Source: Methanohalophilus sp. RSK | Lineage (GTDB): Archaea; Halobacteriota; Methanosarcinia; Methanosarcinales; Methanosarcinaceae | Direction: 5' to 3' | Length of the DNA: 64,000 bases | Assembly: GCF_003722075.1 (NCBI RefSeq) | Contig: NZ_RDSK01000001.1 | Span: 62,001-126,000 of the forward strand | Position numbers and translations under genes: made by a program | In this document: piece by piece, positions 1-64,000 of the stretch | Position numbering within the stretch: the stretch's first letter is position 1 | Layout of the letters: each line of letters starts with the position of its first letter | The notes under the pieces: generated by a model | Told to the model about the DNA's origin: nothing | Databases searched by the model: none | The model's input: only the letters and a program-made list of their open reading frames with translations

Positions 1-130
1 CATGCTGGGCTATATGAGCCTTGAAGTTGATATTTCCCCTGTCCATTGTACTCTCCATGCTGTAGGCCTTTGGATCCTTGCTGATATCTGTTCCTCCTGG
101 ATTACCGGTATTTTTTTGTCTGGAACTCAT
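1..130 (-). CDS. N-terminal fragment of an unidentified protein (cut by window edge)
   Basis: The first 43 codons of a gene running off the left edge. It starts with ATG at 128-130, preceded four bases upstream by the Shine-Dalgarno-like AGAGGAT. The visible residues are polar and probably disordered (MSSRQKNTGNPGGTDISKD at the start) with no recognisable domain. It lies downstream of and in the same direction as two CBS-domain genes, so it may be a third CBS-type regulator with a disordered N-terminus; that is inference from context only. Confidence 0.6.
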   Translation of the reverse strand, partial: MSSRQKNTGNPGGTDISKDPKAYSMESTMDRGNINFKAHIAQH

Positions 131-218
131 TTTATCCTCTTTTTGAATACGTGTTTTATCCTTTGAATTCACCTATACCACCCGGTATATTGTGTTATAT
201 CATCTCTACAAAGCCTAC

Positions 219-971
219 TTATTCGGTATAGGCCCTGAGTAGGTCGCTTCTGTCTACGATGCCTACGGGTTTGTCTTCAACAACCACTGTTAATCTGCCG
301 ATATCATAATGCAGGACTTTTTCTGTACATTCTTTTACCGATGTATCCTGCTTGATGCTGTAGGCAGGTGTTGACATTACTTTCTCAACTGGCTGGTTGT
401 GTATACCGCCGTCTTTTTCCCTGACACCGATACGTGCAAATCCCGATTTTATCAGGTCTCTCCTGGTAACCATACCCATCAGTTTATCTTTCTTTGAGAC
501 CACCGGCAGGCCTGTATAATTATTTTCAAGCATAGCAGACCATATTTCCCCGATGTTATCTGTCGGTGTGCATGTGGTGACCGGACAGGTCATTATCTCC
601 CTGACAGATTTTGATAAATCCTGATTCACCATTTTGCCAAGAAGATCGGTATTGCTTACAATTCCTGCCAGGTTTTGTTCAATCGAACTTTTAACCACAG
701 GACATCTTTCAAGTTTTGCTTCCAGTAGCAAGGAAGCGGCCCTTTGAATATCAGTCTCAGGTGTTATCTGTGGGACCGGGTTCACAAAACCGGCAACAGT
801 GACATTTGATTTTGTGGATGTCACTTTCAATATATCCTGATCAGTGATCATTCCCGAAACCTTCCCGTTGTCGTTCACAACAGGAATTCCTCTTAGAAAA
901 TGATCTCTCATCAACTGGCGAGCATGGGTCACAGTGTCACTTTCGTGCAGATATACTGCATCCCCTGACAT
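219..971 (-). CDS. Four-CBS-domain protein
   Basis: A 250-residue protein made almost entirely of CBS repeats (about residues 1-55, 60-115, 122-175 and 196-250). Each has the usual pattern: a V-x-[ED]-[IV]-M-like strand (VREIMT, VEKVMS), a central helix, then GLPVV / GMVTRRDL-type strands. Tandem CBS pairs bind adenine nucleotides or SAM and act as energy or redox sensors; no catalytic domain is attached, so a stand-alone regulator is likely. The start is awkward: the ATG falls inside the first CBS strand and has no Shine-Dalgarno directly before it, while AAGGGGGA lies about 25 nt upstream. The frame is open back to the stop codon of the gene upstream but offers no other ATG, GTG or TTG. Confidence 0.85.
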   Translation of the reverse strand: MSGDAVYLHESDTVTHARQLMRDHFLRGIPVVNDNGKVSGMITDQDILKVTSTKSNVTVAGFVNPVPQITPETDIQRAASLLLEAKLERCPVVKSSIEQNLAGIVSNTDLLGKMVNQDLSKSVREIMTCPVTTCTPTDNIGEIWSAMLENNYTGLPVVSKKDKLMGMVTRRDLIKSGFARIGVREKDGGIHNQPVEKVMSTPAYSIKQDTSVKECTEKVLHYDIGRLTVVVEDKPVGIVDRSDLLRAYTE

Positions 972-1031
972 AGTTTCATTTATCTGCGTGCAAAAATCCC
1001 CCTTGATTTGCGGCGTTGGTTTGATGGTTTT

Positions 1032-1634
1032 TTAGTCGTAGTATCCTTCTTCTTCCTTGCAGTCTTCACAAAGGGCCAGCCCGTTTATGTTTGTGAGTTC
1101 ATCTACATATGAACCACAACGCTGGCATATTCCTCTTTCCAGATAGCTCTCTTCAGGAATCCCTGTTTCCCGGTTCATTTCAATGAGGTTCTCTAAAATA
1201 GTATTAAGACCCGGAGAAATTGTAAGGATGTCCCTATCTGTAATAATACCAACAATATCGTCCCCCTTATTGACTGCAAGTCTACGTATATTCGATTTTA
1301 CCATCAGCCTGGATGCGTCTATAACGGTAGTAGAACCCTCTACCATTATAATCGGAGATGACATGATCTCTGTTGCCGGGACAGAGCTGGGTGTTTGGTC
1401 CTGTTGTACCACCTTGCCAACAATATCACGCTCTGTGATTATGCCAATAGGTTTATTTTCCCTGCTTATTATGACGCTGCCGGTACCTTTAGCCATCATA
1501 TCCCTGGCAACCTCAAAAATGTTGCAGGTAGCATCTAAGCTCACAACATTGTGGGACATAAGATCCCCCACAGGTATTTGACTCTCGATTCCCCCATAAG
1601 ACGAGTCTTCGCTGTTATGCTCCTGCACGACCAT
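1032..1634 (-). CDS. CBS-domain pair with C-terminal zinc ribbon
   Basis: A 200-residue protein: residues about 20-80 and 85-145 form two CBS domains (PVGDLMSHNVV, ATEIMSSPIIMV, each followed by GIITDRDI/GIITERDI strands). The last 40 residues hold a four-cysteine zinc ribbon, CQRCG ... CEDC. This two-CBS plus zinc-ribbon layout is common in archaea and is thought to sense nucleotides. The ATG at 1634 has AGGAGTG a few bases upstream. It is the first gene of a short leftward run with the four-CBS gene, 60 nt apart. Confidence 0.85.
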   Translation of the reverse strand: MVVQEHNSEDSSYGGIESQIPVGDLMSHNVVSLDATCNIFEVARDMMAKGTGSVIISRENKPIGIITERDIVGKVVQQDQTPSSVPATEIMSSPIIMVEGSTTVIDASRLMVKSNIRRLAVNKGDDIVGIITDRDILTISPGLNTILENLIEMNRETGIPEESYLERGICQRCGSYVDELTNINGLALCEDCKEEEGYYD

Positions 1635-1972
1635 TGCATCACACTCCTATATAGAATATTTCTGTTTATGCCTTATATAGATGTTCATTTTGCATTCAAA
1701 AGAACTTCATATAGAATATGGTGAAGTGTTGAACATGAAAATAAGCATGCCTGAAGGTTATTGATACCAAATATTATTTATAGGGAAATGGGCTCTGTAG
1801 AAACCCTTTCCTCTAACTTCCACTAATACATTATCATTTTTATAACAAGAGGCCCCCAATGTGATTTTGACCATAAAAACACAAAGGGGGTAAATGTATT
1901 TTGTCAAGCGATTACTTAAACTTTATCGATACAGCTATGTCTGTAGCAAAATTGAAGACAAAACTCACTTTT
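1635..1972. other. Intergenic region, no gene seen
   Basis: A 338-nt A+T-rich spacer between the CBS operon and the 3' end of the RPA-like gene, so it must hold the promoter of the CBS operon (A+T-rich stretch at about 1660-1700). Short open frames here have no start signal or composition bias, and I see no RNA gene. Confidence 0.5.
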
Positions 1973-3097
1973 TCAGTCAACCATTACTTTACTTCGTCCT
2001 CCGGCATTGAGCTCCACTTCCTCATTGAAACCGGATTTAGCAAAAGCATCGATGATCTTGATCGGTGTATCTATATCGACTTTGTCCACAAGTTCGGCCC
2101 TTTCATCCCAGAGAGCAATCCTGATCCTGCCCGTTTCATCGGAGACATATATATTGGAAACCTTCCCTTCACTGCCATTGCTGCGGGTAAATTCCTTGAG
2201 GTCTCCCATACCGGACACTGCTCCTTTGACTGAGTAGGGCTGGCCGGGGATTATGTCGGCAATCGGGGTATAATCTTCTTCGAACTCCACTTCCCTGTCG
2301 GTTTTGCGCAGACTGCTGTGGTTTCCTACCTGTATCTCTACTTCCTGGCTGTAGTTGTTAAGCCGGGCATAACCATTGATTATTTCCACACTATCCCCGG
2401 TTTCCAGTTTATCTGCAAGTTCGGTACGCCCATCCCACAGGGTAATCCGGATCTTGCCGGTTTCGTCGCCTATTGTTATGTTGCGTACCCGTCCTTCAGA
2501 ACCATCGCGTTTCTGGAATGTACGCACATTTGATACATCCAGGACCATTCCAACGACATTTACATCAGAATCCCCATCCTTTATGTCCGAGATACCTGAG
2601 AGGTTGATATTTGCCTCGACATTTTCCTCACTTTCAGAAATGCCGCCTCCCCTGCCGATATTGACTTCAATTCCTGAATAACCTTCTTTGGCATAACCAC
2701 TGATATTGTAACTCTTACCGGCACTGATATCACCGGTCTTTAAAAGGTCTGCAAGATCGTCCCAGAGGGTTACCCTGATCGAACCTGTTTCGTCTGCCAC
2801 TATAATATTTCCAACCCTGCCTGTGGTGCCGTCGTCACGGCTGAATTCCTTTGGCTCAAAAACAGAGACGGCCTTTCCTGTGAAATTCACATTTGAGGAT
2901 GCCTCATTTATATCCGCAATCTTAATCATTTCAACGCCCGCATCCGTAGCACCGAGGTTATGTGCTACCAGCAGGGCGGCTGTCTGGACATCACAGAGGT
3001 TATGCATTTCCTCTATTTTCTCCTCTACCTTTGCTTCAAATTCTTCCCTGGAAATTATGCCTTCCAGTTTTTCATATACTGTATCAATATCGTCCAT
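1973..3097 (-). CDS. RPA-like single-stranded DNA-binding protein with three OB folds
   Basis: A 374-residue protein with a short helical N-terminal region (residues 1-65) and three tandem OB folds at about 70-165, 175-265 and 280-370. Each repeat has the archaeal replication protein A signature: a strand, then F-x-R-x-[DN]-G-[ST]-x-G-[RK]-V-x-N-I, then DETG-x-IR-[VI]-[TA]-LWD. It should coat single-stranded DNA in replication and repair. Methanosarcina RPA1 is known with four OB folds, while RPA2 and RPA3 have two plus a zinc finger; this one has three and no zinc finger. GTG at 3103 is possible, but the ATG at 3097 has AGGTGTG at better spacing. Confidence 0.85.
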   Translation of the reverse strand: MDDIDTVYEKLEGIISREEFEAKVEEKIEEMHNLCDVQTAALLVAHNLGATDAGVEMIKIADINEASSNVNFTGKAVSVFEPKEFSRDDGTTGRVGNIIVADETGSIRVTLWDDLADLLKTGDISAGKSYNISGYAKEGYSGIEVNIGRGGGISESEENVEANINLSGISDIKDGDSDVNVVGMVLDVSNVRTFQKRDGSEGRVRNITIGDETGKIRITLWDGRTELADKLETGDSVEIINGYARLNNYSQEVEIQVGNHSSLRKTDREVEFEEDYTPIADIIPGQPYSVKGAVSGMGDLKEFTRSNGSEGKVSNIYVSDETGRIRIALWDERAELVDKVDIDTPIKIIDAFAKSGFNEEVELNAGGRSKVMVD

Positions 3098-3227
3098 CAG
3101 CACACCTGTAATTTTTTATAAACAATGATTGGTTTAGTCTTCATTGCAGGGCGGATGTGATAAACCTAACGAAACCTGTCATTCCGATAATATAATTAAC
3201 CATAAGTTCCATCCTTTTCCTGATATC

Positions 3228-3851
3228 ATGATCCGAAAGTGTGAAGAACACGGCTATTTCCGTGGTGAGGAATGCCCCCAATGCGGGGATAGAGGTAAAT
3301 TTATGCTCGATGATGAGCATGAGATGAGACTGGGGCGTTTCGTTTCCGGTGTCCTCAGGCATTTTCCGGATGATGTAGGGCTTGATATGGATGCCCAGGG
3401 GTGGATCGAGCTTGATGCTTTTTGTGAGGCAATGAAAAAACGGTACAAGTGGGCAGGGAAGCTGCGTCTGGTGTCCCTTGTGGAATCTGATCCCAAACAG
3501 AGATATGAAATTGATGACTCTTTCATACGTGCTCGCTATGGCCATTCTATAGATGTGGATCTTGATTATCCCCTGTATGATTCTGATGTACTCTATTATG
3601 GTGTCAGTCAGGAAGAGGTTGATATGCTTCTGGAAAACGGCATCAAACCTTACAGGCAGACCTATATTCATCTGAGTAATACCAGCCAGCGAGCAAGACA
3701 GGCGGCTTCGGTGCATACCGATAATCCGGTTATACTTAAGATAGATGCAGCCAGTGCTGCAAAAGATGGATATGAGTTCCTCTGTGCCAACGACGAGATA
3801 GCACTCAGCAAAGAAGTTTTACCTGAGTACATAGAAGTTGCAGATGAATAA
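3228..3851 (+). CDS. kptA: RNA 2'-phosphotransferase (Tpt1/KptA family)
   Basis: Transfers the 2'-phosphate from an RNA splice junction to NAD+, giving ADP-ribose 1''-2'' cyclic phosphate. The 207-residue protein opens with a Cys-rich knuckle (MIRKCEEHGYF..ECPQCGDRG), an addition typical of archaeal KptA. The winged-helix half follows (LGRFVSGVLRHFPDD..LDMDAQGW), then the ADP-ribosyltransferase-like half with YYGVSQEEVDMLLENGI, YIHLS and an Arg-rich NTSQRARQAA motif. An upstream TTG (3144) would add 28 residues without homology; I chose ATG 3228, where the zinc knuckle begins. It is transcribed divergently from the RPA-like gene. Confidence 0.92.
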   Translation: MIRKCEEHGYFRGEECPQCGDRGKFMLDDEHEMRLGRFVSGVLRHFPDDVGLDMDAQGWIELDAFCEAMKKRYKWAGKLRLVSLVESDPKQRYEIDDSFIRARYGHSIDVDLDYPLYDSDVLYYGVSQEEVDMLLENGIKPYRQTYIHLSNTSQRARQAASVHTDNPVILKIDAASAAKDGYEFLCANDEIALSKEVLPEYIEVADE

Positions 3852-4434
3852 GTTTTTCTGACGATCTAAAAAAACAGAATTAGCAGCAGACCCCCGTATT
3901 TCTACTGGAGATGTATATACACTTTTCTTTAAGTCTGCTTTTTTGTTCTTTGGTAAGTACCATAAAGTTCTTAAAGGACAAAATCCAACTAGAATTGATC
4001 ATTATAAATGTATGATCATTATTAAGATTATCAAATTTCATTAGGTGTTATGATCTAATGAATAATCAGCCAATGCAGATAAATTAGGATCATTACGATT
4101 GGTTGCCAATATGGGTGGCCAATGATCAATAAAACGGAAGCATTATCAGATTTCATCACTCATAGAAGCATATATTTCCGATAGGGTCGGTTATATAACA
4201 TTGGATAATTTATATAAGATCCAATCACACAAGCAAAATTGAACTTAAACAAGTTAGTTCGCAGTCTTATGTGTCTATTCGGACTGTTGGTACAACATTT
4301 GTCCGTGGGGGACAAAAACATAGAGCCGGCATTATCCGGGCTTGATGTGGTGACTTCTGGAAATATTGATTCTGTTTTACTTTGTTCTGATCGCTATTTT
4401 ACTGCATTCTCTAAGAATAAGGAGTGAATCAACA
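3852..4434 (+). promoter_or_regulatory. Long upstream region of dnaG with two dyad-framed TATA boxes and hairpins
   Basis: A 583-nt spacer with no convincing gene but much symmetry. At 3996-4018 TGATCAT and ATGATCA flank TATAAATGT. At 4037-4062 TTCATTAG and CTAATGAA can form an 8-bp hairpin. At 4200-4225 ATTGGAT and ATCCAAT flank AATTTATATAAG, the likely TATA box for dnaG. At 4298-4316 TTTGTCC and GGACAAA form a 7-bp hairpin with a GTGGG loop, inside the roughly 195-nt mRNA leader. The reading is one main promoter near 4210 and a second possible promoter near 4003 with no obvious ORF behind it. Confidence 0.5.
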
Positions 4435-5754
4435 ATGCAAAGTACTGATACAACAAAGTATATCATTCATTCAAAAATCAATGCTGACGGGGTGATAGAG
4501 CGCCCTGATATTGTAGGAGCTATCTTCGGACAGACTGAAGGTTTGCTGGGGTCTGATCTTGATCTGCGTGATCTCCAGAAGACCGGCAGGATCGGTAGGA
4601 TCGAAGTCGTTGTAAGCACCAAGGGTGGAAAGACCAAAGGTAACATACACATTCCTTCCAGTCTGGACAGGATAGAGACATCAATCCTTGCAGCATCCCT
4701 GGAAACCATTGACAGGGTAGGTCCCTGTTCTGCGAATATCGAAGTTAGCAATATAGAGGATGTGCGTGCGACCAAACGCAAACACATAGTTGAAAGGGCC
4801 AAGTTCATTCTCACAGGTATGTTTGATGCCAACCTGCCTGAATCCCAGGAAATCGCTGACGAAGTACGTCAATCCGTACGCGTTGAGGAGATGCAGTTCT
4901 TTGGCAAGAAAAAGAACATACCCTGCGGTCCCAATGTACTCGATTCCGATGCCATTGTAGTGGTAGAAGGACGTGCCGATGTACTGAACCTGCTGCGTTA
5001 TGGTATTAAGAATGCAATCTGTGTGGGTGGTACCAATGTGCCTCCTGAGGTTGCAGAACTTACACGGAAAAAGACCGTAACTGCATTTACCGATGGTGAC
5101 AGGGGAGGCAAGCTTATTATCAAGGAACTGCTGCAGGTAGCAGATATCGATTATGTGGCACGTGCTCCTGATGGTAAAAGTGTTGAGGATCTTGTACAGC
5201 GGCAAATCATACGTGCCCTTCGCCAGAAAGTACCGGTAGAACAGGCAATGGAAGCCTATTCTATCGATCAACCTGCTGAAAAAGCCAAAACACCCAGCTC
5301 TTCAGGTCCTAAAAAGGGTGGCCGTATTGCGAGGGTTCCAAAACGTGAAAAAAGGGTCAAACCAGATCGTGCCAGAAATCCCGCTGCCAAAATTAAAAAG
5401 ATTGCTGAGCCACCCATTAAAAAAGAAAAGCCAAAACCTTCCAGGTCAAAACCTACATCCTCGCAACATCCCGTTCTGAAACGTTTAAGTCCTCATTCGG
5501 AATCTCTTGCAGGTACTCTTGGAGCACGCCTGCTAGACCAGGATGATAAGGTTGTCAATGAAACACCTGTACGTGACCTTGTGAATACGTTGAAGAATTC
5601 AGAAGAGAATGTGAAAAGTGTGGTATTTGACGGTGTTGTTACCCAGCGTATACTGGATATAGCATCCAACAAAGGAATCGATACCCTGATCGGTGTTAAA
5701 AAAGGTAATATCACCAAAAGTCCTGCAAACGTAAAGGTTTACACGTCTGCATGA
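4435..5754 (+). CDS. dnaG: Archaeal DnaG-type primase / exosome subunit
   Basis: A 439-residue archaeal DnaG. Residues about 1-165 form the archaeal N-terminal domain ([32 protein letters not shown]). About 165-270 is the TOPRIM domain with the catalytic Glu in [16 protein letters not shown] and the acidic pair in [11 protein letters not shown] Lys/Pro-rich linker follows (290-350), then a conserved C-terminal tail. In archaea it has primase activity and is a stable exosome subunit that binds poly(A)-rich RNA. ATG 4435 is preceded by AAGGAGTG; the frame extends upstream without homology. Confidence 0.95.
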
Positions 5755-5812
5755 TGTATATCCCGTAAATTATATCAGTATTTCACACCTCTCCTTTGCA
5801 TGAGGAAAGATC

Positions 5813-6277
5813 GTGCAGAGGAGAAGCCTGCTTTTTTTGTTATTAATTTTAGTACTGTTTAGTTCAGGGTGTTCTGACATAGGGGACACGGTGAATGATG
5901 CTAATGAAACCGTGGCTCAAAGCAAGGAAGATGTTGAGTACCTGAAATGGATGAAAGGTTCACTCGATGTCATTCATTCCGATTATGCCGATATCAAACA
6001 GGCTCTTGAAGTCCGGGACTTGGTAGCACTGGAAAGAGCTGCTGGCAATCTTACTACTCACTGCAGGGAATCCAAAGAAACAATGCAATCTTTCAGTCCA
6101 TCTCCAGGCCTGCAACCTGTGACTGAGAGGTACAGTCAAATTCTCAACCAATCCTGCGGTCTGGGTACCTTTCTGGAGGATAATGCAGCCACTCTTAATG
6201 TCACAAATGAAACAACCCTGCAGAGAGTTGAGAAAAATATGGGTTTTGTAAATGATTCGTCAATCCTCAATAATTGA
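5813..6277 (+). CDS. Small predicted lipoprotein
   Basis: A 154-residue secreted protein with a lipoprotein-type signal: basic MQRR, a hydrophobic stretch, then the lipobox FSSGC with Cys about residue 20. The mature part is acidic and helical and carries several N-glycosylation sequons (NET, NLT, NQS, NVT, NDS). The start is GTG with GAGGAAAG just upstream. I do not recognise a family; the helical pattern resembles many uncharacterised methanogen envelope proteins. It follows dnaG by 58 nt and may be cotranscribed. Confidence 0.7.
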   Translation: MQRRSLLFLLLILVLFSSGCSDIGDTVNDANETVAQSKEDVEYLKWMKGSLDVIHSDYADIKQALEVRDLVALERAAGNLTTHCRESKETMQSFSPSPGLQPVTERYSQILNQSCGLGTFLEDNAATLNVTNETTLQRVEKNMGFVNDSSILNN

Positions 6278-6341
6278 AAGTCAACCCTAGTTTTAATATG
6301 GAGTACTTTGGACATTTAAAAACATAATGAAAAATAAGAAA

Positions 6342-6352
6342 CTATATATATT
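6342..6352 (+). promoter_or_regulatory. TATA box of the predicted small RNA
   Basis: CTATATATATT lies about 25-30 nt before the first base of a long inverted repeat, the correct spacing for an archaeal transcription start at about 6370-6374. Confidence 0.5.
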
Positions 6353-6371
6353 ATAGATTATTTGTGAGGAA

Positions 6372-6487
6372 TAGTTGAGGAATACTGCGAAAATACCCCC
6401 AAACTCCCCAATTGAGTATTGCAGTACTGATCCTCCAAAACTCATCCCCCCATCATCGAGTATTCCTCAACAACCCCCTCCTTTTTG
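6372..6487 (+). ncRNA. Predicted structured small RNA with C-rich loops
   Basis: A 13-bp exact inverted repeat, GTTGAGGAATACT at 6374-6386 and AGTATTCCTCAAC at 6459-6471, would close a stem around about 72 nt. Inside are several unpaired-looking C tracts (ACCCCC, CTCCCC, ATCCTCC, ATCCCCCC) and a small AGTA/TACT hairpin. The 3' arm is followed by CCCCCTCC and T runs (6482-6486, 6493-6498), as in archaeal termination. A TATA box sits at the right distance before the 5' arm. The C-rich tracts are complementary to Shine-Dalgarno sequences, so a trans-acting regulator of translation is plausible. No protein frame fits. Confidence 0.6.
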
Positions 6488-6577
6488 GTCGTCTTTTTCA
6501 AAGCTTAGCATGGCTATTGGTACATAAGTAATAAAAAACAAAAAAAGAAAGACTGAATTATTGTCTTCCTGGGTTTT

Positions 6578-7645
6578 TCAGGAAAGGATTACTTCCAGCT
6601 TTTCCTGTTCTGCTGCAAGTTTGACTTCCTGGGAAATACGTTTGCCCGTGGATAATCCTTCTTCTATGAAATCGGAATATGGCGAACCATTGGTGTATAT
6701 ATTGGTTCCTGCTACTATCCTGGCTGAAATCTCGAAGACCTTGATCTCAAGCTGGTCTGTAAAAACCGTTTCCAGGCAGAAGGATCCGATCATGCCGCCA
6801 AACAGTTCGAGGGATTCTTCTACAACCTGTTCCCCGAGGGAAAATATCTTGGGCATCAGGGATTCTCTGGCTACCAGGGGGATATTGCCGGTAACAACAT
6901 AGGTAGGCTGCACGTTTGCTTCCTCAAGCTCTTTGGGAGAACCCAGGCGGAAAATTTCATCGGCATTGGATTCGACACGCCTGTCCATGCTCAGCAGTTC
7001 AAGTGTTCCGTTACTGAGGTTGTATCCTTCTTGCTTGAGGGGTGAATAGAAGAAGTGCAGATAATAGCGTGTGCCTACAATGAACTCCTGGATGGTGTAC
7101 TTCTCACTTTCATCGATATTTTCCAAAAATTCCTCATAGTTCTTGGCAATGAAGAAACCCCGTCCTCCCTTGGCACCGTGATATTTAACCATTACAGGAC
7201 CGTGGATGTCCTCGGGTTCTACAAGTCGGGGCATGTGGATTCCTGCTCCCTCCAGCCATTCCCGCTCTTTTGTGCGGTCTGATTCCCAATTGAGTACAGC
7301 ACGGTTACCAAAGCTGGGCACTTCAAGATTAAGGAATTTCTCGGCACCCATGTATTCCACAAAGGAGCCATGTGGTATTATTACGGCGTTTTTCTGTCTT
7401 AAAAGGGGGGCGATATCGGGGATATTCTTGTAACTGTCAACGGAAATGAACTCATCGGGTTTGGCTAAGGGATAGGCATTATAAAAGCGCGGAGGTTCAC
7501 CTATGCAAATTCCGATTGTTTTTAGCCCCTCTTTCCTGGCTCCATGGAATATCTGGAGGCTGGAATGAGAACATACCGTTGCAATCGCCAGGTCATCGGT
7601 ATTGTAGTCTTTCAGGATGTCGGAAATTTGCTTTTTCGTGATCAT
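6578..7645 (-). CDS. purP: FAICAR synthetase (formate-dependent AICAR formyltransferase)
   Basis: Converts AICAR, formate and ATP to FAICAR, the tetrahydrofolate-independent archaeal route for the penultimate step of IMP synthesis. The 355-residue length is normal. Family features: N-terminal TVCSHSSLQIFHGARKEG, the ATP-grasp core with VKYHGAKGGRGFFIAKNYEE, QEFIVGTRYYLHFFYSP, GSFCLETVFT and the metal-binding FEISARIVAGTN. The start is ATG 7645 with AAGGCGAT upstream. It is monocistronic and divergent from a winged-helix regulator; the shared upstream region has a dyad around a TATA-like sequence. Confidence 0.95.
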   Translation of the reverse strand: MITKKQISDILKDYNTDDLAIATVCSHSSLQIFHGARKEGLKTIGICIGEPPRFYNAYPLAKPDEFISVDSYKNIPDIAPLLRQKNAVIIPHGSFVEYMGAEKFLNLEVPSFGNRAVLNWESDRTKEREWLEGAGIHMPRLVEPEDIHGPVMVKYHGAKGGRGFFIAKNYEEFLENIDESEKYTIQEFIVGTRYYLHFFYSPLKQEGYNLSNGTLELLSMDRRVESNADEIFRLGSPKELEEANVQPTYVVTGNIPLVARESLMPKIFSLGEQVVEESLELFGGMIGSFCLETVFTDQLEIKVFEISARIVAGTNIYTNGSPYSDFIEEGLSTGKRISQEVKLAAEQEKLEVILS

Positions 7646-7679
7646 GATATCGCCTTAAAAGTTACATCACATTGTCGGA

Positions 7680-7705
7680 AGTAATATTTAAATCTAAGGA
7701 TTACT
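7680..7705 (-). promoter_or_regulatory. Inverted repeat framing the purP promoter
   Basis: AGTAAT and ATTACT, separated by 14 nt, enclose the A+T stretch ATTTAAAT, which lies about 40 nt upstream of the purP start and is the only TATA candidate there. It may be an operator for purine-responsive repression. With 6-bp arms, chance is possible. Confidence 0.3.
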
Positions 7706-7763
7706 ACAAAACGTTCCGCACATTACACTAAATTTATTAGTTTATTGATTGATACTCCTTTGT

Positions 7764-8492
7764 ATGGAAAACGATGACAATACGGAAAAAGTATTGGTTT
7801 TACCTTTAAATGAAGATTCACGTAAAATCACCCAGACCCTTTCCAATGAGAAATCCCTGAAGATCCTGGAATTACTCGCAAGACAGCCCATGTCTGCAAC
7901 TTCGATAGCCGAAGAGCTTGATATGCCCCTTACCACTATCAAGTACAATCTGGATGGCTTGCTGGAGAGCGAACTCATACAGGTAAAGGAGACCAAATGG
8001 AGTCGCAAGGGCAGGGAGATCAAGATATATGAACCCGTGCAAAAAATGATCGTGGTGGTTCCGGGTAGCAGTAAAACCGATCGCTCCAGTATCCTCGGCA
8101 TGCTGCGCAAATATGTGGCAATGGCAGGAGCGGCTCTTTTTGCAGCACTGGGTATTGAATATCTCAGGGATTTTGAACCTCTGGGTCAGACCATGCCACC
8201 GGTTGCCCCTGCGATGATGTCTGAGATGCCGGCTGGCAATACCAGCAATGACACGGCCCTTTTTGCTGCCAAGGCTCCCGCAAATGCAACCACAGAAGCT
8301 GCCAGGGTAGCCGGTGAATCTGCAGATGCAGGTAGTAATATGGCGGCAGAATCCCTTGCAGGTGCAGGAGATACCAGTAGTCTGGTGTCTGCGGATTTCC
8401 TATCCCACATAGGCGTATGGTTTTTCTTCGGATGCCTGTTTATAATAGCGGTACTTGCGTTGTGGGAAATTTATAATAGGAAAAAGGTGTAA
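7764..8492 (+). CDS. Membrane-anchored winged-helix transcriptional regulator
   Basis: A 242-residue protein. Residues about 20-90 form an ArsR-like winged helix (SLKILELLARQPMSATSIAE..LPLTTIKYNLDGLLES). A short linker leads to a hydrophobic helix near 112-130, an Ala-rich low-complexity stretch with sequons, and a second membrane helix near the C-terminus (GVWFFFGCLFIIAVLALW). This layout is common in Methanosarcinales regulators thought to sense envelope signals. An upstream TTG in frame (7749) is possible, but ATG 7764 lies about 30 nt after AAATTTATTA, so the message may be nearly leaderless. Confidence 0.8.
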   Translation: MENDDNTEKVLVLPLNEDSRKITQTLSNEKSLKILELLARQPMSATSIAEELDMPLTTIKYNLDGLLESELIQVKETKWSRKGREIKIYEPVQKMIVVVPGSSKTDRSSILGMLRKYVAMAGAALFAALGIEYLRDFEPLGQTMPPVAPAMMSEMPAGNTSNDTALFAAKAPANATTEAARVAGESADAGSNMAAESLAGAGDTSSLVSADFLSHIGVWFFFGCLFIIAVLALWEIYNRKKV

Positions 8493-8512
8493 TTGGGCAC
8501 AAGTGATCCTGT

Positions 8513-9334
8513 ATGAGAGTTGCTCTCAAAATCGCTTATATTGGCTCTTCATATCGTGGTTCTCAGGTACAGCCCGGAGTATCCACGGTGGAAGGGAAAC
8601 TTTTTGAAGCCCTGCAGTCCCTTGAGATTATCGAGGATCCTTCCTCTGCCAGGTTTGTAAGTGCCGGGCGTACGGATACCGGGGTGCATGCCATGGGACA
8701 GGTGGTGGCTTTTGATACCGATAAACCCAAGCTGGCTATTCCCAGGGTGATCAATTCCAAATTACCGGGGGATATATGGGCATGGTCCCGTGCTGAAGTT
8801 GACAGTGATTTTCATCCCAGAAGATATGCCCGAAATCGTACCTATCGCTACATAACACCTGCAATGGATGCCGATATTTCAAAAATAAGAGCCGCTTGCA
8901 GCATCCTTGAAGGCAGTCATGATTTTGCTAATTTTTGTTTCAGGGATAACGGGCGCAGTACCATTCGCAGAATAGAGAAGATCGATGTGAGACTTGCCGG
9001 AAACCTGCTCCGAATCGACATCACGGCCAATAGTTTCCTGTGGAAAATGATTCGCAAGGTTGTAACTGTCCTGTTGCTTGTGGGCAGTGGTGCGAGGGAT
9101 CTGGAATGGCTGGAAAACATGCTGGACCCTGCTTCCTATGAAGAGGGTATTAAACCTGCAAAACCCTACGGACTTATCCTGACAGATGTGAATTATGGCG
9201 ATTCGGTCCAGTGGGTTGATGACGGTTACTCCATGCGTCGCTCCCGTGAAAGAATAGAGGAATATCTTGTTTATCACCAAGTGTTAGCCGAGGTAATGGA
9301 CCAGTTTTTGCCTAAAGAACCAAAGGCTCAATGA
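8513..9334 (+). CDS. truA: tRNA pseudouridine(38-40) synthase
   Basis: Makes pseudouridine at positions 38-40 of the tRNA anticodon arm. It is 273 residues, normal for TruA. The catalytic Asp is in SAGRTDTGVHAMGQVVAF (about residues 47-64), and other conserved pieces are FHPRRYARNRTYRY and FLWKMIRKVV. Its TGA overlaps the start of the next gene (ATGA), so the two are translationally coupled. Confidence 0.95.
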   Translation: MRVALKIAYIGSSYRGSQVQPGVSTVEGKLFEALQSLEIIEDPSSARFVSAGRTDTGVHAMGQVVAFDTDKPKLAIPRVINSKLPGDIWAWSRAEVDSDFHPRRYARNRTYRYITPAMDADISKIRAACSILEGSHDFANFCFRDNGRSTIRRIEKIDVRLAGNLLRIDITANSFLWKMIRKVVTVLLLVGSGARDLEWLENMLDPASYEEGIKPAKPYGLILTDVNYGDSVQWVDDGYSMRRSRERIEEYLVYHQVLAEVMDQFLPKEPKAQ

Positions 9335-9891
9335 TGCAGTTACATATCAGGGATGCTGTAATAGATTATGAGATAGTTCACCGTCCCGTCAAATACGCAA
9401 GGTTGGAGTTTAAGGACGGAATGTTGCGGGTAATAGTTCCCAAAGGATATGGTAATGCTGCAGCCTTTGTCGGGAAAAATACAGACTGGATTTATAACAA
9501 ACATCTGTATTTGCAGCGGGTTATTGCTCTAGTCGGGGAAAAAAGGCTGGAGAAAAAGCGTGCTGAGCCTCACTTTTACAGTTTAATCGAAAGTATTGTA
9601 CAAAGGCTGCAACAGGAACTGGAAGTAGAGGTCAGGGATTTAACTTTCAGGAAAATGAAGAGGAAATGGGCCAGCTGCAGCAGTAACAAGAAACTTGTTT
9701 TCAACCGGCACATGATGTATCTGCCGGATAGTCTGATAGAATATATTGTGTATCATGAACTTTTGCACCTTATCGAGTTTAAGCACAATAAGAGATTCTG
9801 GAACCTGGTAGAAGCCAGATATCCTCAACGAAAGGAATATGACCTGGAACTTGCAGCATACTGGCATCTAATTAAAAAGACATTTTACTGA
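9331..9891 (+). CDS. YgjP-like (DUF45) zinc metallopeptidase
   Basis: A 186-residue protein with the DUF45/YgjP layout: an N-terminal beta region (YEIVHRPVKYARLEFKDG) and a catalytic helix YHELLHLIEF (HExxH) followed by KHNKRFWNLVEARYP, which supplies the third zinc ligand region. KWASCSSNKKLVFN is the conserved segment before the helix. It is coupled to truA through an ATGA overlap. Two ATGs stand together at the start. The substrate is unknown. It converges with the Trm-G10 gene, overlapping it by about 7 nt. Confidence 0.85.
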   Translation: MMQLHIRDAVIDYEIVHRPVKYARLEFKDGMLRVIVPKGYGNAAAFVGKNTDWIYNKHLYLQRVIALVGEKRLEKKRAEPHFYSLIESIVQRLQQELEVEVRDLTFRKMKRKWASCSSNKKLVFNRHMMYLPDSLIEYIVYHELLHLIEFKHNKRFWNLVEARYPQRKEYDLELAAYWHLIKKTFY

Positions 9892-10922
9892 TTATTTTTT
9901 TGCAAAATTGTGATATTGCGGGTCAGGCTTCTGTGTATTCTCTGGCTGTACTGTTTCACTATGGTAAATCCCGCATCCAGTGCGATCCTGTTAATCTCCA
10001 TCTCTGACACAATTACTGTTTTACTGCCGGGTTTGAGAACCCTGTACATTTCTGCGAAGGATTCTTCGTATAAATGCCGGATGGATTCTGCCTTGATCAT
10101 GGCAGACCTGCCATAAGGAGGATCGGTGATCACTGAATCAATACAGCTGTCTTTGAGGGGTAATTTACATGCATCTCCCTACAACAGGTTATAATCGCCG
10201 CCGAAATATTCCAGATTCAATTTTGCTCCCTGTATGATTTCATTGCGTGCTTCCAGACCGATTACCTTTGAGCCCAGCATGGCCGCTTCCACGAGTATGC
10301 CGGCAGTACCGCAGAACGGATCCAGCAGTCCGGTATCCTTGTTTACCCCTGCAAGGTTTACCAGCGCCCGGGCTGTAATGGGCATGAGTACCCCTGGATA
10401 GAAAAAGGGTTTCTTGTGGGGTGCACGTGCATGGAAGGCCTTGCGGTCTATGGATGCAATGACAGAGCCACACACGCATTTTTCGGTCAGTATGAGCCGC
10501 AGGGTAACATCGGGTTGGTTGAGATTGGCCCTGTAACCCTTCCTGAAAACAGCTCCGCCTACCCTCTGTTCCAGATAAGAGCCTTCCACGGCAGTATGGT
10601 GATTGACCTTCCGGGCACGTACTACAAAGGTCTGGCCCGCAGAAAGATGGGGTTTGATGTCACAGTTTTCTGCACTGGAAATAATGGTTTCGGGTTCATT
10701 CTTACAGATGAAAGCCACTCGCAGGATATGATGGCACATGGCCAGTTTTCCGGCGATTTTTTCCAACCTAATTTCGGCATCCGGCTCTTCAAGTTCCACC
10801 ACAAGACAGTGATCATAATGTTGCGTGTATACCGGTTTGAGACCTTCAGTAGCCAGACAGGCCACAGCCTCGTCTGCAGCGATTTCTTCATGGTCTCCGG
10901 AAAGTTCAAAAGCGTAACGCAT
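9885..10922 (-). CDS. trmG10: tRNA (guanine-10-N2)-dimethyltransferase with in-frame UAG
   Basis: Makes m2G/m2,2G at position 10 of tRNA. Residues 1-160 carry the THUMP region (MRYAFELSGDHEEIAADEAV). The methyltransferase half has motif I LLDPFCGTAGILVEA and the catalytic motif IV TDPPYG. The frame is interrupted by one TAG at 10179-10181 (codon 248 of 346), between the SAM-binding motifs and motif IV. The same frame continues at once with GDACKLPLKDS...VITDPPYG to a TAA at the usual family length. Ended at the UAG, the protein would lack its catalytic motif. UAG read as pyrrolysine or otherwise suppressed is the simplest reading; a recent nonsense mutation is the alternative. ATG 10922 follows the DUF1805 stop by one base. 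Confidence 0.85.
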
Positions 10923-10923
10923 A

Positions 10924-11211
10924 TTAGAACATCTTTTCAAGAGCCTGTCTGCCGGTCATCCCTTCCTCAACTGCGATATCAAGGGCTTTTTTGCTCACAG
11001 ATTTCAGAGAAGCCTGCAGTACATCCTCAAAATTGTCCACTCCGCTTACCACAGCAGCCACATCTCCCAGCTTGTCTGCGGTTTCCATATTGAGATAACC
11101 ACACATCACATAACCCTTTTCGGCTTTGATCAGGAGCAGGGAAGCGTTTTCAAATTCCCATTTGAGACCCTGTGCTGTACCATTTTCCAGTTTGATCTGT
11201 TCTATTATCAT
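10924..11211 (-). CDS. DUF1805 family protein
   Basis: A 95-residue protein matching the DUF1805 (YunC-like) family: it begins IIEQIKLENGTAQGLKWE, followed by LLLIKAEKGYVMCGYLNM, ETADKLGDVAAVVSGV and a C-terminal helix. The function is unknown. A TTG 21 nt earlier is in frame, but ATG 11211 has GGTGAG four bases upstream. It ends one base before the Trm-G10 gene, so the two form an operon. Confidence 0.8.
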   Translation of the reverse strand: MIIEQIKLENGTAQGLKWEFENASLLLIKAEKGYVMCGYLNMETADKLGDVAAVVSGVDNFEDVLQASLKSVSKKALDIAVEEGMTGRQALEKMF

Positions 11212-11224
11212 TTTGCTCACCCGG

Positions 11225-11845
11225 TTATTCAAGCTAAAGAGAAAAATATGATGTATTCCCGATATTGCCCCTCACAAAAGTAGTATTTTCTCCTTCTGAA
11301 ACAGTAACGTTCTCCATTCCTGCTGTAGAATTTATCTCCACTGTATCGGCAAGTTCGATCACCACTTCTGAGTGATTCTGTCCCCTGAAGGTAAAGTTCG
11401 TGCCGGAATTGAGAACTGGTGCATCAAAAATATAGTCGACACTGTAACTGTTTTCTATCCTGTCTGTCTTGTTGATGTCACCCAGAGTTTCAAAATCCAG
11501 CTGTGCTGCGATATCTGTCACCTGGATATTTTCAGAGGAACCATTGATCTGTACATCCATCTCCTCTTCCAGTTCTCCTTTGAGGTAACTGCGCACTTTG
11601 ACATCCATTTTCAATATTTCCCAGGCGTTGACAAGCCCGCTGTCGTCTCCCAGCTGTGAATCGATATAATCTCTGTAAAGAATGGCGGATGAATTTGTGT
11701 AACTTTCGTTGTAATTCCATTCCATGCTGTTGTTTTTGAGTATTATGTGATTGTTCCAGGTCATCTGGCCGGATGCGGGCATGATCAGGATAAGTAGCAT
11801 CAGCAGGATAAGTATTGCAACCACAAGTTTACGCAAAACAGACAC
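11225..11845 (-). CDS. Secreted or membrane-anchored protein; UAG with backup TAA
   Basis: A protein of 203 residues to the UAG at 11234-11236, followed in frame by CTT GAA and then TAA at 11225-11227, so read-through would add three residues. An N-terminal hydrophobic segment (LVVAILILLMLLILIM) ending PASGQ is a signal peptide or anchor. The rest is an extracytoplasmic beta-rich domain with many N-glycosylation sequons (NES, NSS, NGS, NKT, NHS, NVT, NTT, NTS). No family recognised. It lies between map and DUF1805 in a leftward run. Confidence 0.75.
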
Positions 11846-11846
11846 C

Positions 11847-12737
11847 TCAACGAGTAGTTATCTCGCATCCGTCTTCGGTTACAATCAGAGTATGCTCGGC
11901 CTGGGATACCATTCCTCCACCCACCTCTTTCAGTACTGGGAAGGAAGTGATGATTTCAGCCTTTTCAAGCTGCATCAGGGCAAGGTCTATTTTGGGAGAG
12001 GTCAGCCATCTTTTGGCAAAGGGGAGGGTGCTGTACTCTTTCACTTCCTTGAGCAGCTTGCGGGCGGCAGGCATACGTATGGGCTTTTTCTGTATGAACT
12101 GGTAGATTTCCGTGAAACTGCCATCTGAGATCTTACCCGCACCATCTGTCGCAAAGGGCTCGATGGCTATGATATCGCCTGCCTGAAGCTCCATCCCCTG
12201 TCCGATATGGCGATTGGGAATACTTGGCGGGGTATGTGCCTGATAACGTGCAAGACCGTGACCCGTGAGATTTGCAACCGGTTTGAATCCCTTGTCACGG
12301 ATTGTATCCTCGATAACCGCTCCAATATCTGCAGTATTCACACCGTTTTTGACAGTATCTATGGCTGCATACAGTGCCTCTCTGGAAGCATCTGCCATAT
12401 CCTTATTTCCTGAAAGGTCAACGGTCAGGGCGGCATCGGCAATATAGCCATCTACATGTACTCCCATATCCAGTTTGACTATATCCTTGCCAAAGACTTC
12501 CGTATCCCCTGCCATCGGAGTTGCATGGGCGGCTTCGTCATTACGTGAAAGATTGCAGGGGAAAGCGGGCTTGCCTCCAAGCTCCATTGTACGCTGTTCC
12601 ACAAACTCGGCTACATCCAGCAGCTTTGCTCCTACCTTAATTTTATCCGCGGCTTCTCCCCGTACCTGTGACAGAATCTTACCGGCGGTTAGATATTTAT
12701 CGAGAATCTCCTCAATTTCCTGAACTTTATCCTGCAT
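11847..12737 (-). CDS. map: Type II methionine aminopeptidase
   Basis: Removes the initiator methionine. The 296-residue protein has the pita-bread M24 fold with the metal ligands visible: Asp in VKLDMGVHVDGYIADAALTV, His in LTGHGLARYQAH, Glu in IIAIEPFATDG, and the terminal Glu in SQAEHTLIVTEDG. The type II insertion (RKLLKEVKEYSTLPFAKRW) is present. I chose the third in-frame start, ATG 12737, because AGGTGAT lies at good spacing; GTG 12746 and ATG 12743 are alternatives. Confidence 0.95.
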   Translation of the reverse strand: MQDKVQEIEEILDKYLTAGKILSQVRGEAADKIKVGAKLLDVAEFVEQRTMELGGKPAFPCNLSRNDEAAHATPMAGDTEVFGKDIVKLDMGVHVDGYIADAALTVDLSGNKDMADASREALYAAIDTVKNGVNTADIGAVIEDTIRDKGFKPVANLTGHGLARYQAHTPPSIPNRHIGQGMELQAGDIIAIEPFATDGAGKISDGSFTEIYQFIQKKPIRMPAARKLLKEVKEYSTLPFAKRWLTSPKIDLALMQLEKAEIITSFPVLKEVGGGMVSQAEHTLIVTEDGCEITTR

Positions 12738-12770
12738 GCTCATCACCTGTTATGATTCTGGAGATTAATG

Positions 12771-13943
12771 TTATACTACAAATTCCTTTTTAAAAGTGTT
12801 CAGGTTCTCGTAACCGTTCTCTGTAATCAGGACCAGGTCTTCCAGCCGTATCCCGCCGATCTGTGGGTAGTATAGCCCCGGCTCGATTGTAATGATATTG
12901 CCCGGCTGCAGGGGTATTTCCCTTAAACCGATCGAGGGTGCTTCATGCACTTCCAGTCCGACACCATGCCCTGTGGAATGGATGTAACCCTCACCTTTTT
13001 CAGCATCTGTGGAATATCCCCTTTCTTCGAACACATCACAGACCGCCTGATGCACATCATTTGCTGCGACACCGGGTTTGAGCATTCCCATAGCCTTTTC
13101 CTGGGTTGCAAGCACTGCATCGTACATCTGCTGTAATTGTTCTGTAGCTTCTCCCCTGGTAACGGTACGGGTCATGTCGCCGCAGTAGTGATGCAATTTA
13201 TGCTGCGGGAAGATGTCGATCACAATGGGTTCGTTTGCCAGCAGCTGTCCCTCACCATGCCAGTGCGGATCGGCTGCACCCTTGCCACAGGCCACAATGG
13301 TTCCATGGGCCCGACAATCATGATCAAGCAGGGAGTGTTCAATAATCCTGCGTACCCTGGATGCTGTCAGGGGTTGACCTTCAAGGAAGAGTTTATTGTC
13401 ATCGATCTCAGCGGTCCGGATGGTTTCAATGGCTGCCTGCATTGCCTCTTCGTTGGCCTGCTGGACCTGCCTGATAAGATTGACCTCCCCCTTTTCCTTG
13501 ACCTCACGCAATTTTCGTAAGGGACTCTGGATCGGATTGACGGTAAAACCCATTTCCTTGAGCACCTGGGCAGTATAAATGGGAAAATCCCGGGGTACTG
13601 CTACATGCCGCACACCTTCCTTTTGCAGTAATTGGCCGATACATTCCCCGTAGGCCCTGCCCGGGTCGGCTGTTTCTTTGATGCGTTTTTTGTAATCACA
13701 GAAACTCAAAGGCACGATCTCCTCGATCCTGCTTTCCTTCTGGGCCCTGCCCTTTTCCATATCCGATATGAGCATCATTTCCCTGGAATTGCGGGTCTGG
13801 ATGTAACAGAAAGGGTCGCCTGCAAGGAATTTCGTGGCAAAATAAAGATCGGCATTGGAAGAATCGGCAACAATGAGGTAGGCTTCACATCGGTTTTTTG
13901 CAAGGGCTGCAGTAACGTCCGGAAAATTGTTTGTCTGCTTCAT
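12771..13943 (-). CDS. pepQ: M24 family Xaa-Pro aminopeptidase / dipeptidase
   Basis: A 390-residue enzyme, with a creatinase-type N-terminal domain (residues 1-150) and an M24 catalytic domain carrying the metal ligands: DIFPQHKLHHYCGDMTRTV (two Asp), HSTGHGVGLEVHE (His), ITIEPGLYY (Glu) and IRLEDLVLIT (Glu). It should cleave Xaa-Pro bonds in peptides. It lies directly upstream of map, another M24 enzyme, with a 33-nt gap. The exact specificity (aminopeptidase P or prolidase) cannot be read from sequence. Confidence 0.9.
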   Translation of the reverse strand: MKQTNNFPDVTAALAKNRCEAYLIVADSSNADLYFATKFLAGDPFCYIQTRNSREMMLISDMEKGRAQKESRIEEIVPLSFCDYKKRIKETADPGRAYGECIGQLLQKEGVRHVAVPRDFPIYTAQVLKEMGFTVNPIQSPLRKLREVKEKGEVNLIRQVQQANEEAMQAAIETIRTAEIDDNKLFLEGQPLTASRVRRIIEHSLLDHDCRAHGTIVACGKGAADPHWHGEGQLLANEPIVIDIFPQHKLHHYCGDMTRTVTRGEATEQLQQMYDAVLATQEKAMGMLKPGVAANDVHQAVCDVFEERGYSTDAEKGEGYIHSTGHGVGLEVHEAPSIGLREIPLQPGNIITIEPGLYYPQIGGIRLEDLVLITENGYENLNTFKKEFVV

Positions 13944-13983
13944 GTACTGAAATTTGTACTGATGCTACATAAGGGTATCAGCG

Positions 13984-14008
13984 GAAAAAGAAAAAGAAAA
14001 AGAAAAAG
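13984..14008. repeat. (GAAAAA)4 microsatellite
   Basis: Four perfect tandem copies of the hexamer GAAAAA plus one G. It lies 41 nt upstream of the pepQ start, so on the coding strand it is a pyrimidine tract in the promoter or leader. Confidence 0.8.
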
Positions 14009-14080
14009 CCCTTGAAACAGAGCTTTAACAATCCAAAACACAGGAAGGAGGTTGTAGAAGGGCCATTTTAGATTTTTCAC

Positions 14081-14224
14081 TCACCCCCGATTGTAGCCGT
14101 GGCCCGAATAGAGCCGATACATCCTGTTGCGACGCACTTTCCCTTTATTGTCCAAAATGGCTGAAAAGACAATTGCCGGGTCAATATTTTTCCCTTGTTT
14201 GTACAGTACGACTTTCTCTATCAT
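14081..14224 (-). CDS. 47-residue basic small protein
   Basis: An open frame below usual calling limits. ATG at 14222-14224 is preceded at 9 nt by GGGGAG, and the frame ends in TGA. The product begins MIEKVVLYKQGKNID and ends RMYRLYSGHGYNRG; it is basic, with a charged core (DNKGKVRRNRM). Composition and the ribosome binding site make it credible, but I recognise no family. It is transcribed toward pepQ, about 140 nt away. Confidence 0.45.
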   Translation of the reverse strand: MIEKVVLYKQGKNIDPAIVFSAILDNKGKVRRNRMYRLYSGHGYNRG

Positions 14225-14567
14225 TTATTTCTCTCCCCAATTCTTGAGGTTTTAATCCCGGAGAGTAGATTGACAGGGAGATATTTATACTGCCGCAATT
14301 GGGCTATACATGTTAGGGGTTTGGGTAAGGATAATTGCAGAAGCAACAAATGTGTAATTGACCCTTTATGCAATGTTGGGTTTCCAGATTGTATCAAATT
14401 AGAAAAGTAAGGTGCCCAGATGAAAATCCCCTCGTTATTTCTGGTTTAACCATTTTTATGGTTGTTACAACACTCATAATGCGGAAAAGAAACTAAAGTG
14501 TAAAAGTGAGCGGGATAATCCTGCTCATAATATTTTCTTTTTGATTAGTGAATTTACTATAAAGCCA
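14225..14567. other. Intergenic region, no gene seen
   Basis: About 340 nt of A+T-rich DNA between the 47-residue gene and the PAS fragment, which are divergent. I see no coding frame with a start signal and no clear RNA structure. Confidence 0.4.
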
Positions 14568-14584
14568 GCAACTTTATAAGTTGC
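14568..14584 (+). promoter_or_regulatory. Perfect dyad over a TATA box
   Basis: GCAACTT, TAT, AAGTTGC: a 7-bp perfect inverted repeat whose centre is the TATA-like TTTATAA. It lies 44 nt upstream of the PAS-protein start, so a dimeric repressor bound here would block TBP. Confidence 0.4.
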
Positions 14585-14627
14585 AATAATCATCTAAAAA
14601 TCAGATGAAAAAATCATCACAGATCAA

Positions 14628-14993
14628 ATGAGATGTAAATGCTGTTCTGATATAAGGCTATATAGCCTGCTGCAAACCTATAAAGGATGGTTCTTTGTTC
14701 TTGTAACTGGCCTTTTGTTTCTATTTTATGTAATACCCCAGATCAATGAAATCAACAACTCCTACGAACAGGCTTTAAAAGCCAAAGAGGACGACAGTTC
14801 CATCTTTGAAACTGCTGCAAACCTTGTCACCTCTGTCGATGCGGATGGTATAATTGTTGACTGCAACAATCAGGTCCATAATATCCTGGGATACAAAAGA
14901 GAGGAAATCATAGGATATCCAATGGGAAAGCTAATTCATCCTGATTATCTGGACAAAGCTTCCCAATCCCTTCAGCAAATCCTTGAATACTAA
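14628..14993 (+). CDS. Membrane-anchored PAS-domain protein, probably truncated
   Basis: A 121-residue protein with a membrane helix at about residues 20-40 (WFFVLVTGLLFLFYVI), a short coil, then the N-terminal two thirds of a PAS domain (NLVTSVDADGIIVDCNNQ, then GYKREEIIGYPMGKLIHPD). It stops before the last PAS strands and has no kinase or output domain. Methanogen sensor kinases often start this way, so this is most likely the remnant of a sensor histidine kinase; a stand-alone sensor is possible. Confidence 0.6.
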   Translation: MRCKCCSDIRLYSLLQTYKGWFFVLVTGLLFLFYVIPQINEINNSYEQALKAKEDDSSIFETAANLVTSVDADGIIVDCNNQVHNILGYKREEIIGYPMGKLIHPDYLDKASQSLQQILEY

Positions 14994-15098
14994 TTTACTG
15001 TTTGAAAATCAATTGTCTTTTCTTTTGTATCAGTTAGATTTGGATTCATCATCTTTTTATGGTCTGTATTTTGAATTAATGACAAATGTATTCGTCAT

Positions 15099-15110
15099 TT
15101 TTATATAATT
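15099..15110 (+). promoter_or_regulatory. TATA box for the CAP-domain gene
   Basis: TTTTATATAATT, about 60-70 nt before the ATG at 15170, predicts a leader of roughly 40 nt that contains the strong AAGGAGAT ribosome binding site. Confidence 0.5.
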
Positions 15111-15169
15111 AAGTAGGATACAAATAATAGGTTTTTTTAGATTGGTAGTAGACATTTCAAGGAGATTAT

Positions 15170-16114
15170 ATGGTGGAAAAGTTAAAATTTGTGTTAATAT
15201 TATTGCTGGCAATTACATTTTTTATATTTCCGGCGGGTGCTGAGAATCTGTATTCTGCTGAAGAAAAACAAATGCTGGATTTGATCAATGAAGAACGTGT
15301 CGAACAGGGGGTATCTCCTTTACAATTCAATTCTCTGTTAAATGAGGCGAGCAGTGCACATAGCAGGGAGATGATTGAAAATAATTATTTTGCTCATGAT
15401 TCCTATGATGGCACATCTTACTGGCAGCGTCTGCAGGATTTTAATTATCAATCGAGCACAACAGCCGAAAATATCGCGATGACCGTTCCCTTTGATGTAC
15501 AGAAAGCACATGAAAACCTAATGGATTCTCCGGGGCACAGGACTAATATCCTAAATCCAGATTATAATGAGATTGGTATTGGGATCTGGGTAGGTGATTA
15601 TACCTATAATGGAGTTACCTATTCCAATACAGCAATGTTTACACAGGATTTTGGGTGGAGCGACTCTGCTGCAGCAGATGAAAAAGAGCCCCTTTCCATA
15701 GAAAGTTGCAGTCCACAGGATGATTTTTCTTCAGATTCTGGAAGTATGCAGGAATTTATTGTAACTGCAAATCGACCATGCAATATACGTTGGCTGATGG
15801 ATGGGGTTGAGGTACAAGAGATCAACAACGAACAGACTTGCTCCTATACTACATCAAAATCTTCGCCTGGTACCTATGAGGTTAAGGTAATAGCCGATGA
15901 TGGAGTTTCTACAGATTACAGGGAGTGGTCCTGGACTGTAGTAGTGGAAGAAACTGATTCCTCCTATCATGCTTACGACTTCAACCAGGATTGTGTGATA
16001 GATACCACTGAAGTGTCAAAAGCGATCGATGACTATTATGCCGGGAAATTAGATGTTGGGAACATTTCTCAAATAATTGATTACTGGTACCTTGGTTCTG
16101 ATGGATATTGCTGA
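15170..16114 (+). CDS. Secreted CAP/SCP-domain protein with C-terminal EF-hand-like module
   Basis: A 314-residue protein: signal peptide (residues 1-25, ending FPAGAEN); CAP (YkwD/SCP) domain at about 30-165 with SSAHSREMIENNYFAHDS, AENIAM, LMDSPGHRTNIL and the closing TQDFG; an Ig-like linker domain at about 175-265; then a 48-residue C-terminal module starting YDFNQDCVID. That last loop has the D-x-N-x-D spacing of EF-hand and dockerin loops, and related modules end the proteins at 17981 and 18747. It probably acts at the cell surface. ATG 15170 has AAGGAGA upstream. Confidence 0.85.
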   Translation: MVEKLKFVLILLLAITFFIFPAGAENLYSAEEKQMLDLINEERVEQGVSPLQFNSLLNEASSAHSREMIENNYFAHDSYDGTSYWQRLQDFNYQSSTTAENIAMTVPFDVQKAHENLMDSPGHRTNILNPDYNEIGIGIWVGDYTYNGVTYSNTAMFTQDFGWSDSAAADEKEPLSIESCSPQDDFSSDSGSMQEFIVTANRPCNIRWLMDGVEVQEINNEQTCSYTTSKSSPGTYEVKVIADDGVSTDYREWSWTVVVEETDSSYHAYDFNQDCVIDTTEVSKAIDDYYAGKLDVGNISQIIDYWYLGSDGYC

Positions 16115-16152
16115 TCTCTTAAAAAGAAAGAATGGATCTGATTAATCCATTC

Positions 16153-17877
16153 TCATTTTTCTTTCCTTCTCAAACCCATTGCACCAGCAAGCCCCAGCAT
16201 TCCTATGATTAACAGGGGATTTGCCGTTGGCACGTCAAAATTGGGTTGCGAATCGTGTCCAAAGTAATGACTCATGTCCGAATCAGTTACATTGGGACCA
16301 ATTGGTGGCACACCTACAGCCGTAGCAGTATTCTCATATTGGCCCAAACTTGCAGTTGAATTTCTGGTCAATACATAGGATTGCCCAGGCTGTAACAATG
16401 GAATCGTTCCAATCGATCCAAGTTCATCATCGGTCACTTCAATATCGGTCAGATTGACATTACCGGTATTGGTCACATTGAAGTCCCATACAACTTCATA
16501 GTTCAATCTGATGTATGGACCAGGTGCTTCATCTGCATCCTCTCCATTGGTAGATTTTTCAATATCAATACCAGGAATCACTTCAAACATTCCTGCATCG
16601 AAAGTCATATTGAAATCGGTTGTTTGAACGTCTATTTTCCCGGTCCTTCCCATAGCAGGATCAACGTCACTATCGTATTCATTGTCAGTACCCTGGTTTT
16701 CTGGACTGAAAATGTGGCCGGGCAGCAAATCGAATTCTATATAATACTCTCCGGCTGCAACACTGAAGTTATAGTATCCACTTGCGTTTGTTACTGTAGT
16801 TTCCAGGAGTGAGTCATCACTGAAGTTATATAGATAGACATTCACTCCTGCAATTCCTGGTTCGCCAGCTTCCTGAATTCCATTGTTATTTGCAGTATCA
16901 TTCCACAGGAAATCCCCGATTGTTGGATTAACTCCAAAATAATGACTCGGATCTGAATCACTGACATTGGGCCCTGATGGAGGTGTACCTACTACAGTTG
17001 CATTGTTTGCATACTGTCCCAGGCCAGCAATTCCATTTGCTGTGAATTCCTGAGATTCACCAGGCTGTAACAATGGGATGGTTCCGATGTGTCCAAGTTT
17101 GTCATCGGTCACATTGACATCTGTCAAATTGTAATAACCGGTATTAGTCACATTGTAGGTCCATTCAACATTGTTTCCATTAAGTACCAGTGGACCAGTT
17201 TTGTTGTCAGCATCTTCTCCGTTGGTGTACTTCTCGATATCCACCATGGCATCTACTTCAATGAAAAGCAATTGTTTATGATCATCTGGGTCGCTGCCAT
17301 AAGGATCAATCACTACAATAGCAATTTCATTGTCACCCGGACAAAATTCAGTCCCGTTTGCATGTGCATCATTGATAATATATTGAGATGCCGTTGTAAA
17401 ATATCCTTGGTAATTTGGATTTGTATCTGTAAGATTCCAGATTGCAGCCTGGACTTCTTTCCAATTGTTGGTAGTTGAACTGAATTGAGAATCATAGGCT
17501 CCATCACGGTATCTGTTAATTACATAATTGACCTTATCCCACTGCTCATCGTCATTCGTGTAGTCAGGCATTGAGGAATTCTCACTGCAATAGATATTAG
17601 TATCATACAATATTTCAGGTGTAATGAACACACGACTGTCGGCACACCAGCCAGTCCATGTCCCATTACTTATATCGTAACCTGCAGGAACATCACTCAG
17701 TTGTAAATCAAAATAATTCCCATTACTACCAGGCACAGGGTTTGCTTCGACCGTGATTATCGCTGAAGGGATCTCTACTGGACAACATTCTTCTGCTTCT
17801 GTATTTTCTGCAGTTGCTATTGAAATTATTGCAAAAAGGATTGCAACTAATATAATTAGTTTTATTTTAAACTTCAT
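16153..17877 (-). CDS. Large surface adhesin: thioester-like domain, DUF11 repeats, SdrD-B domain, sorting tail
   Basis: A 574-residue protein. The signal peptide covers residues 1-23. A domain at about 35-210 resembles Cys-Gln thioester domains: Cys78 in GTWTGWCAD and Gln143 in WKEVQAAIW. Two close DUF11 repeats follow at about 212-315 and 437-545 (NGEDAD..., WTYNVTNTG, IGTIPLLQPGES), separated by an SdrD B-like domain at about 320-435 (IGDFLWNDTANNNGIQEAGE). The tail, a hydrophobic helix after VPTANP ending GLRRKEK, looks like a PEP/PEF-CTERM-type sorting signal. The start ATG has GAGGTGG. The function is inferred to be adhesion or cell-envelope attachment. Confidence 0.8.
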   Translation of the reverse strand: MKFKIKLIILVAILFAIISIATAENTEAEECCPVEIPSAIITVEANPVPGSNGNYFDLQLSDVPAGYDISNGTWTGWCADSRVFITPEILYDTNIYCSENSSMPDYTNDDEQWDKVNYVINRYRDGAYDSQFSSTTNNWKEVQAAIWNLTDTNPNYQGYFTTASQYIINDAHANGTEFCPGDNEIAIVVIDPYGSDPDDHKQLLFIEVDAMVDIEKYTNGEDADNKTGPLVLNGNNVEWTYNVTNTGYYNLTDVNVTDDKLGHIGTIPLLQPGESQEFTANGIAGLGQYANNATVVGTPPSGPNVSDSDPSHYFGVNPTIGDFLWNDTANNNGIQEAGEPGIAGVNVYLYNFSDDSLLETTVTNASGYYNFSVAAGEYYIEFDLLPGHIFSPENQGTDNEYDSDVDPAMGRTGKIDVQTTDFNMTFDAGMFEVIPGIDIEKSTNGEDADEAPGPYIRLNYEVVWDFNVTNTGNVNLTDIEVTDDELGSIGTIPLLQPGQSYVLTRNSTASLGQYENTATAVGVPPIGPNVTDSDMSHYFGHDSQPNFDVPTANPLLIIGMLGLAGAMGLRRKEK

Positions 17878-17980
17878 ACCGCCACCTCTATAGTATATTT
17901 CTTGCTGGCAGTATAAAGGATTACATGTACGAATGGTAAGAAAGAAAGTATAGAATCAATTATTTTCTTCAAAACCAGTT

Positions 17981-18766
17981 TTAGTAATATTTGTCCCCTG
18001 ACAGGAAATAGTCTATCAACTGTGAGAGTTTATTGATGGAAAGATGGCCGGTAAAAAAGTCATCTATCCCTGCAGAAAGTTCTCCTATCTCGATTATGTA
18101 GTTCTGGTTTGCATCATATTCATTGTATTCAGGCGGGATTACGACCGGTTCCTCATATAGGGTAATTATCTCATTAATTTCGCCAGCGCTTAATTCAAAT
18201 ATCCCCGGTGGTATCGAATTAGTGGCATAAGTCTCTTCAAAGTAACCCTGTGTATCTGCCTTTATCGAGCTGGATGCATCAATGGTGAGGTTGACAGTTG
18301 ATTCTCCATTCTCTGCCTGTCCATCAATTATAATATCATAATTTCCCGAAGGTACGTTTGATTGGGATACTGTTGCCACACCGGATTCAGCGTCTGCGCT
18401 CCTGGTAATCCAGAAAAGTATCTTTACCCGGACATTCAGGTCTTTAACGTTCTCGCCTTTCACCTGAAAAGTATTGGATCCATCGGGAATTTCAACATCA
18501 TCTATCCTGTACTTGTAAGTGCCATCAGATACATTGACAGTTTGATTAAAAGAAACGGTTATATCGATCGATTCATCCGGTTGAGCAGTACCATTTATTT
18601 TTATGTCCTCTCCCACAACCGGATAATCGGGATATACGGATAGTTCTGTGACAGCAGCACTGGAGAGAGGTATTGCCACAGCAATCATAAGCAATGCGTA
18701 TAGTATTGTTATAAAAACTCTAGCACCGCTTCCGTGTGATTTACCGTTAGATGCGATAGTATTCAA
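17981..18766 (-). CDS. Secreted Ig-like protein with C-terminal EF-hand-like module
   Basis: A 261-residue protein: signal peptide (hydrophobic ILYALLMIAVAIPLSSAA), a beta-sandwich domain (VGEDIKINGTAQPDESIDIT ... VRVKILFWITRSAD ... VPSGNYDIIIDG) and a C-terminal module, YDANQNYIIEIGELSAGIDD. The start is TTG at 18766, overlapping the end of the gene upstream by 20 nt, so it is coupled to it; an in-frame stop lies just upstream, so no earlier start exists. The beta-sandwich is clearly paralogous to the protein at 32427-33020. Confidence 0.75.
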   Translation of the reverse strand: MNTIASNGKSHGSGARVFITILYALLMIAVAIPLSSAAVTELSVYPDYPVVGEDIKINGTAQPDESIDITVSFNQTVNVSDGTYKYRIDDVEIPDGSNTFQVKGENVKDLNVRVKILFWITRSADAESGVATVSQSNVPSGNYDIIIDGQAENGESTVNLTIDASSSIKADTQGYFEETYATNSIPPGIFELSAGEINEIITLYEEPVVIPPEYNEYDANQNYIIEIGELSAGIDDFFTGHLSINKLSQLIDYFLSGDKYY

Positions 18767-20027
18767 CCCCTGATAGGTAGTAGGTTACAAATTCTGAAAT
18801 TTCGACAATCGACAGATCCCCCACAAAGAAGTCGTCTATACATACACTAAGTTCTTCCATTTCAATAGTGTAATTCTCATTGATATCATAGGGATTGTAC
18901 GGGGCAATGAAGACATCCTGCTGGCCGAATGCAACAAGACCTTCCCCGGATTTGTATACTCCTGTAAGCAGGACGTATTTATCTTCTGGCAGGTCGGTTG
19001 TGGTTATACTGAGACTGGTTTGGTCTGCCTCTACAGTTTTCATTATAATAGTCCCGTTATCAGGCCCTATCATTTCTATTATCTTATTCTGGGCATCATT
19101 GCGATCAATATTAGAAGAGTCAATTCCCAGAAGATTACATCCCTGGATCAGAGGGATCTCATTCACTGTCAGATTAGTGCTGTCCCTTGAACCATTACAC
19201 TGCATTTCAATATCGGCTTTGTACACACTATCCTTTACAAGTACCGCACCATAGGTGTAACTGGTATCATTTGCAGCATTCAGCAGGCTGACATCCACAT
19301 TTATATTCTTATCCAAATTAACAGCCGGGGATGCAGTTATTACTGAATCATATTCCAGTACTTCAAATCCTGTGGCAGAAAGGATGAAAGCATCGTATTC
19401 CTGCATTTGGCTGGTATTGAGCAGCATAAGGGCCATGTAATCCCCGGCTTGCAGATCATTACATGTAATTTCAAGATCCCCATTTCCATCAAGTTGTTCG
19501 TTCGGGTATTTTTTGTATGCATTTTCAGTCAGATCATGTATACTTGCAAGATCTGCATCTTTCAGGTTTTGATTAATGTCGCTGATAACTCCCCGGTTTA
19601 CATTGATGATGTAGAGTTCAACATCATCATTGGCAAACATATCTGAACCATAAAACTCAAGCTCTACATCGTTCTGCCCGGGTATATCGGTGAACATTGA
19701 ATGATTTGCAAAGGGATAGGTGACAGCATAATCGTCATCTGCATCCATGGTTATATTTATGGGTGTACTGCCATAATTGAAATCCGTTGCATTTATTCCC
19801 TGATAGGTAAAAGATATTGGATGCGGTAACCGGAATTCTTCTCCACCCTTAACAGCTATCCAGTTTCCCTCGGTGTCAGAACTTGTATGATTGGCAAATC
19901 CTATGCTTGCATCGTTAATTGTAATATTCCCTTCATAGGAATCCGCAACAGCAATACTTCCCAGTCCAATTAGCAACAAGGTAACTATGAATGTATAACA
20001 GAATGCTTTAAGCCCCTTTGATCTCAT
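18747..20027 (-). CDS. Secreted methanogen surface protein with C-terminal EF-hand-like module
   Basis: A 426-residue protein: signal peptide (FCYTFIVTLLLIGLGSIAVA), a long beta-rich region of the type often repeated in Methanosarcinales extracellular proteins (EGNITINDASIGFANHTSSD; GGEEFRLPHPISFTYQGINA), and a C-terminal module, YDINENYTIEMEELSVCIDD. It has many sequons. ATG 20027 has GGGGAAGGGG upstream, and TTAATATAAATA serves as a TATA box. It is the first gene of a two-gene operon with the gene at 17981. I cannot assign a function beyond an envelope role. Confidence 0.75.
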   Translation of the reverse strand: MRSKGLKAFCYTFIVTLLLIGLGSIAVADSYEGNITINDASIGFANHTSSDTEGNWIAVKGGEEFRLPHPISFTYQGINATDFNYGSTPINITMDADDDYAVTYPFANHSMFTDIPGQNDVELEFYGSDMFANDDVELYIINVNRGVISDINQNLKDADLASIHDLTENAYKKYPNEQLDGNGDLEITCNDLQAGDYMALMLLNTSQMQEYDAFILSATGFEVLEYDSVITASPAVNLDKNINVDVSLLNAANDTSYTYGAVLVKDSVYKADIEMQCNGSRDSTNLTVNEIPLIQGCNLLGIDSSNIDRNDAQNKIIEMIGPDNGTIIMKTVEADQTSLSITTTDLPEDKYVLLTGVYKSGEGLVAFGQQDVFIAPYNPYDINENYTIEMEELSVCIDDFFVGDLSIVEISEFVTYYLSGVEYYRI

Positions 20028-20165
20028 GCCCCTTCCCCGTATTTATATTAAGAATGATTTTAACACATTACTACCTTAGTTTCAATGTTCAACCATTGGT
20101 GAAGGATCCAGATATAAACATACGAACCATTTATCAGGACGTTTGGTAAGGGTTTCAGGGACAGG

Positions 20166-21101
20166 ATGATCGATGCAGTGCCGAATAATCTCAAATACAG
20201 TTTTGTAGCCGGTCTGGGTCTGTTCATAACCTTTATCGGGCTTGTTAATGCAGGTATTGTATCGCTGGGCGTGGAAGGCTCTCCCCTGCATGTAGGTGCC
20301 CTGGATACAATGCCTGTGGCCCTTGCTGTACTGGGATTTCTTTTGATCAGCTTCCTGATGATCAAAAATGTTAGGGGTGCGATCCTGATAGGTATCATTG
20401 CCACAGCTCTTTTGGGCTTTGTGACAGGTGTTTCCCGGATGCCGGATTCGATGGTTAGCATGCCACCAAGTCTTGCACCCATTTTCCTGCAGCTGGATAT
20501 TGTCGGGGCTTTATCGTGGGGTTTCTTTGCCGTGATCCTTACAATGTTCACCATGGATCTGATGGATACGATGGGTACCCTTGTGGGTGTATCCATGGAG
20601 GCCGGATACATGGATGAAGAGGGTAATCTTCCTGATATGGAGAAACCTTTCCTTGCAGACTCCCTGGCCACAGTATTCGCAGCAATTGTCGGAACCACTA
20701 CCACAGGTGTCTATATCGAATCTGCTACCGGTATAAAAGAGGGAGGCAGGACCGGGCTTACTGTAATTGTGGTTGCACTTCTTTTCATGCTGGGCCTGTT
20801 CTTCTATCCGCTCTTTTCGGTAATCCCGGCAGCCGCCACAGCTCCTGCTTTGATAATTGTCGGTTTTCAGATGATGACATCAATAAGAAAGATAGATATG
20901 AATGATCTGACCGAGATGGTCCCTGCAATGGCGGTCATAATCCTGATGAGCTCTACCTATAATCTGGGAATTGGTCTGTGTGCAGGGTTTGTCCTGTTTC
21001 CCCTTTTTAAAGTGGTAAGTGGCAAGGGCAGCGAAGTCAAACCAATAGCCTGGGGATTGTTTGTCCTGTGCTCCCTGTTCTTTATATTCTATCCGTACTG
21101 A
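20166..21101 (+). pseudogene. N-terminally truncated AzgA/NCS2 purine permease
   Basis: A 311-residue product matching the C-terminal three quarters of the AzgA-type adenine/guanine permeases: DAVPNNLKYSFVAGLGLFIT, GALDTMPVALAVLGF, FTMDLMDTMGTLVGVS, FLADSLATVFAAIVGTTTTG and IESATGIKEGGRTGLT. Family members are about 430 residues, so roughly the first 120, including the first membrane helices and substrate-binding parts, are missing. Family-like sequence (FGKGFRDR) continues just upstream of the ATG, but an in-frame TAA follows further up. The remaining frame is intact, so the deletion is recent or the product retains some use. Confidence 0.75.
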
Positions 21102-21143
21102 ATATGAGTGAGGCTATAAACTAGATGATAAGGGTAGAGCACA

Positions 21144-21563
21144 ATGAATTCGACTATAAATTCTAAACTGGAATCACTGGCAGAATATATCGAAATTCTC
21201 AAAGGCTATCAGGATTGCAGTATTGATGATATCGCTCAGGACCACACCCTTAGAGGAGCAGTGGAAAGATATCTGGAAGTTTCTCTCGAATGCATGATCG
21301 ATATTGGAGAGATGATATTTTCCCGACAATCACTGAAAAAACCGGAATCCTATAAAGAAATTTTTATGATTTTGGGCGATAATGGTATTTTGCCCCAGGA
21401 TTTTTCCAGGAAAATCTCCCCTGCAGCAGATTTTAGAGGCGAACTTCTGCACATGTATGCCGATATTGATATGGAAAAAGTGTATCTTTCTTTGCAAAAC
21501 CATCCAGATGATCTGGAAAAGTTTGCACGCTACATTAACCTCTATCTTAAAAGAAGGGATTGA
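21144..21563 (+). CDS. HepT-like (DUF86/HEPN) ribonuclease toxin, without adjacent partner
   Basis: A 139-residue all-helical protein with the HEPN signature Rx4HxY, here FRGELLHMY (about residues 97-105), and the typical YLEVSLECMIDIGEMI helix. HepT toxins pair with MntA-type nucleotidyltransferases that AMPylate the Tyr of this motif. No MNT gene is adjacent; the three MNT genes of this window lie 8-10 kb away. It may be an orphan or be controlled in trans. Confidence 0.8.
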   Translation: MNSTINSKLESLAEYIEILKGYQDCSIDDIAQDHTLRGAVERYLEVSLECMIDIGEMIFSRQSLKKPESYKEIFMILGDNGILPQDFSRKISPAADFRGELLHMYADIDMEKVYLSLQNHPDDLEKFARYINLYLKRRD

Positions 21564-21611
21564 AGTATATGGCCACAATCCTTTAATATATACTACTCAG
21601 TAATATACTGT

Positions 21612-22991
21612 ATGGTATATTTCTTCGATCGCAAATCTGAACTTTCACAACTTGAGGAGATCTATAATTCGCCTTCCTCCTCTCTTATTGTATTTTACGG
21701 AAGACGAAGGGTGGGAAAAACTGAACTTAGCAGGGAGTTTGTGAAGGACAAAGATCATCTGTATCTATTTGTAGAAACAAAAAGTGAAGAATTACTGCTC
21801 AATGATCTCGAACTGGAACTTGAAAGTATAACCGGTATACGTCCTCGACTGGAAAGTTTTGATGATTTTTTTACATTATTGTTTGGGTTGCAGGATAAAC
21901 TGGTGGTCATACTGGATGAATTCCAGAATTTTGCAAAGGTCAACCCGGACTTTTTTTCTAAATTCCAAAAATACTGGGATATGAATCATCGCAATAGCTC
22001 ACACATGTTCATCGTGATAGGCTCCTTTGTAGGTATGATGAAAAAACTCTTTGAAGAGAGCAAGGAACCGCTGTTTGGCAGGGCAACTTATATTTTCAAT
22101 GTAAAGCCGTTTACCTTTGCTGATAGCTATACTTTTCTCAATGGGATCAACAATTTCGATATGGAAGAAGCAATGAAAACATATTTCATTTTGGGAGGGG
22201 TGCCCAAATATCTTCTCCTTGCAGCACAATTTAGTGATCCCGATGCTACAAGTGTTTTCAGGAAACTTTTTGTGGAAACTCAAATGCTTACTGAAGAGGC
22301 AAAAAACATACTGGTTCTGGAATTTGGCTCGCAGCATAAAGGTTATTTTTCTATCCTGGAGGCAGTTGCTGCAGGTAAGGCCACCCCATCTCATATTGCT
22401 GATTATACGGCAATGCCTGTGACATCAGTTGCAAAATACCTGAATGAGCTTGTATATAGGTATGAAATCGTCCAGAAAAAAGAACCTGTAATAGAAGGTA
22501 GTTCACGAAACGCTCGTTATTTTTTGCAGGACAAATTCTTCAATTTCTGGTTCCGGTTCATCTATAAACACTATGGAACCTTTGAGATAGATCCTGCTAT
22601 GGCAGAAACTATTGTTTACAGAGACATAAACACCTATTTCGGATACGCTTTTGAAGATGTAGCCCGAGAATTACTTATCAAACTTAACAGGGAAGAGAAA
22701 TTACCCCTGAGGTTCACTGGCATAGGAAACTGGTGGAAGAAGGATACGGAAATTGATCTGATTGGCTTTAATGAATCCAGTCGTGACAGCCTATTCTGTG
22801 AAGTGAAATGGAAGCATCTTTCTGAAAAAGAAGCCCTGCGCATAATCCAGGAACTAAAATCCAAGACTAAAAAGGTTAAAGGTACCTGGAATGAGCATTA
22901 CTGTCTGATTGCCAAAAAGATTGAAGGTAAAAGTAATTTGGACTTTTTAGCCCTGGATTTGGATGATTTCGAAAATCACCTGTGTAAATAA
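21612..22991 (+). CDS. Archaeal AAA+ ATPase with DUF234 C-terminal domain
   Basis: A 459-residue protein of the archaeal ATPase family: Walker A in FYGRRRVGKTELSREFV (about residue 35), Walker B in LVVILDEFQNF (about 97-107), a winged-helix segment near 260-290 (PSHIADYTAMPVTSVAKYLN) and a C-terminal DUF234 nuclease-like domain with IDLIGFNESSR and EVKWK, the (D/E)-ExK pattern of PD-(D/E)XK folds. These are lineage-expanded in archaea, often near mobile DNA; the role is unknown. The start follows a TATA-like run (TTTAATATATACTACT). Confidence 0.85.
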   Translation: MVYFFDRKSELSQLEEIYNSPSSSLIVFYGRRRVGKTELSREFVKDKDHLYLFVETKSEELLLNDLELELESITGIRPRLESFDDFFTLLFGLQDKLVVILDEFQNFAKVNPDFFSKFQKYWDMNHRNSSHMFIVIGSFVGMMKKLFEESKEPLFGRATYIFNVKPFTFADSYTFLNGINNFDMEEAMKTYFILGGVPKYLLLAAQFSDPDATSVFRKLFVETQMLTEEAKNILVLEFGSQHKGYFSILEAVAAGKATPSHIADYTAMPVTSVAKYLNELVYRYEIVQKKEPVIEGSSRNARYFLQDKFFNFWFRFIYKHYGTFEIDPAMAETIVYRDINTYFGYAFEDVARELLIKLNREEKLPLRFTGIGNWWKKDTEIDLIGFNESSRDSLFCEVKWKHLSEKEALRIIQELKSKTKKVKGTWNEHYCLIAKKIEGKSNLDFLALDLDDFENHLCK

Positions 22992-23040
22992 CACTCCCCA
23001 AAGATAACCTATAAATTCTTTCACGTTTCATGTTAATTCC

Positions 23041-24261
23041 ATGAAAGCCATCGTTCTTGCCGCAGGGGAAGGTGTCAGATGTACACCTCTCACAAATACC
23101 CGTTCAAAGGTCATGTTACCGGTAGCCAATCGTCCCATCCTGGAATACGTAATATCCGCGCTTGTGGATAACGGGATCGAGGAGGTAGTGCTGGTTGTGG
23201 GTTATGAGAAGGAGAAGGTTATGAACTATTTTGGCGACGGCAATGATTTCGGGGCAATGATTACTTATGTGGACCAGACTTCACAATTGGGTACCGCTCA
23301 TGCGATCAACCAGGCCATCCCTGCACTGGGGGAGGATAATGGATCCTTCCTGGTACTCAATGGGGATAACATCATTGAAAAAGAGACTATCAGTAAACTG
23401 ATCGCAGATCATGCAGGGGATGCCACTGTACTCACCACTCCGAGGGAGACGGTATGCGGTTATGGAGTGGTCATGAGTGCTGCGGGAAAGGTAAAAGGCA
23501 TCTTTGAAAAACCCAAACGCCAGATAAGTCATATGATAAATACCGGTATCTATGCCTTTAACCGGGATATTATTGCAGAGATAGAGAATACCGAGATCTC
23601 CGGGAGAGGGGAATATGAGATTACTCGTACCCTGCAGAATATGGTGAAAAAGGATCGTGATGTCAGGGTCACTGTAACTAAGAACCTGTGGATGGATTCG
23701 GTGTATGCCTGGGATCTGCTTGATATCAATGCCAGATTACTGGCAAACTGTGGATCAAATTTCAGTGATACTTCCGTGATTGATGATTCCGCTACCCTGA
23801 TAGGGAATGTGGAGATCGGGGATAATACGGTTATCAGGGCCGGGTCATATATTGTGGGACCGGTCAAGATCGGGGATAATTGTGATATCGGACCACAGGT
23901 GACCATATTGCCTTCCACCAGTATAGGGAATAATGTTTCGTTGGGGCCCTTTTCCGATATCCAGAACAGTATCCTGATGGATAATGTACGTGTGGAATCT
24001 CACAGTCATATCTCTGAAAGTATTATAGGGTTTAACTGTAATTTAGGTCCCTACTCCATCTGTGAAGCGGACAACGATGTGAATATCGAGATCGAAAATG
24101 AACTTGTGTCTGTGGAAAAAAGCGGCGTGGTTATCGGAGATGACTGTAAATTTGGTTCAAGGACTCTTACTGAGGCAGGCACCCTTGTGGGCAATAACTG
24201 TTCCGTGAGATCAGGAACAAAAGTGGACAGGCATCTGCCTGCAAATTCCACGGTACTGTGA
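23041..24261 (+). CDS. Bifunctional sugar-1-phosphate nucleotidyltransferase / acetyltransferase-like (GlmU-type paralog 1)
   Basis: A 406-residue protein: an N-terminal nucleotidyltransferase (MKAIVLAAGEGVRCTPLT, then RSKVMLPVANRPILEY; FLVLNGDNII) and a C-terminal left-handed beta helix of hexapeptide repeats from about residue 250 (IGDNTVIRAGSYIVGPVKIG). It heads the glmS-glmM-glmU operon. The NTP-binding loop reads GEGVR, where most relatives have G-x-G-T-R. It shares the layout of the gene at 27398; one probably makes UDP-GlcNAc and the other another UDP- or dTDP-sugar. Confidence 0.85.
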   Translation: MKAIVLAAGEGVRCTPLTNTRSKVMLPVANRPILEYVISALVDNGIEEVVLVVGYEKEKVMNYFGDGNDFGAMITYVDQTSQLGTAHAINQAIPALGEDNGSFLVLNGDNIIEKETISKLIADHAGDATVLTTPRETVCGYGVVMSAAGKVKGIFEKPKRQISHMINTGIYAFNRDIIAEIENTEISGRGEYEITRTLQNMVKKDRDVRVTVTKNLWMDSVYAWDLLDINARLLANCGSNFSDTSVIDDSATLIGNVEIGDNTVIRAGSYIVGPVKIGDNCDIGPQVTILPSTSIGNNVSLGPFSDIQNSILMDNVRVESHSHISESIIGFNCNLGPYSICEADNDVNIEIENELVSVEKSGVVIGDDCKFGSRTLTEAGTLVGNNCSVRSGTKVDRHLPANSTVL

Positions 24262-24271
24262 GGTGTATCGG

Positions 24272-26092
24272 ATGTGTGGAATTGTAGGATATGTGGGACG
24301 TGAGGCAGCGTGTCCTTTGCTAATGGATTGCCTGCGCCGGCTGGAGTACAGGGGTTATGATTCTGCCGGGTTGAGTGTCCTGAATGGTGATCTGCAGACC
24401 TATAAAGCCGCTGGCAGTATCGATAATCTTGCAGAGGTCTTGCCTGAGGAAATTGAAGGCAATATAGGTATCGGGCATACACGCTGGGCCACACACGGGA
24501 TACCCAATGATGTCAATGCTCATCCGCACTGTTCTTCGGAGATCGTGGTCGTGCACAACGGGATAATTGAGAATTACCTCAAACTTAAAGAGTGGCTGGA
24601 AGAGCAGGGTTATGAATTCGTATCGGACACCGATACCGAAGTGATTGCCCATCTGGTGCATTTTTACAGTAATTCCCTGGACCTGTTCGAGGCGGTACGC
24701 AAAAGTATGGCAATGCTGGAAGGCTCCTACGCGATCGCGGTCATGAGTAAGAATAATCCGGATACATTGATCGCTGCCAGGAAAGACAGTCCCCTGATAG
24801 TGGGTCTGGGGGACAATGCATTTTTCACGTCCTCTGATGCCACGGCTTTTGTGGCCCATACACGTGATGTTATTTTTGTGGATGACAGGGAAATCGTGAA
24901 AATCACTCCTGAAAAGGTAGAGTTCTATGATATGGAAGGCCAATTGCTGGAAAAGCAGGTTTCCACAATTGACTGGGATGTGGAGATGGCAGAAAAGAGT
25001 GGTTATGCCCATTTCATGCTCAAGGAGATCCATGAGCAGACACGTTCCCTCCAGAAGACTTTTGCCGGCAAGTTATCAGAACTTGAAGGTAATGTTCAAT
25101 TACCTGAGCTGAAACTTACAGATGACCATCTCAGAAATATTGGCAGGGTGGAAATAATTGCCTGTGGCACGTCCTGGAATGCGGGATTGTTCGGGAAATA
25201 CCTGCTGGAGAGCCTGGCCGGGATGCATACAGATGTCAGTGCCGCTTCGGAGTTTCGCTACCGGGATCCGGTGATGGATTGCAATACCCTTACCATTGCA
25301 ATCACCCAGTCCGGGGAGACGGCCGATACCCTGGCTGCGATCAGGAACGTGGTACAGTATGAATCAAGTACCATCGCGATAACCAATGTGGTGGGCAGCA
25401 CCATTACCCGGGAGGCCGAAAATGTAGTTTATACCCATGCCGGGCCTGAGATCGGAGTGGCTGCGACCAAGACGTTCACGGCTCAATTGATTGTTCTTTA
25501 CATGCTGGCAATCTATATGGGCAGACGACGTAACTATCTCCTGCCGGATGAGGGTAAGGATGTCATCAAGGCGCTCAGGGAATTACCCGGACATGTGCAG
25601 CAGGTATTGAACCAGAGGGATATTATACGCAAGCATGCAGCACAGTATGCTGATCGTCGAGACTATTATTTCATTGGCAGAGGGCTCAATTACCCGGCAG
25701 CCTTAGAAGCTGCACTCAAACTCAAGGAAATATCCTATATCCATGCGGAAGGGTATGCTGCCGGTGAATTGAAACACGGACCCCTGGCACTGCTGGAGAA
25801 CGGCACGCCTGTGGTGGCGATCGTTACAAAGAATCGTACCTATGAAAAAATGCTGAGCAATATCAAGGAAGTCAAGGCACGTGGAGCCGAGGTTATTGCA
25901 GTGGCCGATCAAGGAGATCGGGAGATAGGCAAGTATGCCGATATTGTAATCCCGGTCCCTGCTACCAATCCCCTGCTATCACCTGTCCTGTCCTCGGTGG
26001 CTTTGCAGCTGCTTGCCTATTATACCGCCCTGGAAAAGGGTTGTGAGATAGATAAACCGCGCAATCTGGCCAAAAGTGTGACTGTGGAATGA
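24272..26092 (+). CDS. glmS: Glutamine-fructose-6-phosphate aminotransferase (isomerising)
   Basis: Makes glucosamine-6-phosphate from fructose-6-P and glutamine. The 606-residue protein starts MCGIVGYVG, so Cys after Met removal is the N-terminal nucleophile; this fixes the start at ATG 24272 and not the GTG at 24263. The glutaminase domain covers residues 1-220 (LRRLEYRGYDSAG, GHTRWATHG, NGIIENY). Two SIS domains follow at about 290-420 and 455-590 (ACGTSWNAG, TQSGETADT, GAEVIAVAD), ending NLAKSVTVE. It lies 10 nt after the previous gene. Confidence 0.97.
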   Translation: MCGIVGYVGREAACPLLMDCLRRLEYRGYDSAGLSVLNGDLQTYKAAGSIDNLAEVLPEEIEGNIGIGHTRWATHGIPNDVNAHPHCSSEIVVVHNGIIENYLKLKEWLEEQGYEFVSDTDTEVIAHLVHFYSNSLDLFEAVRKSMAMLEGSYAIAVMSKNNPDTLIAARKDSPLIVGLGDNAFFTSSDATAFVAHTRDVIFVDDREIVKITPEKVEFYDMEGQLLEKQVSTIDWDVEMAEKSGYAHFMLKEIHEQTRSLQKTFAGKLSELEGNVQLPELKLTDDHLRNIGRVEIIACGTSWNAGLFGKYLLESLAGMHTDVSAASEFRYRDPVMDCNTLTIAITQSGETADTLAAIRNVVQYESSTIAITNVVGSTITREAENVVYTHAGPEIGVAATKTFTAQLIVLYMLAIYMGRRRNYLLPDEGKDVIKALRELPGHVQQVLNQRDIIRKHAAQYADRRDYYFIGRGLNYPAALEAALKLKEISYIHAEGYAAGELKHGPLALLENGTPVVAIVTKNRTYEKMLSNIKEVKARGAEVIAVADQGDREIGKYADIVIPVPATNPLLSPVLSSVALQLLAYYTALEKGCEIDKPRNLAKSVTVE

Positions 26093-26105
26093 AGGAGTGT
26101 GTATT

Positions 26106-27401
26106 TTGAAACTTTTCGGATCATCGGGAATCAGGGGGCCGGCCAATAAGGTAATCGGTCCCGAACTGGCATTGAATGTGGGTATGGCTGTGGGTACAAT
26201 CGCCGATTCGGTTGTGATCGGTAAGGATCCGCGTATCGCTGCGGATATGATCGAGCAGGCTTTGATCGCAGGCTTGTCTGCCACTGGCTGTGAAGTTACC
26301 CTGGGGGGTTTGATGAGTACACCCACTCTGGCTTTTGCCACTGCGGATTATGATTACGGGATTATGATCACGGCATCACATAATCCTGCAGAGGATGTGG
26401 GGATCAAATTATGGAATCCCGATGGTATGGCTTTTGATTCGCAGCAGCAAGAACGGATTGAACATATTATTGAGAATAACGCGTATGCAACCGTTGCCTG
26501 GAATGAAGTGGGAGATGTGAAGTATAAGGAAGGTTTTGTTGAGCGGCATTGCAGAGCGATTTTGAGCAAAACAGATACCAGTCACAAACGTGTGGTCGTG
26601 GATTGTGGTTGCGGGGCTGGAAGTACGATCACTCCTTATCTACTCCGGAAACTGGGTTGCGAGGTTATTACATTGAACTGCCAGCCGGATGGATATTTCC
26701 CGGCACGTAGTCCCGAACCTGTGGAAAAAAACCTGGGTCAACTTATCAAGGCAGTGGTTGCGTTTGAAGCGGATATCGGGATTGCGCATGACGGTGATGC
26801 GGATCGGATGATGGTTGTGGATGAACAGGGTAATTTTGTCTCGGGAGATGAATTGCTTGCCCTGTTTGCCCTGCAGGATAAACAGGAAAAAGTTGTGGTG
26901 CCTGTGGATACTTCCATGATAGTGGATGATGTGCTTGGGGACACCGAGGTGCTGCGCTGCAGGGTTGGGGATGTATATGTGGCAGAACAGATCAAGGCTT
27001 CAGGCGCTTATTTTGGAGGCGAGCCTTCAGGCAGCTGGATTTTCCCGGACGTGTCGTATTGCCCCGATGGTATCTATGCAGCAGCCTGCATTGTGAATTT
27101 GATCGCAGACAGCCCGTTATCAAAGATGGTTGCGGATCTGCCTCATTATCCTACCCTCAGGGGTACGATCGAATGTCCTGAGGACAGGAAGGAACAGGCG
27201 ATGCAGCAGATCAAACGATCCCTGGAAATGATGGGTGATGTTACTACCATTGATGGAGTTCGGGTCGATCTGGAGGATGGCTGGGTGCTTGTGCGGCCTT
27301 CAGGTACCGAATCCAAGATCCGGATCACGGCGGAGGCCAGGAAGGATGTGGATGATTTGTTTGATAGAGTTGCAAGTATTGCAAGGGGTGCAATACAGTG
27401 A
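26106..27401 (+). CDS. glmM: Phosphoglucosamine mutase
   Basis: Interconverts glucosamine-6-P and glucosamine-1-P. The roughly 431-residue protein has the alpha-D-phosphohexomutase layout: LFGSSGIRGPAN, phosphoserine loop ITASHNPAEDVGIKLWNP, metal loop IAHDGDADRMMVVD, sugar loop GGEPSGSWIF and phosphate loop RPSGTESKIRITAEA. I chose TTG 26106 because GGAG sits 8-9 nt before it; a GTG at 26097 overlaps the ribosome binding site. Its stop overlaps the next start. Confidence 0.95.
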   Translation: MKLFGSSGIRGPANKVIGPELALNVGMAVGTIADSVVIGKDPRIAADMIEQALIAGLSATGCEVTLGGLMSTPTLAFATADYDYGIMITASHNPAEDVGIKLWNPDGMAFDSQQQERIEHIIENNAYATVAWNEVGDVKYKEGFVERHCRAILSKTDTSHKRVVVDCGCGAGSTITPYLLRKLGCEVITLNCQPDGYFPARSPEPVEKNLGQLIKAVVAFEADIGIAHDGDADRMMVVDEQGNFVSGDELLALFALQDKQEKVVVPVDTSMIVDDVLGDTEVLRCRVGDVYVAEQIKASGAYFGGEPSGSWIFPDVSYCPDGIYAAACIVNLIADSPLSKMVADLPHYPTLRGTIECPEDRKEQAMQQIKRSLEMMGDVTTIDGVRVDLEDGWVLVRPSGTESKIRITAEARKDVDDLFDRVASIARGAIQ

Positions 27402-28588
27402 AAGCGGTTATTCTGGCAGCGGGGCAGGGGACAAGAATGCGTCCTTTAACGGACAGGCGACCCAAGGTAATGCTGCCCATCGGGAACAAACCCATATTTG
27501 AACATATCATTGATGAGGCTGTGGCTGCAGGTATCCGGGAATTTGTGATAGTTACCGGTTATATGGAAAATTCTATCCGGGAATATTTCGGGAACGGTTC
27601 GCAGAAAAATGTGAGTATCGAGTATGTTCTCCAGGAAGAACAGAACGGGACGGGACATGCCATCGGCTGTGCTGAAGAGTATGTGGATGACAGTTTCATT
27701 GTGCTTAACGGGGATATGCTGATAAGTTCTGTCCAGATTAAAAATTTGATTGGCAGGGCGGAAGATGCAGTATTGACAGTTAAGGAAGTGGAGGATCCCT
27801 GTAATTTTGGAGTTATTTGTACTGCCGGGGAACAAGTGACCCAAATTGTGGAAAAACCCGAAAACCCTCCGACCAATCTGGCCAATGCGGGAATCTATCT
27901 GTTTCCCCAATCAATTTTTGATTATATCCGTAAAACTCCTGAATCACCTCGCGGGGAGATTGAAATTACAGATTCCATACAGATGCTGATCGATTCCGGT
28001 GCCATTGTGGGTTATGAATTGTTCAGGGACGCATGGATCGATATCGGCAGACCCTGGGATCTGCTCACTGCCAACAAGTATGTGTTGGCCGGGTTTACCG
28101 GCAATATTGAGGCAGAAGTGGAACCCAATGCTACCTTAAAGGGAGAGGTGGTCGTGGGGGAAGGTACGGTTATCCGTAATGGTGCCTACATCATCGGTCC
28201 TGTGATCATTGGAAAGAACTGCGATATAGGACCGAACTGTTTTATCCGGCCGTCCACTGCCATCGGGGATAATGTGCGTATCGGTAATGCCGTAGAAATC
28301 AAGAATTGTGTGGTAATGGATAATACCAATATCGGACACCTGAGTTATGTGGGCGATAGCGTGATCGGCCGGGATTGTAATTTCGGAGCCGGGACCAAGG
28401 TTGCCAATCTCAGGCATGACGGGCGCACTATCCGGGTTATGGTTAAAGGGGAAAAGGTGGATTCAGGTAGGCGCAAACTCGGAGTTATAATGGGGGATGA
28501 TGTGCATACGGGGATCAATACCTGTATCAATGTGGGGTGTGTGCTTAAAACGGGTAGGTGTACGGGACTGGGGGAAGTTGTGAAGTAA
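27398..28588 (+). CDS. glmU: Bifunctional GlcN-1-P acetyltransferase / UDP-GlcNAc pyrophosphorylase (GlmU-type paralog 2)
   Basis: A 396-residue protein: pyrophosphorylase half with KAVILAAGQGTRMRPLT and PKVMLPIGNKPIFEHI, FIVLNGDML and DAWIDIGRPWDLL; beta-helix half from about residue 235 with hexapeptide repeats (GEGTVIRNGAYIIGPVIIGK) and the acetyltransferase-like NLRHDGRTIRV. It should acetylate GlcN-1-P and form UDP-GlcNAc, completing the pathway begun by glmS and glmM. The GTG start overlaps the glmM stop (GTGA), so it is translationally coupled. Confidence 0.9.
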   Translation: MKAVILAAGQGTRMRPLTDRRPKVMLPIGNKPIFEHIIDEAVAAGIREFVIVTGYMENSIREYFGNGSQKNVSIEYVLQEEQNGTGHAIGCAEEYVDDSFIVLNGDMLISSVQIKNLIGRAEDAVLTVKEVEDPCNFGVICTAGEQVTQIVEKPENPPTNLANAGIYLFPQSIFDYIRKTPESPRGEIEITDSIQMLIDSGAIVGYELFRDAWIDIGRPWDLLTANKYVLAGFTGNIEAEVEPNATLKGEVVVGEGTVIRNGAYIIGPVIIGKNCDIGPNCFIRPSTAIGDNVRIGNAVEIKNCVVMDNTNIGHLSYVGDSVIGRDCNFGAGTKVANLRHDGRTIRVMVKGEKVDSGRRKLGVIMGDDVHTGINTCINVGCVLKTGRCTGLGEVVK

Positions 28589-28612
28589 GTGATCAAAAAG
28601 GGGAGATGATAT

Positions 28613-29788
28613 TCAATTCACATCGGCCAATATGTTTTTTTTGATCCATATGCGAAAAACATTATCAACTATTCCATATGTTCCTTTTTTAGTTTTTCTA
28701 ACTGTCATCGTATTATACAAATCCTTCATGGAAGTTGTCAATGAATAAGCAGGGGTATCCATATCTCTGGCAATTTCGCTGATTCTTCTTGTTTTCTGTT
28801 TCGATAGATTTTTCAGGATGTCCTGCTGTTGTCTGCTAAATTTACTGGAATATCTGAACTCAAATTCACTGTCAAATTCATTGAGCATTGAAGAAAACGC
28901 AGAATCTACTTGTTTGTCATCGATAAAATTTCTCTTCTCCAGAACAGCCATTTGATAAAGAATGAATCCAAGCTTTTGGAAATAGAATGGGAAACCATCG
29001 GTATATTCATATATCTTATCAAGGGCTTTATCTGAGATTTCTATATCTTCAATCGCGAGTCTGGACCTTATATACTTGTTTACATCATCTTTTTTAATCG
29101 GATCGAGCTGTATTCTAGCGGCCATTAAGTATAACGGAGAATCTGGAGTAAGGAATACTTCATGTAGCAAAGATATGGATGAGCCTGAAAATATGTATCT
29201 GACACGTGGTTGTTTGTCCATATGGCTTTTTAACAAATTGAATATATTGTCTCTGAATTTACTTAATTCCTGGAATTCATCAAAAGCAATAACGATGGGA
29301 TATTGTACCTCATCTGCAAACTGTTCTATAAATTCGAAGGTTTCCGCCATGAGCTCCTGGTCACCAATTTCGTCTTCGCGAAACCGGAGATATACATTAC
29401 CTATATGTTCAATACTGCCCCCGATTTCGGTGATTGACCGCGTAGCTGCACTAATTTTCCCTTTGAATATGTATGAGAATTTTTGAGAAATTCCCTTTAT
29501 TTTGCTTTTTTCTTCATGTGCCTTGATTAGTGCATTTGTAGTTAGTCGAAAAAAATCGGCATAATCAGTGATTTGACGACAGTTTACTGATGTAAAAACC
29601 ACTTCTTTTTGTACACTCTTTTTGAGGTTTTTTAGCAGAGAACTTTTGCCTATTCTACGTGGGCCAATTATCACATTATTTTGTGCAGAAGTTGTGATGT
29701 CAAGTTTGATTTTTTCGACGATTTCATCTCGACCGATGAAGAAAGGTGGCTCTACTTCTCCTCCCACCATGAATATTTGATCCGCCAT
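28613..29788 (-). CDS. Archaeal AAA+ ATPase
   Basis: A 391-residue ATPase: Walker A in IIGPRRIGKSSLLKNLKK (about residue 40-57), Walker B in PIVIAFDEFQEL, sensor-1-like IFSGSSIS, and a C-terminal winged helix (LSKQKTRRISEIARDMDTP). It belongs to the same broad family as the gene at 21612 but lacks the DUF234 nuclease-like end. Convergent with glmU, 24 nt apart. The role is unknown; the family is frequent in mobile or stress islands. Confidence 0.85.
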   Translation of the reverse strand: MADQIFMVGGEVEPPFFIGRDEIVEKIKLDITTSAQNNVIIGPRRIGKSSLLKNLKKSVQKEVVFTSVNCRQITDYADFFRLTTNALIKAHEEKSKIKGISQKFSYIFKGKISAATRSITEIGGSIEHIGNVYLRFREDEIGDQELMAETFEFIEQFADEVQYPIVIAFDEFQELSKFRDNIFNLLKSHMDKQPRVRYIFSGSSISLLHEVFLTPDSPLYLMAARIQLDPIKKDDVNKYIRSRLAIEDIEISDKALDKIYEYTDGFPFYFQKLGFILYQMAVLEKRNFIDDKQVDSAFSSMLNEFDSEFEFRYSSKFSRQQQDILKNLSKQKTRRISEIARDMDTPAYSLTTSMKDLYNTMTVRKTKKGTYGIVDNVFRIWIKKNILADVN

Positions 29789-29918
29789 AGTTTATAGTTG
29801 GATTTGACTATATTTAAATCTGACTACTTTTTTGAGATTGCAGGTATTGCCGGTCAAAATCTTCCTTTGAGGGTGGAAGGTTGTTGACAAAATGTACTTA
29901 TTATGACCTATTCAAATA

Positions 29919-30272
29919 GTGATAATAATGCAAACGAATCCTCATCGGATCAATAATCCATTTGAATTTGCACAGGCTCTGGGCCTTGAAAGGAATGTGG
30001 GCGAGCAACTCATAACATTTTGCCAGCGTAACGATATTGCTTTTCTGGGTCTTTTTGGCTCCTTTTCCAGGGGAGAACAAACCAAAGGTAGTGATATTGA
30101 TTTGCTTGTGAGGTTTTCTGAAAAGAAAAGTTTGATTGAGCATATAAGAATGGAAAATGAACTGGAAGATTCACTCGGGACAAAAGTAGACTTGGTTACT
30201 GAAAACTCATTGAGTCCTTATATTATCCCTCATGTTCAGGAAAATTTGCAAAAGTTGTATCGTGAAGAATAA
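29919..30272 (+). CDS. MNT-type minimal nucleotidyltransferase (MntA-like antitoxin)
   Basis: A 117-residue protein with the pol-beta nucleotidyltransferase core: FLGLFGSFSRGEQTKGSDID (G-S-x(8)-D-x-D pattern) and the downstream Asp in KVDLVTENSL. MntA proteins AMPylate and silence HepT toxins, but no HepT lies next to it. GTG 29919 and ATG 29928 are both possible starts. It starts the accessory island. Confidence 0.85.
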   Translation: MIIMQTNPHRINNPFEFAQALGLERNVGEQLITFCQRNDIAFLGLFGSFSRGEQTKGSDIDLLVRFSEKKSLIEHIRMENELEDSLGTKVDLVTENSLSPYIIPHVQENLQKLYREE

Positions 30273-30379
30273 TTCTATTGTTTCTGTATTACTTCCACAA
30301 TAGCATTTTCATTCTGGAATAGGATGCCTTCTCCTGCAGCCATTGGTACAATCGGCCGCATTGTCGATCCGGGCCTGTT

Positions 30380-30586
30380 TCATAATTCAATGCCTCTGGA
30401 TACTGCTCTGTTGAGCCTATGGTGATCATTATGTATCCAGGTAATACCTTTGATGCTTACTGCAATCTTGTTACTCTCTTCCAGATATTCCAGAATAGTC
30501 TTGAGCGTATTGTGATTTACCTGCTTGGGCAACTGCTTTTTCAGTTCGGCAACAGGTATTGTATCGTCTGAGATTGCAATCTCCAT
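30380..30586 (-). CDS. Small winged-helix-like protein
   Basis: A 68-residue protein. The first 12 residues, MEIAISDDTIPV, match the start of the unrelated protein at 62190 (MEVAISDDALPV), and so does the DNA upstream. The rest looks like a small winged helix (LKKQLPKQVNHNTLKTILEY ending with the wing SIKGITWIHND). It lies downstream of an MNT gene and may be part of the same toxin-antitoxin unit. No firm family. Confidence 0.6.
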   Translation of the reverse strand: MEIAISDDTIPVAELKKQLPKQVNHNTLKTILEYLEESNKIAVSIKGITWIHNDHHRLNRAVSRGIEL

Positions 30587-30627
30587 AATAGGAAATATAC
30601 ATTCCCAAATTTAAGATTTTGCGGCAG
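30587..30627 (-). promoter_or_regulatory. Promoter copy A shared with 62466-62506
   Basis: These 41 nt match 62466-62506 at 34 positions, including AATAGGAAATATAC next to the start codon. On the coding strand an A/T element (CTTAAATTT) lies about 28 nt before the ATG, so the transcript is probably leaderless. The far end overlaps the last codons of the MNT gene at 30611. Confidence 0.5.
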
Positions 30628-30955
30628 GAATACAAAAAAGTCCCCATAAAATTACCATCTCTTTCAGGACATCAGCTTGCATCCTGGGATGCAGGGCTCG
30701 TTTTGACACGACGTCCACAGGCAATCCGAGAAGTTCCTCAAGGTAGTCGCCAAGTCCTACAAGGCCAAACAGGGTGGTTGCGGTATCAAAATTGACCAGT
30801 AGATCAACATCAATTCCCGGTTTTTCCCCTCTTGCATAGGACCCGAAGATTCCGACAACCCCGGCTTTGTACTCCTGCCTGATCTCTTTCCGGTGTTCTT
30901 TGATCAGGAGTTTGATTTCATTCAGTCCTGGTGGGACTTTTTCTGAGTTACTCAT
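30611..30955 (-). CDS. MNT-type minimal nucleotidyltransferase (MntA-like)
   Basis: A 114-residue protein with VGIFGSYARGEKPGIDVDLL (GSYARG ... DxD) and the third Asp in PVDVVSKRALHP. GAGGAAC lies 9 nt before ATG 30955. A predicted MntA-type antitoxin without a HepT neighbour; the gene directly downstream is a small winged-helix-like protein. Confidence 0.85.
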   Translation of the reverse strand: MSNSEKVPPGLNEIKLLIKEHRKEIRQEYKAGVVGIFGSYARGEKPGIDVDLLVNFDTATTLFGLVGLGDYLEELLGLPVDVVSKRALHPRMQADVLKEMVILWGLFCIPAAKS

Positions 30956-31050
30956 AATTTCAGTTCCTCGTGAGAGATAAGTGTACCAGCCTTCTTTTCA
31001 GACATTTATCGGCTTAAACTCCACTTGGATTCGAAATAGAGGTGTAATTG

Positions 31051-31290
31051 TTATCGAAGGTAGCGATTTTTACAATTGTCAAGTGATGGAATGGGGAGAT
31101 TTCGACGCAACCTTAAAATGAGCCACTCCCCAGTTATTTCCTCCAGATTTTCACGACATTCTTCAAGGGAAGTACCTGTTGCCCACACTCCTTCCAGTTC
31201 AGGTATCCATCCATAGTATGGTTCCTCATCATCCTCAATTATCTCGTATTCGGTTCTTGCAAGGGCTGCCTGTATATATTCGATTAACAT
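31051..31290 (-). CDS. HicB-like protein (copy 1)
   Basis: A 79-residue protein of the HicB type: MLIEYIQAALARTEYEII, then the strand PYYGWIPELEGVWATG and the helix SLEECRENLEEITGEWLILR. HicB normally neutralises HicA, a small dsRBD-like RNase; no hicA gene is present. Near-identical to the protein at 62578 except for the C-terminal tail, which is replaced here by CKNRYLR. Further ATGs upstream are in frame; I chose 31290 because it matches the start of the other copy. It lies about 25 nt after an MNT gene. Confidence 0.75.
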   Translation of the reverse strand: MLIEYIQAALARTEYEIIEDDEEPYYGWIPELEGVWATGTSLEECRENLEEITGEWLILRLRRNLPIPSLDNCKNRYLR

Positions 31291-31314
31291 GGATTTGATC
31301 ATCTCAAGCAATTA

Positions 31315-31623
31315 TCAAACTGGCCTGACCTCATTAAGTATATGCTTTCCAATATTGGGTTTCAGCGAATCCTTCATAACCAGATCTACCTTGATTCCCA
31401 GGTTATCTGAGAGATAATTTTCCAGATCAATGAATTGAAGAAGGCTGGGAGTCTTGCTGAATGCCACCAGAATGTCGAGATCACTTTCCGGAGTTTGCTC
31501 TCCTCTTATATAGGAGCCAAACAGTCCAATATACTTTACATTATATTGATCTTTCAGCTGCGGCAACATTTCCCGTAGTTTGTTTCTGTAATTTTGAGCA
31601 TCCGGGTTGGTTGGCACAGGCAT
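31315..31623 (-). CDS. MNT-type minimal nucleotidyltransferase (MntA-like)
   Basis: A 102-residue protein: YIGLFGSYIRGEQTPESDLD (GSY-RG ... DxD), then the third Asp in IKVDLVMKDSLKP. Similar to the protein at 29919. AAGGAG lies about 11 nt before the ATG. It is followed by hicB-like copy 1 and not by a HepT gene, so its natural partner is unclear. Confidence 0.85.
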   Translation of the reverse strand: MPVPTNPDAQNYRNKLREMLPQLKDQYNVKYIGLFGSYIRGEQTPESDLDILVAFSKTPSLLQFIDLENYLSDNLGIKVDLVMKDSLKPNIGKHILNEVRPV

Positions 31624-31745
31624 TTCTAAGCAAACTCCTTCAGATTAATGTTGTCTGCGGTGTATAATTATTTTGTGTACGGCTGAGAGATAATGGCTCT
31701 ATTTTGCTTCCTCTTGTCCACGAACTTGCTCCGTACCTGCACCCT

Positions 31746-32384
31746 TTACCGCCAGATATGCAAGCCCAGCAATTCCAATCCCTGTTCTATGAAAAACAAT
31801 ACAAAGAGCAGATACAGCACTCCCAGGCTTCGAAACAGCTGAAGATAATATTTGCTTTTCAAAAAATCCCTGCTTTTGCCTACAAACAGGGCAATCACAA
31901 TTTTTGAACCTACAAGCAGGGCATAGAATCCGATTACAAACATTATCTGTGTGAGCCTGTCAACCTCAGCAGCCCTGAAGAGAATGGGTCCTCCGATTGC
32001 AATCCAGAACAGGTAGGGATGGGGATTCAGGAAATTTGCCAGTATGCCTTTTTTCAGGGATTCCTTCTTCAGGTTAGTTACTTCGATACTGATATTTTTG
32101 GTCCTGAGGGAGGCAATACCCAGATGTGTCAGGTAGAGTGCTCCTGCCAGGCTGATCAGGGCGATCACCGAATTCTGCTGCTGGAAATGCAGTAGTATAT
32201 ATATTACACCTGATACTATCAGCAAGTCTGTTATGAGGGGAGAAACAGCAACCTTGAAACCTTCTTTTGAGCCGTGTTGCAGGCTTTCGGAAATTGTTAT
32301 GGTCATCAGGGGGCCCGGGGATATGCCTGCAGCAAAACCGAGAAGGATCCCTGTTACCAGGAATTCTGCAATTTCATACATCAT
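31746..32384 (-). CDS. LysE/RhtB family transporter
   Basis: A 212-residue membrane protein with about six helices and the LysE signature GILLGFAAGISPGPLMTITI near the N-terminus, followed by GFKVAVSPLITDLLIVSGV and NPHPYLFWIAIGGP. The family exports amino acids or other small metabolites; the substrate cannot be read here. Confidence 0.9.
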   Translation of the reverse strand: MMYEIAEFLVTGILLGFAAGISPGPLMTITISESLQHGSKEGFKVAVSPLITDLLIVSGVIYILLHFQQQNSVIALISLAGALYLTHLGIASLRTKNISIEVTNLKKESLKKGILANFLNPHPYLFWIAIGGPILFRAAEVDRLTQIMFVIGFYALLVGSKIVIALFVGKSRDFLKSKYYLQLFRSLGVLYLLFVLFFIEQGLELLGLHIWR

Positions 32385-32426
32385 TCTCTCTTCTTATCTT
32401 CGGAAGGATTCCCAGGAGTGAAAATT

Positions 32427-33020
32427 TCAGTGCAGCTGGATAATTTCAGTCTGTTCTGCGACCGTCACTTCAAATTCATCGGCGGGAATGGCCCTGGTAG
32501 AAAAGGTTTCTTCAAACCTGCCATTCTCAACTTTTATGGTCCGGCTGGCCGCTACCGTGAGTTCCACCTGGGAATGGCCTTCTGCAGCATGGCCTTCGAT
32601 GCGGATATCGTATTTGCCTGAAGGTACATCGCATTCGCAGATTTCCGCCACATCCTCTGAAGCCCTTGCACGTCTGGTCATCCATAACAATATCTTTACC
32701 CTGACCTTAAGATCCCTCACGTTTTGGGCTCTCACCGTTAAACGATTGGGTCTTTCCGGTACTTCTTTGTCAGGCATACGATATTTGTATTTTCCACCCT
32801 CTACAGGCACGGTCCTGGTAAAGGTAATCGCTATATCCACTGATTCTGCAGAGGATGTCCCGCGTATGGTGACATTATCTCCTGCCCCGGGTTCTGGGGG
32901 TATGATCTCGAAATCCCTGTTCTCTGGAGTATCCATCGTAATTGAAAATGGCTGGTAGGCCTTTATGTGTCTTTCTGATGGCCGGTTACAGAAGCGTATA
33001 ATCATTATTTTTGTAACCAT
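32427..33020 (-). CDS. Paralog of the secreted Ig-like protein, apparently without a signal peptide
   Basis: A product of about 197 residues whose core matches the protein at 17981: GDNVTIRGTSSAESVDIAIT, KYKYRMPDKEVPERPN, VRDLKVRVKILLWMTRRA, VPSGKYDIRIEG and FEETFSTRAIPADEFEVTV. Unlike the paralog it has no clear signal peptide, no C-terminal EF-hand-like module and no sequons, and is richer in charged residues. The start is uncertain: ATG 33020 and ATG 32936 are possible, and the frame runs back into the RelE gene. It could be a cytoplasmic version or a decaying copy. Confidence 0.55.
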   Translation of the reverse strand: MVTKIMIIRFCNRPSERHIKAYQPFSITMDTPENRDFEIIPPEPGAGDNVTIRGTSSAESVDIAITFTRTVPVEGGKYKYRMPDKEVPERPNRLTVRAQNVRDLKVRVKILLWMTRRARASEDVAEICECDVPSGKYDIRIEGHAAEGHSQVELTVAASRTIKVENGRFEETFSTRAIPADEFEVTVAEQTEIIQLH

Positions 33021-33078
33021 TATTTTTATAATTATTTTTCCAGGTGTGTGATGCAGGTCGTGTGTTCTATTTGGAAAT

Positions 33079-33357
33079 TCACCTGTCGTAGGCATCGTCA
33101 TGATGAGAGAATCGTACCAGTGTTACTGTTTCTTCTACTGTATCCACTCCAAAAATCAATACAAAACTGCTCATGACATGAACCCTATAATATCCGGTAA
33201 GATCGTTACGCAGTGGCTTGTATCGAGTAGGGTTATCAAGAATTTCTGTAATTTTCTTTTCGAGAATAATCTTCAGTTGATGATCTTTCTTGGTCAGTTT
33301 TTTTATATCTTTCTGGCAGGCGGGTAATATGTATAGGGAGTAGCCCACTTTCATCAC
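33079..33357 (-). CDS. RelE/ParE family toxin
   Basis: A 92-residue protein: YSLYILPACQKDIKKLTKKD, LDNPTRYKPLRNDLTGYYRV and a final strand TVTLVRFSHHDDAY. This is the RelE fold with the usual Arg/Tyr/His C-terminal pattern; RelE-type toxins cleave mRNA at the ribosome. Its start overlaps the end of the antitoxin gene upstream by four bases (ATGA-type). Confidence 0.85.
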   Translation of the reverse strand: MMKVGYSLYILPACQKDIKKLTKKDHQLKIILEKKITEILDNPTRYKPLRNDLTGYYRVHVMSSFVLIFGVDTVEETVTLVRFSHHDDAYDR

Positions 33358-33641
33358 CTGAATATGTCGGCTACATCATTGACCTTTACACGGGAACTTT
33401 TATCTTCGGATTTTATTTTATCAATGACTTCGTCTTTGACGGGCAATTCGTCAACGGGATGCCAGTCGATAGATTCACAAAAGGCGGCATCAGATTCGGA
33501 GATGGTATTGTTGCGGATATAGATCTCGAAGATCTTGCGTTTGCGTATCCCTTCCTGCACTACCCTGGACCATCTGACCCATGAAAGTTCCTGTATCTTT
33601 TGATAGAATTCATCTTCAATAGGAATTGTTATTGTAGCCAT
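33354..33641 (-). CDS. Ribbon-helix-helix antitoxin
   Basis: A 95-residue protein with an N-terminal ribbon-helix-helix (ATITIPIEDEFYQKIQEL, WVRWSRVVQEGI) and an acidic C-terminal tail that probably wraps the RelE toxin. It is coupled at both ends: its ATG overlaps the stop of a 51-residue RHH gene, and its stop overlaps the toxin start. Confidence 0.8.
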   Translation of the reverse strand: MATITIPIEDEFYQKIQELSWVRWSRVVQEGIRKRKIFEIYIRNNTISESDAAFCESIDWHPVDELPVKDEVIDKIKSEDKSSRVKVNDVADIFR

Positions 33642-33796
33642 CAGTTTCCACGGCTCCTCTCATATTTCTCAAATTCTTCCAGTAGATGTATCTTCTTTTC
33701 GATACTTTCTTTTGCAACCTGGGTCCAGTTAATATCGGGTAGGTCATCAATTTCTTTTTTTAGGTCCTCTGGTATGGCCACGGTGTAACGTTTCAT
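33641..33796 (-). CDS. 51-residue ribbon-helix-helix protein
   Basis: A short gene: ATG 33794-33796 with GGTGAT four bases before it, TGA overlapping the next ATG. The product MKRYTVAIPEDLKKEIDDL then INWTQVAKESIEKKIHLLEE resembles the N-terminal half of the antitoxin that follows (same strand, helix and trailing basic helix), but has no toxin-binding tail. TAATATATG at about 33830-33840 (read on the minus strand) is a probable TATA box. Confidence 0.65.
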   Translation of the reverse strand: MKRYTVAIPEDLKKEIDDLPDINWTQVAKESIEKKIHLLEEFEKYERSRGN

Positions 33797-33841
33797 AGAA
33801 TCACCAATTACATAACTTTATGCATTTGCACATATATTAGA

Positions 33842-34296
33842 GTGGTGGCTGGTGTATAACAGCATCTGCATTATTGCGAGCAAAAACCCACTTCCAATTT
33901 ATCCCACAAAACCTTTTCAGCGAAAAGAACGCTTATTTTGAAAAATTTGTCAGGAATACATGTAAACAATCGCTTATTGCAAAATCATCTCATATTTGCA
34001 ATATATGAAAGAAAGTATTCGCAATAATTCTACATGATACAATATTCAACAAACATTCTCGACTCTGCGCCTTCCCCTTTACAGGCATATCCATGCCTTC
34101 CATACTCTACTATCATCTACGATGCGTAGCATCCGTATGTACGTATGCAACAAGCAACTGTAAAAAGATGGGGAAATTATTGCAGGACAATAAGGTATTC
34201 TGGATTAATACAACTTTAAATGGAAATTGGAAAATGCAAGATAGCAGAATGGAAAAGGAGAAGGCTCTTTATAAAGTCACAGGATAAGTGTTCGGT
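33842..34296. other. Intergenic region, no gene seen
   Basis: About 450 nt, A+T-rich, divergent between the RHH-RelE operon and a small membrane protein. There is a short open frame at 34093-34287, but it has no ribosome binding site and an unlikely composition. No RNA structure stands out. Confidence 0.4.
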
Positions 34297-34410
34297 ATGC
34301 TGGGTATATTTGGATTGATTGCTGTTGCTGTTTTTGTTGTTTTTCTGGCAGGATTGGCCGTGAAGGTATGGAGGAACAAGACGTATTCGGGCACGAAAAA
34401 GGTTTTTTGA
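34297..34410 (+). CDS. 37-residue small membrane protein
   Basis: ATG 34297 to TGA 34410: one hydrophobic helix (GLIAVAVFVVFLAGLAVKVW) and a basic tail, NKTYSGTKKVF. It overlaps the start of the next membrane-protein gene by 43 nt in another frame, so the pair may be coupled. It is too short for family recognition. Confidence 0.4.
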   Translation: MLGIFGLIAVAVFVVFLAGLAVKVWRNKTYSGTKKVF

Positions 34411-35301
34411 GCCTGGCTGTGCTGCTTTTCATGATAGTTCTTGTTTATGGATTGTTCTTTTTTGTACTGGTAGACAGCGATCAGGCATCCTATTTATACA
34501 ACCGGCGGGAAACACTTTGAAGATATAGATCATGAAAAAATACTGGAGAATGCAAAAGAGGCAGGTTACCAGGACCGGGGTCCATTCTTTATAAATGTCA
34601 GACCCCGGGATTCAGCAGGCATATATCCGGATGACCTTCCAGAAATTGAGCAACATCTCGGGACTGACTATATTTTGAAATTCAGCACCTATTACTATAA
34701 TGCAGATACGATAATGGAGATCTTTTTTGTAGATGAGGATGAGACAATCATTACGTTCTTCAATTACAGCCGACCGGATCCTTACTTTTCTCCTTTCAAA
34801 GTAGAGCACCTGCCAGATGACGGGTGGATTATCGACAGGATGGTTGCAGTCTCTGGGTTTGATGAGCAAACAGCCAGGAGTCACCTGCAGGAAATGAAAG
34901 CAGAAATCGAAACAGAGAGCCGGCCAATAATGGAAGTATCCAGGCCTGCTGCACCTTCTGCCCTGTATGCTGACCTGCAGGAGATGAGCACCAGTTCCGA
35001 ATTTTCACTGACCTACGGAGAAGGCAGTACTGCTCTTATGTTTTACGATGAGGAGCGGCTTGCGGGCAAGATCAATTGCGTGGTCCCAAATCACCGAATA
35101 GTTCATGAGATAGATGGGCCAACCTATACTGTGAAGGTGGACAAACTGGGTGGTGTGGATCTGTATGTGGAACCTGCTCCCGGAGAAAGGATCCCTGAAG
35201 AAACATATACTGCAGTTTTCAAGACGATGTTCAGGGATATTGGATTGCCTGAGGCAGCCGTGGATGAGTATGAATTCACTTATTCGGCTTCGGCGTGGTG
35301 A
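34368..35301 (+). pseudogene. Membrane-anchored hypothetical protein with a frameshift
   Basis: Two overlapping frames together make one protein. Frame A starts at ATG 34368 (MEEQDVFGHEKGFLSLAVLL, a membrane helix) and ends at TGA 34518-34520. Frame B is open from after the TAG at 34471-34473 to the TGA at 35301, with no start codon of its own near the shift, and reads KHFEDIDHEKILENAKEAGY and later TYTVKVDKLGGVDLYVEPAP. The shift must lie within 34474-34517. Sequencing error, decay or programmed frameshifting are all possible. No family recognised. Confidence 0.6.
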
Positions 35302-35545
35302 TACGGGTGGATATCAATAGGGGTGTGTGAGTTCAGTGATGAAATGACTGGTTTCATCAGGTCAATAAATAGTCATATAACTCATATTCGCCTTTCCGCA
35401 ATTTGATGCTGATGTTGTTTGCCCTGTTATTGTAATCCAGAGTCATCCGAAACTTATCCCCGTTTTTGGTTCTGATGTTTATGGGGACAACTATAATTAT
35501 GAATAGATGAAGAATAATCCATGATAAAAGAACAGAGGAAGAAAA

Positions 35546-35806
35546 ATGAGTGCATTTGCATTGAAAATACCTGATGATGTTGTAGATGCGATTCATTTGC
35601 CCCCCGGGGATTTGGATCGGGAACTGCACAAAGAACTTTCTTTGGCATTGTATCAACGTGGTATACTTTCATCCGGTAAAGCCTGTGCTCTTGCCGGGAT
35701 GACCCGATGGGAGTTCGAGGAACTTTTGGGGCGACATGGAATTTCCCGTCACTATACTGAACAAAATTTGGATGAAGATCTTGATTATGTCCGAAGCCAT
35801 CAGTGA
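35546..35806 (+). CDS. UPF0175 family antitoxin
   Basis: An 86-residue protein of the UPF0175 type: FALKIPDDVVDAIHLPP, LHKELSLALYQRGILSSGKA, CALAGMTRWEFEELLGRHGI. These are DNA-binding antitoxins paired with DUF3368/PIN-like toxins; the toxin gene follows, overlapping by 20 nt. AGAGGAAGAAAA precedes the ATG. Confidence 0.85.
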   Translation: MSAFALKIPDDVVDAIHLPPGDLDRELHKELSLALYQRGILSSGKACALAGMTRWEFEELLGRHGISRHYTEQNLDEDLDYVRSHQ

Positions 35807-36293
35807 TTCCTCCACTTTGATCCATTCTGCAGGGATTGGTCGCCTGGAGTTATTAAAAGAATTTTATGCTAGGATTCTCATTGCGCCTGGTGTGTGGAAG
35901 GAGGTTGTTGAGGAAGGCCATGGCAGATCCGGTGCTCTTGAGGTGAGGAAAGCCTATAATTTGGGTTGGGTGAAGATTATGGCACCTGCAAACGAGTCTG
36001 TGGTTTGATTGCTTAAGCGGGAATTGCATGCCGGAGAGGCTGAAACTATTGCACTGGCTATTGAGCAGCAACCTGATGTAGTTTTTCTGGATGAGTCCGA
36101 GGCAAGAAGAGTAGCGAACCTGTATGGATTGCGGATAACCGGAATTATTGGTATTTTGATGCGTGCGAAGTCTGAAGGCAGAATTAGGTCTCTTCAGGAT
36201 GAATTAGATAAACTTCGTAACGAGACAGGATTCTGTATTGACGATAAATTGTATAATCGGGTTTTACAATATGCAGAGGAATCACATTATTAA
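35787..36293 (+). pseudogene. DUF3368 PIN-like toxin interrupted by an in-frame TGA
   Basis: The frame starts at ATG 35787 with ISDSSTLIHSAGIGRLELL, a PIN-type nuclease start. A TGA stands at 36006-36008 (codon 74), and the same frame continues to a TAA with LLKRELHAGEAETIALAIEQ, VVFLDESEARRVA and ITGIIGILMRAK, the conserved rest of DUF3368. A single nonsense change (for example from CGA) explains it. UGA is not recoded in these archaea, so the toxin is probably dead while the antitoxin is intact. Confidence 0.8.
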
Positions 36294-36315
36294 TGCAACC
36301 ATACCGGATCGGCCT

Positions 36316-36486
36316 TTCTTCAATGATTCCGATGGCGCCTGGAATACACCGGCTGAACCCGATCATGATCTATTGATCGATGCAGGTGCAAAAGCCAAAG
36401 TACACGATCCGCATGTCCTGCAGTATCCGGATGTGGAGGTCTCCCGGGATCTGGATTGCAGTGCTGGAGGGTGTGGATGTAGCTGC
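36316..36486 (+). pseudogene. Displaced fragment of the nucleotide-sugar dehydrogenase gene
   Basis: About 170 nt matching part of the dehydrogenase gene at about 41626-41790. The translation contains NTPAEPDHDLLIDAGAKAKV and HDPHVLQYPDVEVS, against NTPAEPYRDLLIDAGAEVKV and HDPHVLQYPDVEIS in the full gene. A 40-nt stretch around the HDPHVLQYPDVE codons is almost identical in DNA. No start or complete domain; it marks an old duplication or recombination. Confidence 0.8.
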
Positions 36487-36894
36487 TTCTTGAGGCTATG
36501 AATCAGTGAGGTAGCAATGTTTGCCCGGTCCTATTCGGGTAGGGTCGGGGTGCATATACCCCTCATCTTTTTCTTTTTTTGCTGTCATTCTTTGGGTAAA
36601 ATCGTGACATTTTCACGTCTGCATACAGGTACTGTTTTCTGTATTCTGGCCGATATGATGGATCTCTGCAAACCCTGCAATGTCGCACATCTCATATCGG
36701 GAGGCGGCTTTGTTAACCGGGCTGCATCAATTTTTCCGGTACTTCTGGCTCAGGATTATTCCTCAAACAAGAGTTCTATTCTGTATATACACAAAATATT
36801 ATAATATACGGCTAGATTTAAGTAATTTAATCCCTTCTTTATTATTTGATTGTCGGATCTATCCGTATCAATTGATTGGTGGAGAGGGTTTAAA
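36487..36894. other. Intergenic region, no gene seen
   Basis: About 400 nt after the dehydrogenase fragment. Open frames at 36517-36804 lack start signals and look non-coding. TATA-like A+T stretches at about 36796-36850 may serve the small zinc protein that follows. Confidence 0.4.
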
Positions 36895-37041
36895 ATGCGT
36901 TTGATCGAGAAAATCTGCCCGGTATGCGGGAATACATTTGAAGTGGACGAAAAACTGGCTGACAGGAAATTGTACTGTACTCTGAAATGTTGTTTGCAGG
37001 CGGGTGGGGACCGGCCGGAGAAGGTTGGTGTGCAGGCTTAA
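36895..37041 (+). CDS. 48-residue zinc-knuckle protein
   Basis: ATG 36895 follows GGAGAGGG. The product has CPVCG near the start and YCTLKCC further on, a treble-clef or zinc-ribbon pattern (CPxCG...CxxxC). Small zinc proteins of this kind are common in Methanosarcinales; their function is unknown. Confidence 0.6.
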   Translation: MRLIEKICPVCGNTFEVDEKLADRKLYCTLKCCLQAGGDRPEKVGVQA

Positions 37042-37160
37042 TTTAATTTTTGGGAGTTGTAGTATTATTGTGGTAGGGCTTGTCTGATACTTTTTCTGAA
37101 ATTTTGAATCCAAATAATTATATCACATATAGGTTTAGTCCAATCGGGCCTGATCAAATC

Positions 37161-37826
37161 ATGAATATAAACACAATAATTCATCCATCTTCCAGAATAT
37201 ACGGCTCCTCCACAGTGGGCAGAGATTCAAAGGTCATGGAGAATACGATATTGGGTTATCCCGAACACAGCATCCTGATGGAAGTCCTGGACAATGACCG
37301 CCGAATAGAGGATGCTGATTTTCCCGGCTGCAGTATTGGTCCTGAATCAATTGTCAGGCCGGGTTGTACTATTTTCAGCAATGTGAGCACGGGTAGTAAA
37401 TTCAAGACCGGGCACAATGTGATAATCCGGGAGAATACCACTATCGGGGATAATGTGCTCATAGGTACCAATGTCATTATCGATGGCAATGTAACGATAG
37501 GTAATAATGTAAGCATCCAGGGTAATGTTTACATTCCTACGGATGTCATCATCGAGGATAATGTCTTTATTGGTCCCTGCGCAGTGCTTGCCAATGATAA
37601 GTATCCCATACGCAAACAATTTGAGAATAAGGGACCTGTGCTGCGCAAAGGTTCATCCATTGGTGCCAATGCCACCCTGATGCCGGCAGTGGAAGTTGGA
37701 GAAGGGGCAATGGTCGCAGGCGGTGCGCTTGTCACAAAGGACGTTCCCCCCTGGAAACTTGCCATAGGCGCGCCGGCTACAATTACAGATCTGGCAGCAG
37801 ATTTGAAAACTTTAAATAATATTTGA
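37161..37826 (+). CDS. Hexapeptide-repeat N-acetyltransferase (WbpD-like)
   Basis: A 221-residue left-handed beta-helix protein with many hexapeptide repeats (IIRENTTIGDNVLIGTNVII, GNVTIGNNVSI) and the usual C-terminal AMVAGGALVTKDVPPWKLAI followed by GAPA. With a WbpE-like aminotransferase and a WbpB-like oxidoreductase directly downstream, it most likely acetylates the 3-amino group of UDP-GlcNAc3NA. I chose ATG 37161; a longer frame upstream adds 27 residues without homology. Confidence 0.8.
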   Translation: MNINTIIHPSSRIYGSSTVGRDSKVMENTILGYPEHSILMEVLDNDRRIEDADFPGCSIGPESIVRPGCTIFSNVSTGSKFKTGHNVIIRENTTIGDNVLIGTNVIIDGNVTIGNNVSIQGNVYIPTDVIIEDNVFIGPCAVLANDKYPIRKQFENKGPVLRKGSSIGANATLMPAVEVGEGAMVAGGALVTKDVPPWKLAIGAPATITDLAADLKTLNNI

Positions 37827-37879
37827 ATTGTCTAATACAACGATACTTATAAAATTACTCATGAAGGCATGATATTCTA

Positions 37880-38953
37880 ATGATCCCCATAGCAAAACCC
37901 CTGATTGGAGAAGCGGAAGTTGAAGCCGTCTCCTCTGTGTTACGGTCCGGAATGATCGCGCAAGGCCCCAAAGTTGTGGAATTTGAAGAGGCTTTTGCTA
38001 AATATACCGGGGTGGAGCATGCGATTGCTGTGAATTCCGGGACTGCTGCTCTGCATGTATCCTTACTGGCTAATGGTATTGGTCAGGGGGATGAGGTGAT
38101 AACGTCTTCTTTTTCTTTCATTGCAACCGGCAACTCCATCCTTGCCACAAGTGCAACTCCCGTATTTGCCGATATCCGGCCCGATACATTCAATATAGAC
38201 CCCGAGGCTATCCTGGATAAAATCACTCCTAAAACCAAAGCCATCATGCCGGTTCATCTGTATGGCCAGCCTGCTGACATGCAGGCAATCGGGGACATTG
38301 CAGAGGATCATAATCTTGCAGTGATCGAGGACGCATGCCAGGCGCATGGGGCTGGCTTTAATGGGAAAAGGGTGGGTTCCTTTGGCACAGGTTCTTTCAG
38401 TTTCTATCCCACCAAGAACATGACCACCAGTGAAGGTGGTATGATCACCACTGATGATGCGCAGGTGGCAGAGAAGGCACGAATGATCCGGGCGCATGGC
38501 TCAAAACAGCGTTATATGCATGAACTTATGGGGTATAATTACCGGATGACGGATATCGCAGCAGCCATCGGTCTGGTTCAACTTGATAGAATTGATGAAT
38601 TCAATTCCGCCCGGCAAAAAAATGCTCAAAATTTGACAGATGGTTTGAAAGACCTTGACTATATCACTACCCCTGTTGTAAGGGAGGGATGTGAACATGT
38701 CTATCACCAGTATACTGTCAGGACGGAGAATCGGGATAAACTGGCAGACTATCTGAAGGATAATGGCGTAGGTTGCGGTATTTATTACCCGATTCCCATC
38801 CATCAGCAGCCCCTGTACAGGGAACTGGGTTATACGGATAATCTGCCGAAAACTGAAAAGGCTGCTGAAGAGGTACTGTCCCTGCCGGTACATCCGGCAG
38901 TGGATGAGAAAGATATTGAACACATAATTACAACTATTAAAAACTGGGAATGA
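37880..38953 (+). CDS. PLP-dependent 3-aminotransferase (WbpE/DegT family)
   Basis: A 357-residue DegT/DnrJ/EryC1 family enzyme: it begins [20 protein letters not shown], with [10 protein letters not shown], the PLP-contacting EDACQAHGA, and the Schiff-base Lys in [29 protein letters not shown] follows. In the Wbp pathway it aminates UDP-3-keto-GlcNAcA using glutamate. It lies between WbpD- and WbpB-like genes, four bases from the latter. Confidence 0.9.
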
Positions 38954-38957
38954 TTCG

Positions 38958-39896
38958 ATGTTACGAGTAGGTGTTGTGGGTACAGGTGCCATGGGGCAGA
39001 ACCATGTGCGTATCTATCATGAGATGGAGGGTGTGGAACTTGCCGGGATTGCGGATGTGGATGAGCAACGAGTGAATTCCCTTGCCAAACAGTATAATAC
39101 TGCAGGTTTTACCGATTATAAGGAATTATTTGCTCAGGATCTGGATGCCGTAAGCATTGTGGTGCCCACCAAGTTACATCGTCAGGTGGTGTTCGAGGCA
39201 CTGGAGGCGGGGCTGGATGTGCTTGTGGAAAAACCCATCGCGGATACCATCGAGAACGCCAATGCCATGATCGCAAAGGCAAAGGGAGTTAACAGGAATC
39301 TCATGGTGGGCCATATCGAGCGGTTCAATCCGGCAGTGCTGCGGCTGAAGGAAATTATTGATTCGGGTATCCTGGGCAAGATCGTATCCATATCCACACG
39401 CAGAGTGGGTCCCTATAATCCGCGTATCAGGGATGTGGGTGTGATCCTGGATATAGGAGTACATGATATCGATATTATTTCCCACCTTTATGATAAGAAT
39501 GTCAATCAGGTACATGCGGTAGCAGGGGCGGATATCCATCCCTTCGAGGATCATGCCAGTGTACATTTGCGCCTGGATCATGATCTGACAGGGCTGGTGG
39601 AGGTCAACTGGCTGACCCCTCACAAGGTACGTAAATTGACCGTGGTAGGGCTGGAAGGTGTGGCCTATCTGGATTATATCGACCAGACCGTGGAGATCCA
39701 TGACGAAGGCTGGGTTCGCAATGCCAAGGTGGAAAAGGCCGAACCCCTGAAAAACGAATTGAGTCATTTCATTCATTGTGTGGCAAATGGACAATCTGCC
39801 CATCCCTGCGGAGAGGAGGGCAGGCATGCCCTGGAAGTGTGTCTGGGTGCCATACGTTCCTATACTGAGGAAAAACTGGTGCAGATCGAATACTGA
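38958..39896 (+). CDS. Gfo/Idh/MocA oxidoreductase (WbpB-like)
   Basis: A 312-residue NAD-dependent oxidoreductase: Rossmann start LRVGVVGTGAMGQNHVRIYH, the EKP motif in DVLVEKPIADT, and GHIERFNPAVLRLKEII and the GVHDIDI His. In the WbpA-B-E-D route it oxidises C3 of UDP-GlcNAcA. Operon with the WbpD- and WbpE-like genes. Confidence 0.88.
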   Translation: MLRVGVVGTGAMGQNHVRIYHEMEGVELAGIADVDEQRVNSLAKQYNTAGFTDYKELFAQDLDAVSIVVPTKLHRQVVFEALEAGLDVLVEKPIADTIENANAMIAKAKGVNRNLMVGHIERFNPAVLRLKEIIDSGILGKIVSISTRRVGPYNPRIRDVGVILDIGVHDIDIISHLYDKNVNQVHAVAGADIHPFEDHASVHLRLDHDLTGLVEVNWLTPHKVRKLTVVGLEGVAYLDYIDQTVEIHDEGWVRNAKVEKAEPLKNELSHFIHCVANGQSAHPCGEEGRHALEVCLGAIRSYTEEKLVQIEY

Positions 39897-39923
39897 AATG
39901 AGGTTGGATTACCGGTGGAATAT

Positions 39924-40238
39924 ATGGCGGTTGACAAAAAGTTCCTTGAAGAATATTTGATGAATGGCGATTTCATAATTTCAGATCATGCACGTATAAG
40001 AATGTTCCAGAGGAATATTTCAACTGATGATATAATCCAGGCAATATCTAATGGTGAGATTATTGAAGATTATAGTGATGATGAACCCTGTCCATCAGCC
40101 CTTTTACTGGGGTTTGTGGCAAAAAAGGCGCTTCATGTGGTTGCAGGACAGTGTAAGGACCATATCAGAATTATTACTGTTTACCCGCCGGCAAAGGATA
40201 AATGGATAGACTACAAAGTAAGGAAGGAGAACCAATGA
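39924..40238 (+). CDS. DUF4258 protein, predicted toxin of a DUF4258-YgiT pair
   Basis: A 104-residue protein with FIISDHARIRMFQRNISTDD, then EIIEDYSDDEPCPSALLLGF, and HVVAGQCKDHIRIITVYPP. DUF4258 is a BrnT/RelE-like fold often paired with a zinc-finger antitoxin, as here. The stop overlaps the next ATG (ATGA). The pair lies between the WbpB-like gene and the dehydrogenase gene and is alien to sugar synthesis. Confidence 0.8.
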   Translation: MAVDKKFLEEYLMNGDFIISDHARIRMFQRNISTDDIIQAISNGEIIEDYSDDEPCPSALLLGFVAKKALHVVAGQCKDHIRIITVYPPAKDKWIDYKVRKENQ

Positions 40239-40489
40239 TACCTGATAAATGCAGTTTCTGCCATGGCAGACTTGTTAAAGGGAAGACCGAGTTTGTGGTG
40301 AAAGTGGGAGATACGGTGCTTACCATCAAAGACGTTTCTGCCTATGTATGTGAAGAGTGTGGAGAGGCCTATTATACTCCTGAGGTTTCCAGGAAGATAG
40401 ATGAAGTCATGAAAAAATTCCATGAATCCAAATTATTAATGCATCCCGTGGCAGCCGGAGAGGTCAGCCTGAATGAGGTCTGCGCCTGA
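40235..40489 (+). CDS. YgiT-type zinc-finger antitoxin
   Basis: An 84-residue protein with a CxxC...CxxC zinc finger (CSFCHG and YVCEECGEAYYTPEV), as in the N-terminal half of MqsA/YgiT antitoxins. It overlaps the DUF4258 gene by four bases and has AAGGAG before its ATG. Confidence 0.85.
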   Translation: MIPDKCSFCHGRLVKGKTEFVVKVGDTVLTIKDVSAYVCEECGEAYYTPEVSRKIDEVMKKFHESKLLMHPVAAGEVSLNEVCA

Positions 40490-40544
40490 GATGTCAGGGT
40501 CTCGTTTTACTAAATATACTTACTGATTAAAAACAGGTTATAGC

Positions 40545-41972
40545 ATGGATAAATTACAATCATTACTTGAAGAACGTGGGCCGATCAAAAAGATAGGAGT
40601 TATCGGTATGGGCTATGTGGGCATTCCCGCAGCAGCCCTGTTTGCCGATTCCCCGAAGTTCGACAAGGTGCTGGGTTTCCAGCGCAATTCTGCCACCTCC
40701 GGCTACAAGATCGATTTGCTCAACCGCGGGGACAGCCCGCTGAAAGGCGAGGAGCCCGGCCTGGAGGATTTATTGCAGACGGTAGTTGAAGCAGATAAAT
40801 TCGAGTGCACTCCCGATTTTTCCCGTATCGGCGAGATGGATGCGGTTACCCTGGCCATACAGACCCCATTCAAGGACCCGAAGGATCTGCTGCCTGATTT
40901 CTCGGCCCTGGAGGCCGGGATTCGCCATGTCGGCCAGTATCTGCAGCCCGGTATGCTGGTGGTGCTGGAATCCACCATCACTCCCGGAACCACTACAGGC
41001 ATGGCCAGAGAGATCCTGGAAGAGGAATCCGGTTTGAAAGCGGGCGAAGATTTCGCCCTGGCTCATGCACCGGAGCGTGTCATGGTGGGTCGTCTGTTGC
41101 AGAATATCCAGGAGCATGACCGTATCGTGGGCGGCATCGATGATGTCAGTACCCGGCGGGCTGTGGACCTGTACGAGCCGGTGCTCACAAAGGGTCGTGT
41201 AATTCCGATGTCCGCCACTGCAGCCGAGGTCACCAAGACCTCCGAGAATACGTTCAGAGACCTGCAGATTGCCGCTATCAACCAATTGGCCCTGTACTGT
41301 GAAGCCATGGGTATCAATGTCTATGACGTGCGGGAAGGTGTGGCCAGTCTCAAAGGCGAAGGCATCACCCGGGCCATCCTGTACCCGGGAGCCGGTGTGG
41401 GCGGACACTGCCTGACCAAGGATACCTATCACCTGGAACGCGGCCTGCAGATCGCCAAACAGGCAGACCTGGATTTCCCGCAGGAACCGTCCCTCTACGT
41501 CACAGCCCGCCATATCAATGATTTCATGCCAGAGCACATGTACAATCTGACAGTGGAGGCCCTGGAGCGTATTGATAAGAATATCGCAGATGCCAAAGTG
41601 GCAATCCTGGGCTGGGCGTTCCTCAATAATTCGGATGACGCCAGGAATACCCCGGCCGAACCCTATCGTGATCTATTGATCGATGCAGGCGCAGAGGTCA
41701 AAGTACACGATCCGCATGTCCTGCAGTATCCGGATGTGGAGATATCTCAGGACCTGGATGCAGTGCTGGACGGTGTGGATGCAGTGGTGGTCTTTGCAGG
41801 CCACAGGCAGTATTATTCCCTGAAGCCCCAGCAGTTGCAGAAATTGTCCGGACAGACACATCCTGTGATCGTGGATGGCCGGAATGTGGTGGAGCCGGAT
41901 GCTTTTATTGATGCAGGGTTTGTGTATAAGGGGATTGGTAGAGGGGATAAGAATGGGCATGAGGTGAAATGA
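40545..41972 (+). CDS. UDP-N-acetylhexosamine 6-dehydrogenase (WbpA/WecC family)
   Basis: A 475-residue nucleotide-sugar dehydrogenase: NAD-binding KKIGVIGMGYVGIPAAALFA, AHAPERVMVG, KTSENTFRDLQIAAINQLAL, catalytic Cys in GAGVGGHCLTKDTYHLE, and a C-terminal UDP-binding domain (LGWAFLNNSDDARNTPAEP). It oxidises C6 of UDP-GlcNAc or UDP-ManNAc to the uronic acid. Context with WbpB-, WbpE- and WbpD-like genes favours UDP-GlcNAc as substrate; this is inferred. A fragment of the gene lies at 36316. Confidence 0.88.
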   Translation: MDKLQSLLEERGPIKKIGVIGMGYVGIPAAALFADSPKFDKVLGFQRNSATSGYKIDLLNRGDSPLKGEEPGLEDLLQTVVEADKFECTPDFSRIGEMDAVTLAIQTPFKDPKDLLPDFSALEAGIRHVGQYLQPGMLVVLESTITPGTTTGMAREILEEESGLKAGEDFALAHAPERVMVGRLLQNIQEHDRIVGGIDDVSTRRAVDLYEPVLTKGRVIPMSATAAEVTKTSENTFRDLQIAAINQLALYCEAMGINVYDVREGVASLKGEGITRAILYPGAGVGGHCLTKDTYHLERGLQIAKQADLDFPQEPSLYVTARHINDFMPEHMYNLTVEALERIDKNIADAKVAILGWAFLNNSDDARNTPAEPYRDLLIDAGAEVKVHDPHVLQYPDVEISQDLDAVLDGVDAVVVFAGHRQYYSLKPQQLQKLSGQTHPVIVDGRNVVEPDAFIDAGFVYKGIGRGDKNGHEVK

Positions 41973-42207
41973 GGATATTGGTTAGTATCCTCCGTTCTGT
42001 ATTTTTTATTATGTGTATGGTATATTCAAAGGGTCAGATGGCAATCTTAAGACAAAGGTGAATCAGATCAAAGGGAGTCTTTTTGACCTTGTAGCTGATG
42101 CTATGGTTGATGGCGTTTCAGCTGAATGCTAGTAAAACCGGGATATTGAGAAAGCTCTTTTATCAAGAAATTTTCTGGTTGAATAGACATAGATTTTAAA
42201 ATTACTG

Positions 42208-42219
42208 TATATAAAAATA
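42208..42219 (+). promoter_or_regulatory. TATA box of the KTSC-OLD operon
   Basis: TATATAAAAATA predicts a start near 42240, after the ATG at 42219 but before the TTG at 42267, which supports the shorter KTSC protein. The preceding gap (41973-42207) has only a 39-codon open frame that I cannot support as a gene. Confidence 0.5.
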
Positions 42220-42266
42220 TGAAAACATATTTAACTATTAATATATTTCTTATATTGGGTGAAAAA

Positions 42267-42479
42267 TTGCAACGCAAACATGTAACATCAAGTAATTTGA
42301 AATCAGTGGGATACGATTCAGCAACTAATATTCTTGAAATAGAATTTAATAATGGTGGAATATATCGTTATTCAGGGGTTCCTGCCAGAGCTTATGATGA
42401 ATTGATGAGTAGCTCTTCACATGGCAAATATTTCCATAAGAACATAAGAGATAAATACTCTACAAAGAAGGTTTGTTAA
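42267..42479 (+). CDS. KTSC-domain protein
   Basis: A 70-residue protein almost filled by a KTSC domain: [40 protein letters not shown], then [20 protein letters not shown]. The KTSC domain also occurs at the C-terminus of some lysyl-tRNA synthetases and as a stand-alone domain; its activity is not established. TTG 42267 has GGGTGA five bases upstream and is preferred to ATG 42219. The stop is one base before the OLD-family gene, so the two are coupled. Confidence 0.75.
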
Positions 42480-42480
42480 G

Positions 42481-44334
42481 TTGCAATTAACTTCGATTTG
42501 CTTAAAAAACTTTCAATGTTTTAAAGATAGTGGTCAGATTCCTATTTATAATATGTCTATTTTTGTGGGAGAAAACGATAGTGGCAAAACATCTATTTTA
42601 CAAGCTCTTGATTATTTTTTAAATAATAACACTATCCCATCAACTTTTTTTCATGTTATCGGGGATGATATCCACAAAATATGTGAAATACAGCTTACCT
42701 TTATTCCACTTAATGAAACTGATATTCCCGAAGAATATATTGTGAACAATGAAGTAGTTTTAAAGAAAGAATTTGTTTTAAATGATACAGATAACGTTGA
42801 ATCTCGAATTTATGTTAAAAAAATTCTTTTTGAAAGAGATGAATTAAATCAAATTGAATCTTTAAAAGCACCTGCACTTAAAGATCTTTATGAAGAATTC
42901 AATCTTAGCGGTTACACAAAAGTTCCTGATGCTCAAGAAGTAATTCGTAACTATACAAATGAAAACATTGACAATTTTGAAATACGGTCAGACTGGGCAG
43001 AGGTAAAATGGAAAGACATTGCTGAATTTTTACCTTTGTTTGAATATTATGGCAGTTCTGATTATAGCAATCCACAAAATATAATCAAAAATACGTTGAA
43101 TTCAGTATACAGGACTTTTTTCTATGATAGTGATGAAGTAGGTAATTTAGTCCTTAAAGAAGAGCTTGCTCTGAAAAAAGATGAAATCGAAAAAGAATTG
43201 GATCAAAAAATAGAGGATGAGTTAAAGGACAAAATAAATAGTGTTATTGGAAAAGTTGAAAATATTGGAGGAGATTATACAATTGATTTTGCAGCGGGCT
43301 TCAACCTTTCAAACATAAATGTGGATTACGGAAACGGATTTCACCCTATAGATAATATAGGAGAAGGTTCAAGAAAAAGACTGTGCTTAGCTATAATGGA
43401 GTGGGACCGAGAAATTAGATCTCAGAAATCATATAGAAGAGTCATTAGGGGTTATGATGAACCTGATTCAAGTTTGGATTATAGGGCACAAAAAGAGATG
43501 TTCTATGTCTTAAAAAATATGTCTGAAGATGCAAGTAATGCAGTTCAACCAATTATTTGTACTCATTCAATATCAATGATTGATCGTGCACCTGCAAATA
43601 TAATTGGTCATATTATCAATGAAAATGGGGTTTCTAGAGTAGAGCATCTAGAAGAAGATGAAGACTCAATTGTAAAAGATTTTTTAGATGGTATCTCCGA
43701 GATTTCAGGTATAACTAACAGCAGTATTTTTTTTGAACGTTGTTTTTTGATTATTGAGGGTATGACGGAGTACAATGCCCTACCATTGCTTTATAGAAAA
43801 TACTACGAGAGAAGCATGCCAGAAGACGGTGTGGTTTTAATAAATCTTGAAGGGAACAGCTCATGGGATAAAACCTTGAAATTGTTCAACCAAAATAAAA
43901 GTAAAGCTACAATTATGTTTTTAGATAATGATACTAATACCGATTCCTCTGTAAAAAATATCACTAAACAAAGTTTAAAACAAATAGGCATTGGAGAAGA
44001 ATTTTTAAACAATATTGTTTATGTCGGTGAAAAGGAATTTGAGGATGTTTTCTCTAATGAAATAATATGTAGGTGTCTCAATGAATATTGGCCTAAAATC
44101 GACAATGAAAAATGGACAGAAGAACAAATTGAAAGGTTAAGAGACGATGATAAATTTTCAGAATCTTTGAAAGATATGATTGGGAGGTACAAGACTGAAA
44201 GTGGTGCGGCCATTGATTATCTCAAAAAACCCGAATTTGGTAAATATATTGCAGATACTGTTAGCAAAGATGAAATATCCGAAATAGATGATTTAAAAAA
44301 ATTGTTCAATAAAATAAATGAAATTGTAAATTGA
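42481..44334 (+). CDS. OLD-family ATPase / TOPRIM nuclease
   Basis: A 617-residue protein. The N-terminal SMC/ABC-type ATPase has Walker A in FVGENDSGKTSILQAL, an ABC-signature-like segment GEGSRKRLCLAIMEWD and Walker B YDEPDSSLDYRAQ. The C-terminal TOPRIM domain begins FLIIEGMTEYNALPLLY (catalytic Glu) and has the acidic motif TIMFLDNDTNTD. OLD proteins are nucleases; related ones act in anti-phage systems such as Gabija. It has no UvrD-like helicase neighbour. The TTG start is one base after the KTSC stop. Strongly A+T-rich against its neighbours, indicating transfer. Confidence 0.88.
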   Translation: MQLTSICLKNFQCFKDSGQIPIYNMSIFVGENDSGKTSILQALDYFLNNNTIPSTFFHVIGDDIHKICEIQLTFIPLNETDIPEEYIVNNEVVLKKEFVLNDTDNVESRIYVKKILFERDELNQIESLKAPALKDLYEEFNLSGYTKVPDAQEVIRNYTNENIDNFEIRSDWAEVKWKDIAEFLPLFEYYGSSDYSNPQNIIKNTLNSVYRTFFYDSDEVGNLVLKEELALKKDEIEKELDQKIEDELKDKINSVIGKVENIGGDYTIDFAAGFNLSNINVDYGNGFHPIDNIGEGSRKRLCLAIMEWDREIRSQKSYRRVIRGYDEPDSSLDYRAQKEMFYVLKNMSEDASNAVQPIICTHSISMIDRAPANIIGHIINENGVSRVEHLEEDEDSIVKDFLDGISEISGITNSSIFFERCFLIIEGMTEYNALPLLYRKYYERSMPEDGVVLINLEGNSSWDKTLKLFNQNKSKATIMFLDNDTNTDSSVKNITKQSLKQIGIGEEFLNNIVYVGEKEFEDVFSNEIICRCLNEYWPKIDNEKWTEEQIERLRDDDKFSESLKDMIGRYKTESGAAIDYLKKPEFGKYIADTVSKDEISEIDDLKKLFNKINEIVN

Positions 44335-44398
44335 AGTGATAGGAATATTATCATTAAACTTTATCATCATATTTTGATATAAACAATACTACGACGAT

Positions 44399-45883
44399 TC
44401 ACTTTCTCTTTTTCATTGAATCCGGCACCATTGGCAATATTTCCAGTAAGGATTGCAGTTGTGAATCTGTTTTCAAAATGTACAGGTAATAGGTAATACA
44501 GAGAGAAACAGCCACTCCTGTAATCAAATAGAGATTGTCACTAAATAACCTTAGCGTAACAAGTAAAAGTGCAGCCGGGATGAACAACTTAAAATTGGAA
44601 AATACTATTTTGCCGGCAGTGGAGTTTTTGACACCTGCATAGTGCAGCATCTTAAGACAAAGGTAGCCGTAAACAAAAATCCCGGATATTGCAAATAATC
44701 CTAAAGCCACATATACATCCCCTAAATATCCACCTATGAGAAGGGAGAGTGCTCTTGTGATCAGGTTGAATGTATTGTACTTTAATCCGAATTCCTGTTT
44801 TTCAAAAACCACATAAAGGGTGCTTAAAGGAGATGAGATAAACCATATGAAGCCCCAGATACTCAGAATCTGAACATAGATTCCTGCTTCCACCCATTCC
44901 ATCCCCAGAATTACACCGAATATTGCATCTCCTGACAGAGTAAGAATGAGAATTGGAAACAGTCCGATCAGTACCAATATTCTGAATACATTTTCCACAA
45001 GTACATTCAGAGTACCTTCCTTTTTGGATTCAGTGGCTCTCTGGTAAAATACCTGCGAGATCGAACGGCCAATGAAACTCATGGGCATCTGCAACAGGCG
45101 AAATCCAAGTGAATAAAAACCTACAATAGCAGAATTGAAAAAGGTTGAAAGCAACAGAACAGGTAGTTGCCAGGACAGAGAGTTAAGCAGGGTTGACCAC
45201 GTATCTATGAGTGGGAATTTTTTATATCGCCTGATTCCGGCACCAAGACTTTTAAAATTCACCTGCCTGACATATACTCCTTTTTTGAAAGCCGAATGGA
45301 CAAGGGTTATAACGGAAAAAACTTTGCCTACCAGGGACCCGAGAATCAGGGATATACCACTTACATATCCGAGCCCTCCTGCCCCCACCTGTGTGCCTGC
45401 CTGTGAAAGGGACGCAGATATCCTTGCATGGGACATATTCTTAAATTTCTTATTGCGGGAATTCCAGAAATTCAAAGACAGAAACATGCCCTGCAGAAAA
45501 ATGAACAGTGGGATGAGATATACATAGTTTCCCAGTTCCTGTGCATTGAATAGTTGCAGAATGGGATTTTTGAATAGAAGGAACAGAACTGCCGTTATGG
45601 CCGAAAAAAGAAATGCCACCACAATACTCAATATCAACTGTGTATCTGCCTCTTCCTTTGAATCAGGCAGCATTATACTCATCTCATATCTGAAACATGC
45701 AATTGTTCCCAGTATCCCGCTCAAAGACATAAAAAGTGCAAGAATCCCGAAATCAGAAGGGGAATATATACGACTCAATATAGGTGCAACTGCAATAGCC
45801 ACTATCTGGGCAATACCCGTGCCACCCACAAGGGTCAGGACATCTGATGCAAATCTTTTTTCACTGGTACTTTTTGAAGGCAT
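44399..45883 (-). CDS. Wzx-type oligosaccharide flippase
   Basis: A 494-residue membrane protein with 12-14 predicted helices, of the polysaccharide-biosynthesis/MATE-like superfamily: LVGGTGIAQIVAIAVAPILS, YSPSDFGILALFMSL and SLGFRLLQMPMSFIGRSISQ. It should flip lipid-linked glycans across the membrane. ATG 45883 has GGGGAT upstream; the frame extends 8 codons further to a TTG. It opens the leftward half of the glycan locus. Confidence 0.85.
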   Translation of the reverse strand: MPSKSTSEKRFASDVLTLVGGTGIAQIVAIAVAPILSRIYSPSDFGILALFMSLSGILGTIACFRYEMSIMLPDSKEEADTQLILSIVVAFLFSAITAVLFLLFKNPILQLFNAQELGNYVYLIPLFIFLQGMFLSLNFWNSRNKKFKNMSHARISASLSQAGTQVGAGGLGYVSGISLILGSLVGKVFSVITLVHSAFKKGVYVRQVNFKSLGAGIRRYKKFPLIDTWSTLLNSLSWQLPVLLLSTFFNSAIVGFYSLGFRLLQMPMSFIGRSISQVFYQRATESKKEGTLNVLVENVFRILVLIGLFPILILTLSGDAIFGVILGMEWVEAGIYVQILSIWGFIWFISSPLSTLYVVFEKQEFGLKYNTFNLITRALSLLIGGYLGDVYVALGLFAISGIFVYGYLCLKMLHYAGVKNSTAGKIVFSNFKLFIPAALLLVTLRLFSDNLYLITGVAVSLCITYYLYILKTDSQLQSLLEILPMVPDSMKKRK

Positions 45884-45964
45884 TATATCCCCAATTACCG
45901 CAAACAATCTTCAGATTGTCCTTTAAAAGAAGAGAGTCTTAATAAAGATATTGATGCCGATGGA

Positions 45965-47029
45965 TTAGGACCTGGGATCCAATATCTCACAGATCCTCCC
46001 ACTGGCATTACCATCTCCGAAAATATCTGCCTGTGTGGAGTTGCCTTTGAAACCCCCAATACTCTCCAAAATCTCCCCATACTCCGCTCCCACCAGCACA
46101 TTCCAGCCCGCCTCCACGGTCTCCACCCACTCGGTATTCTCCCGCAGGGTAATGCAGGGCACACCAAGCATGTAGGCCTCCTTCTGCAACCCTCCGGAGT
46201 CGGTCAGCACCTTCTTTGCACTACCTGTGAGTTTCAGCATGTCCAGATAGCCCACGGGTTCTGTAAGCACAAGATTTGCACTGGCTTTTTCCCACAGACC
46301 GTACTGCTTCATGTATTTGGCAGTCCTGGGATGAACCGGAAACACGATTGTTTCTCCACATTCCACAAAGGCATTGATAATGGAGGTCAGGTTTTGCCTG
46401 GAATCGGTGTTTGAAGGCCTGTGCACGGTAGCAAGCAGGTACTGGCCTGCATTGAGGTTCAGGTCTCCAAGGATTGTGGATTTTTCCTCTGCTATTTTGC
46501 TGTTGTAGAGTACAGCATCCATCATCACATCTCCCACATTGTGGACACCGGTGGTGATGCCTTCGGCTTTTAGATTTTTCACTGCGGTTTCTGTGGGACA
46601 GAAGAGTAGATTGGAAACATGGTCCGTGAGCACTCTGTTGATTTCCTCAGGCATGGTTCTGTCAAAGGAACGCAGGCCTGCTTCCACATGAGCCACCGGT
46701 ATATGGAGTTTGGAAGCGGTAAGAGCACCTGCAATTGTGGAGTTTGTATCACCGTAGACCAGTACCATATCCGGCTCTTCCTTCAGGATCACTTTCTCGA
46801 TTTCAATCAGCATCTGGCCTGTCTGTTCCCCATGTGAGGCAGATCCAATTGCCAGATTGTAGTCGGGTTTCGGGATATTTAAATCACTGAAGAAGACGTC
46901 GGACATGTTCTGATCGTAGTGCTGGCCGGTGTGCACCAGGATTTCCTGGTGGTCTTTCCTCAGGGTGCGGGAGAGGGGTGCACATTTAATGAACTGCGGG
47001 CGGGCGCCGATGATGGAGAGGATGGTCAT
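45965..47029 (-). CDS. Non-hydrolysing UDP-GlcNAc 2-epimerase family (WecB/WbpI), copy 1
   Basis: A 354-residue epimerase: ILSIIGARPQFIKCAPLSR, HTGQHYDQNMSDVFF, VYGDTNSTIAGAL, HVEAGLRSFDRTMPEEINR and LTDSGGLQKEAYMLGVP. It interconverts the gluco and manno configurations at C2 of a UDP-acetamido sugar or of its uronic acid. Its ATG lies one base after the stop of the glycosyltransferase gene upstream. Confidence 0.9.
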   Translation of the reverse strand: MTILSIIGARPQFIKCAPLSRTLRKDHQEILVHTGQHYDQNMSDVFFSDLNIPKPDYNLAIGSASHGEQTGQMLIEIEKVILKEEPDMVLVYGDTNSTIAGALTASKLHIPVAHVEAGLRSFDRTMPEEINRVLTDHVSNLLFCPTETAVKNLKAEGITTGVHNVGDVMMDAVLYNSKIAEEKSTILGDLNLNAGQYLLATVHRPSNTDSRQNLTSIINAFVECGETIVFPVHPRTAKYMKQYGLWEKASANLVLTEPVGYLDMLKLTGSAKKVLTDSGGLQKEAYMLGVPCITLRENTEWVETVEAGWNVLVGAEYGEILESIGGFKGNSTQADIFGDGNASGRICEILDPRS

Positions 47030-47030
47030 A

Positions 47031-48185
47031 TTAGTATTTCTCTTCAATTATATCTTTGCAAACAGTAAGCACTTTTTTTGATACTACTTCCCAACTCTGA
47101 TGTTTTTCCACATATTCGCGCCCATTAATACCCATTTCGTCCCTCAAAGGAATGTCATATAATAATTTGAGAGTAGATTGACTAAATTTTTGAGGGTCCT
47201 CAGAGTTTATTAGTAGCCCTCCATTAATTTGTTTTAATATACCAAAGCCATTTATATTACTAGCTATAATTGGTTTCCCGCATGCCATATATTCATAAAG
47301 TTTCAACGGAGAATATCCCGAATTGAGAGGTTTTTTTGGAACTACACAAACATCACTCGCATTAATATAAATAGGAACTTTTTCATAAGGAACGCTGCCT
47401 GTAAAAAGGAAATGATCTGAAATATTCAATTTTTCCGCAAGTCTCATCCAATCATTTTTCATGATGCCATCACCTACTATTAAAAACATAGTATCAGTTT
47501 TTTTTTCTATAATCATGGGGGCGGCTTTTATCAAATATTCAACTCCCTGCCATGGAGCTAAATTTCCTACAAAACAAATGTAACTTCTATTTAAGGCTAG
47601 GTCCAAATCCAACTTACATTTTTCTCTATTGTGGGGTTTAAATAAATTTATATTTGCTCCATTACTGATCACATCAATTTTCATGGGATTTATGTTATAT
47701 TGTTCTATTATCCCTTCTTTCACCCCATTTGTGACTGCAATTATTCTATCTGCCAATTGATAATTTATCTTTTCACTAAAAGATTTCAATTTACTGCCTA
47801 ATAGAGATGATTTTAGTAGTTTTCCTTCATCACTTAATATGCCATTAATTTCAATTATGTAAGGTTTTCTTAAAATTATTTTTACTATCGATGGAGAAAA
47901 GGAAAATCCATCCTGCCTGCAATAAATGATATCTGGTTTTTTAATTATTGAATAGTATAATAAGTAAAACAATAACATAAACTGATGAGATATTGCTGTA
48001 AAAGGAAATATGTTTGCGACAGGAACATTGACTATATTTAAATTTGAATGTGTGGATGGAGTACTTTTTCTAATAAATAAAGTCAAGTCAATTGTTTTTG
48101 ACAAATTTTCTGCAAGCTCAATTATATGAGTATTAGAACCATTCCCAGAATTGAGGAAGCCATTATATACCATAAAGCATTTCAT
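47031..48185 (-). CDS. Family 4 glycosyltransferase
   Basis: A 384-residue GT-B enzyme: N-terminal FMVYNGFLNSGNGSNTHIIE, and the C-terminal donor domain with ICFVGNLAPWQGVEYLIKAA, LFTGSVPYEKVPIYINASDV and the ExxxxE-like PLKLYEYMACGKPIIASNI. Low G+C compared with the biosynthetic genes. It is coupled to the epimerase downstream. Confidence 0.88.
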   Translation of the reverse strand: MKCFMVYNGFLNSGNGSNTHIIELAENLSKTIDLTLFIRKSTPSTHSNLNIVNVPVANIFPFTAISHQFMLLFYLLYYSIIKKPDIIYCRQDGFSFSPSIVKIILRKPYIIEINGILSDEGKLLKSSLLGSKLKSFSEKINYQLADRIIAVTNGVKEGIIEQYNINPMKIDVISNGANINLFKPHNREKCKLDLDLALNRSYICFVGNLAPWQGVEYLIKAAPMIIEKKTDTMFLIVGDGIMKNDWMRLAEKLNISDHFLFTGSVPYEKVPIYINASDVCVVPKKPLNSGYSPLKLYEYMACGKPIIASNINGFGILKQINGGLLINSEDPQKFSQSTLKLLYDIPLRDEMGINGREYVEKHQSWEVVSKKVLTVCKDIIEEKY

Positions 48186-48209
48186 ATTATGAAACCTACA
48201 TAGACATGT

Positions 48210-49349
48210 TTAGGAATTTTTTATTAATGTTGTATACATTTCCAGTGTTTTTTTGGCAATTGTAGGTGAATGAAATTTTTCTTCTGCATTCTTTTTTGCA
48301 TGTTGTCCAAATTCTCTCCTTTTTTGTTCATTATATAGCAACTCAACTGTGCACTAAGCGATTTTCTCCGAATCATTTGGATTTATAATATAACCAGTTA
48401 CACCATCTTCAATTAAAAACTCATTGCTTTTTATATTTGATGCTATTACAGGTGTCCCTGTTGCCATTGCTTCAATTACAGCCATTGGTTGTGTTTCTTG
48501 ATTTGAAAGAAGGTAAACAATTGATGCTTTACGATACAATTCAAGAATTTCATCCCTTGTGACTCTCCCACGATATTCCACTACACTAGTTAATTTTTTT
48601 TCATTAATTGTATTCTTTACTTCTTTTAAATATGTATTTTCGAAACCACCAGTAAAAATGATTTTTACATCATTTATATCATCCTTTATTAATTCAATAG
48701 CATTTATTGCAGCTAGTTGATTTTTTCTTTTTGTGATTGTTGCGGGATAAAATATAATATTGTCCCTATAATTTTGTGGGACGTTAAAGAAGGATTCATC
48801 CATAGGATTGTTTATCTGAAATATATTTTTTACTTTTTCATATACTCCTATATGTTTAAGTTCATCTATAACGTATGGACTAATTGCAACAAAACCATCT
48901 AATTTAGGAATAATTCTACGTTTTAATACAAACAAATTGTAGTTCAATATTTGTTTAGATAGCAAATTTACATGTTTTCTTTCTAAGTGATACATCCCAT
49001 GGAGTGTCACAACTTTCGGTGTTTTTGTCCCCATCACAAAAGATAAAGCAATAGGAGAATGGGAATGTATTATATCAAATTTGTGGGTTTTTAAAAAATT
49101 TCTAACAATTATAGCATCGCCAATAGATCGAATTATATACTTGATACGTGGAAAATAATGTATTCGTACATTTGAAGATATTGCATTAATAAAATAATCA
49201 TCTATGTCATCTCTTATTGATACAACATCTATAGCAATATCTTCTTTTTCCTTTGGAAGATATTTCATCAAATTATATACTACATTATCTGGACCCACTG
49301 AAGGAGACCGCCCTGGCAATGGGAATAAACCAATCATACATATTTTCAT
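48210..49349 (-). CDS. Family 4 glycosyltransferase with in-frame UAG
   Basis: A GT-B enzyme with IGLFPLPGRSPSVGPDNVV, HGMYHLERKH, FYPATITKRKNQLAAINAI, YRGRVTRDEILELYRKASIV and QETQPMAVIEAMATGTPVI. A TAG stands at 48354-48356 (codon 332). The same frame continues CTVELLYNEQKRREFGQHA, KKNAEEKFHSPTIAKKTLEM to TAA at 48210-48212, which is the normal last 47 residues of this family. Total 379 residues, the usual length. Read-through, probably as pyrrolysine, would restore the C-terminal helix that packs on the N-domain. Confidence 0.85.
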
Positions 49350-49372
49350 AATTATATCACTCTTCTTATATC

Positions 49373-51346
49373 TTAATTGCTACTTATATGTGTGTTTGAA
49401 TATATGGATATATGTGGATTTGAATATATTTGATTCATCTGTTTAAAATTATTCGTAAATATCCGGTTCGTCTCTTTTGATTTAATGTACAATTCATTGT
49501 GACCAGGTCCAATATAAAGGCCACCTTGGCTAAATGCTTTGTCCCGCATTATCCAATATCCACTATATTTTGAAATTTCAGAGGGTTTGTCTATTTCATT
49601 ACTATCATAATATGGTAAGTTGTACATATTAGAGCCATTAAAGAATTTATATGGGCCGAAATATCTTTTAGTAAAATAATCTGAATATAACTGAGATTGA
49701 AATGGAACAAAATTTGATACATGACTAAAGCCTGCCAACTCTTCTTCTGTAAAATATTCACGTGGAGCTTGGGATGACAACATATTTTCATCCTGAATAT
49801 TTGTTGTGATCGATATGAAAGTAAAAATGGATAAAGAGACAATGAGTAATATTATCATTACAGACTTTTTTTTGAAATATGCTTTGGAATAATGTTTGTA
49901 AAATGTAAAAACGCCATAACTCATTGCAAAAGCCATAAATGGACTTATTAATAACATAAATCGATCAAACCTAAACAGGTCCATGGTTTGCCATAATTCT
50001 TGAAGTGGGTTAGGTACAAACAACGGCAGTACAATTAAAGAAAATAAAGTGAATACTGGAGTATATATCTTCTTTTTGTCGTTCCAAAATGAATATCCAA
50101 TTCCTATAAATGAAAAAAATATAAAAATGGACATGTCTAAATAATCGATTAAATTGCGCCAAATTGCCTGAGATGTATCGCCTCTTATAATTGAGCCTTC
50201 TAGTACAATAACTGTCTCGTATAGTTCAGAATGGGCATATATATCGATTAGATTCTCGGTGAAACCAACTGAAATATAAATCCAATAAAAAATTAATATC
50301 AAACTTAAGTATTGTATATATTCATACCGTATATATGTTCTTTTTTGTGTAATGTGTTGGCATAATCCTAAAATAATTAATAGAAATAGTATTTGTGGAA
50401 ATGAGACTTGGTGAACAAGAAGTAAAAAAAAAGACAAAAGCAGAAGCAAAGCTCTTGTAATCATCTTATCAAGGTTTGCATAAATTAAATATAAAATAAT
50501 GATAAAGCCTACAAACGCTATTGTTCGTGTTATAATATACGCGCCATAGGTTACGACTACAGGGCTCACGGAAAACAACATAGATGTTAGAAGAGAAATC
50601 TTCGAATTTTCTGTTGATCGATAAAAAACATAATAAACAAAGACAACTAATATTGAAAAAACAGGAGCGGTTATTAAAAATAATGTATTTTGGATATCTA
50701 CACCCGTTAGATAAGAACTCTCAGCCACCAGTATGTGGTATAATGGAAAATTTGTATAGGACAAGGATAGTTCTGCTGGTATTACGAAACCTGTCAAATA
50801 TGTTACTTTAGATATAAACAAATGATAAAATATGTCGGTATATCCAAAATAAAGAGGGTATTTAAAGACAACCCCATATATGAGATTGAGCATACATAAA
50901 CTAATTTCTATTAGTATCAAACTGCTGGCATCTTTTTTTGATATTATCTGGAGGAAAATTATAGAATATATTGTTGTCAACAAGATAAAGTAACTTAACG
51001 ATCTTCCATCATTTATTAGTAGAGCTATAATGGAAAGACAGTACAAAAAAATAAATATTAATGTCGGGAGTTTATGGCTAATATTTATTGTATGAAATGA
51101 ATTTGAAATGATTCTTGTATTTTTATATGAATTTATTAGAAATAAAGCTGACAGTATAGCGGGAGCGCCTAACATCAATAAACCTTTGGTACCTGTGATG
51201 CCTTTTCCCTGAGAAAAAAACCATATGAAAGTGAACAAAATAGCTATTATTATAAGAAAAGGAATCATGTATGCAATATTTTCCAACAAACTATTTTGTG
51301 AACACTGTTTGTATAATCTATTTATTTCATTTTTTAATTTAGACAT
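49373..51346 (-). CDS. Large multispan membrane protein of the glycan locus
   Basis: A 657-residue protein with about 12-14 hydrophobic helices in the first 500 residues (for example AYMIPFLIIIAILFTFIWFF) and a C-terminal extracytoplasmic part (FTEEELAGFSHVSNFVPFQS). The layout resembles GT-C glycosyltransferases or polymerases of surface polysaccharides; I cannot place it in a family. ATG 51346 has AGGGTG upstream, and CTTATAAATATAC, about 25 nt before it, is a TATA box. Very A+T-rich. Confidence 0.7.
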   Translation of the reverse strand: MSKLKNEINRLYKQCSQNSLLENIAYMIPFLIIIAILFTFIWFFSQGKGITGTKGLLMLGAPAILSALFLINSYKNTRIISNSFHTINISHKLPTLIFIFLYCLSIIALLINDGRSLSYFILLTTIYSIIFLQIISKKDASSLILIEISLCMLNLIYGVVFKYPLYFGYTDIFYHLFISKVTYLTGFVIPAELSLSYTNFPLYHILVAESSYLTGVDIQNTLFLITAPVFSILVVFVYYVFYRSTENSKISLLTSMLFSVSPVVVTYGAYIITRTIAFVGFIIILYLIYANLDKMITRALLLLLSFFLLLVHQVSFPQILFLLIILGLCQHITQKRTYIRYEYIQYLSLILIFYWIYISVGFTENLIDIYAHSELYETVIVLEGSIIRGDTSQAIWRNLIDYLDMSIFIFFSFIGIGYSFWNDKKKIYTPVFTLFSLIVLPLFVPNPLQELWQTMDLFRFDRFMLLISPFMAFAMSYGVFTFYKHYSKAYFKKKSVMIILLIVSLSIFTFISITTNIQDENMLSSQAPREYFTEEELAGFSHVSNFVPFQSQLYSDYFTKRYFGPYKFFNGSNMYNLPYYDSNEIDKPSEISKYSGYWIMRDKAFSQGGLYIGPGHNELYIKSKETNRIFTNNFKQMNQIYSNPHISIYSNTHISSN

Positions 51347-51556
51347 ATGCACCCTTTTCCGCACCAAAATAGTATATTTATAAGTAATATATTATGTATT
51401 TCCTTTGATGTACATTCAATCTGATTAATACCACTTAAAGAAAAATTATGTATATTTGCAGTTACAGGAATGGCATTATTAAAAAACCCACATATACGGT
51501 ATTTATATATTATTTTTGATATTGTTTTCATGTTAACTATGTCGACAGTGACTTGC

Positions 51557-52510
51557 TCATAATCCTGACATAATGGAGCGTACCGTTTCCTTTACACTCT
51601 CTTCAGATGAATACGTTGGGTTCCAACCAAGAGATCTTAATTTTTCTATCGAAAGTGCCATTCTTGGAACATCTCCTTTCCATCCTCTTTTTCCACCAGT
51701 GTAGCTGAATTCAATATTTTTTAGTTTCATTTCTTCAGCAACAATTTCACCGATTTGAGTTGCTTTGATCGTATCTTTAGAACCAATATTAAAGATATTC
51801 ACACTATCTGAGCTATTGGAAATTGCAAAGAATATTCCATCAACACAGTCTTTTACATGTAAATATGATTTTGCTTGTTGTCCATCTCCTAGAATTTCAA
51901 GTTGATTTGGATCGTTTCTAAGCTTTTCGATAAAATCAAATATAATTCCATGGTTGCTTCGTTTTCCAATAATATTTGCAAAACGAAATATCCATGATTT
52001 CATATCAAACGTATGGGAATACGAAGTGATTAAAGCTTCACAGGCTAATTTTGAGGCTCCATATAGAGAAATGGGAATTAATGGCCCATAATTTTCTGGA
52101 GTTGGGATTTCTTTTGCTTCTCCATATACAGTTGAAGTAGAGGTAAAAGCAATATTTTTCACATTATTAATCCGCATGGCTTCAAGAAGGTTATATGTAG
52201 CTGCAATATTTTGATCAAAGTGTATTCTTGTATCGGATGCACCCAATTTTACGTCAGGATTAGCAGCAACATGGTATATGAAATTAACATCTTTACACGC
52301 TTCTTTGAGTTCATTGATATTAAGTAGATCTCCATTGATAAAAGTGAAATTAGGTTCATCAAAATAATTCTCTATGAATTTGATATTGCCGGAACTTAGA
52401 TTGTCAAAAACAATGACCTGTTTTCCACTATCTATCAATTTATCAACAATATGGCTCCCTATAAAGCCTGCTCCTCCTGTAACCAGAATAATATCATCGT
52501 CTATGGACAT
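51557..52510 (-). CDS. NAD-dependent nucleotide-sugar epimerase (GalE-like)
   Basis: A 317-residue extended SDR: IILVTGGAGFIGSHIVDKL (GxxGxxG), VFDNLSSG, a YGASKLACEALI catalytic Tyr-x-x-x-Lys, and RFANIIGKRSNHGIIFDFI. Probably a UDP-glucose or UDP-GlcNAc 4-epimerase. ATG 52510 has GAAGAGG upstream; the longer frame has a TTG five codons earlier. Confidence 0.88.
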   Translation of the reverse strand: MSIDDDIILVTGGAGFIGSHIVDKLIDSGKQVIVFDNLSSGNIKFIENYFDEPNFTFINGDLLNINELKEACKDVNFIYHVAANPDVKLGASDTRIHFDQNIAATYNLLEAMRINNVKNIAFTSTSTVYGEAKEIPTPENYGPLIPISLYGASKLACEALITSYSHTFDMKSWIFRFANIIGKRSNHGIIFDFIEKLRNDPNQLEILGDGQQAKSYLHVKDCVDGIFFAISNSSDSVNIFNIGSKDTIKATQIGEIVAEEMKLKNIEFSYTGGKRGWKGDVPRMALSIEKLRSLGWNPTYSSEESVKETVRSIMSGL

Positions 52511-52521
52511 AACAAGCCTCT

Positions 52522-52830
52522 TCAATTTCTTTTATTTTTATATGTTTTTCTAACGGAATAATACACATTTACTATCTGCGAAGCTATATTTTCCCACGTG
52601 AAATTGTTTCCATAATGCTTGATTTTTTCTTCATCCCATTCTTTATTCAAGGCAATTTCGATTTTGTCAGTTAAATCCTGTGAATCGCCTGGTTCAACCA
52701 GCAGCCCGTAATCATCAGAATTTATTATTTCCGGAACACCACCAACTTTGGTTCTAACAAAGGGTTTACCGCATCCCAGACACTCAAATAGAACAGTAGG
52801 GTTACCTTCATTCAAACACTCATATACCAA
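52522..52830 (-). pseudogene. C-terminal fragment of a family 4 glycosyltransferase
   Basis: A frame of about 100 residues with only the end of a GT-B donor domain: LNEGNPTVLFECLGCGKPFV, VGGVPEIINSDDYGLLVEPG, and the last helix. The first 250 or so residues are missing, and an in-frame TAA stands just upstream. It lies between an intact glycosyltransferase gene and the epimerase gene, so it is a leftover of gene replacement in the locus. Confidence 0.8.
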
Positions 52831-52855
52831 GTATTACATTGTACTATAAATATAT

Positions 52856-53962
52856 TTATGCTCGTTTGAATGAGTTTATAATCTCCCTCCATATAGAAGC
52901 TATATTTTCATTATTGATATCCTTCATAGATTCTACGGAATTAAAAGAATATTCTTCTACTCTTTTTTCATCATCCAACATATTAATTATTTTATCTGCA
53001 AATGATTTATAATCATCATATATTTTAATAATTATCCCATTGTAACCATCTTCTATCAAATCCTGCACATCACCACAATTTGATGTAATGACTGGAACTC
53101 CACATTTTAGTGATTCAACTACCGAATATGGGAATCCTTCTCTTTCAGATGTTAAAACCGAAAATTTAGCTTTATTATACCATTCCCATACATTTTTCTG
53201 GTAACCAGCAAAGTATACATTACCATTTAAACCAAGTTTTTCCGATATTTTTTCTAATTTGGGCCTACATTCCCCATCTCCTACGATTGCTACTTTTAAA
53301 TTTGGATAATTGCCAGTAATGATTTGAGCTGCTTTCACCAATACATCAACATGCTTAACTTTAGCTAATCTGCCAACAAAAATGAGGTCATATTCTTTAT
53401 CTACCTTTTTCATCTCAAAGTTATCATCAATAACATGGGGTAGAACTACTATTTTATTTTCACTAATTCCAATAGAAGTCAAAATATTTCTGGTATAACT
53501 GCCAGTTACTGTAATGAGATGTGAATGGTTAAGCATCCATTTAAAAAATTTGGCCCTAAGGTTCAGTTCAGGAAGAGGGGTGCAATAAGTGTAATTCCCT
53601 ATTGGACTACCGCCTGCATATAGTTCAACTGGTCCTGCAATTAACGAAGTACCAACTTTTCTACCTGTTAATTTACTTACAATAAATGCTATTGTAGCAT
53701 GGGGAAATAGTAAATATCCATGAACTAAAGATGGTTTTTTATAAATGGAAAGATAAATCATAATAATAAATTTAAATGCAAAAGCCAATGGTATGAATTT
53801 CAAACTCCAGCTGGGGGGACAATAATAATTTACTTTATTTGTTTTTATTCCCTTTGTATCTCTAACAACCATTATTTCGTCAATTTCATCTAATAAAGTG
53901 ATGGGGTATATATGATTCAATAAACTTCGATCTGCTAATTTTCCTGTAATTAATAATTTCAT
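52856..53962 (-). CDS. Family 4 glycosyltransferase
   Basis: A 368-residue GT-B enzyme: LITGKLADRSLLNHIYPITL, LVHGYLLFPHATIAFIVSKL, VTGSYTRNILTSIGISENKI, LIFVGRLAKVKHVDVLVKAA, KFSVLTSEREGFPYSVVESL and KCGVPVITSNCGDVQDL. A+T-rich. Four bases from the CapA-like gene upstream, so cotranscribed. Confidence 0.88.
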   Translation of the reverse strand: MKLLITGKLADRSLLNHIYPITLLDEIDEIMVVRDTKGIKTNKVNYYCPPSWSLKFIPLAFAFKFIIMIYLSIYKKPSLVHGYLLFPHATIAFIVSKLTGRKVGTSLIAGPVELYAGGSPIGNYTYCTPLPELNLRAKFFKWMLNHSHLITVTGSYTRNILTSIGISENKIVVLPHVIDDNFEMKKVDKEYDLIFVGRLAKVKHVDVLVKAAQIITGNYPNLKVAIVGDGECRPKLEKISEKLGLNGNVYFAGYQKNVWEWYNKAKFSVLTSEREGFPYSVVESLKCGVPVITSNCGDVQDLIEDGYNGIIIKIYDDYKSFADKIINMLDDEKRVEEYSFNSVESMKDINNENIASIWREIINSFKRA

Positions 53963-53966
53963 AAAA

Positions 53967-55046
53967 TCAACATGTCCTTTTTTTTATTGAACCGCTAATT
54001 ATTTGATGTAAAAATCGTGGATTGTACTGATAAAAATGGAAAATTAAGTGTTTTACAAGGTCTATACGATATTCTCGCCTGCGTTTTTGTACTTCTATAA
54101 TATAAGTTGCTTCTTCCATTATATCCAAAAATTCACCCGTAATCTTTGATTTCAATTCCTCTTTTTCAGTCCCATCTAATAACAAGGGTCGAAATTTTTT
54201 ATCAATAATCGCAGGTAATATCTCATAATCATCAATCCCTTCTTTTGAAATATTACAGGAAAAAATCATAGATTCACGCATTTTTCTCTGCCACATGTCG
54301 AAAACAAAATTTCCCATACTGTAGGCAATAATTCCATCATTATATTCTTCCACGCCCTGCAATACATGAGGATGATGTCCCAATATTAACTTTGCACCAG
54401 CATCTATTATTGCATGACCCAAATCAACCTGTTTGGGAGAAGGTTTTCTTATGAACTCATTCCCCCAATGCATTGAAACGATTAGTACATCTACTTCTGA
54501 ACTGGCTTTTTTTACATCTTCGATAATTTCAGTGGGATTATCAACAGAACAATATGCGGTTTTGTCCCCAATCAAGCAATATGCCAAAAATCCAACTTTT
54601 ACTCCCTGTACTTCCATAACAGAAACGGTTCTGGATTCTTCTTTTGTATCAGCAACTCCGACATCTAAAATTCCATTTTGCTGCAATAATTCTTTTGTTT
54701 CTTTGAGTGAAGGCTCTCCATGTTCCAGAATATGATTGTTTGCTATGAATACAACATTAAAGCCAGCGGATGTGAGTTCATGTATGGATTTTTCTCTCCC
54801 TCTTAAACTGACTGATGCAAGAGAATTATGATCGATATCAATGTCTGATAATACACATTCCAGGTTTCCACAAGTAATATCTCTCTTCTTAAGTATTTCT
54901 GAAACATTACTGAATAAATACCCTTCATTATTTTTGAGACTGCTTCCCACTCCATGGCCAACGCAGATAGGATGGTCTCCAAGCATGATATCTCCCACGG
55001 CTACCAGAGAAACAGTATCTTCTGACATAACTAACAAATCCTTCAT
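53967..55046 (-). CDS. CapA-like metallophosphoesterase family protein
   Basis: A 359-residue protein with the PGA_cap/CapA fold: LVAVGDIMLGDHPI, CGNLECVLSDI, VVFIANNHILEHG, LIVSMHWGNEF and LILGHHPHVLQGVEEYNDG, which supply the metal-binding Asp, Asn and His residues of the calcineurin-like fold. Members take part in poly-glutamate and other capsule assembly. The ATG overlaps the stop of the CapK-like gene (ATGA). Confidence 0.88.
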   Translation of the reverse strand: MKDLLVMSEDTVSLVAVGDIMLGDHPICVGHGVGSSLKNNEGYLFSNVSEILKKRDITCGNLECVLSDIDIDHNSLASVSLRGREKSIHELTSAGFNVVFIANNHILEHGEPSLKETKELLQQNGILDVGVADTKEESRTVSVMEVQGVKVGFLAYCLIGDKTAYCSVDNPTEIIEDVKKASSEVDVLIVSMHWGNEFIRKPSPKQVDLGHAIIDAGAKLILGHHPHVLQGVEEYNDGIIAYSMGNFVFDMWQRKMRESMIFSCNISKEGIDDYEILPAIIDKKFRPLLLDGTEKEELKSKITGEFLDIMEEATYIIEVQKRRREYRIDLVKHLIFHFYQYNPRFLHQIISGSIKKRTC

Positions 55047-56386
55047 GTATCCAATTCTGAAATTATAAATTTATGTTTCCCAGCATTTGTTTTTGATAAT
55101 TTATTTACATATTTGAATTGGACATCTAAACCATCATTTTTTCTTTTAATCAGATGACGTAAATGTTCCAACTCACCATCTTCAAATTGTTTCTTACAGA
55201 CCATATTGAAAATTATTAATTCTTTACATGTTTGAATAATTTGACACTCTACGAGATTATTTGCGTTTTTCATTTCACTGACAATATCATTATAAAGTGC
55301 TGCACCATGAATGTATTTACCGGTTGGAGACATCAGCATTTCTTTATCTCTGCCTACAATTTCACTCAGTAATTTGGATCCTCTACCACAACTACATATA
55401 CCCGATTTTAATACTCCCAAATCTCCTGTATCATAACGAATTAAGGGCATTGCAAAATTATGTAATGTAGTAGCTAAGATTTTTCCAGTTCCATAGTCAA
55501 GTTGCTTTCCTTCGTCTGAAGTAATTTCCATTACACTTCTTTCAGTATCAATGTGTAATCCGGAATGTTGCCTACATTCATAAGCACTTACTCCCCCATC
55601 ATTTAAACCATAACCATCAAAAACATCACAATTAAAGACACTTGATATTTTCTTTCTCATATGGGGATATAACTTTTCAGCAGTTGTAAACACACTTTTT
55701 GGAGAACAAATTCTTAATCCATTTTTTTCTATATGGTTTGCAAATAGGTAAATTGATGATGCATACCCTCTTATAAATTTAGGTTCAAATGAATTTAATA
55801 TATCTACAAATTCGTTCATAGTATTTGCATCCATATCAAAAGCAGACAATTTTATAGAATTTCTTGTTTTTTGAACAATACGATCATATAATGTTGATTT
55901 AGGATGGATGTCCAGAGAGGATCCTGCCAAAAATACTATTTTATCACCTAAAGAATAGCCACCATACCCCCACCCTCTGTAGAGAAGGGCACCCGACAAA
56001 AAGCGATCATACTTTGAGATACGATATTTCAGAGGAACTCCTGTAGAACCACCTGTGGAGCGTTCATAATATTTCATACTTCTCAGATTCTTTGGTTTGA
56101 AATCTTCCCAGTTTTTTTTGATTATCTCTTTTGTAAGAATGGGAAGTTTCTCCAGATCCTCCACCTGTCTGATATCTGCAGGTACAATCCCTAGTTCCCG
56201 GAACAATTTGTGGTAGTAGGGCACATTCTCCCACACAAAATCCACCATTTTCCTCAACTGTATCTCCTGGGATTCTTTCTGCCGGGCATAACTCTGCCAC
56301 TGGTTTGCAAGCAGCCGTTTGTAGGTGGGATAGAAATTGCGGTCGCCAATCTGATGTGCAAGGATGAAGAGGGGTTTGTGGAGCAT
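55043..56386 (-). CDS. CapK/PaaK-like adenylate-forming enzyme
   Basis: A 447-residue enzyme of the phenylacetate-CoA ligase/CapK family: LRKMVDFVWENVPYYHKLFR, the P-loop-like YERSTGGSTGVPLKYRISKY, VFDGYGLNDGGVSAYECRQH and LIRYDTGDLGVL. In polysaccharide loci, CapK-like proteins are thought to activate an acid for attachment to a sugar. Next to a CapA-like gene, so an amide- or acyl-linked decoration of the glycan is a reasonable guess. Confidence 0.85.
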   Translation of the reverse strand: MLHKPLFILAHQIGDRNFYPTYKRLLANQWQSYARQKESQEIQLRKMVDFVWENVPYYHKLFRELGIVPADIRQVEDLEKLPILTKEIIKKNWEDFKPKNLRSMKYYERSTGGSTGVPLKYRISKYDRFLSGALLYRGWGYGGYSLGDKIVFLAGSSLDIHPKSTLYDRIVQKTRNSIKLSAFDMDANTMNEFVDILNSFEPKFIRGYASSIYLFANHIEKNGLRICSPKSVFTTAEKLYPHMRKKISSVFNCDVFDGYGLNDGGVSAYECRQHSGLHIDTERSVMEITSDEGKQLDYGTGKILATTLHNFAMPLIRYDTGDLGVLKSGICSCGRGSKLLSEIVGRDKEMLMSPTGKYIHGAALYNDIVSEMKNANNLVECQIIQTCKELIIFNMVCKKQFEDGELEHLRHLIKRKNDGLDVQFKYVNKLSKTNAGKHKFIISELDT

Positions 56387-57456
56387 TAGAGATCACCTGT
56401 ATTGATTATTTCAACAATCCGTCCACTCGCATCCCCCAATCCATACCTATCTTCATGCATTTCTAAAGATGGTTTGAATCCATTCACCATTTCTACAATT
56501 TTTAATTTATCTGCACCAACCAGAACATTCCATCCATCCTCAATAGTCTCCATCCATTCCGTGTTGTCTCTTAACGTAACACATGGAACTTTTAACACAT
56601 AGGCTTCCTTCTGAACTCCACCGGAATCGGTGAGAATCATCCGGGCATTGTCCATCAGTTTTATGAAATCAAAGAAACCCAGAGGCTGGGTGAGGATTAC
56701 CGATTCTTTTAATCTGTCGTATAATCCATATTTTTTCAGGAATTTCTCAGTACGTGGATGAAGAGGAAATACAATCTTATCATCGAGCTCAGATAAGGCA
56801 TTCACTATATTTGTAAGATTATTTTTGTCATCGGTATTGGATGCACGATGGATTGTAGCAACCAGATATTGTCTGGATTCAAGGTTCATATCTTCAAGAA
56901 CATGGGACTTCTTTTCTGCTATCTCCTTGTTGAATAGCAGAGAATCAACCATAACATCGCCTGTAAGATGAACATTTTCTGTGATGCCTTCATTTTTCAG
57001 GTTCTCCACAGCGTTTGGAGTCGGACAGAACAAAATATCTGAACAATGGTCTGTCAGGATTCGGTTAATCTCTTCAGGCATTGTACGGTCAAAGCTTCTG
57101 AGTCCGGATTCGATGTGGGCGGTTTTTATGTGCAGTTTTGAAGCTGCAAGTGCTCCTGCGAGTGTGGAATTGGTATCACCGTATGTGAGGACAAGATCGG
57201 GTTCTTCCTTTAGCAGAACTTCTTCTATTTTATCAAGCATTTCTCCAGTCTGCTTACCGTGTGAGCCGGAGCCTATGTTCAAATGATATTCAGGTTCAGG
57301 TAGTTGCAGTTGATCAAAGAATATCTTGTTCATCTGATAATCATAGTGCTGTCCGGTATGAATAAGTATTTCTTCATGGTGTTTTCTCAACTCCTTTGAG
57401 ACAACCGATGCTTTTACAAACTGTGGTCGGACACCTATGATGCTTGCTATTTTCAT
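56386..57456 (-). CDS. Non-hydrolysing UDP-GlcNAc 2-epimerase family (WecB/WbpI), copy 2
   Basis: A 356-residue epimerase: ASIIGVRPQFVKASVVSK, HTGQHYDYQMNKIFF, TYGDTNSTLAGAL, HIESGLRSFDRTMPEEINR and LTDSGGVQKEAYVLKVP. A clear paralog of copy 1 at 45965. One copy may act on UDP-GlcNAc and the other on UDP-GlcNAc3NAcA (WbpI-like); which is which cannot be read here. Its stop overlaps the next ATG (TAATG). Confidence 0.9.
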   Translation of the reverse strand: MKIASIIGVRPQFVKASVVSKELRKHHEEILIHTGQHYDYQMNKIFFDQLQLPEPEYHLNIGSGSHGKQTGEMLDKIEEVLLKEEPDLVLTYGDTNSTLAGALAASKLHIKTAHIESGLRSFDRTMPEEINRILTDHCSDILFCPTPNAVENLKNEGITENVHLTGDVMVDSLLFNKEIAEKKSHVLEDMNLESRQYLVATIHRASNTDDKNNLTNIVNALSELDDKIVFPLHPRTEKFLKKYGLYDRLKESVILTQPLGFFDFIKLMDNARMILTDSGGVQKEAYVLKVPCVTLRDNTEWMETIEDGWNVLVGADKLKIVEMVNGFKPSLEMHEDRYGLGDASGRIVEIINTGDL

Positions 57457-57475
57457 TGCTAAATACCCACAAATG

Positions 57476-58519
57476 TTATTGATTACTACATTCTCTTTCT
57501 ATGAAATCAACCATGAAAGAGGAAACATCAACTTTATCTTTTAATAAACGTTCACGTTTTTCTTTCCATTCAGTTTTGATCTCAGGGTTCTGGATAATTT
57601 CTATAGATTTTTGCAATGCTTTTTCAGGGTCATTGAAATTAAAAATGAGTCCATATTTATTTTCAAGTTCAGTGAAATTAGCCATGTCATTTTTGCCTAC
57701 AAAAGAATTACATCTGATTGCCGGTGTTCCTAATACAGCTGCTTCTGTAGTCATTGTTTGGCTATCTCCAACCAGCATTTGTGCAAAATAAAGGAAATCA
57801 TGCATTTTTTCAGGAGGTATGTTTATTCTGTTGGCCTCCAACTCATCTTCAAGTTTTGTCTCAGAAGATATGTATACTTTCGCATATTTCTCAAGTTCTT
57901 TAACAAACCTTATTTTTGTCTTAATATCAAAACCTTTTCTTTTGATATCGTGGCCTGCATTCCATGCGACAAATCTCATCACAATATACTTATCTTGGTC
58001 ATCTATATCCAAATTATCAAAAACGTCCTTAGTGGGGATGAAATTGTTTGGATGTAAATATGCAAGTTCTTTGTATCCGTTAATACGAACTTGCTTATCC
58101 CCAAGGTCTTTTCCAAAATTTGAAGGAGTGAAAATTACATCTGCAAAAGGGTATGTAATTAGGGCAGTTGATCTTACGACTTCCGAATCATTGAACAAAA
58201 AACATTTTTTTCTAAGAATTTTGGCAGAATGGCCTGCACACGGATTTAACATTCCCATCAATATATCGGGTTTGAATCTTCGTGAAATTTTAAATATTTC
58301 ATAATCTCTTTTTATCCATTCATATATTAAATCAAGTTTGGTATTCCCAATCTTACCAACTGGAATATATTCAATATCATATGCATTTAGTAATTTGATT
58401 GATACATCTTTATCCCTTGCAGTTACTAAAACTTCATGTCCCTTTTCTTCGAGCTCTTTAATTGTGTTTTTGTAAAAATGAACATGTGTAGGGTGGCCGA
58501 TATCAATTAAAACTTTCAT
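57476..58519 (-). CDS. DUF354 family protein (GT-B-like)
   Basis: A 347-residue protein of the DUF354 type: VLIDIGHPTHVHFYKNTIKE, GHEVLVTARDKDVSIKLL, a long middle region, and HDFLYFAQMLVGDSQTMTTE with AAVLGTPAIRCNSF. The fold resembles the UDP-GlcNAc 2-epimerase and GT-B families. Usually found in archaeal surface-glycan loci. It is the first gene of the leftward run after the divergent DUF457 fragment. Confidence 0.85.
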   Translation of the reverse strand: MKVLIDIGHPTHVHFYKNTIKELEEKGHEVLVTARDKDVSIKLLNAYDIEYIPVGKIGNTKLDLIYEWIKRDYEIFKISRRFKPDILMGMLNPCAGHSAKILRKKCFLFNDSEVVRSTALITYPFADVIFTPSNFGKDLGDKQVRINGYKELAYLHPNNFIPTKDVFDNLDIDDQDKYIVMRFVAWNAGHDIKRKGFDIKTKIRFVKELEKYAKVYISSETKLEDELEANRINIPPEKMHDFLYFAQMLVGDSQTMTTEAAVLGTPAIRCNSFVGKNDMANFTELENKYGLIFNFNDPEKALQKSIEIIQNPEIKTEWKEKRERLLKDKVDVSSFMVDFIERECSNQ

Positions 58520-58566
58520 AATTTCACCTTATATGTTTAAACACTTAATCCTTATTGTACTGCACA

Positions 58567-58851
58567 ATGCTCCCCTTCGCACACATCGGTATAACCCTGG
58601 CACTCTTCTACATTGTCACAAGAGGTAGAAACATCAACTACTGGTACGTGATCATAGGCTCCATGCTGCCCGACATCATTGACAAAGTCATAGGACGGGT
58701 GCTCTTTGCCGACACCTTTGCCAGCGGCAGGATCTTTGCACATTCCCTGCTCTTTGTTGTGGTGCTGGGCCTGACAGTCGAATTTATAGGATTTATAATA
58801 ATCCTGATCTTCACTGCCACAGAATTGAGACAACGCCTCCGTACCTCTTAA
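58567..58851 (+). CDS. Short DUF457/YdjM-like membrane protein, probably truncated
   Basis: A 94-residue protein beginning MLPFAHIGITLALFYIVTRG, then VIIGSMLPDIIDKVIGRVLF and GRIFAHSLLF, the metal-binding start of the DUF457 membrane hydrolase family. Relatives are about 150-200 residues; here the frame ends after one more hydrophobic stretch with an unrelated-looking tail, so the 3' part is probably lost. Confidence 0.6.
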   Translation: MLPFAHIGITLALFYIVTRGRNINYWYVIIGSMLPDIIDKVIGRVLFADTFASGRIFAHSLLFVVVLGLTVEFIGFIIILIFTATELRQRLRTS

Positions 58852-58855
58852 AAAC

Positions 58856-60376
58856 TTATTCATAGGGTTGATTGCTCCTCATCTCATGGCTTCTCATATC
58901 CCTTTCCGACTCCTGCATGTCAAACAGCATGGCAAATAGCAAGAACTGCAGGCCCGCTATCAAAATCACCGCATCCAGCAGGGGATAGTTGGTAGATACC
59001 GACAAAGACAGTATCTTGCGGATCAAAATGTACAGCCCGAACAATGCACCCGCAGGTAGCATGATCATCGATAAGGTGTAGAACAATACCAGGGGATGGA
59101 AGTTCAGGATCATGTACTTCATCTTCAGGCGCCACAGGAAACTGCGAAACAGCATCAGGGAGACCTTGATCATGTAGGGGCCGTACTTGATGGTGGATTT
59201 CTCATTGCCGTAGCGGGCCGGCATCACCACGTCCAGCGTACGGAATCCGAAGGCATTGAGCCGCACCAGCATGTGGTTGCAGTAGCCGTAGTAGGTGTAG
59301 ATCTCATCCAGGCCGATATTGGCCAGGGCTTCCCGGGAGATGGCCGTATAGCCGTTCTGGGGATCCATAATGTGCCAGTAGCCGCTGCCTATCTTGGTGA
59401 TCATGGTCAGCAGGCCGTTGCCCAGGGTACGCCACTTGCTCATCCCGCCTCTGAACTCGGCACTGAACAGGCGGTTACCCTTGGTGTAATCCGCCTTGCC
59501 CTCGATAATCGGGTACAGGAGTTTGGGCAGCTGGTCCGGGTTCATCTGGTTGTCCCCGGCCATAATGGCTACGATGTCCATGTCCTCCTTTAATGCGCGT
59601 TTGTAACCGTTAATTAAGGCTGCACCTACTCCTTGATTAGTCTCATGATTGATAACAAAGAGCCGTGGGTCTTCAATGGAATTGAGCACTTCTGCAGTAT
59701 TATCCGTACTGCAATCATTGATAACATAGATGCGGTCCACATACTCGGGAATTCCCTCAATGGTCGGCACTATCAGTTTTTCCTCATTGTAGGCCGGCAC
59801 GACCACACCGATCTTATGTTCCTGCAGGAGATGTTCTTTTTCCGGGGAGGCTTTGTATAACTGGACACCCTTGAACCGGCATCCTGCATCTTCGGCTTCC
59901 CGCAACATTTCGGTCTCCACGCCGTCACCGGTTTCGGTGAACTTCAACTGTTCATAGGCCGCAGGAGAAAAAGCACAGAATCCGCAGGTATTGTGTATGA
60001 AACCGGAAACTTCTGCAGGACACTCTTCTTCCCCGGAATAACAGCCGCAAACCGCGTCAGCCTCATTTCGCATCACAGGACTGGTGATTTTGGGTATGTC
60101 ATCGGGATTATGTCTGCCATTGGCATACAGGGTCACAATAATGGCAGGGTCATGTTTGCTCGCTTCTTCAAAACCCGTTTTAAGAGCCAGGGCTTTACCC
60201 CGGTTGGTCTCATGTTGTACCAGAATAGCTTCCATCGACTCGGCAATGAATGCAGTAGCATCATCACTCCCGTCATCCACCACCACAACTTTATCGACAT
60301 AAAGTCTGGCCCGTGACAGGATATCTCTCAAGTGCACCTCTGCGTTATATGCCGGAATTACTGCAATCGTTGACAA
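58856..60376 (-). CDS. Tandem family 2 glycosyltransferase with degenerate first domain
   Basis: A 506-residue protein with two GT2 domains and membrane helices. Domain 1 (residues 1-185): VIPAYNAEVHLRDIL, VVVDDGSDDAT, NRGKALALKTGF; where active enzymes have DADGQHxPDDI it has LYANGRHNPDDI, so the metal-binding Asp residues are gone. Domain 2 (about 188-400): VVPAYNEEKLIVPTIEG, VINDCSTDNT, IMAGDNQMNPDQLPKLL, apparently active. Two helix groups follow (about 415-490). The start is TTG 60376 after GGGAGTGG. It probably transfers a sugar to dolichyl phosphate. Confidence 0.85.
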   Translation of the reverse strand: MSTIAVIPAYNAEVHLRDILSRARLYVDKVVVVDDGSDDATAFIAESMEAILVQHETNRGKALALKTGFEEASKHDPAIIVTLYANGRHNPDDIPKITSPVMRNEADAVCGCYSGEEECPAEVSGFIHNTCGFCAFSPAAYEQLKFTETGDGVETEMLREAEDAGCRFKGVQLYKASPEKEHLLQEHKIGVVVPAYNEEKLIVPTIEGIPEYVDRIYVINDCSTDNTAEVLNSIEDPRLFVINHETNQGVGAALINGYKRALKEDMDIVAIMAGDNQMNPDQLPKLLYPIIEGKADYTKGNRLFSAEFRGGMSKWRTLGNGLLTMITKIGSGYWHIMDPQNGYTAISREALANIGLDEIYTYYGYCNHMLVRLNAFGFRTLDVVMPARYGNEKSTIKYGPYMIKVSLMLFRSFLWRLKMKYMILNFHPLVLFYTLSMIMLPAGALFGLYILIRKILSLSVSTNYPLLDAVILIAGLQFLLFAMLFDMQESERDMRSHEMRSNQPYE

Positions 60377-60627
60377 CCATCCACTCCCTCTATCGCAATT
60401 ATATACTGGAATATAATAATATATCTTGGCTTATATATTTGTAGGCAATACTCTTCTAATAATATTTAGTTATTTTGATTAGCATATACAGATTGCCTGG
60501 AGAAAATAATTATTATAAACCAGCAAGCAAATTGCTTGCAATCATTTGTAATATAGAACTACAAAATTCTGGCATCCGGCACATTGTTACACAATATATA
60601 TTTACAACGTCTACGCATCCTTATGCC

Positions 60628-61536
60628 ATGCACTCCCAAACAATCCTCATCACCGGCGGGCTCGGCCAGGTCGGCTCGTATCTGACCGACCGCTTCTGCA
60701 CCGACAACAGGGTAATCGTGCTGGACAACACATCCTCTCCCTGCCGACACGACGTGCCCGCAGGCGTCCAGCTGGTCATCGGCGACATTCAGGGCCCGGA
60801 AGTGGTGCGGCTGGTGGAGCAGGCCGATGTCGTCATCCACACCGCCGCCCAGATCGATGTCAACCGCTCCCTGGACCAGCCGCTCTTTGACTGCGAAAAC
60901 AATATACTCGGTACCCTCAACCTCCTCGAGGCCGCCCGGCGGACCAACCTGGAACGCTTCGTCTACTTCAGCTCCGCCGCCATCTACGGCGACACCTTAC
61001 ACACGCCCATCGAGGAGGACCATCCCGCACAACCCCTCTCCCCCTACGGCGTCAGCAAACTCACCGGCGAACAGTACGCCCTGATGTACCACCGGGCCTT
61101 CGGCCTGCCCGTGGCAGTGCTGCGCCCCTTTAACATCTACAGCCCCCGCCAGGACCCTTCCAATCCCTACTCCGGTGTCATCACCAAATTCATCGAACGC
61201 GCCAAAGCCGGCCAATCCCCGGTAATCTTCGGCGACGGGCAGCAGACCCGCGACTTCATCTCCGTGCACGACATCGTGGATCTGGTAGAACTGCTGGTCG
61301 AAAAGGACGAAGCCATCGGCAGGGTCTTCAATGCCGGCACAGGCACACAGACCACCGTCAACCGGCTCGCCGGGATCGTGCAGGAGGTCTTTGGCAGTGA
61401 CCGGGCCCTGGAATACCGGGAGGCCCGGGCCGGTGACATCCGCCACAGCGTGGCCGACATCAGCGCTGCGCAAGGGCTGGGCTTTGTCCCGCAAGTTTTT
61501 CTGGAGGACGGGTTGGTGGAGTTTGCGGGGGAGTGA
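60628..61536 (+). CDS. NAD-dependent epimerase/dehydratase, G+C-rich
   Basis: A 302-residue extended SDR: ILITGGLGQVGSYLTDRF, VLDNTSSPCRHDV, VVIHTAAQIDVNRSL, the Tyr-x-x-x-Lys pair in SPYGVSKLTGEQYALMYH, and RPFNIYSPRQDP. Probably a UDP-sugar 4-epimerase or related. The DNA is strikingly rich in G and C and in C-ending codons, unlike the A+T-rich genes to the left. TATATATTTA at about 60594-60603 lies about 30 nt before ATG 60628, so the transcript is probably leaderless. Confidence 0.85.
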   Translation: MHSQTILITGGLGQVGSYLTDRFCTDNRVIVLDNTSSPCRHDVPAGVQLVIGDIQGPEVVRLVEQADVVIHTAAQIDVNRSLDQPLFDCENNILGTLNLLEAARRTNLERFVYFSSAAIYGDTLHTPIEEDHPAQPLSPYGVSKLTGEQYALMYHRAFGLPVAVLRPFNIYSPRQDPSNPYSGVITKFIERAKAGQSPVIFGDGQQTRDFISVHDIVDLVELLVEKDEAIGRVFNAGTGTQTTVNRLAGIVQEVFGSDRALEYREARAGDIRHSVADISAAQGLGFVPQVFLEDGLVEFAGE

Positions 61537-61594
61537 AAGGGGTCATATCCAAACCGGATAGGCTTAAATAAAGAAAAACCAAACTTGTAATCAG

Positions 61595-61792
61595 ATGAAA
61601 ATGACACCCAATGATAGGATAACGATCAGTCACGAAATCTGCGCAGGCAAACCTGTAATCAAAGGGACCAGGATATCGGTGGATTTTGTCATTGAACTTC
61701 TGGGAAATAACTGGACATACGATGATATTCTGGAAAATTATCCCCAAATTGATAAAGAAGACATCCTTGCAGCATTAAAATATGCTTCCTAA
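61595..61792 (+). CDS. DUF433 family antitoxin-like protein
   Basis: A 65-residue protein, DUF433 type: DRITISHEICAGKPVIKGTR, ISVDFVIELLGNNWTYDDIL, and KEDILAALKYA. These small winged-helix proteins are usually antitoxins of DUF5615 PIN-like toxins; no such toxin follows, so it is an orphan here. Confidence 0.85.
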   Translation: MKMTPNDRITISHEICAGKPVIKGTRISVDFVIELLGNNWTYDDILENYPQIDKEDILAALKYAS

Positions 61793-61821
61793 GAAGGAAC
61801 ATATATTCAATTTTTCCTTTA

Positions 61822-62196
61822 TTACACTTGTTTACTAATTATTTGTTCAATTTGTTCAATTACTTCTTCTAATCCAACTTCTACGGAAGGTTCAACTCCC
61901 TCTGGCACATGTTTGTGATGAGGATATGAATGTATATCTTTATGGTGGGCTGCATTATCGTATCTAAATACTAAATTTCCTTTCATATCAGAAAAATTAA
62001 ACCTGTACTTTAGACGCTCTTTTCCAATGCATACATATTCCATGAATTCAAGCACATATCCGCCGAGAAAAACCAATTGTCCCCTAACCATCCCTTCTGA
62101 ACGACTGAATTCCTTGTAATCAACATATCTATCCATAATGAAATCAGAATTGCGAATCAATTCTTCTATTGATTCAAAGTACTCAGAAATCACCAC
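61822..62196 (-). CDS. DUF6516 (TumE-like) toxin
   Basis: A 124-residue protein: GQLVFLGGYVLEFMEYVCIG, LKYRFNFSDMKGNLVFRYDN and the His-rich AAHHKDIHSYPHHKHVPEGV, typical of DUF6516, annotated elsewhere as the toxin of TumE-type systems. The GTG start overlaps the end of the upstream coiled-coil gene by 7 nt, the usual toxin-after-antitoxin arrangement. Confidence 0.75.
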   Translation of the reverse strand: MVISEYFESIEELIRNSDFIMDRYVDYKEFSRSEGMVRGQLVFLGGYVLEFMEYVCIGKERLKYRFNFSDMKGNLVFRYDNAAHHKDIHSYPHHKHVPEGVEPSVEVGLEEVIEQIEQIISKQV

Positions 62197-62465
62197 TTTG
62201 AAATCACCGATTGTGCCTGATCCAACTGTGTTTTAAGAGTCTCAAGACCCTTCAACAGCCCCCACCATTCAAAAAAATCCTGTGAATCCCCGAGGTCCCC
62301 GTTTTCAAATTCTATACAAAATCGGGACGACGGCATATTGTACCTGTCTTCAAAAACAGCAATTTCTTTTTCTGCCAGGCGGATCTTTGCCCGCAGCAGA
62401 AGAATCTCCTTTTCCAGTGACTCTTTTACAACAGGTAATGCATCATCTGAGATTGCGACTTCCAT
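62190..62465 (-). CDS. Coiled-coil partner (putative antitoxin) of the TumE-like toxin
   Basis: A 91-residue protein. The first 12 residues, MEVAISDDALPV, are shared with the unrelated protein at 30380. The rest is a charged coiled coil (ESLEKEILLLRAKIRLAEKE), then FENGDLGDSQDFFEWWGLLK and a final helix. It lies directly upstream of and overlaps the TumE-like gene, so it is probably the antitoxin. Confidence 0.65.
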   Translation of the reverse strand: MEVAISDDALPVVKESLEKEILLLRAKIRLAEKEIAVFEDRYNMPSSRFCIEFENGDLGDSQDFFEWWGLLKGLETLKTQLDQAQSVISKW

Positions 62466-62506
62466 AATAGGAAATATACGTACTCAAATTAAAGGTTTTG
62501 TGGCAG
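62466..62506 (-). promoter_or_regulatory. Promoter copy B shared with 30587-30627
   Basis: 41 nt with 34 identities to 30587-30627. On the coding strand CTTTAATTT lies about 28 nt before the ATG, with GTATATTTCCTATT next to the start codon. It probably drives a leaderless transcript and may be the binding site of a shared regulator. Confidence 0.5.
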
Positions 62507-62577
62507 ATAAGTAATACTGAAAACCAGGATAGTTTTTAAGTAGCAGTGATGCGGATTCCAGTCTACAGGATTAAAGC

Positions 62578-62832
62578 TTAGGCAACGGCAATTTCTCCGA
62601 GATCATCTATTGTATGGTTGCCAAGGGGTGGAATAGGCAGATTTCGACGCAATCTTAAAATGAGCCACTCCTCGATGATTTCCTCCAGGTTCTGGCGGCA
62701 CTCTTCAAGGGACGTACCAGTTGCCCATACCCCTTCCAGTTCAGGTATCTCTCCATAGTAAGGCTCCTCTTCATCTTCAATTATCTCATATTTGGCTCTT
62801 TCAAGGGCTGCCTGTATATATTCGATCAACAT
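62578..62832 (-). CDS. HicB-like protein (copy 2)
   Basis: An 84-residue protein: MLIEYIQAALERAKYEII, PYYGEIPELEGVWATG, SLEECRQNLEEIIEEWLILR and NLPIPPLGNH. It is the complete version of the gene at 31051, with a longer tail. The DNA similarity extends upstream of the start (ATAATTGCTTGAGAT). No hicA gene lies next to it. Confidence 0.78.
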   Translation of the reverse strand: MLIEYIQAALERAKYEIIEDEEEPYYGEIPELEGVWATGTSLEECRQNLEEIIEEWLILRLRRNLPIPPLGNHTIDDLGEIAVA

Positions 62833-62937
62833 GGACTTTATATCTCAAGCAATTATCCCTTTGGGGATTGCATATATCAGATATTTAGTAATTATCCTCA
62901 TTTAGAAGTAGACTGGCAATCCTCAATGGATGGACAT

Positions 62938-62969
62938 TTATATGTATAGGTGCCTATAGTATCCTATAG
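62938..62969 (+). promoter_or_regulatory. Dyad operator overlapping the promoter of the RHH-RelE pair
   Basis: A TATA-like TTTATAT runs into TATAGG-TG-CCTATA (62945-62958), a perfect 6-bp dyad, and CCTATAG is repeated 10 bp later (62953-62959 and 62963-62969). The spacing of one helical turn suits cooperative binding of RHH dimers between the TATA box and the start site. Confidence 0.5.
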
Positions 62970-63014
62970 ACTAATATCACAACGTCTCTGCAATCGGTGC
63001 AAAGGAGAATCAAA

Positions 63015-63245
63015 ATGGCAACTACTATCTGTGTGGATCCACAAACAAAAGAAAATCTAAAAAGTCTAAAAAAATATCCAAAAGAGTCCTTTAATTCTGT
63101 AATCGAGAGATTAACCAGAATGGCAATCGATGAGGATGAACTAAGCGATGAAGCTATTCAGGACATTGAAGAAGCTTTGGAAGACATCAAAATGGGTAGG
63201 ACCTATAGTGAAGATGAGGTCAAGAAAGAGCTTGGTTTGTTATGA
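63015..63245 (+). CDS. Antitoxin of a RelE-type pair
   Basis: A 76-residue protein: ATTICVDPQTKENLKSLKKY, SFNSVIERLTRMA (a ribbon-helix-helix-like start) and an acidic tail. AAAGGAG precedes ATG 63015. Its stop overlaps the toxin start (ATGA). Confidence 0.8.
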   Translation: MATTICVDPQTKENLKSLKKYPKESFNSVIERLTRMAIDEDELSDEAIQDIEEALEDIKMGRTYSEDEVKKELGLL

Positions 63246-63514
63246 GTTACGCCGTAATCTATACAAACAAATCACTGAAACAGTTGAAAAAACTATCTAT
63301 AACTGTAAGTGAGAGCATAATCAGTTCAATAGACGAATTAAAAAACGATCCCTATTGTAACATAAAAAAATTGAAAGGCACAGGTAAACAACCTTTGTAT
63401 TCTCACCGGGTTGGGGAATATAGAGTCATCCTGACAATCGAAAACAACAGAATGCTGATATTTATTGTAGAAGTTGGGGATCGTAAAACAATCTATAGGA
63501 AATATCAATCCTGA
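63242..63514 (+). CDS. RelE/ParE family toxin
   Basis: A 90-residue protein: YAVIYTNKSLKQLKKL, IKKLKGTGKQPLYSHRVGEY, RVILTIENNRMLIFIVEVGD and RKTIYRKY: the RelE fold with its conserved R-x-G-x-Y-R-V strand and C-terminal R...Y. It is coupled to the antitoxin by an ATGA overlap. Confidence 0.88.
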   Translation: MSYAVIYTNKSLKQLKKLSITVSESIISSIDELKNDPYCNIKKLKGTGKQPLYSHRVGEYRVILTIENNRMLIFIVEVGDRKTIYRKYQS

Positions 63515-63631
63515 GATGATTTCCTCCAGGTTCTGACAACACTCTTCAAAACAAATACCCATTGCTTGAAACACTTTCCAGTTCAGGTATCTCCCATAGT
63601 AGGGCTGTTCTTCAGACTCTCCAAAAAATTG
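63513..63631 (-). pseudogene. HicB-like remnant (copy 3)
   Basis: About 120 nt on the minus strand translate as FGESEEQPYYGRYLNWKVFQ and CFEECCQNLEEII, matching the middle of the HicB-like proteins at 31051 and 62578 (EEPYYGEIPELEGVWATG, LEECRQNLEEII). There is an internal deletion and no proper start or end. It abuts the RelE stop. Confidence 0.75.
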
Positions 63632-63644
63632 GATCCAAAAAAAC

Positions 63645-63656
63645 ATTATATATTTA
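63645..63656 (+). promoter_or_regulatory. TATA box for rubrerythrin
   Basis: ATTATATATTTA, about 55-65 nt before the ATG at 63711, predicts a leader of about 40 nt that contains the CTGGAG ribosome binding site. Confidence 0.5.
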
Positions 63657-63710
63657 TCATTCAAACCACATAAAGAACAATTCATAAAAAAACATCTGGA
63701 GAAACAAATC

Positions 63711-64000
63711 ATGAAAAAGACTGTAGAAAACCTATCAAAAGCGTTTGTCGGCGAAAGCCAGGCCAGAAACCGATATACAATTTATTCCAAAGTTGCTAAA
63801 AAGGAAGGTTTCGAGCAAATTGCCGATCTATTTCTCCTCACCGCAGAGAATGAAAGAGAGCATGCAAAATGGAGTTTCCGTCTGATCAATGAGTTGAAAG
63901 AAAAAAGCGGGGAATCCTTCGATGCCATTGCAATTCAGGCTGATGTTCCGAATGACTACGGCACAACCGCCGAGAACCTGAAAGCCGCGATCAACGGTGA
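63711..64000 (+). CDS. Rubrerythrin (N-terminal part, cut by window edge)
   Basis: The first 96 codons of a rubrerythrin: MKKTVENLSKAFVGESQARN, the first ligand helix with Glu in FVGESQARNRY, then FLLTAENEREHAKWSFR with the E-x-x-H iron ligands, and ADVPNDYGTTAENLKAAI. The family reduces hydrogen peroxide in anaerobes using a di-iron centre and a C-terminal rubredoxin domain, which would lie beyond the window. Confidence 0.93.
   Translation, partial: MKKTVENLSKAFVGESQARNRYTIYSKVAKKEGFEQIADLFLLTAENEREHAKWSFRLINELKEKSGESFDAIAIQADVPNDYGTTAENLKAAING

Follow-up and report, generated by a model that had tools for sequence, protein, structure and literature searches.

Pyrrolysine (Pyl) is already known from proteins other than the methylamine enzymes, and in archaea with the "Pyl code" of Kivenson et al. 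TAG is reportedly a sense codon in general. Among the closest described systems is the tRNA-His guanylyltransferase Thg1 of Methanosarcina acetivorans, whose Pyl has been ascribed to neutral evolution (Heinemann et al. 2009, as cited in PMC2933860 and PMC3639795). In the account given in PMC2933860, the amber codon of Thg1 occurs in M. acetivorans only, and the Pyl residue, which was observed in the protein, is dispensable for activity. An amber codon in the citrate synthase of Methanohalophilus mahii has also been proposed to encode Pyl (PMC3017947), and Pyl has been observed by mass spectrometry in the MttB of M. portucalensis, which belongs to the same genus as the organism studied here (PMC4928046). 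Insertion of Pyl has been reviewed as a competition between Pyl-tRNA and the release factor (PMC9499178), and a UAG reporter in M. acetivorans gave 20-30% read-through (PMC2933860). Deletion of pylT in M. acetivorans stops methane production from methylamines, as cited in PMC4928046.

The gene considered here, trmG10, is a tRNA G10 (guanine-N2) methyltransferase-type gene at 9885..10922 on the minus strand of the window, by which we mean the whole 64,000-nucleotide stretch that was analyzed (C1:62001-126000 of a 1.97-Mb draft genome of 18 contigs from a halophilic methanogenic archaeon, with an estimated completeness of 99.6%, whose closest relatives are Methanohalophilus species). The initial annotation had reported a TAG at codon 248 of this gene, followed by 97 codons with GDACKLPL and TDPPYG up to a TAA, and had argued that termination at the TAG would remove the catalytic motif; both statements held when the frame was checked on the minus strand. 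The TAG, at 10179..10181, is the sole interruption of the frame from 10940 to 9885 and is codon 248 counted from the ATG at 10922, or codon 254 from an upstream TTG. The 97 sense codons that follow include GDACKLPL and the catalytic TDPPYG motif (10110..10127, minus strand) and end at a TAA at 9885-9887. Reading through the UAG gives a protein of 345 aa, and stopping at it a product of 247 aa that lacks TDPPYG. The genome holds one copy of the gene.

The read-through product matched TIGR01177 with an E value of 1.5e-79 and 267.7 bits, which is below the equivalog threshold (curated cut-off 316.55) yet strong. It also matched PF01170 over residues 168-335 (E 3.9e-28), a THUMP domain and the PDB entry 6zxw, a tRNA (Guanine(10)-N2)-dimethyltransferase. 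Because a THUMP domain and a UPF0020 methyltransferase domain were both found and the family match is full-length, the product is predicted to be a tRNA G10-type methyltransferase (TIGR01177/archaeal Trm11). Residues D267-G271, within the TDPPYG motif, are invariant in an alignment of 11 sequences. The predicted structure of the read-through product is of low confidence in the catalytic domain, with a pLDDT of <50 over residues 160-279.

The congeners are 92-96% identical to this trmG10 across the TAG position, and both before and after the TAG most differences are at third codon positions, for which reason the continuity of the frame is more than chance. There is no frameshift over the 97 codons 3' of the TAG, the congeners share the same length and TAA end, and a search along the frame for a second lesion besides the TAG found none. 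As to which residue relatives carry at codon 248, a check that the initial annotation had proposed, the codon is CAG (Gln) in every close congener and CAA or CAG in two more distant Methanohalophilus genomes, while genomes outside the genus encode V, T, M, L, I, E, C, S, Y, F or still other residues. Since the codon is CAG in all close congeners and the position is variable outside the genus, the TAG is, as judged from the alignment, a one-base CAG-to-TAG change in a single species at a tolerant site. Changes unique to this genome 3' of the TAG comprise one synonymous and two nonsynonymous substitutions, and these three are too few for showing purifying selection after the mutation.

A search for the pyl genes, which had likewise been proposed, recovered all of them. 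A gene for tRNA-Pyl (pylT) with a CTA anticodon is on the same contig as the window, as are PylS, PylB, PylC and PylD, each above its NCBIfam cut-off (PylC was found with TIGR03909; PF21360 gave a false negative). The genome also has two copies of mtmB with one TAG apiece, and its mttB and mtbB genes carry a TAG as well. Having a complete pylTSBCD cluster together with UAG-containing mtmB, mtbB and mttB, the organism should in principle be able to insert Pyl, and the presence of pylT, pylS, pylB, pylC and pylD provides a mechanism for reading UAG as Pyl. Two features by which Pyl proteins are recognized were found for trmG10, namely a UAG with a conserved downstream frame and pylT, pylS and pylBCD in the organism. 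The mark of a conserved or catalytic Pyl site such as that of MtmB, a UAG shared among orthologues, was not found, as none of the congeners has a TAG there.

In-frame TAGs were also surveyed over 1.22 Mb (62%) of the genome, against 0.88 Mb of one relative and syntenic pieces of others. The single-copy gene for alanyl-tRNA synthetase, alaS (C13:108440-111244), has a TAG 22 codons before its end where five close congeners have CAG. In comE (TIGR03846; sulfopyruvate decarboxylase beta, coenzyme M synthesis; C12:72302-72868), which is present as a single full-length copy directly 3' of a comD-like gene, the TAG is at codon 125, a position that is TTG or TTA (Leu) in five congeners and Lys in some other genera. 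A single-copy gene for a copper-type P-type ATPase, copB (C1:27863-29842), is likewise interrupted by a TAG, 30 codons short of its end, at a position that is CAG in five congeners. In the window itself, a gene of unknown function (11225..11845, minus strand; 206 aa if read through) also has an in-frame TAG (11234-11236), which lies three codons ahead of the TAA end and corresponds to TAT or TAC (Tyr) in four congeners. The TAGs of these four genes, all from the 62% of the genome that was examined, are in this species alone. Further TAGs interrupt a glycosyltransferase family 4 gene in the window (48210..49349, minus strand; TAG at 48354-48356, codon 332), whose Glycos_transf_1 match extends across the TAG (residues 184-353), and a TnpB gene; a large surface-type protein, an FGE-sulfatase-domain protein and a PAS/GAF histidine kinase (C9:218613-221516; C13:85029-85451 and 87684-88412) have one in-frame TAG each with a long continuation. 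For these last five genes, which are without close orthologues, the interruption is less certain. From the single-copy genes listed, it seems that other core functions here need UAG read-through too.

Of 1,140 ORFs with a length of ≥100 aa in the same 62% of the genome, 31 are terminated by TAG, though spurious ORFs are among those counted; several of the TAG-ended ORFs are in-frame interruptions and several look like true ends. To count interruptions against orthologues, the proteins of relatives were aligned to the genome and internal stops were scored where the differences on both sides were mainly at third codon positions. Several matches with TAG, TAA or TGA were discarded, judged by eye to be antisense ORFs or to lie upstream of real starts. 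Transposases aside, one of which has a TAA, the scan gave three interruptions by TAG (trmG10, copB and comE) and none by TAA or TGA. With equal odds for each of the three stops, a 3-to-0 bias would arise by chance with a probability of ~1/27, which is supportive but not conclusive; alaS and the gene at 11225..11845 were found by listing TAG ends and were left out of this count. Genuine TAG terminators probably occur too, candidates being pylB and two genes at C9:56199-57086 and C9:294402-295205, whose relatives end with TAA at the same place or one to two codons off. With true TAG ends also present, UAG is ambiguous in this genome. The TAG of pylB is directly before the start of pylC, and TAG ends pylB in most relatives examined and TGA in one; a pylB ending in TAG is known in other Methanosarcinaceae (PMC2933860).

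We consider it likely that the UAG of trmG10 is read as Pyl and that it arose by near-neutral drift in a genome that tolerates UAG as sense. A C-to-T change would have turned the Gln codon CAG into TAG at a family-variable position in one Methanohalophilus species. With tRNA-Pyl, PylS and the Pyl biosynthesis enzymes at hand, ribosomes would place Pyl at this UAG in competition with the release factor, and on the simplest account partial or full read-through would yield enough full-length methyltransferase. The TAG would persist because UAG seldom terminates genes here and a number of genes tolerate it as sense; the change would then amount to near-neutral drift in a cell that decodes Pyl and would have acquired no regulatory role. 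Insertion of Pyl at codon 248, its efficiency and its neutrality we infer. The proposal that this enzyme is made by UAG read-through is supported in so far as the pyl genes are present and the gene is otherwise intact, but not as a special case, given the TAGs in alaS, comE and copB. Its corollary, that a core tRNA modification is tied to Pyl supply, follows only if read-through is required; such a dependence is a plausible consequence, which would be shared with alanyl-tRNA synthetase and coenzyme M synthesis, and would be one of several; it bears no sign of selection. A stronger version, in which UAG is effectively sense, alanyl-tRNA synthetase, coenzyme M synthesis, tRNA G10 methylation and the copper-type ATPase all need Pyl, and the pyl operon would be indispensable on methanol as well, we put forward tentatively, as somewhat short of an even prospect.

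Other explanations for the TAG appear considerably weaker. It is unlikely that it marks a fresh loss of function, with trmG10 a very young pseudogene that yields an inactive 247-aa product. The changes 3' of the TAG are too few for testing selection, and decay is known in the genus, where only 3' remnants of citrate synthase were matched in this and three other genomes; moreover, in the congener G004, which is close to M. profundi, trmG10 (C2:1081328-1082379) is broken in two by what looks like a frameshift at around codon 90. However, copB is likewise split in the G004 assembly, and both splits are probably assembly errors; in the other four of the five close congeners the trmG10 orthologue is open. 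Also against decay, trmG10 has no second lesion, comparable genes show no TAA or TGA interruptions, and like TAGs are found in single-copy alaS and comE. Loss of alaS or comE should be lethal. A sequencing or assembly error in the 18-contig draft is very unlikely, even though the change is a single base in a single genome and one strain of the species was examined: several different substitutions (from CAG, TTG and TAT/TAC) all give TAG, which makes error the less likely, no orthologue-supported gene outside the transposases is interrupted by TAA or TGA, whereas random error would not favor TAG, and the estimated completeness is high. Least likely of all is a selected regulatory switch coupling G10 modification to Pyl (methylamine) supply, as, although truncation would remove TDPPYG and activity should hence depend on read-through, none of the congeners has the TAG, which is thus not conserved, the RNA just 3' of it has no unusually stable, PYLIS-like structure (z -0.49 versus shuffles), and the TAGs of the same genome are in unrelated genes with no common theme.

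Compared with known systems, the in-frame UAG of trmG10 resembles those of MtmB, MtbB and MttB, all three of which are encoded in this genome and would use the same machinery, but Pyl is functional and conserved in those enzymes, whereas in trmG10 the UAG stands in place of a Gln codon, at a position that varies. The rarity of TAG terminators and the in-frame TAGs in a number of ordinary genes recall the "Pyl code", although some TAGs in the 62% of this one genome look like real terminators. Like trmG10, the citrate synthase of M. mahii is a non-methylamine enzyme with an amber codon in the same genus; in contrast to trmG10, only remnants of its gene are left in several congeners, which makes decay to a pseudogene a more serious alternative for it than for trmG10, and the published amber codon may represent early decay. 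In our comparisons, citrate synthase was full length with one TAG in one congener, probably M. mahii, and only 3' remnants were matched here and in three others. A close parallel is Thg1: Pyl was physically observed in that protein, whereas in the trmG10 product it is predicted, but both are tRNA-processing enzymes with an in-frame UAG in one species only and with pyl genes present. On its own, trmG10 is one more neutral Pyl candidate; taken with the UAGs of alaS and comE, it allows the question whether drift can make a rare amino acid indispensable to be tested cleanly, since loss of pylT in this species should harm growth on methanol also, unlike the case of M. acetivorans.
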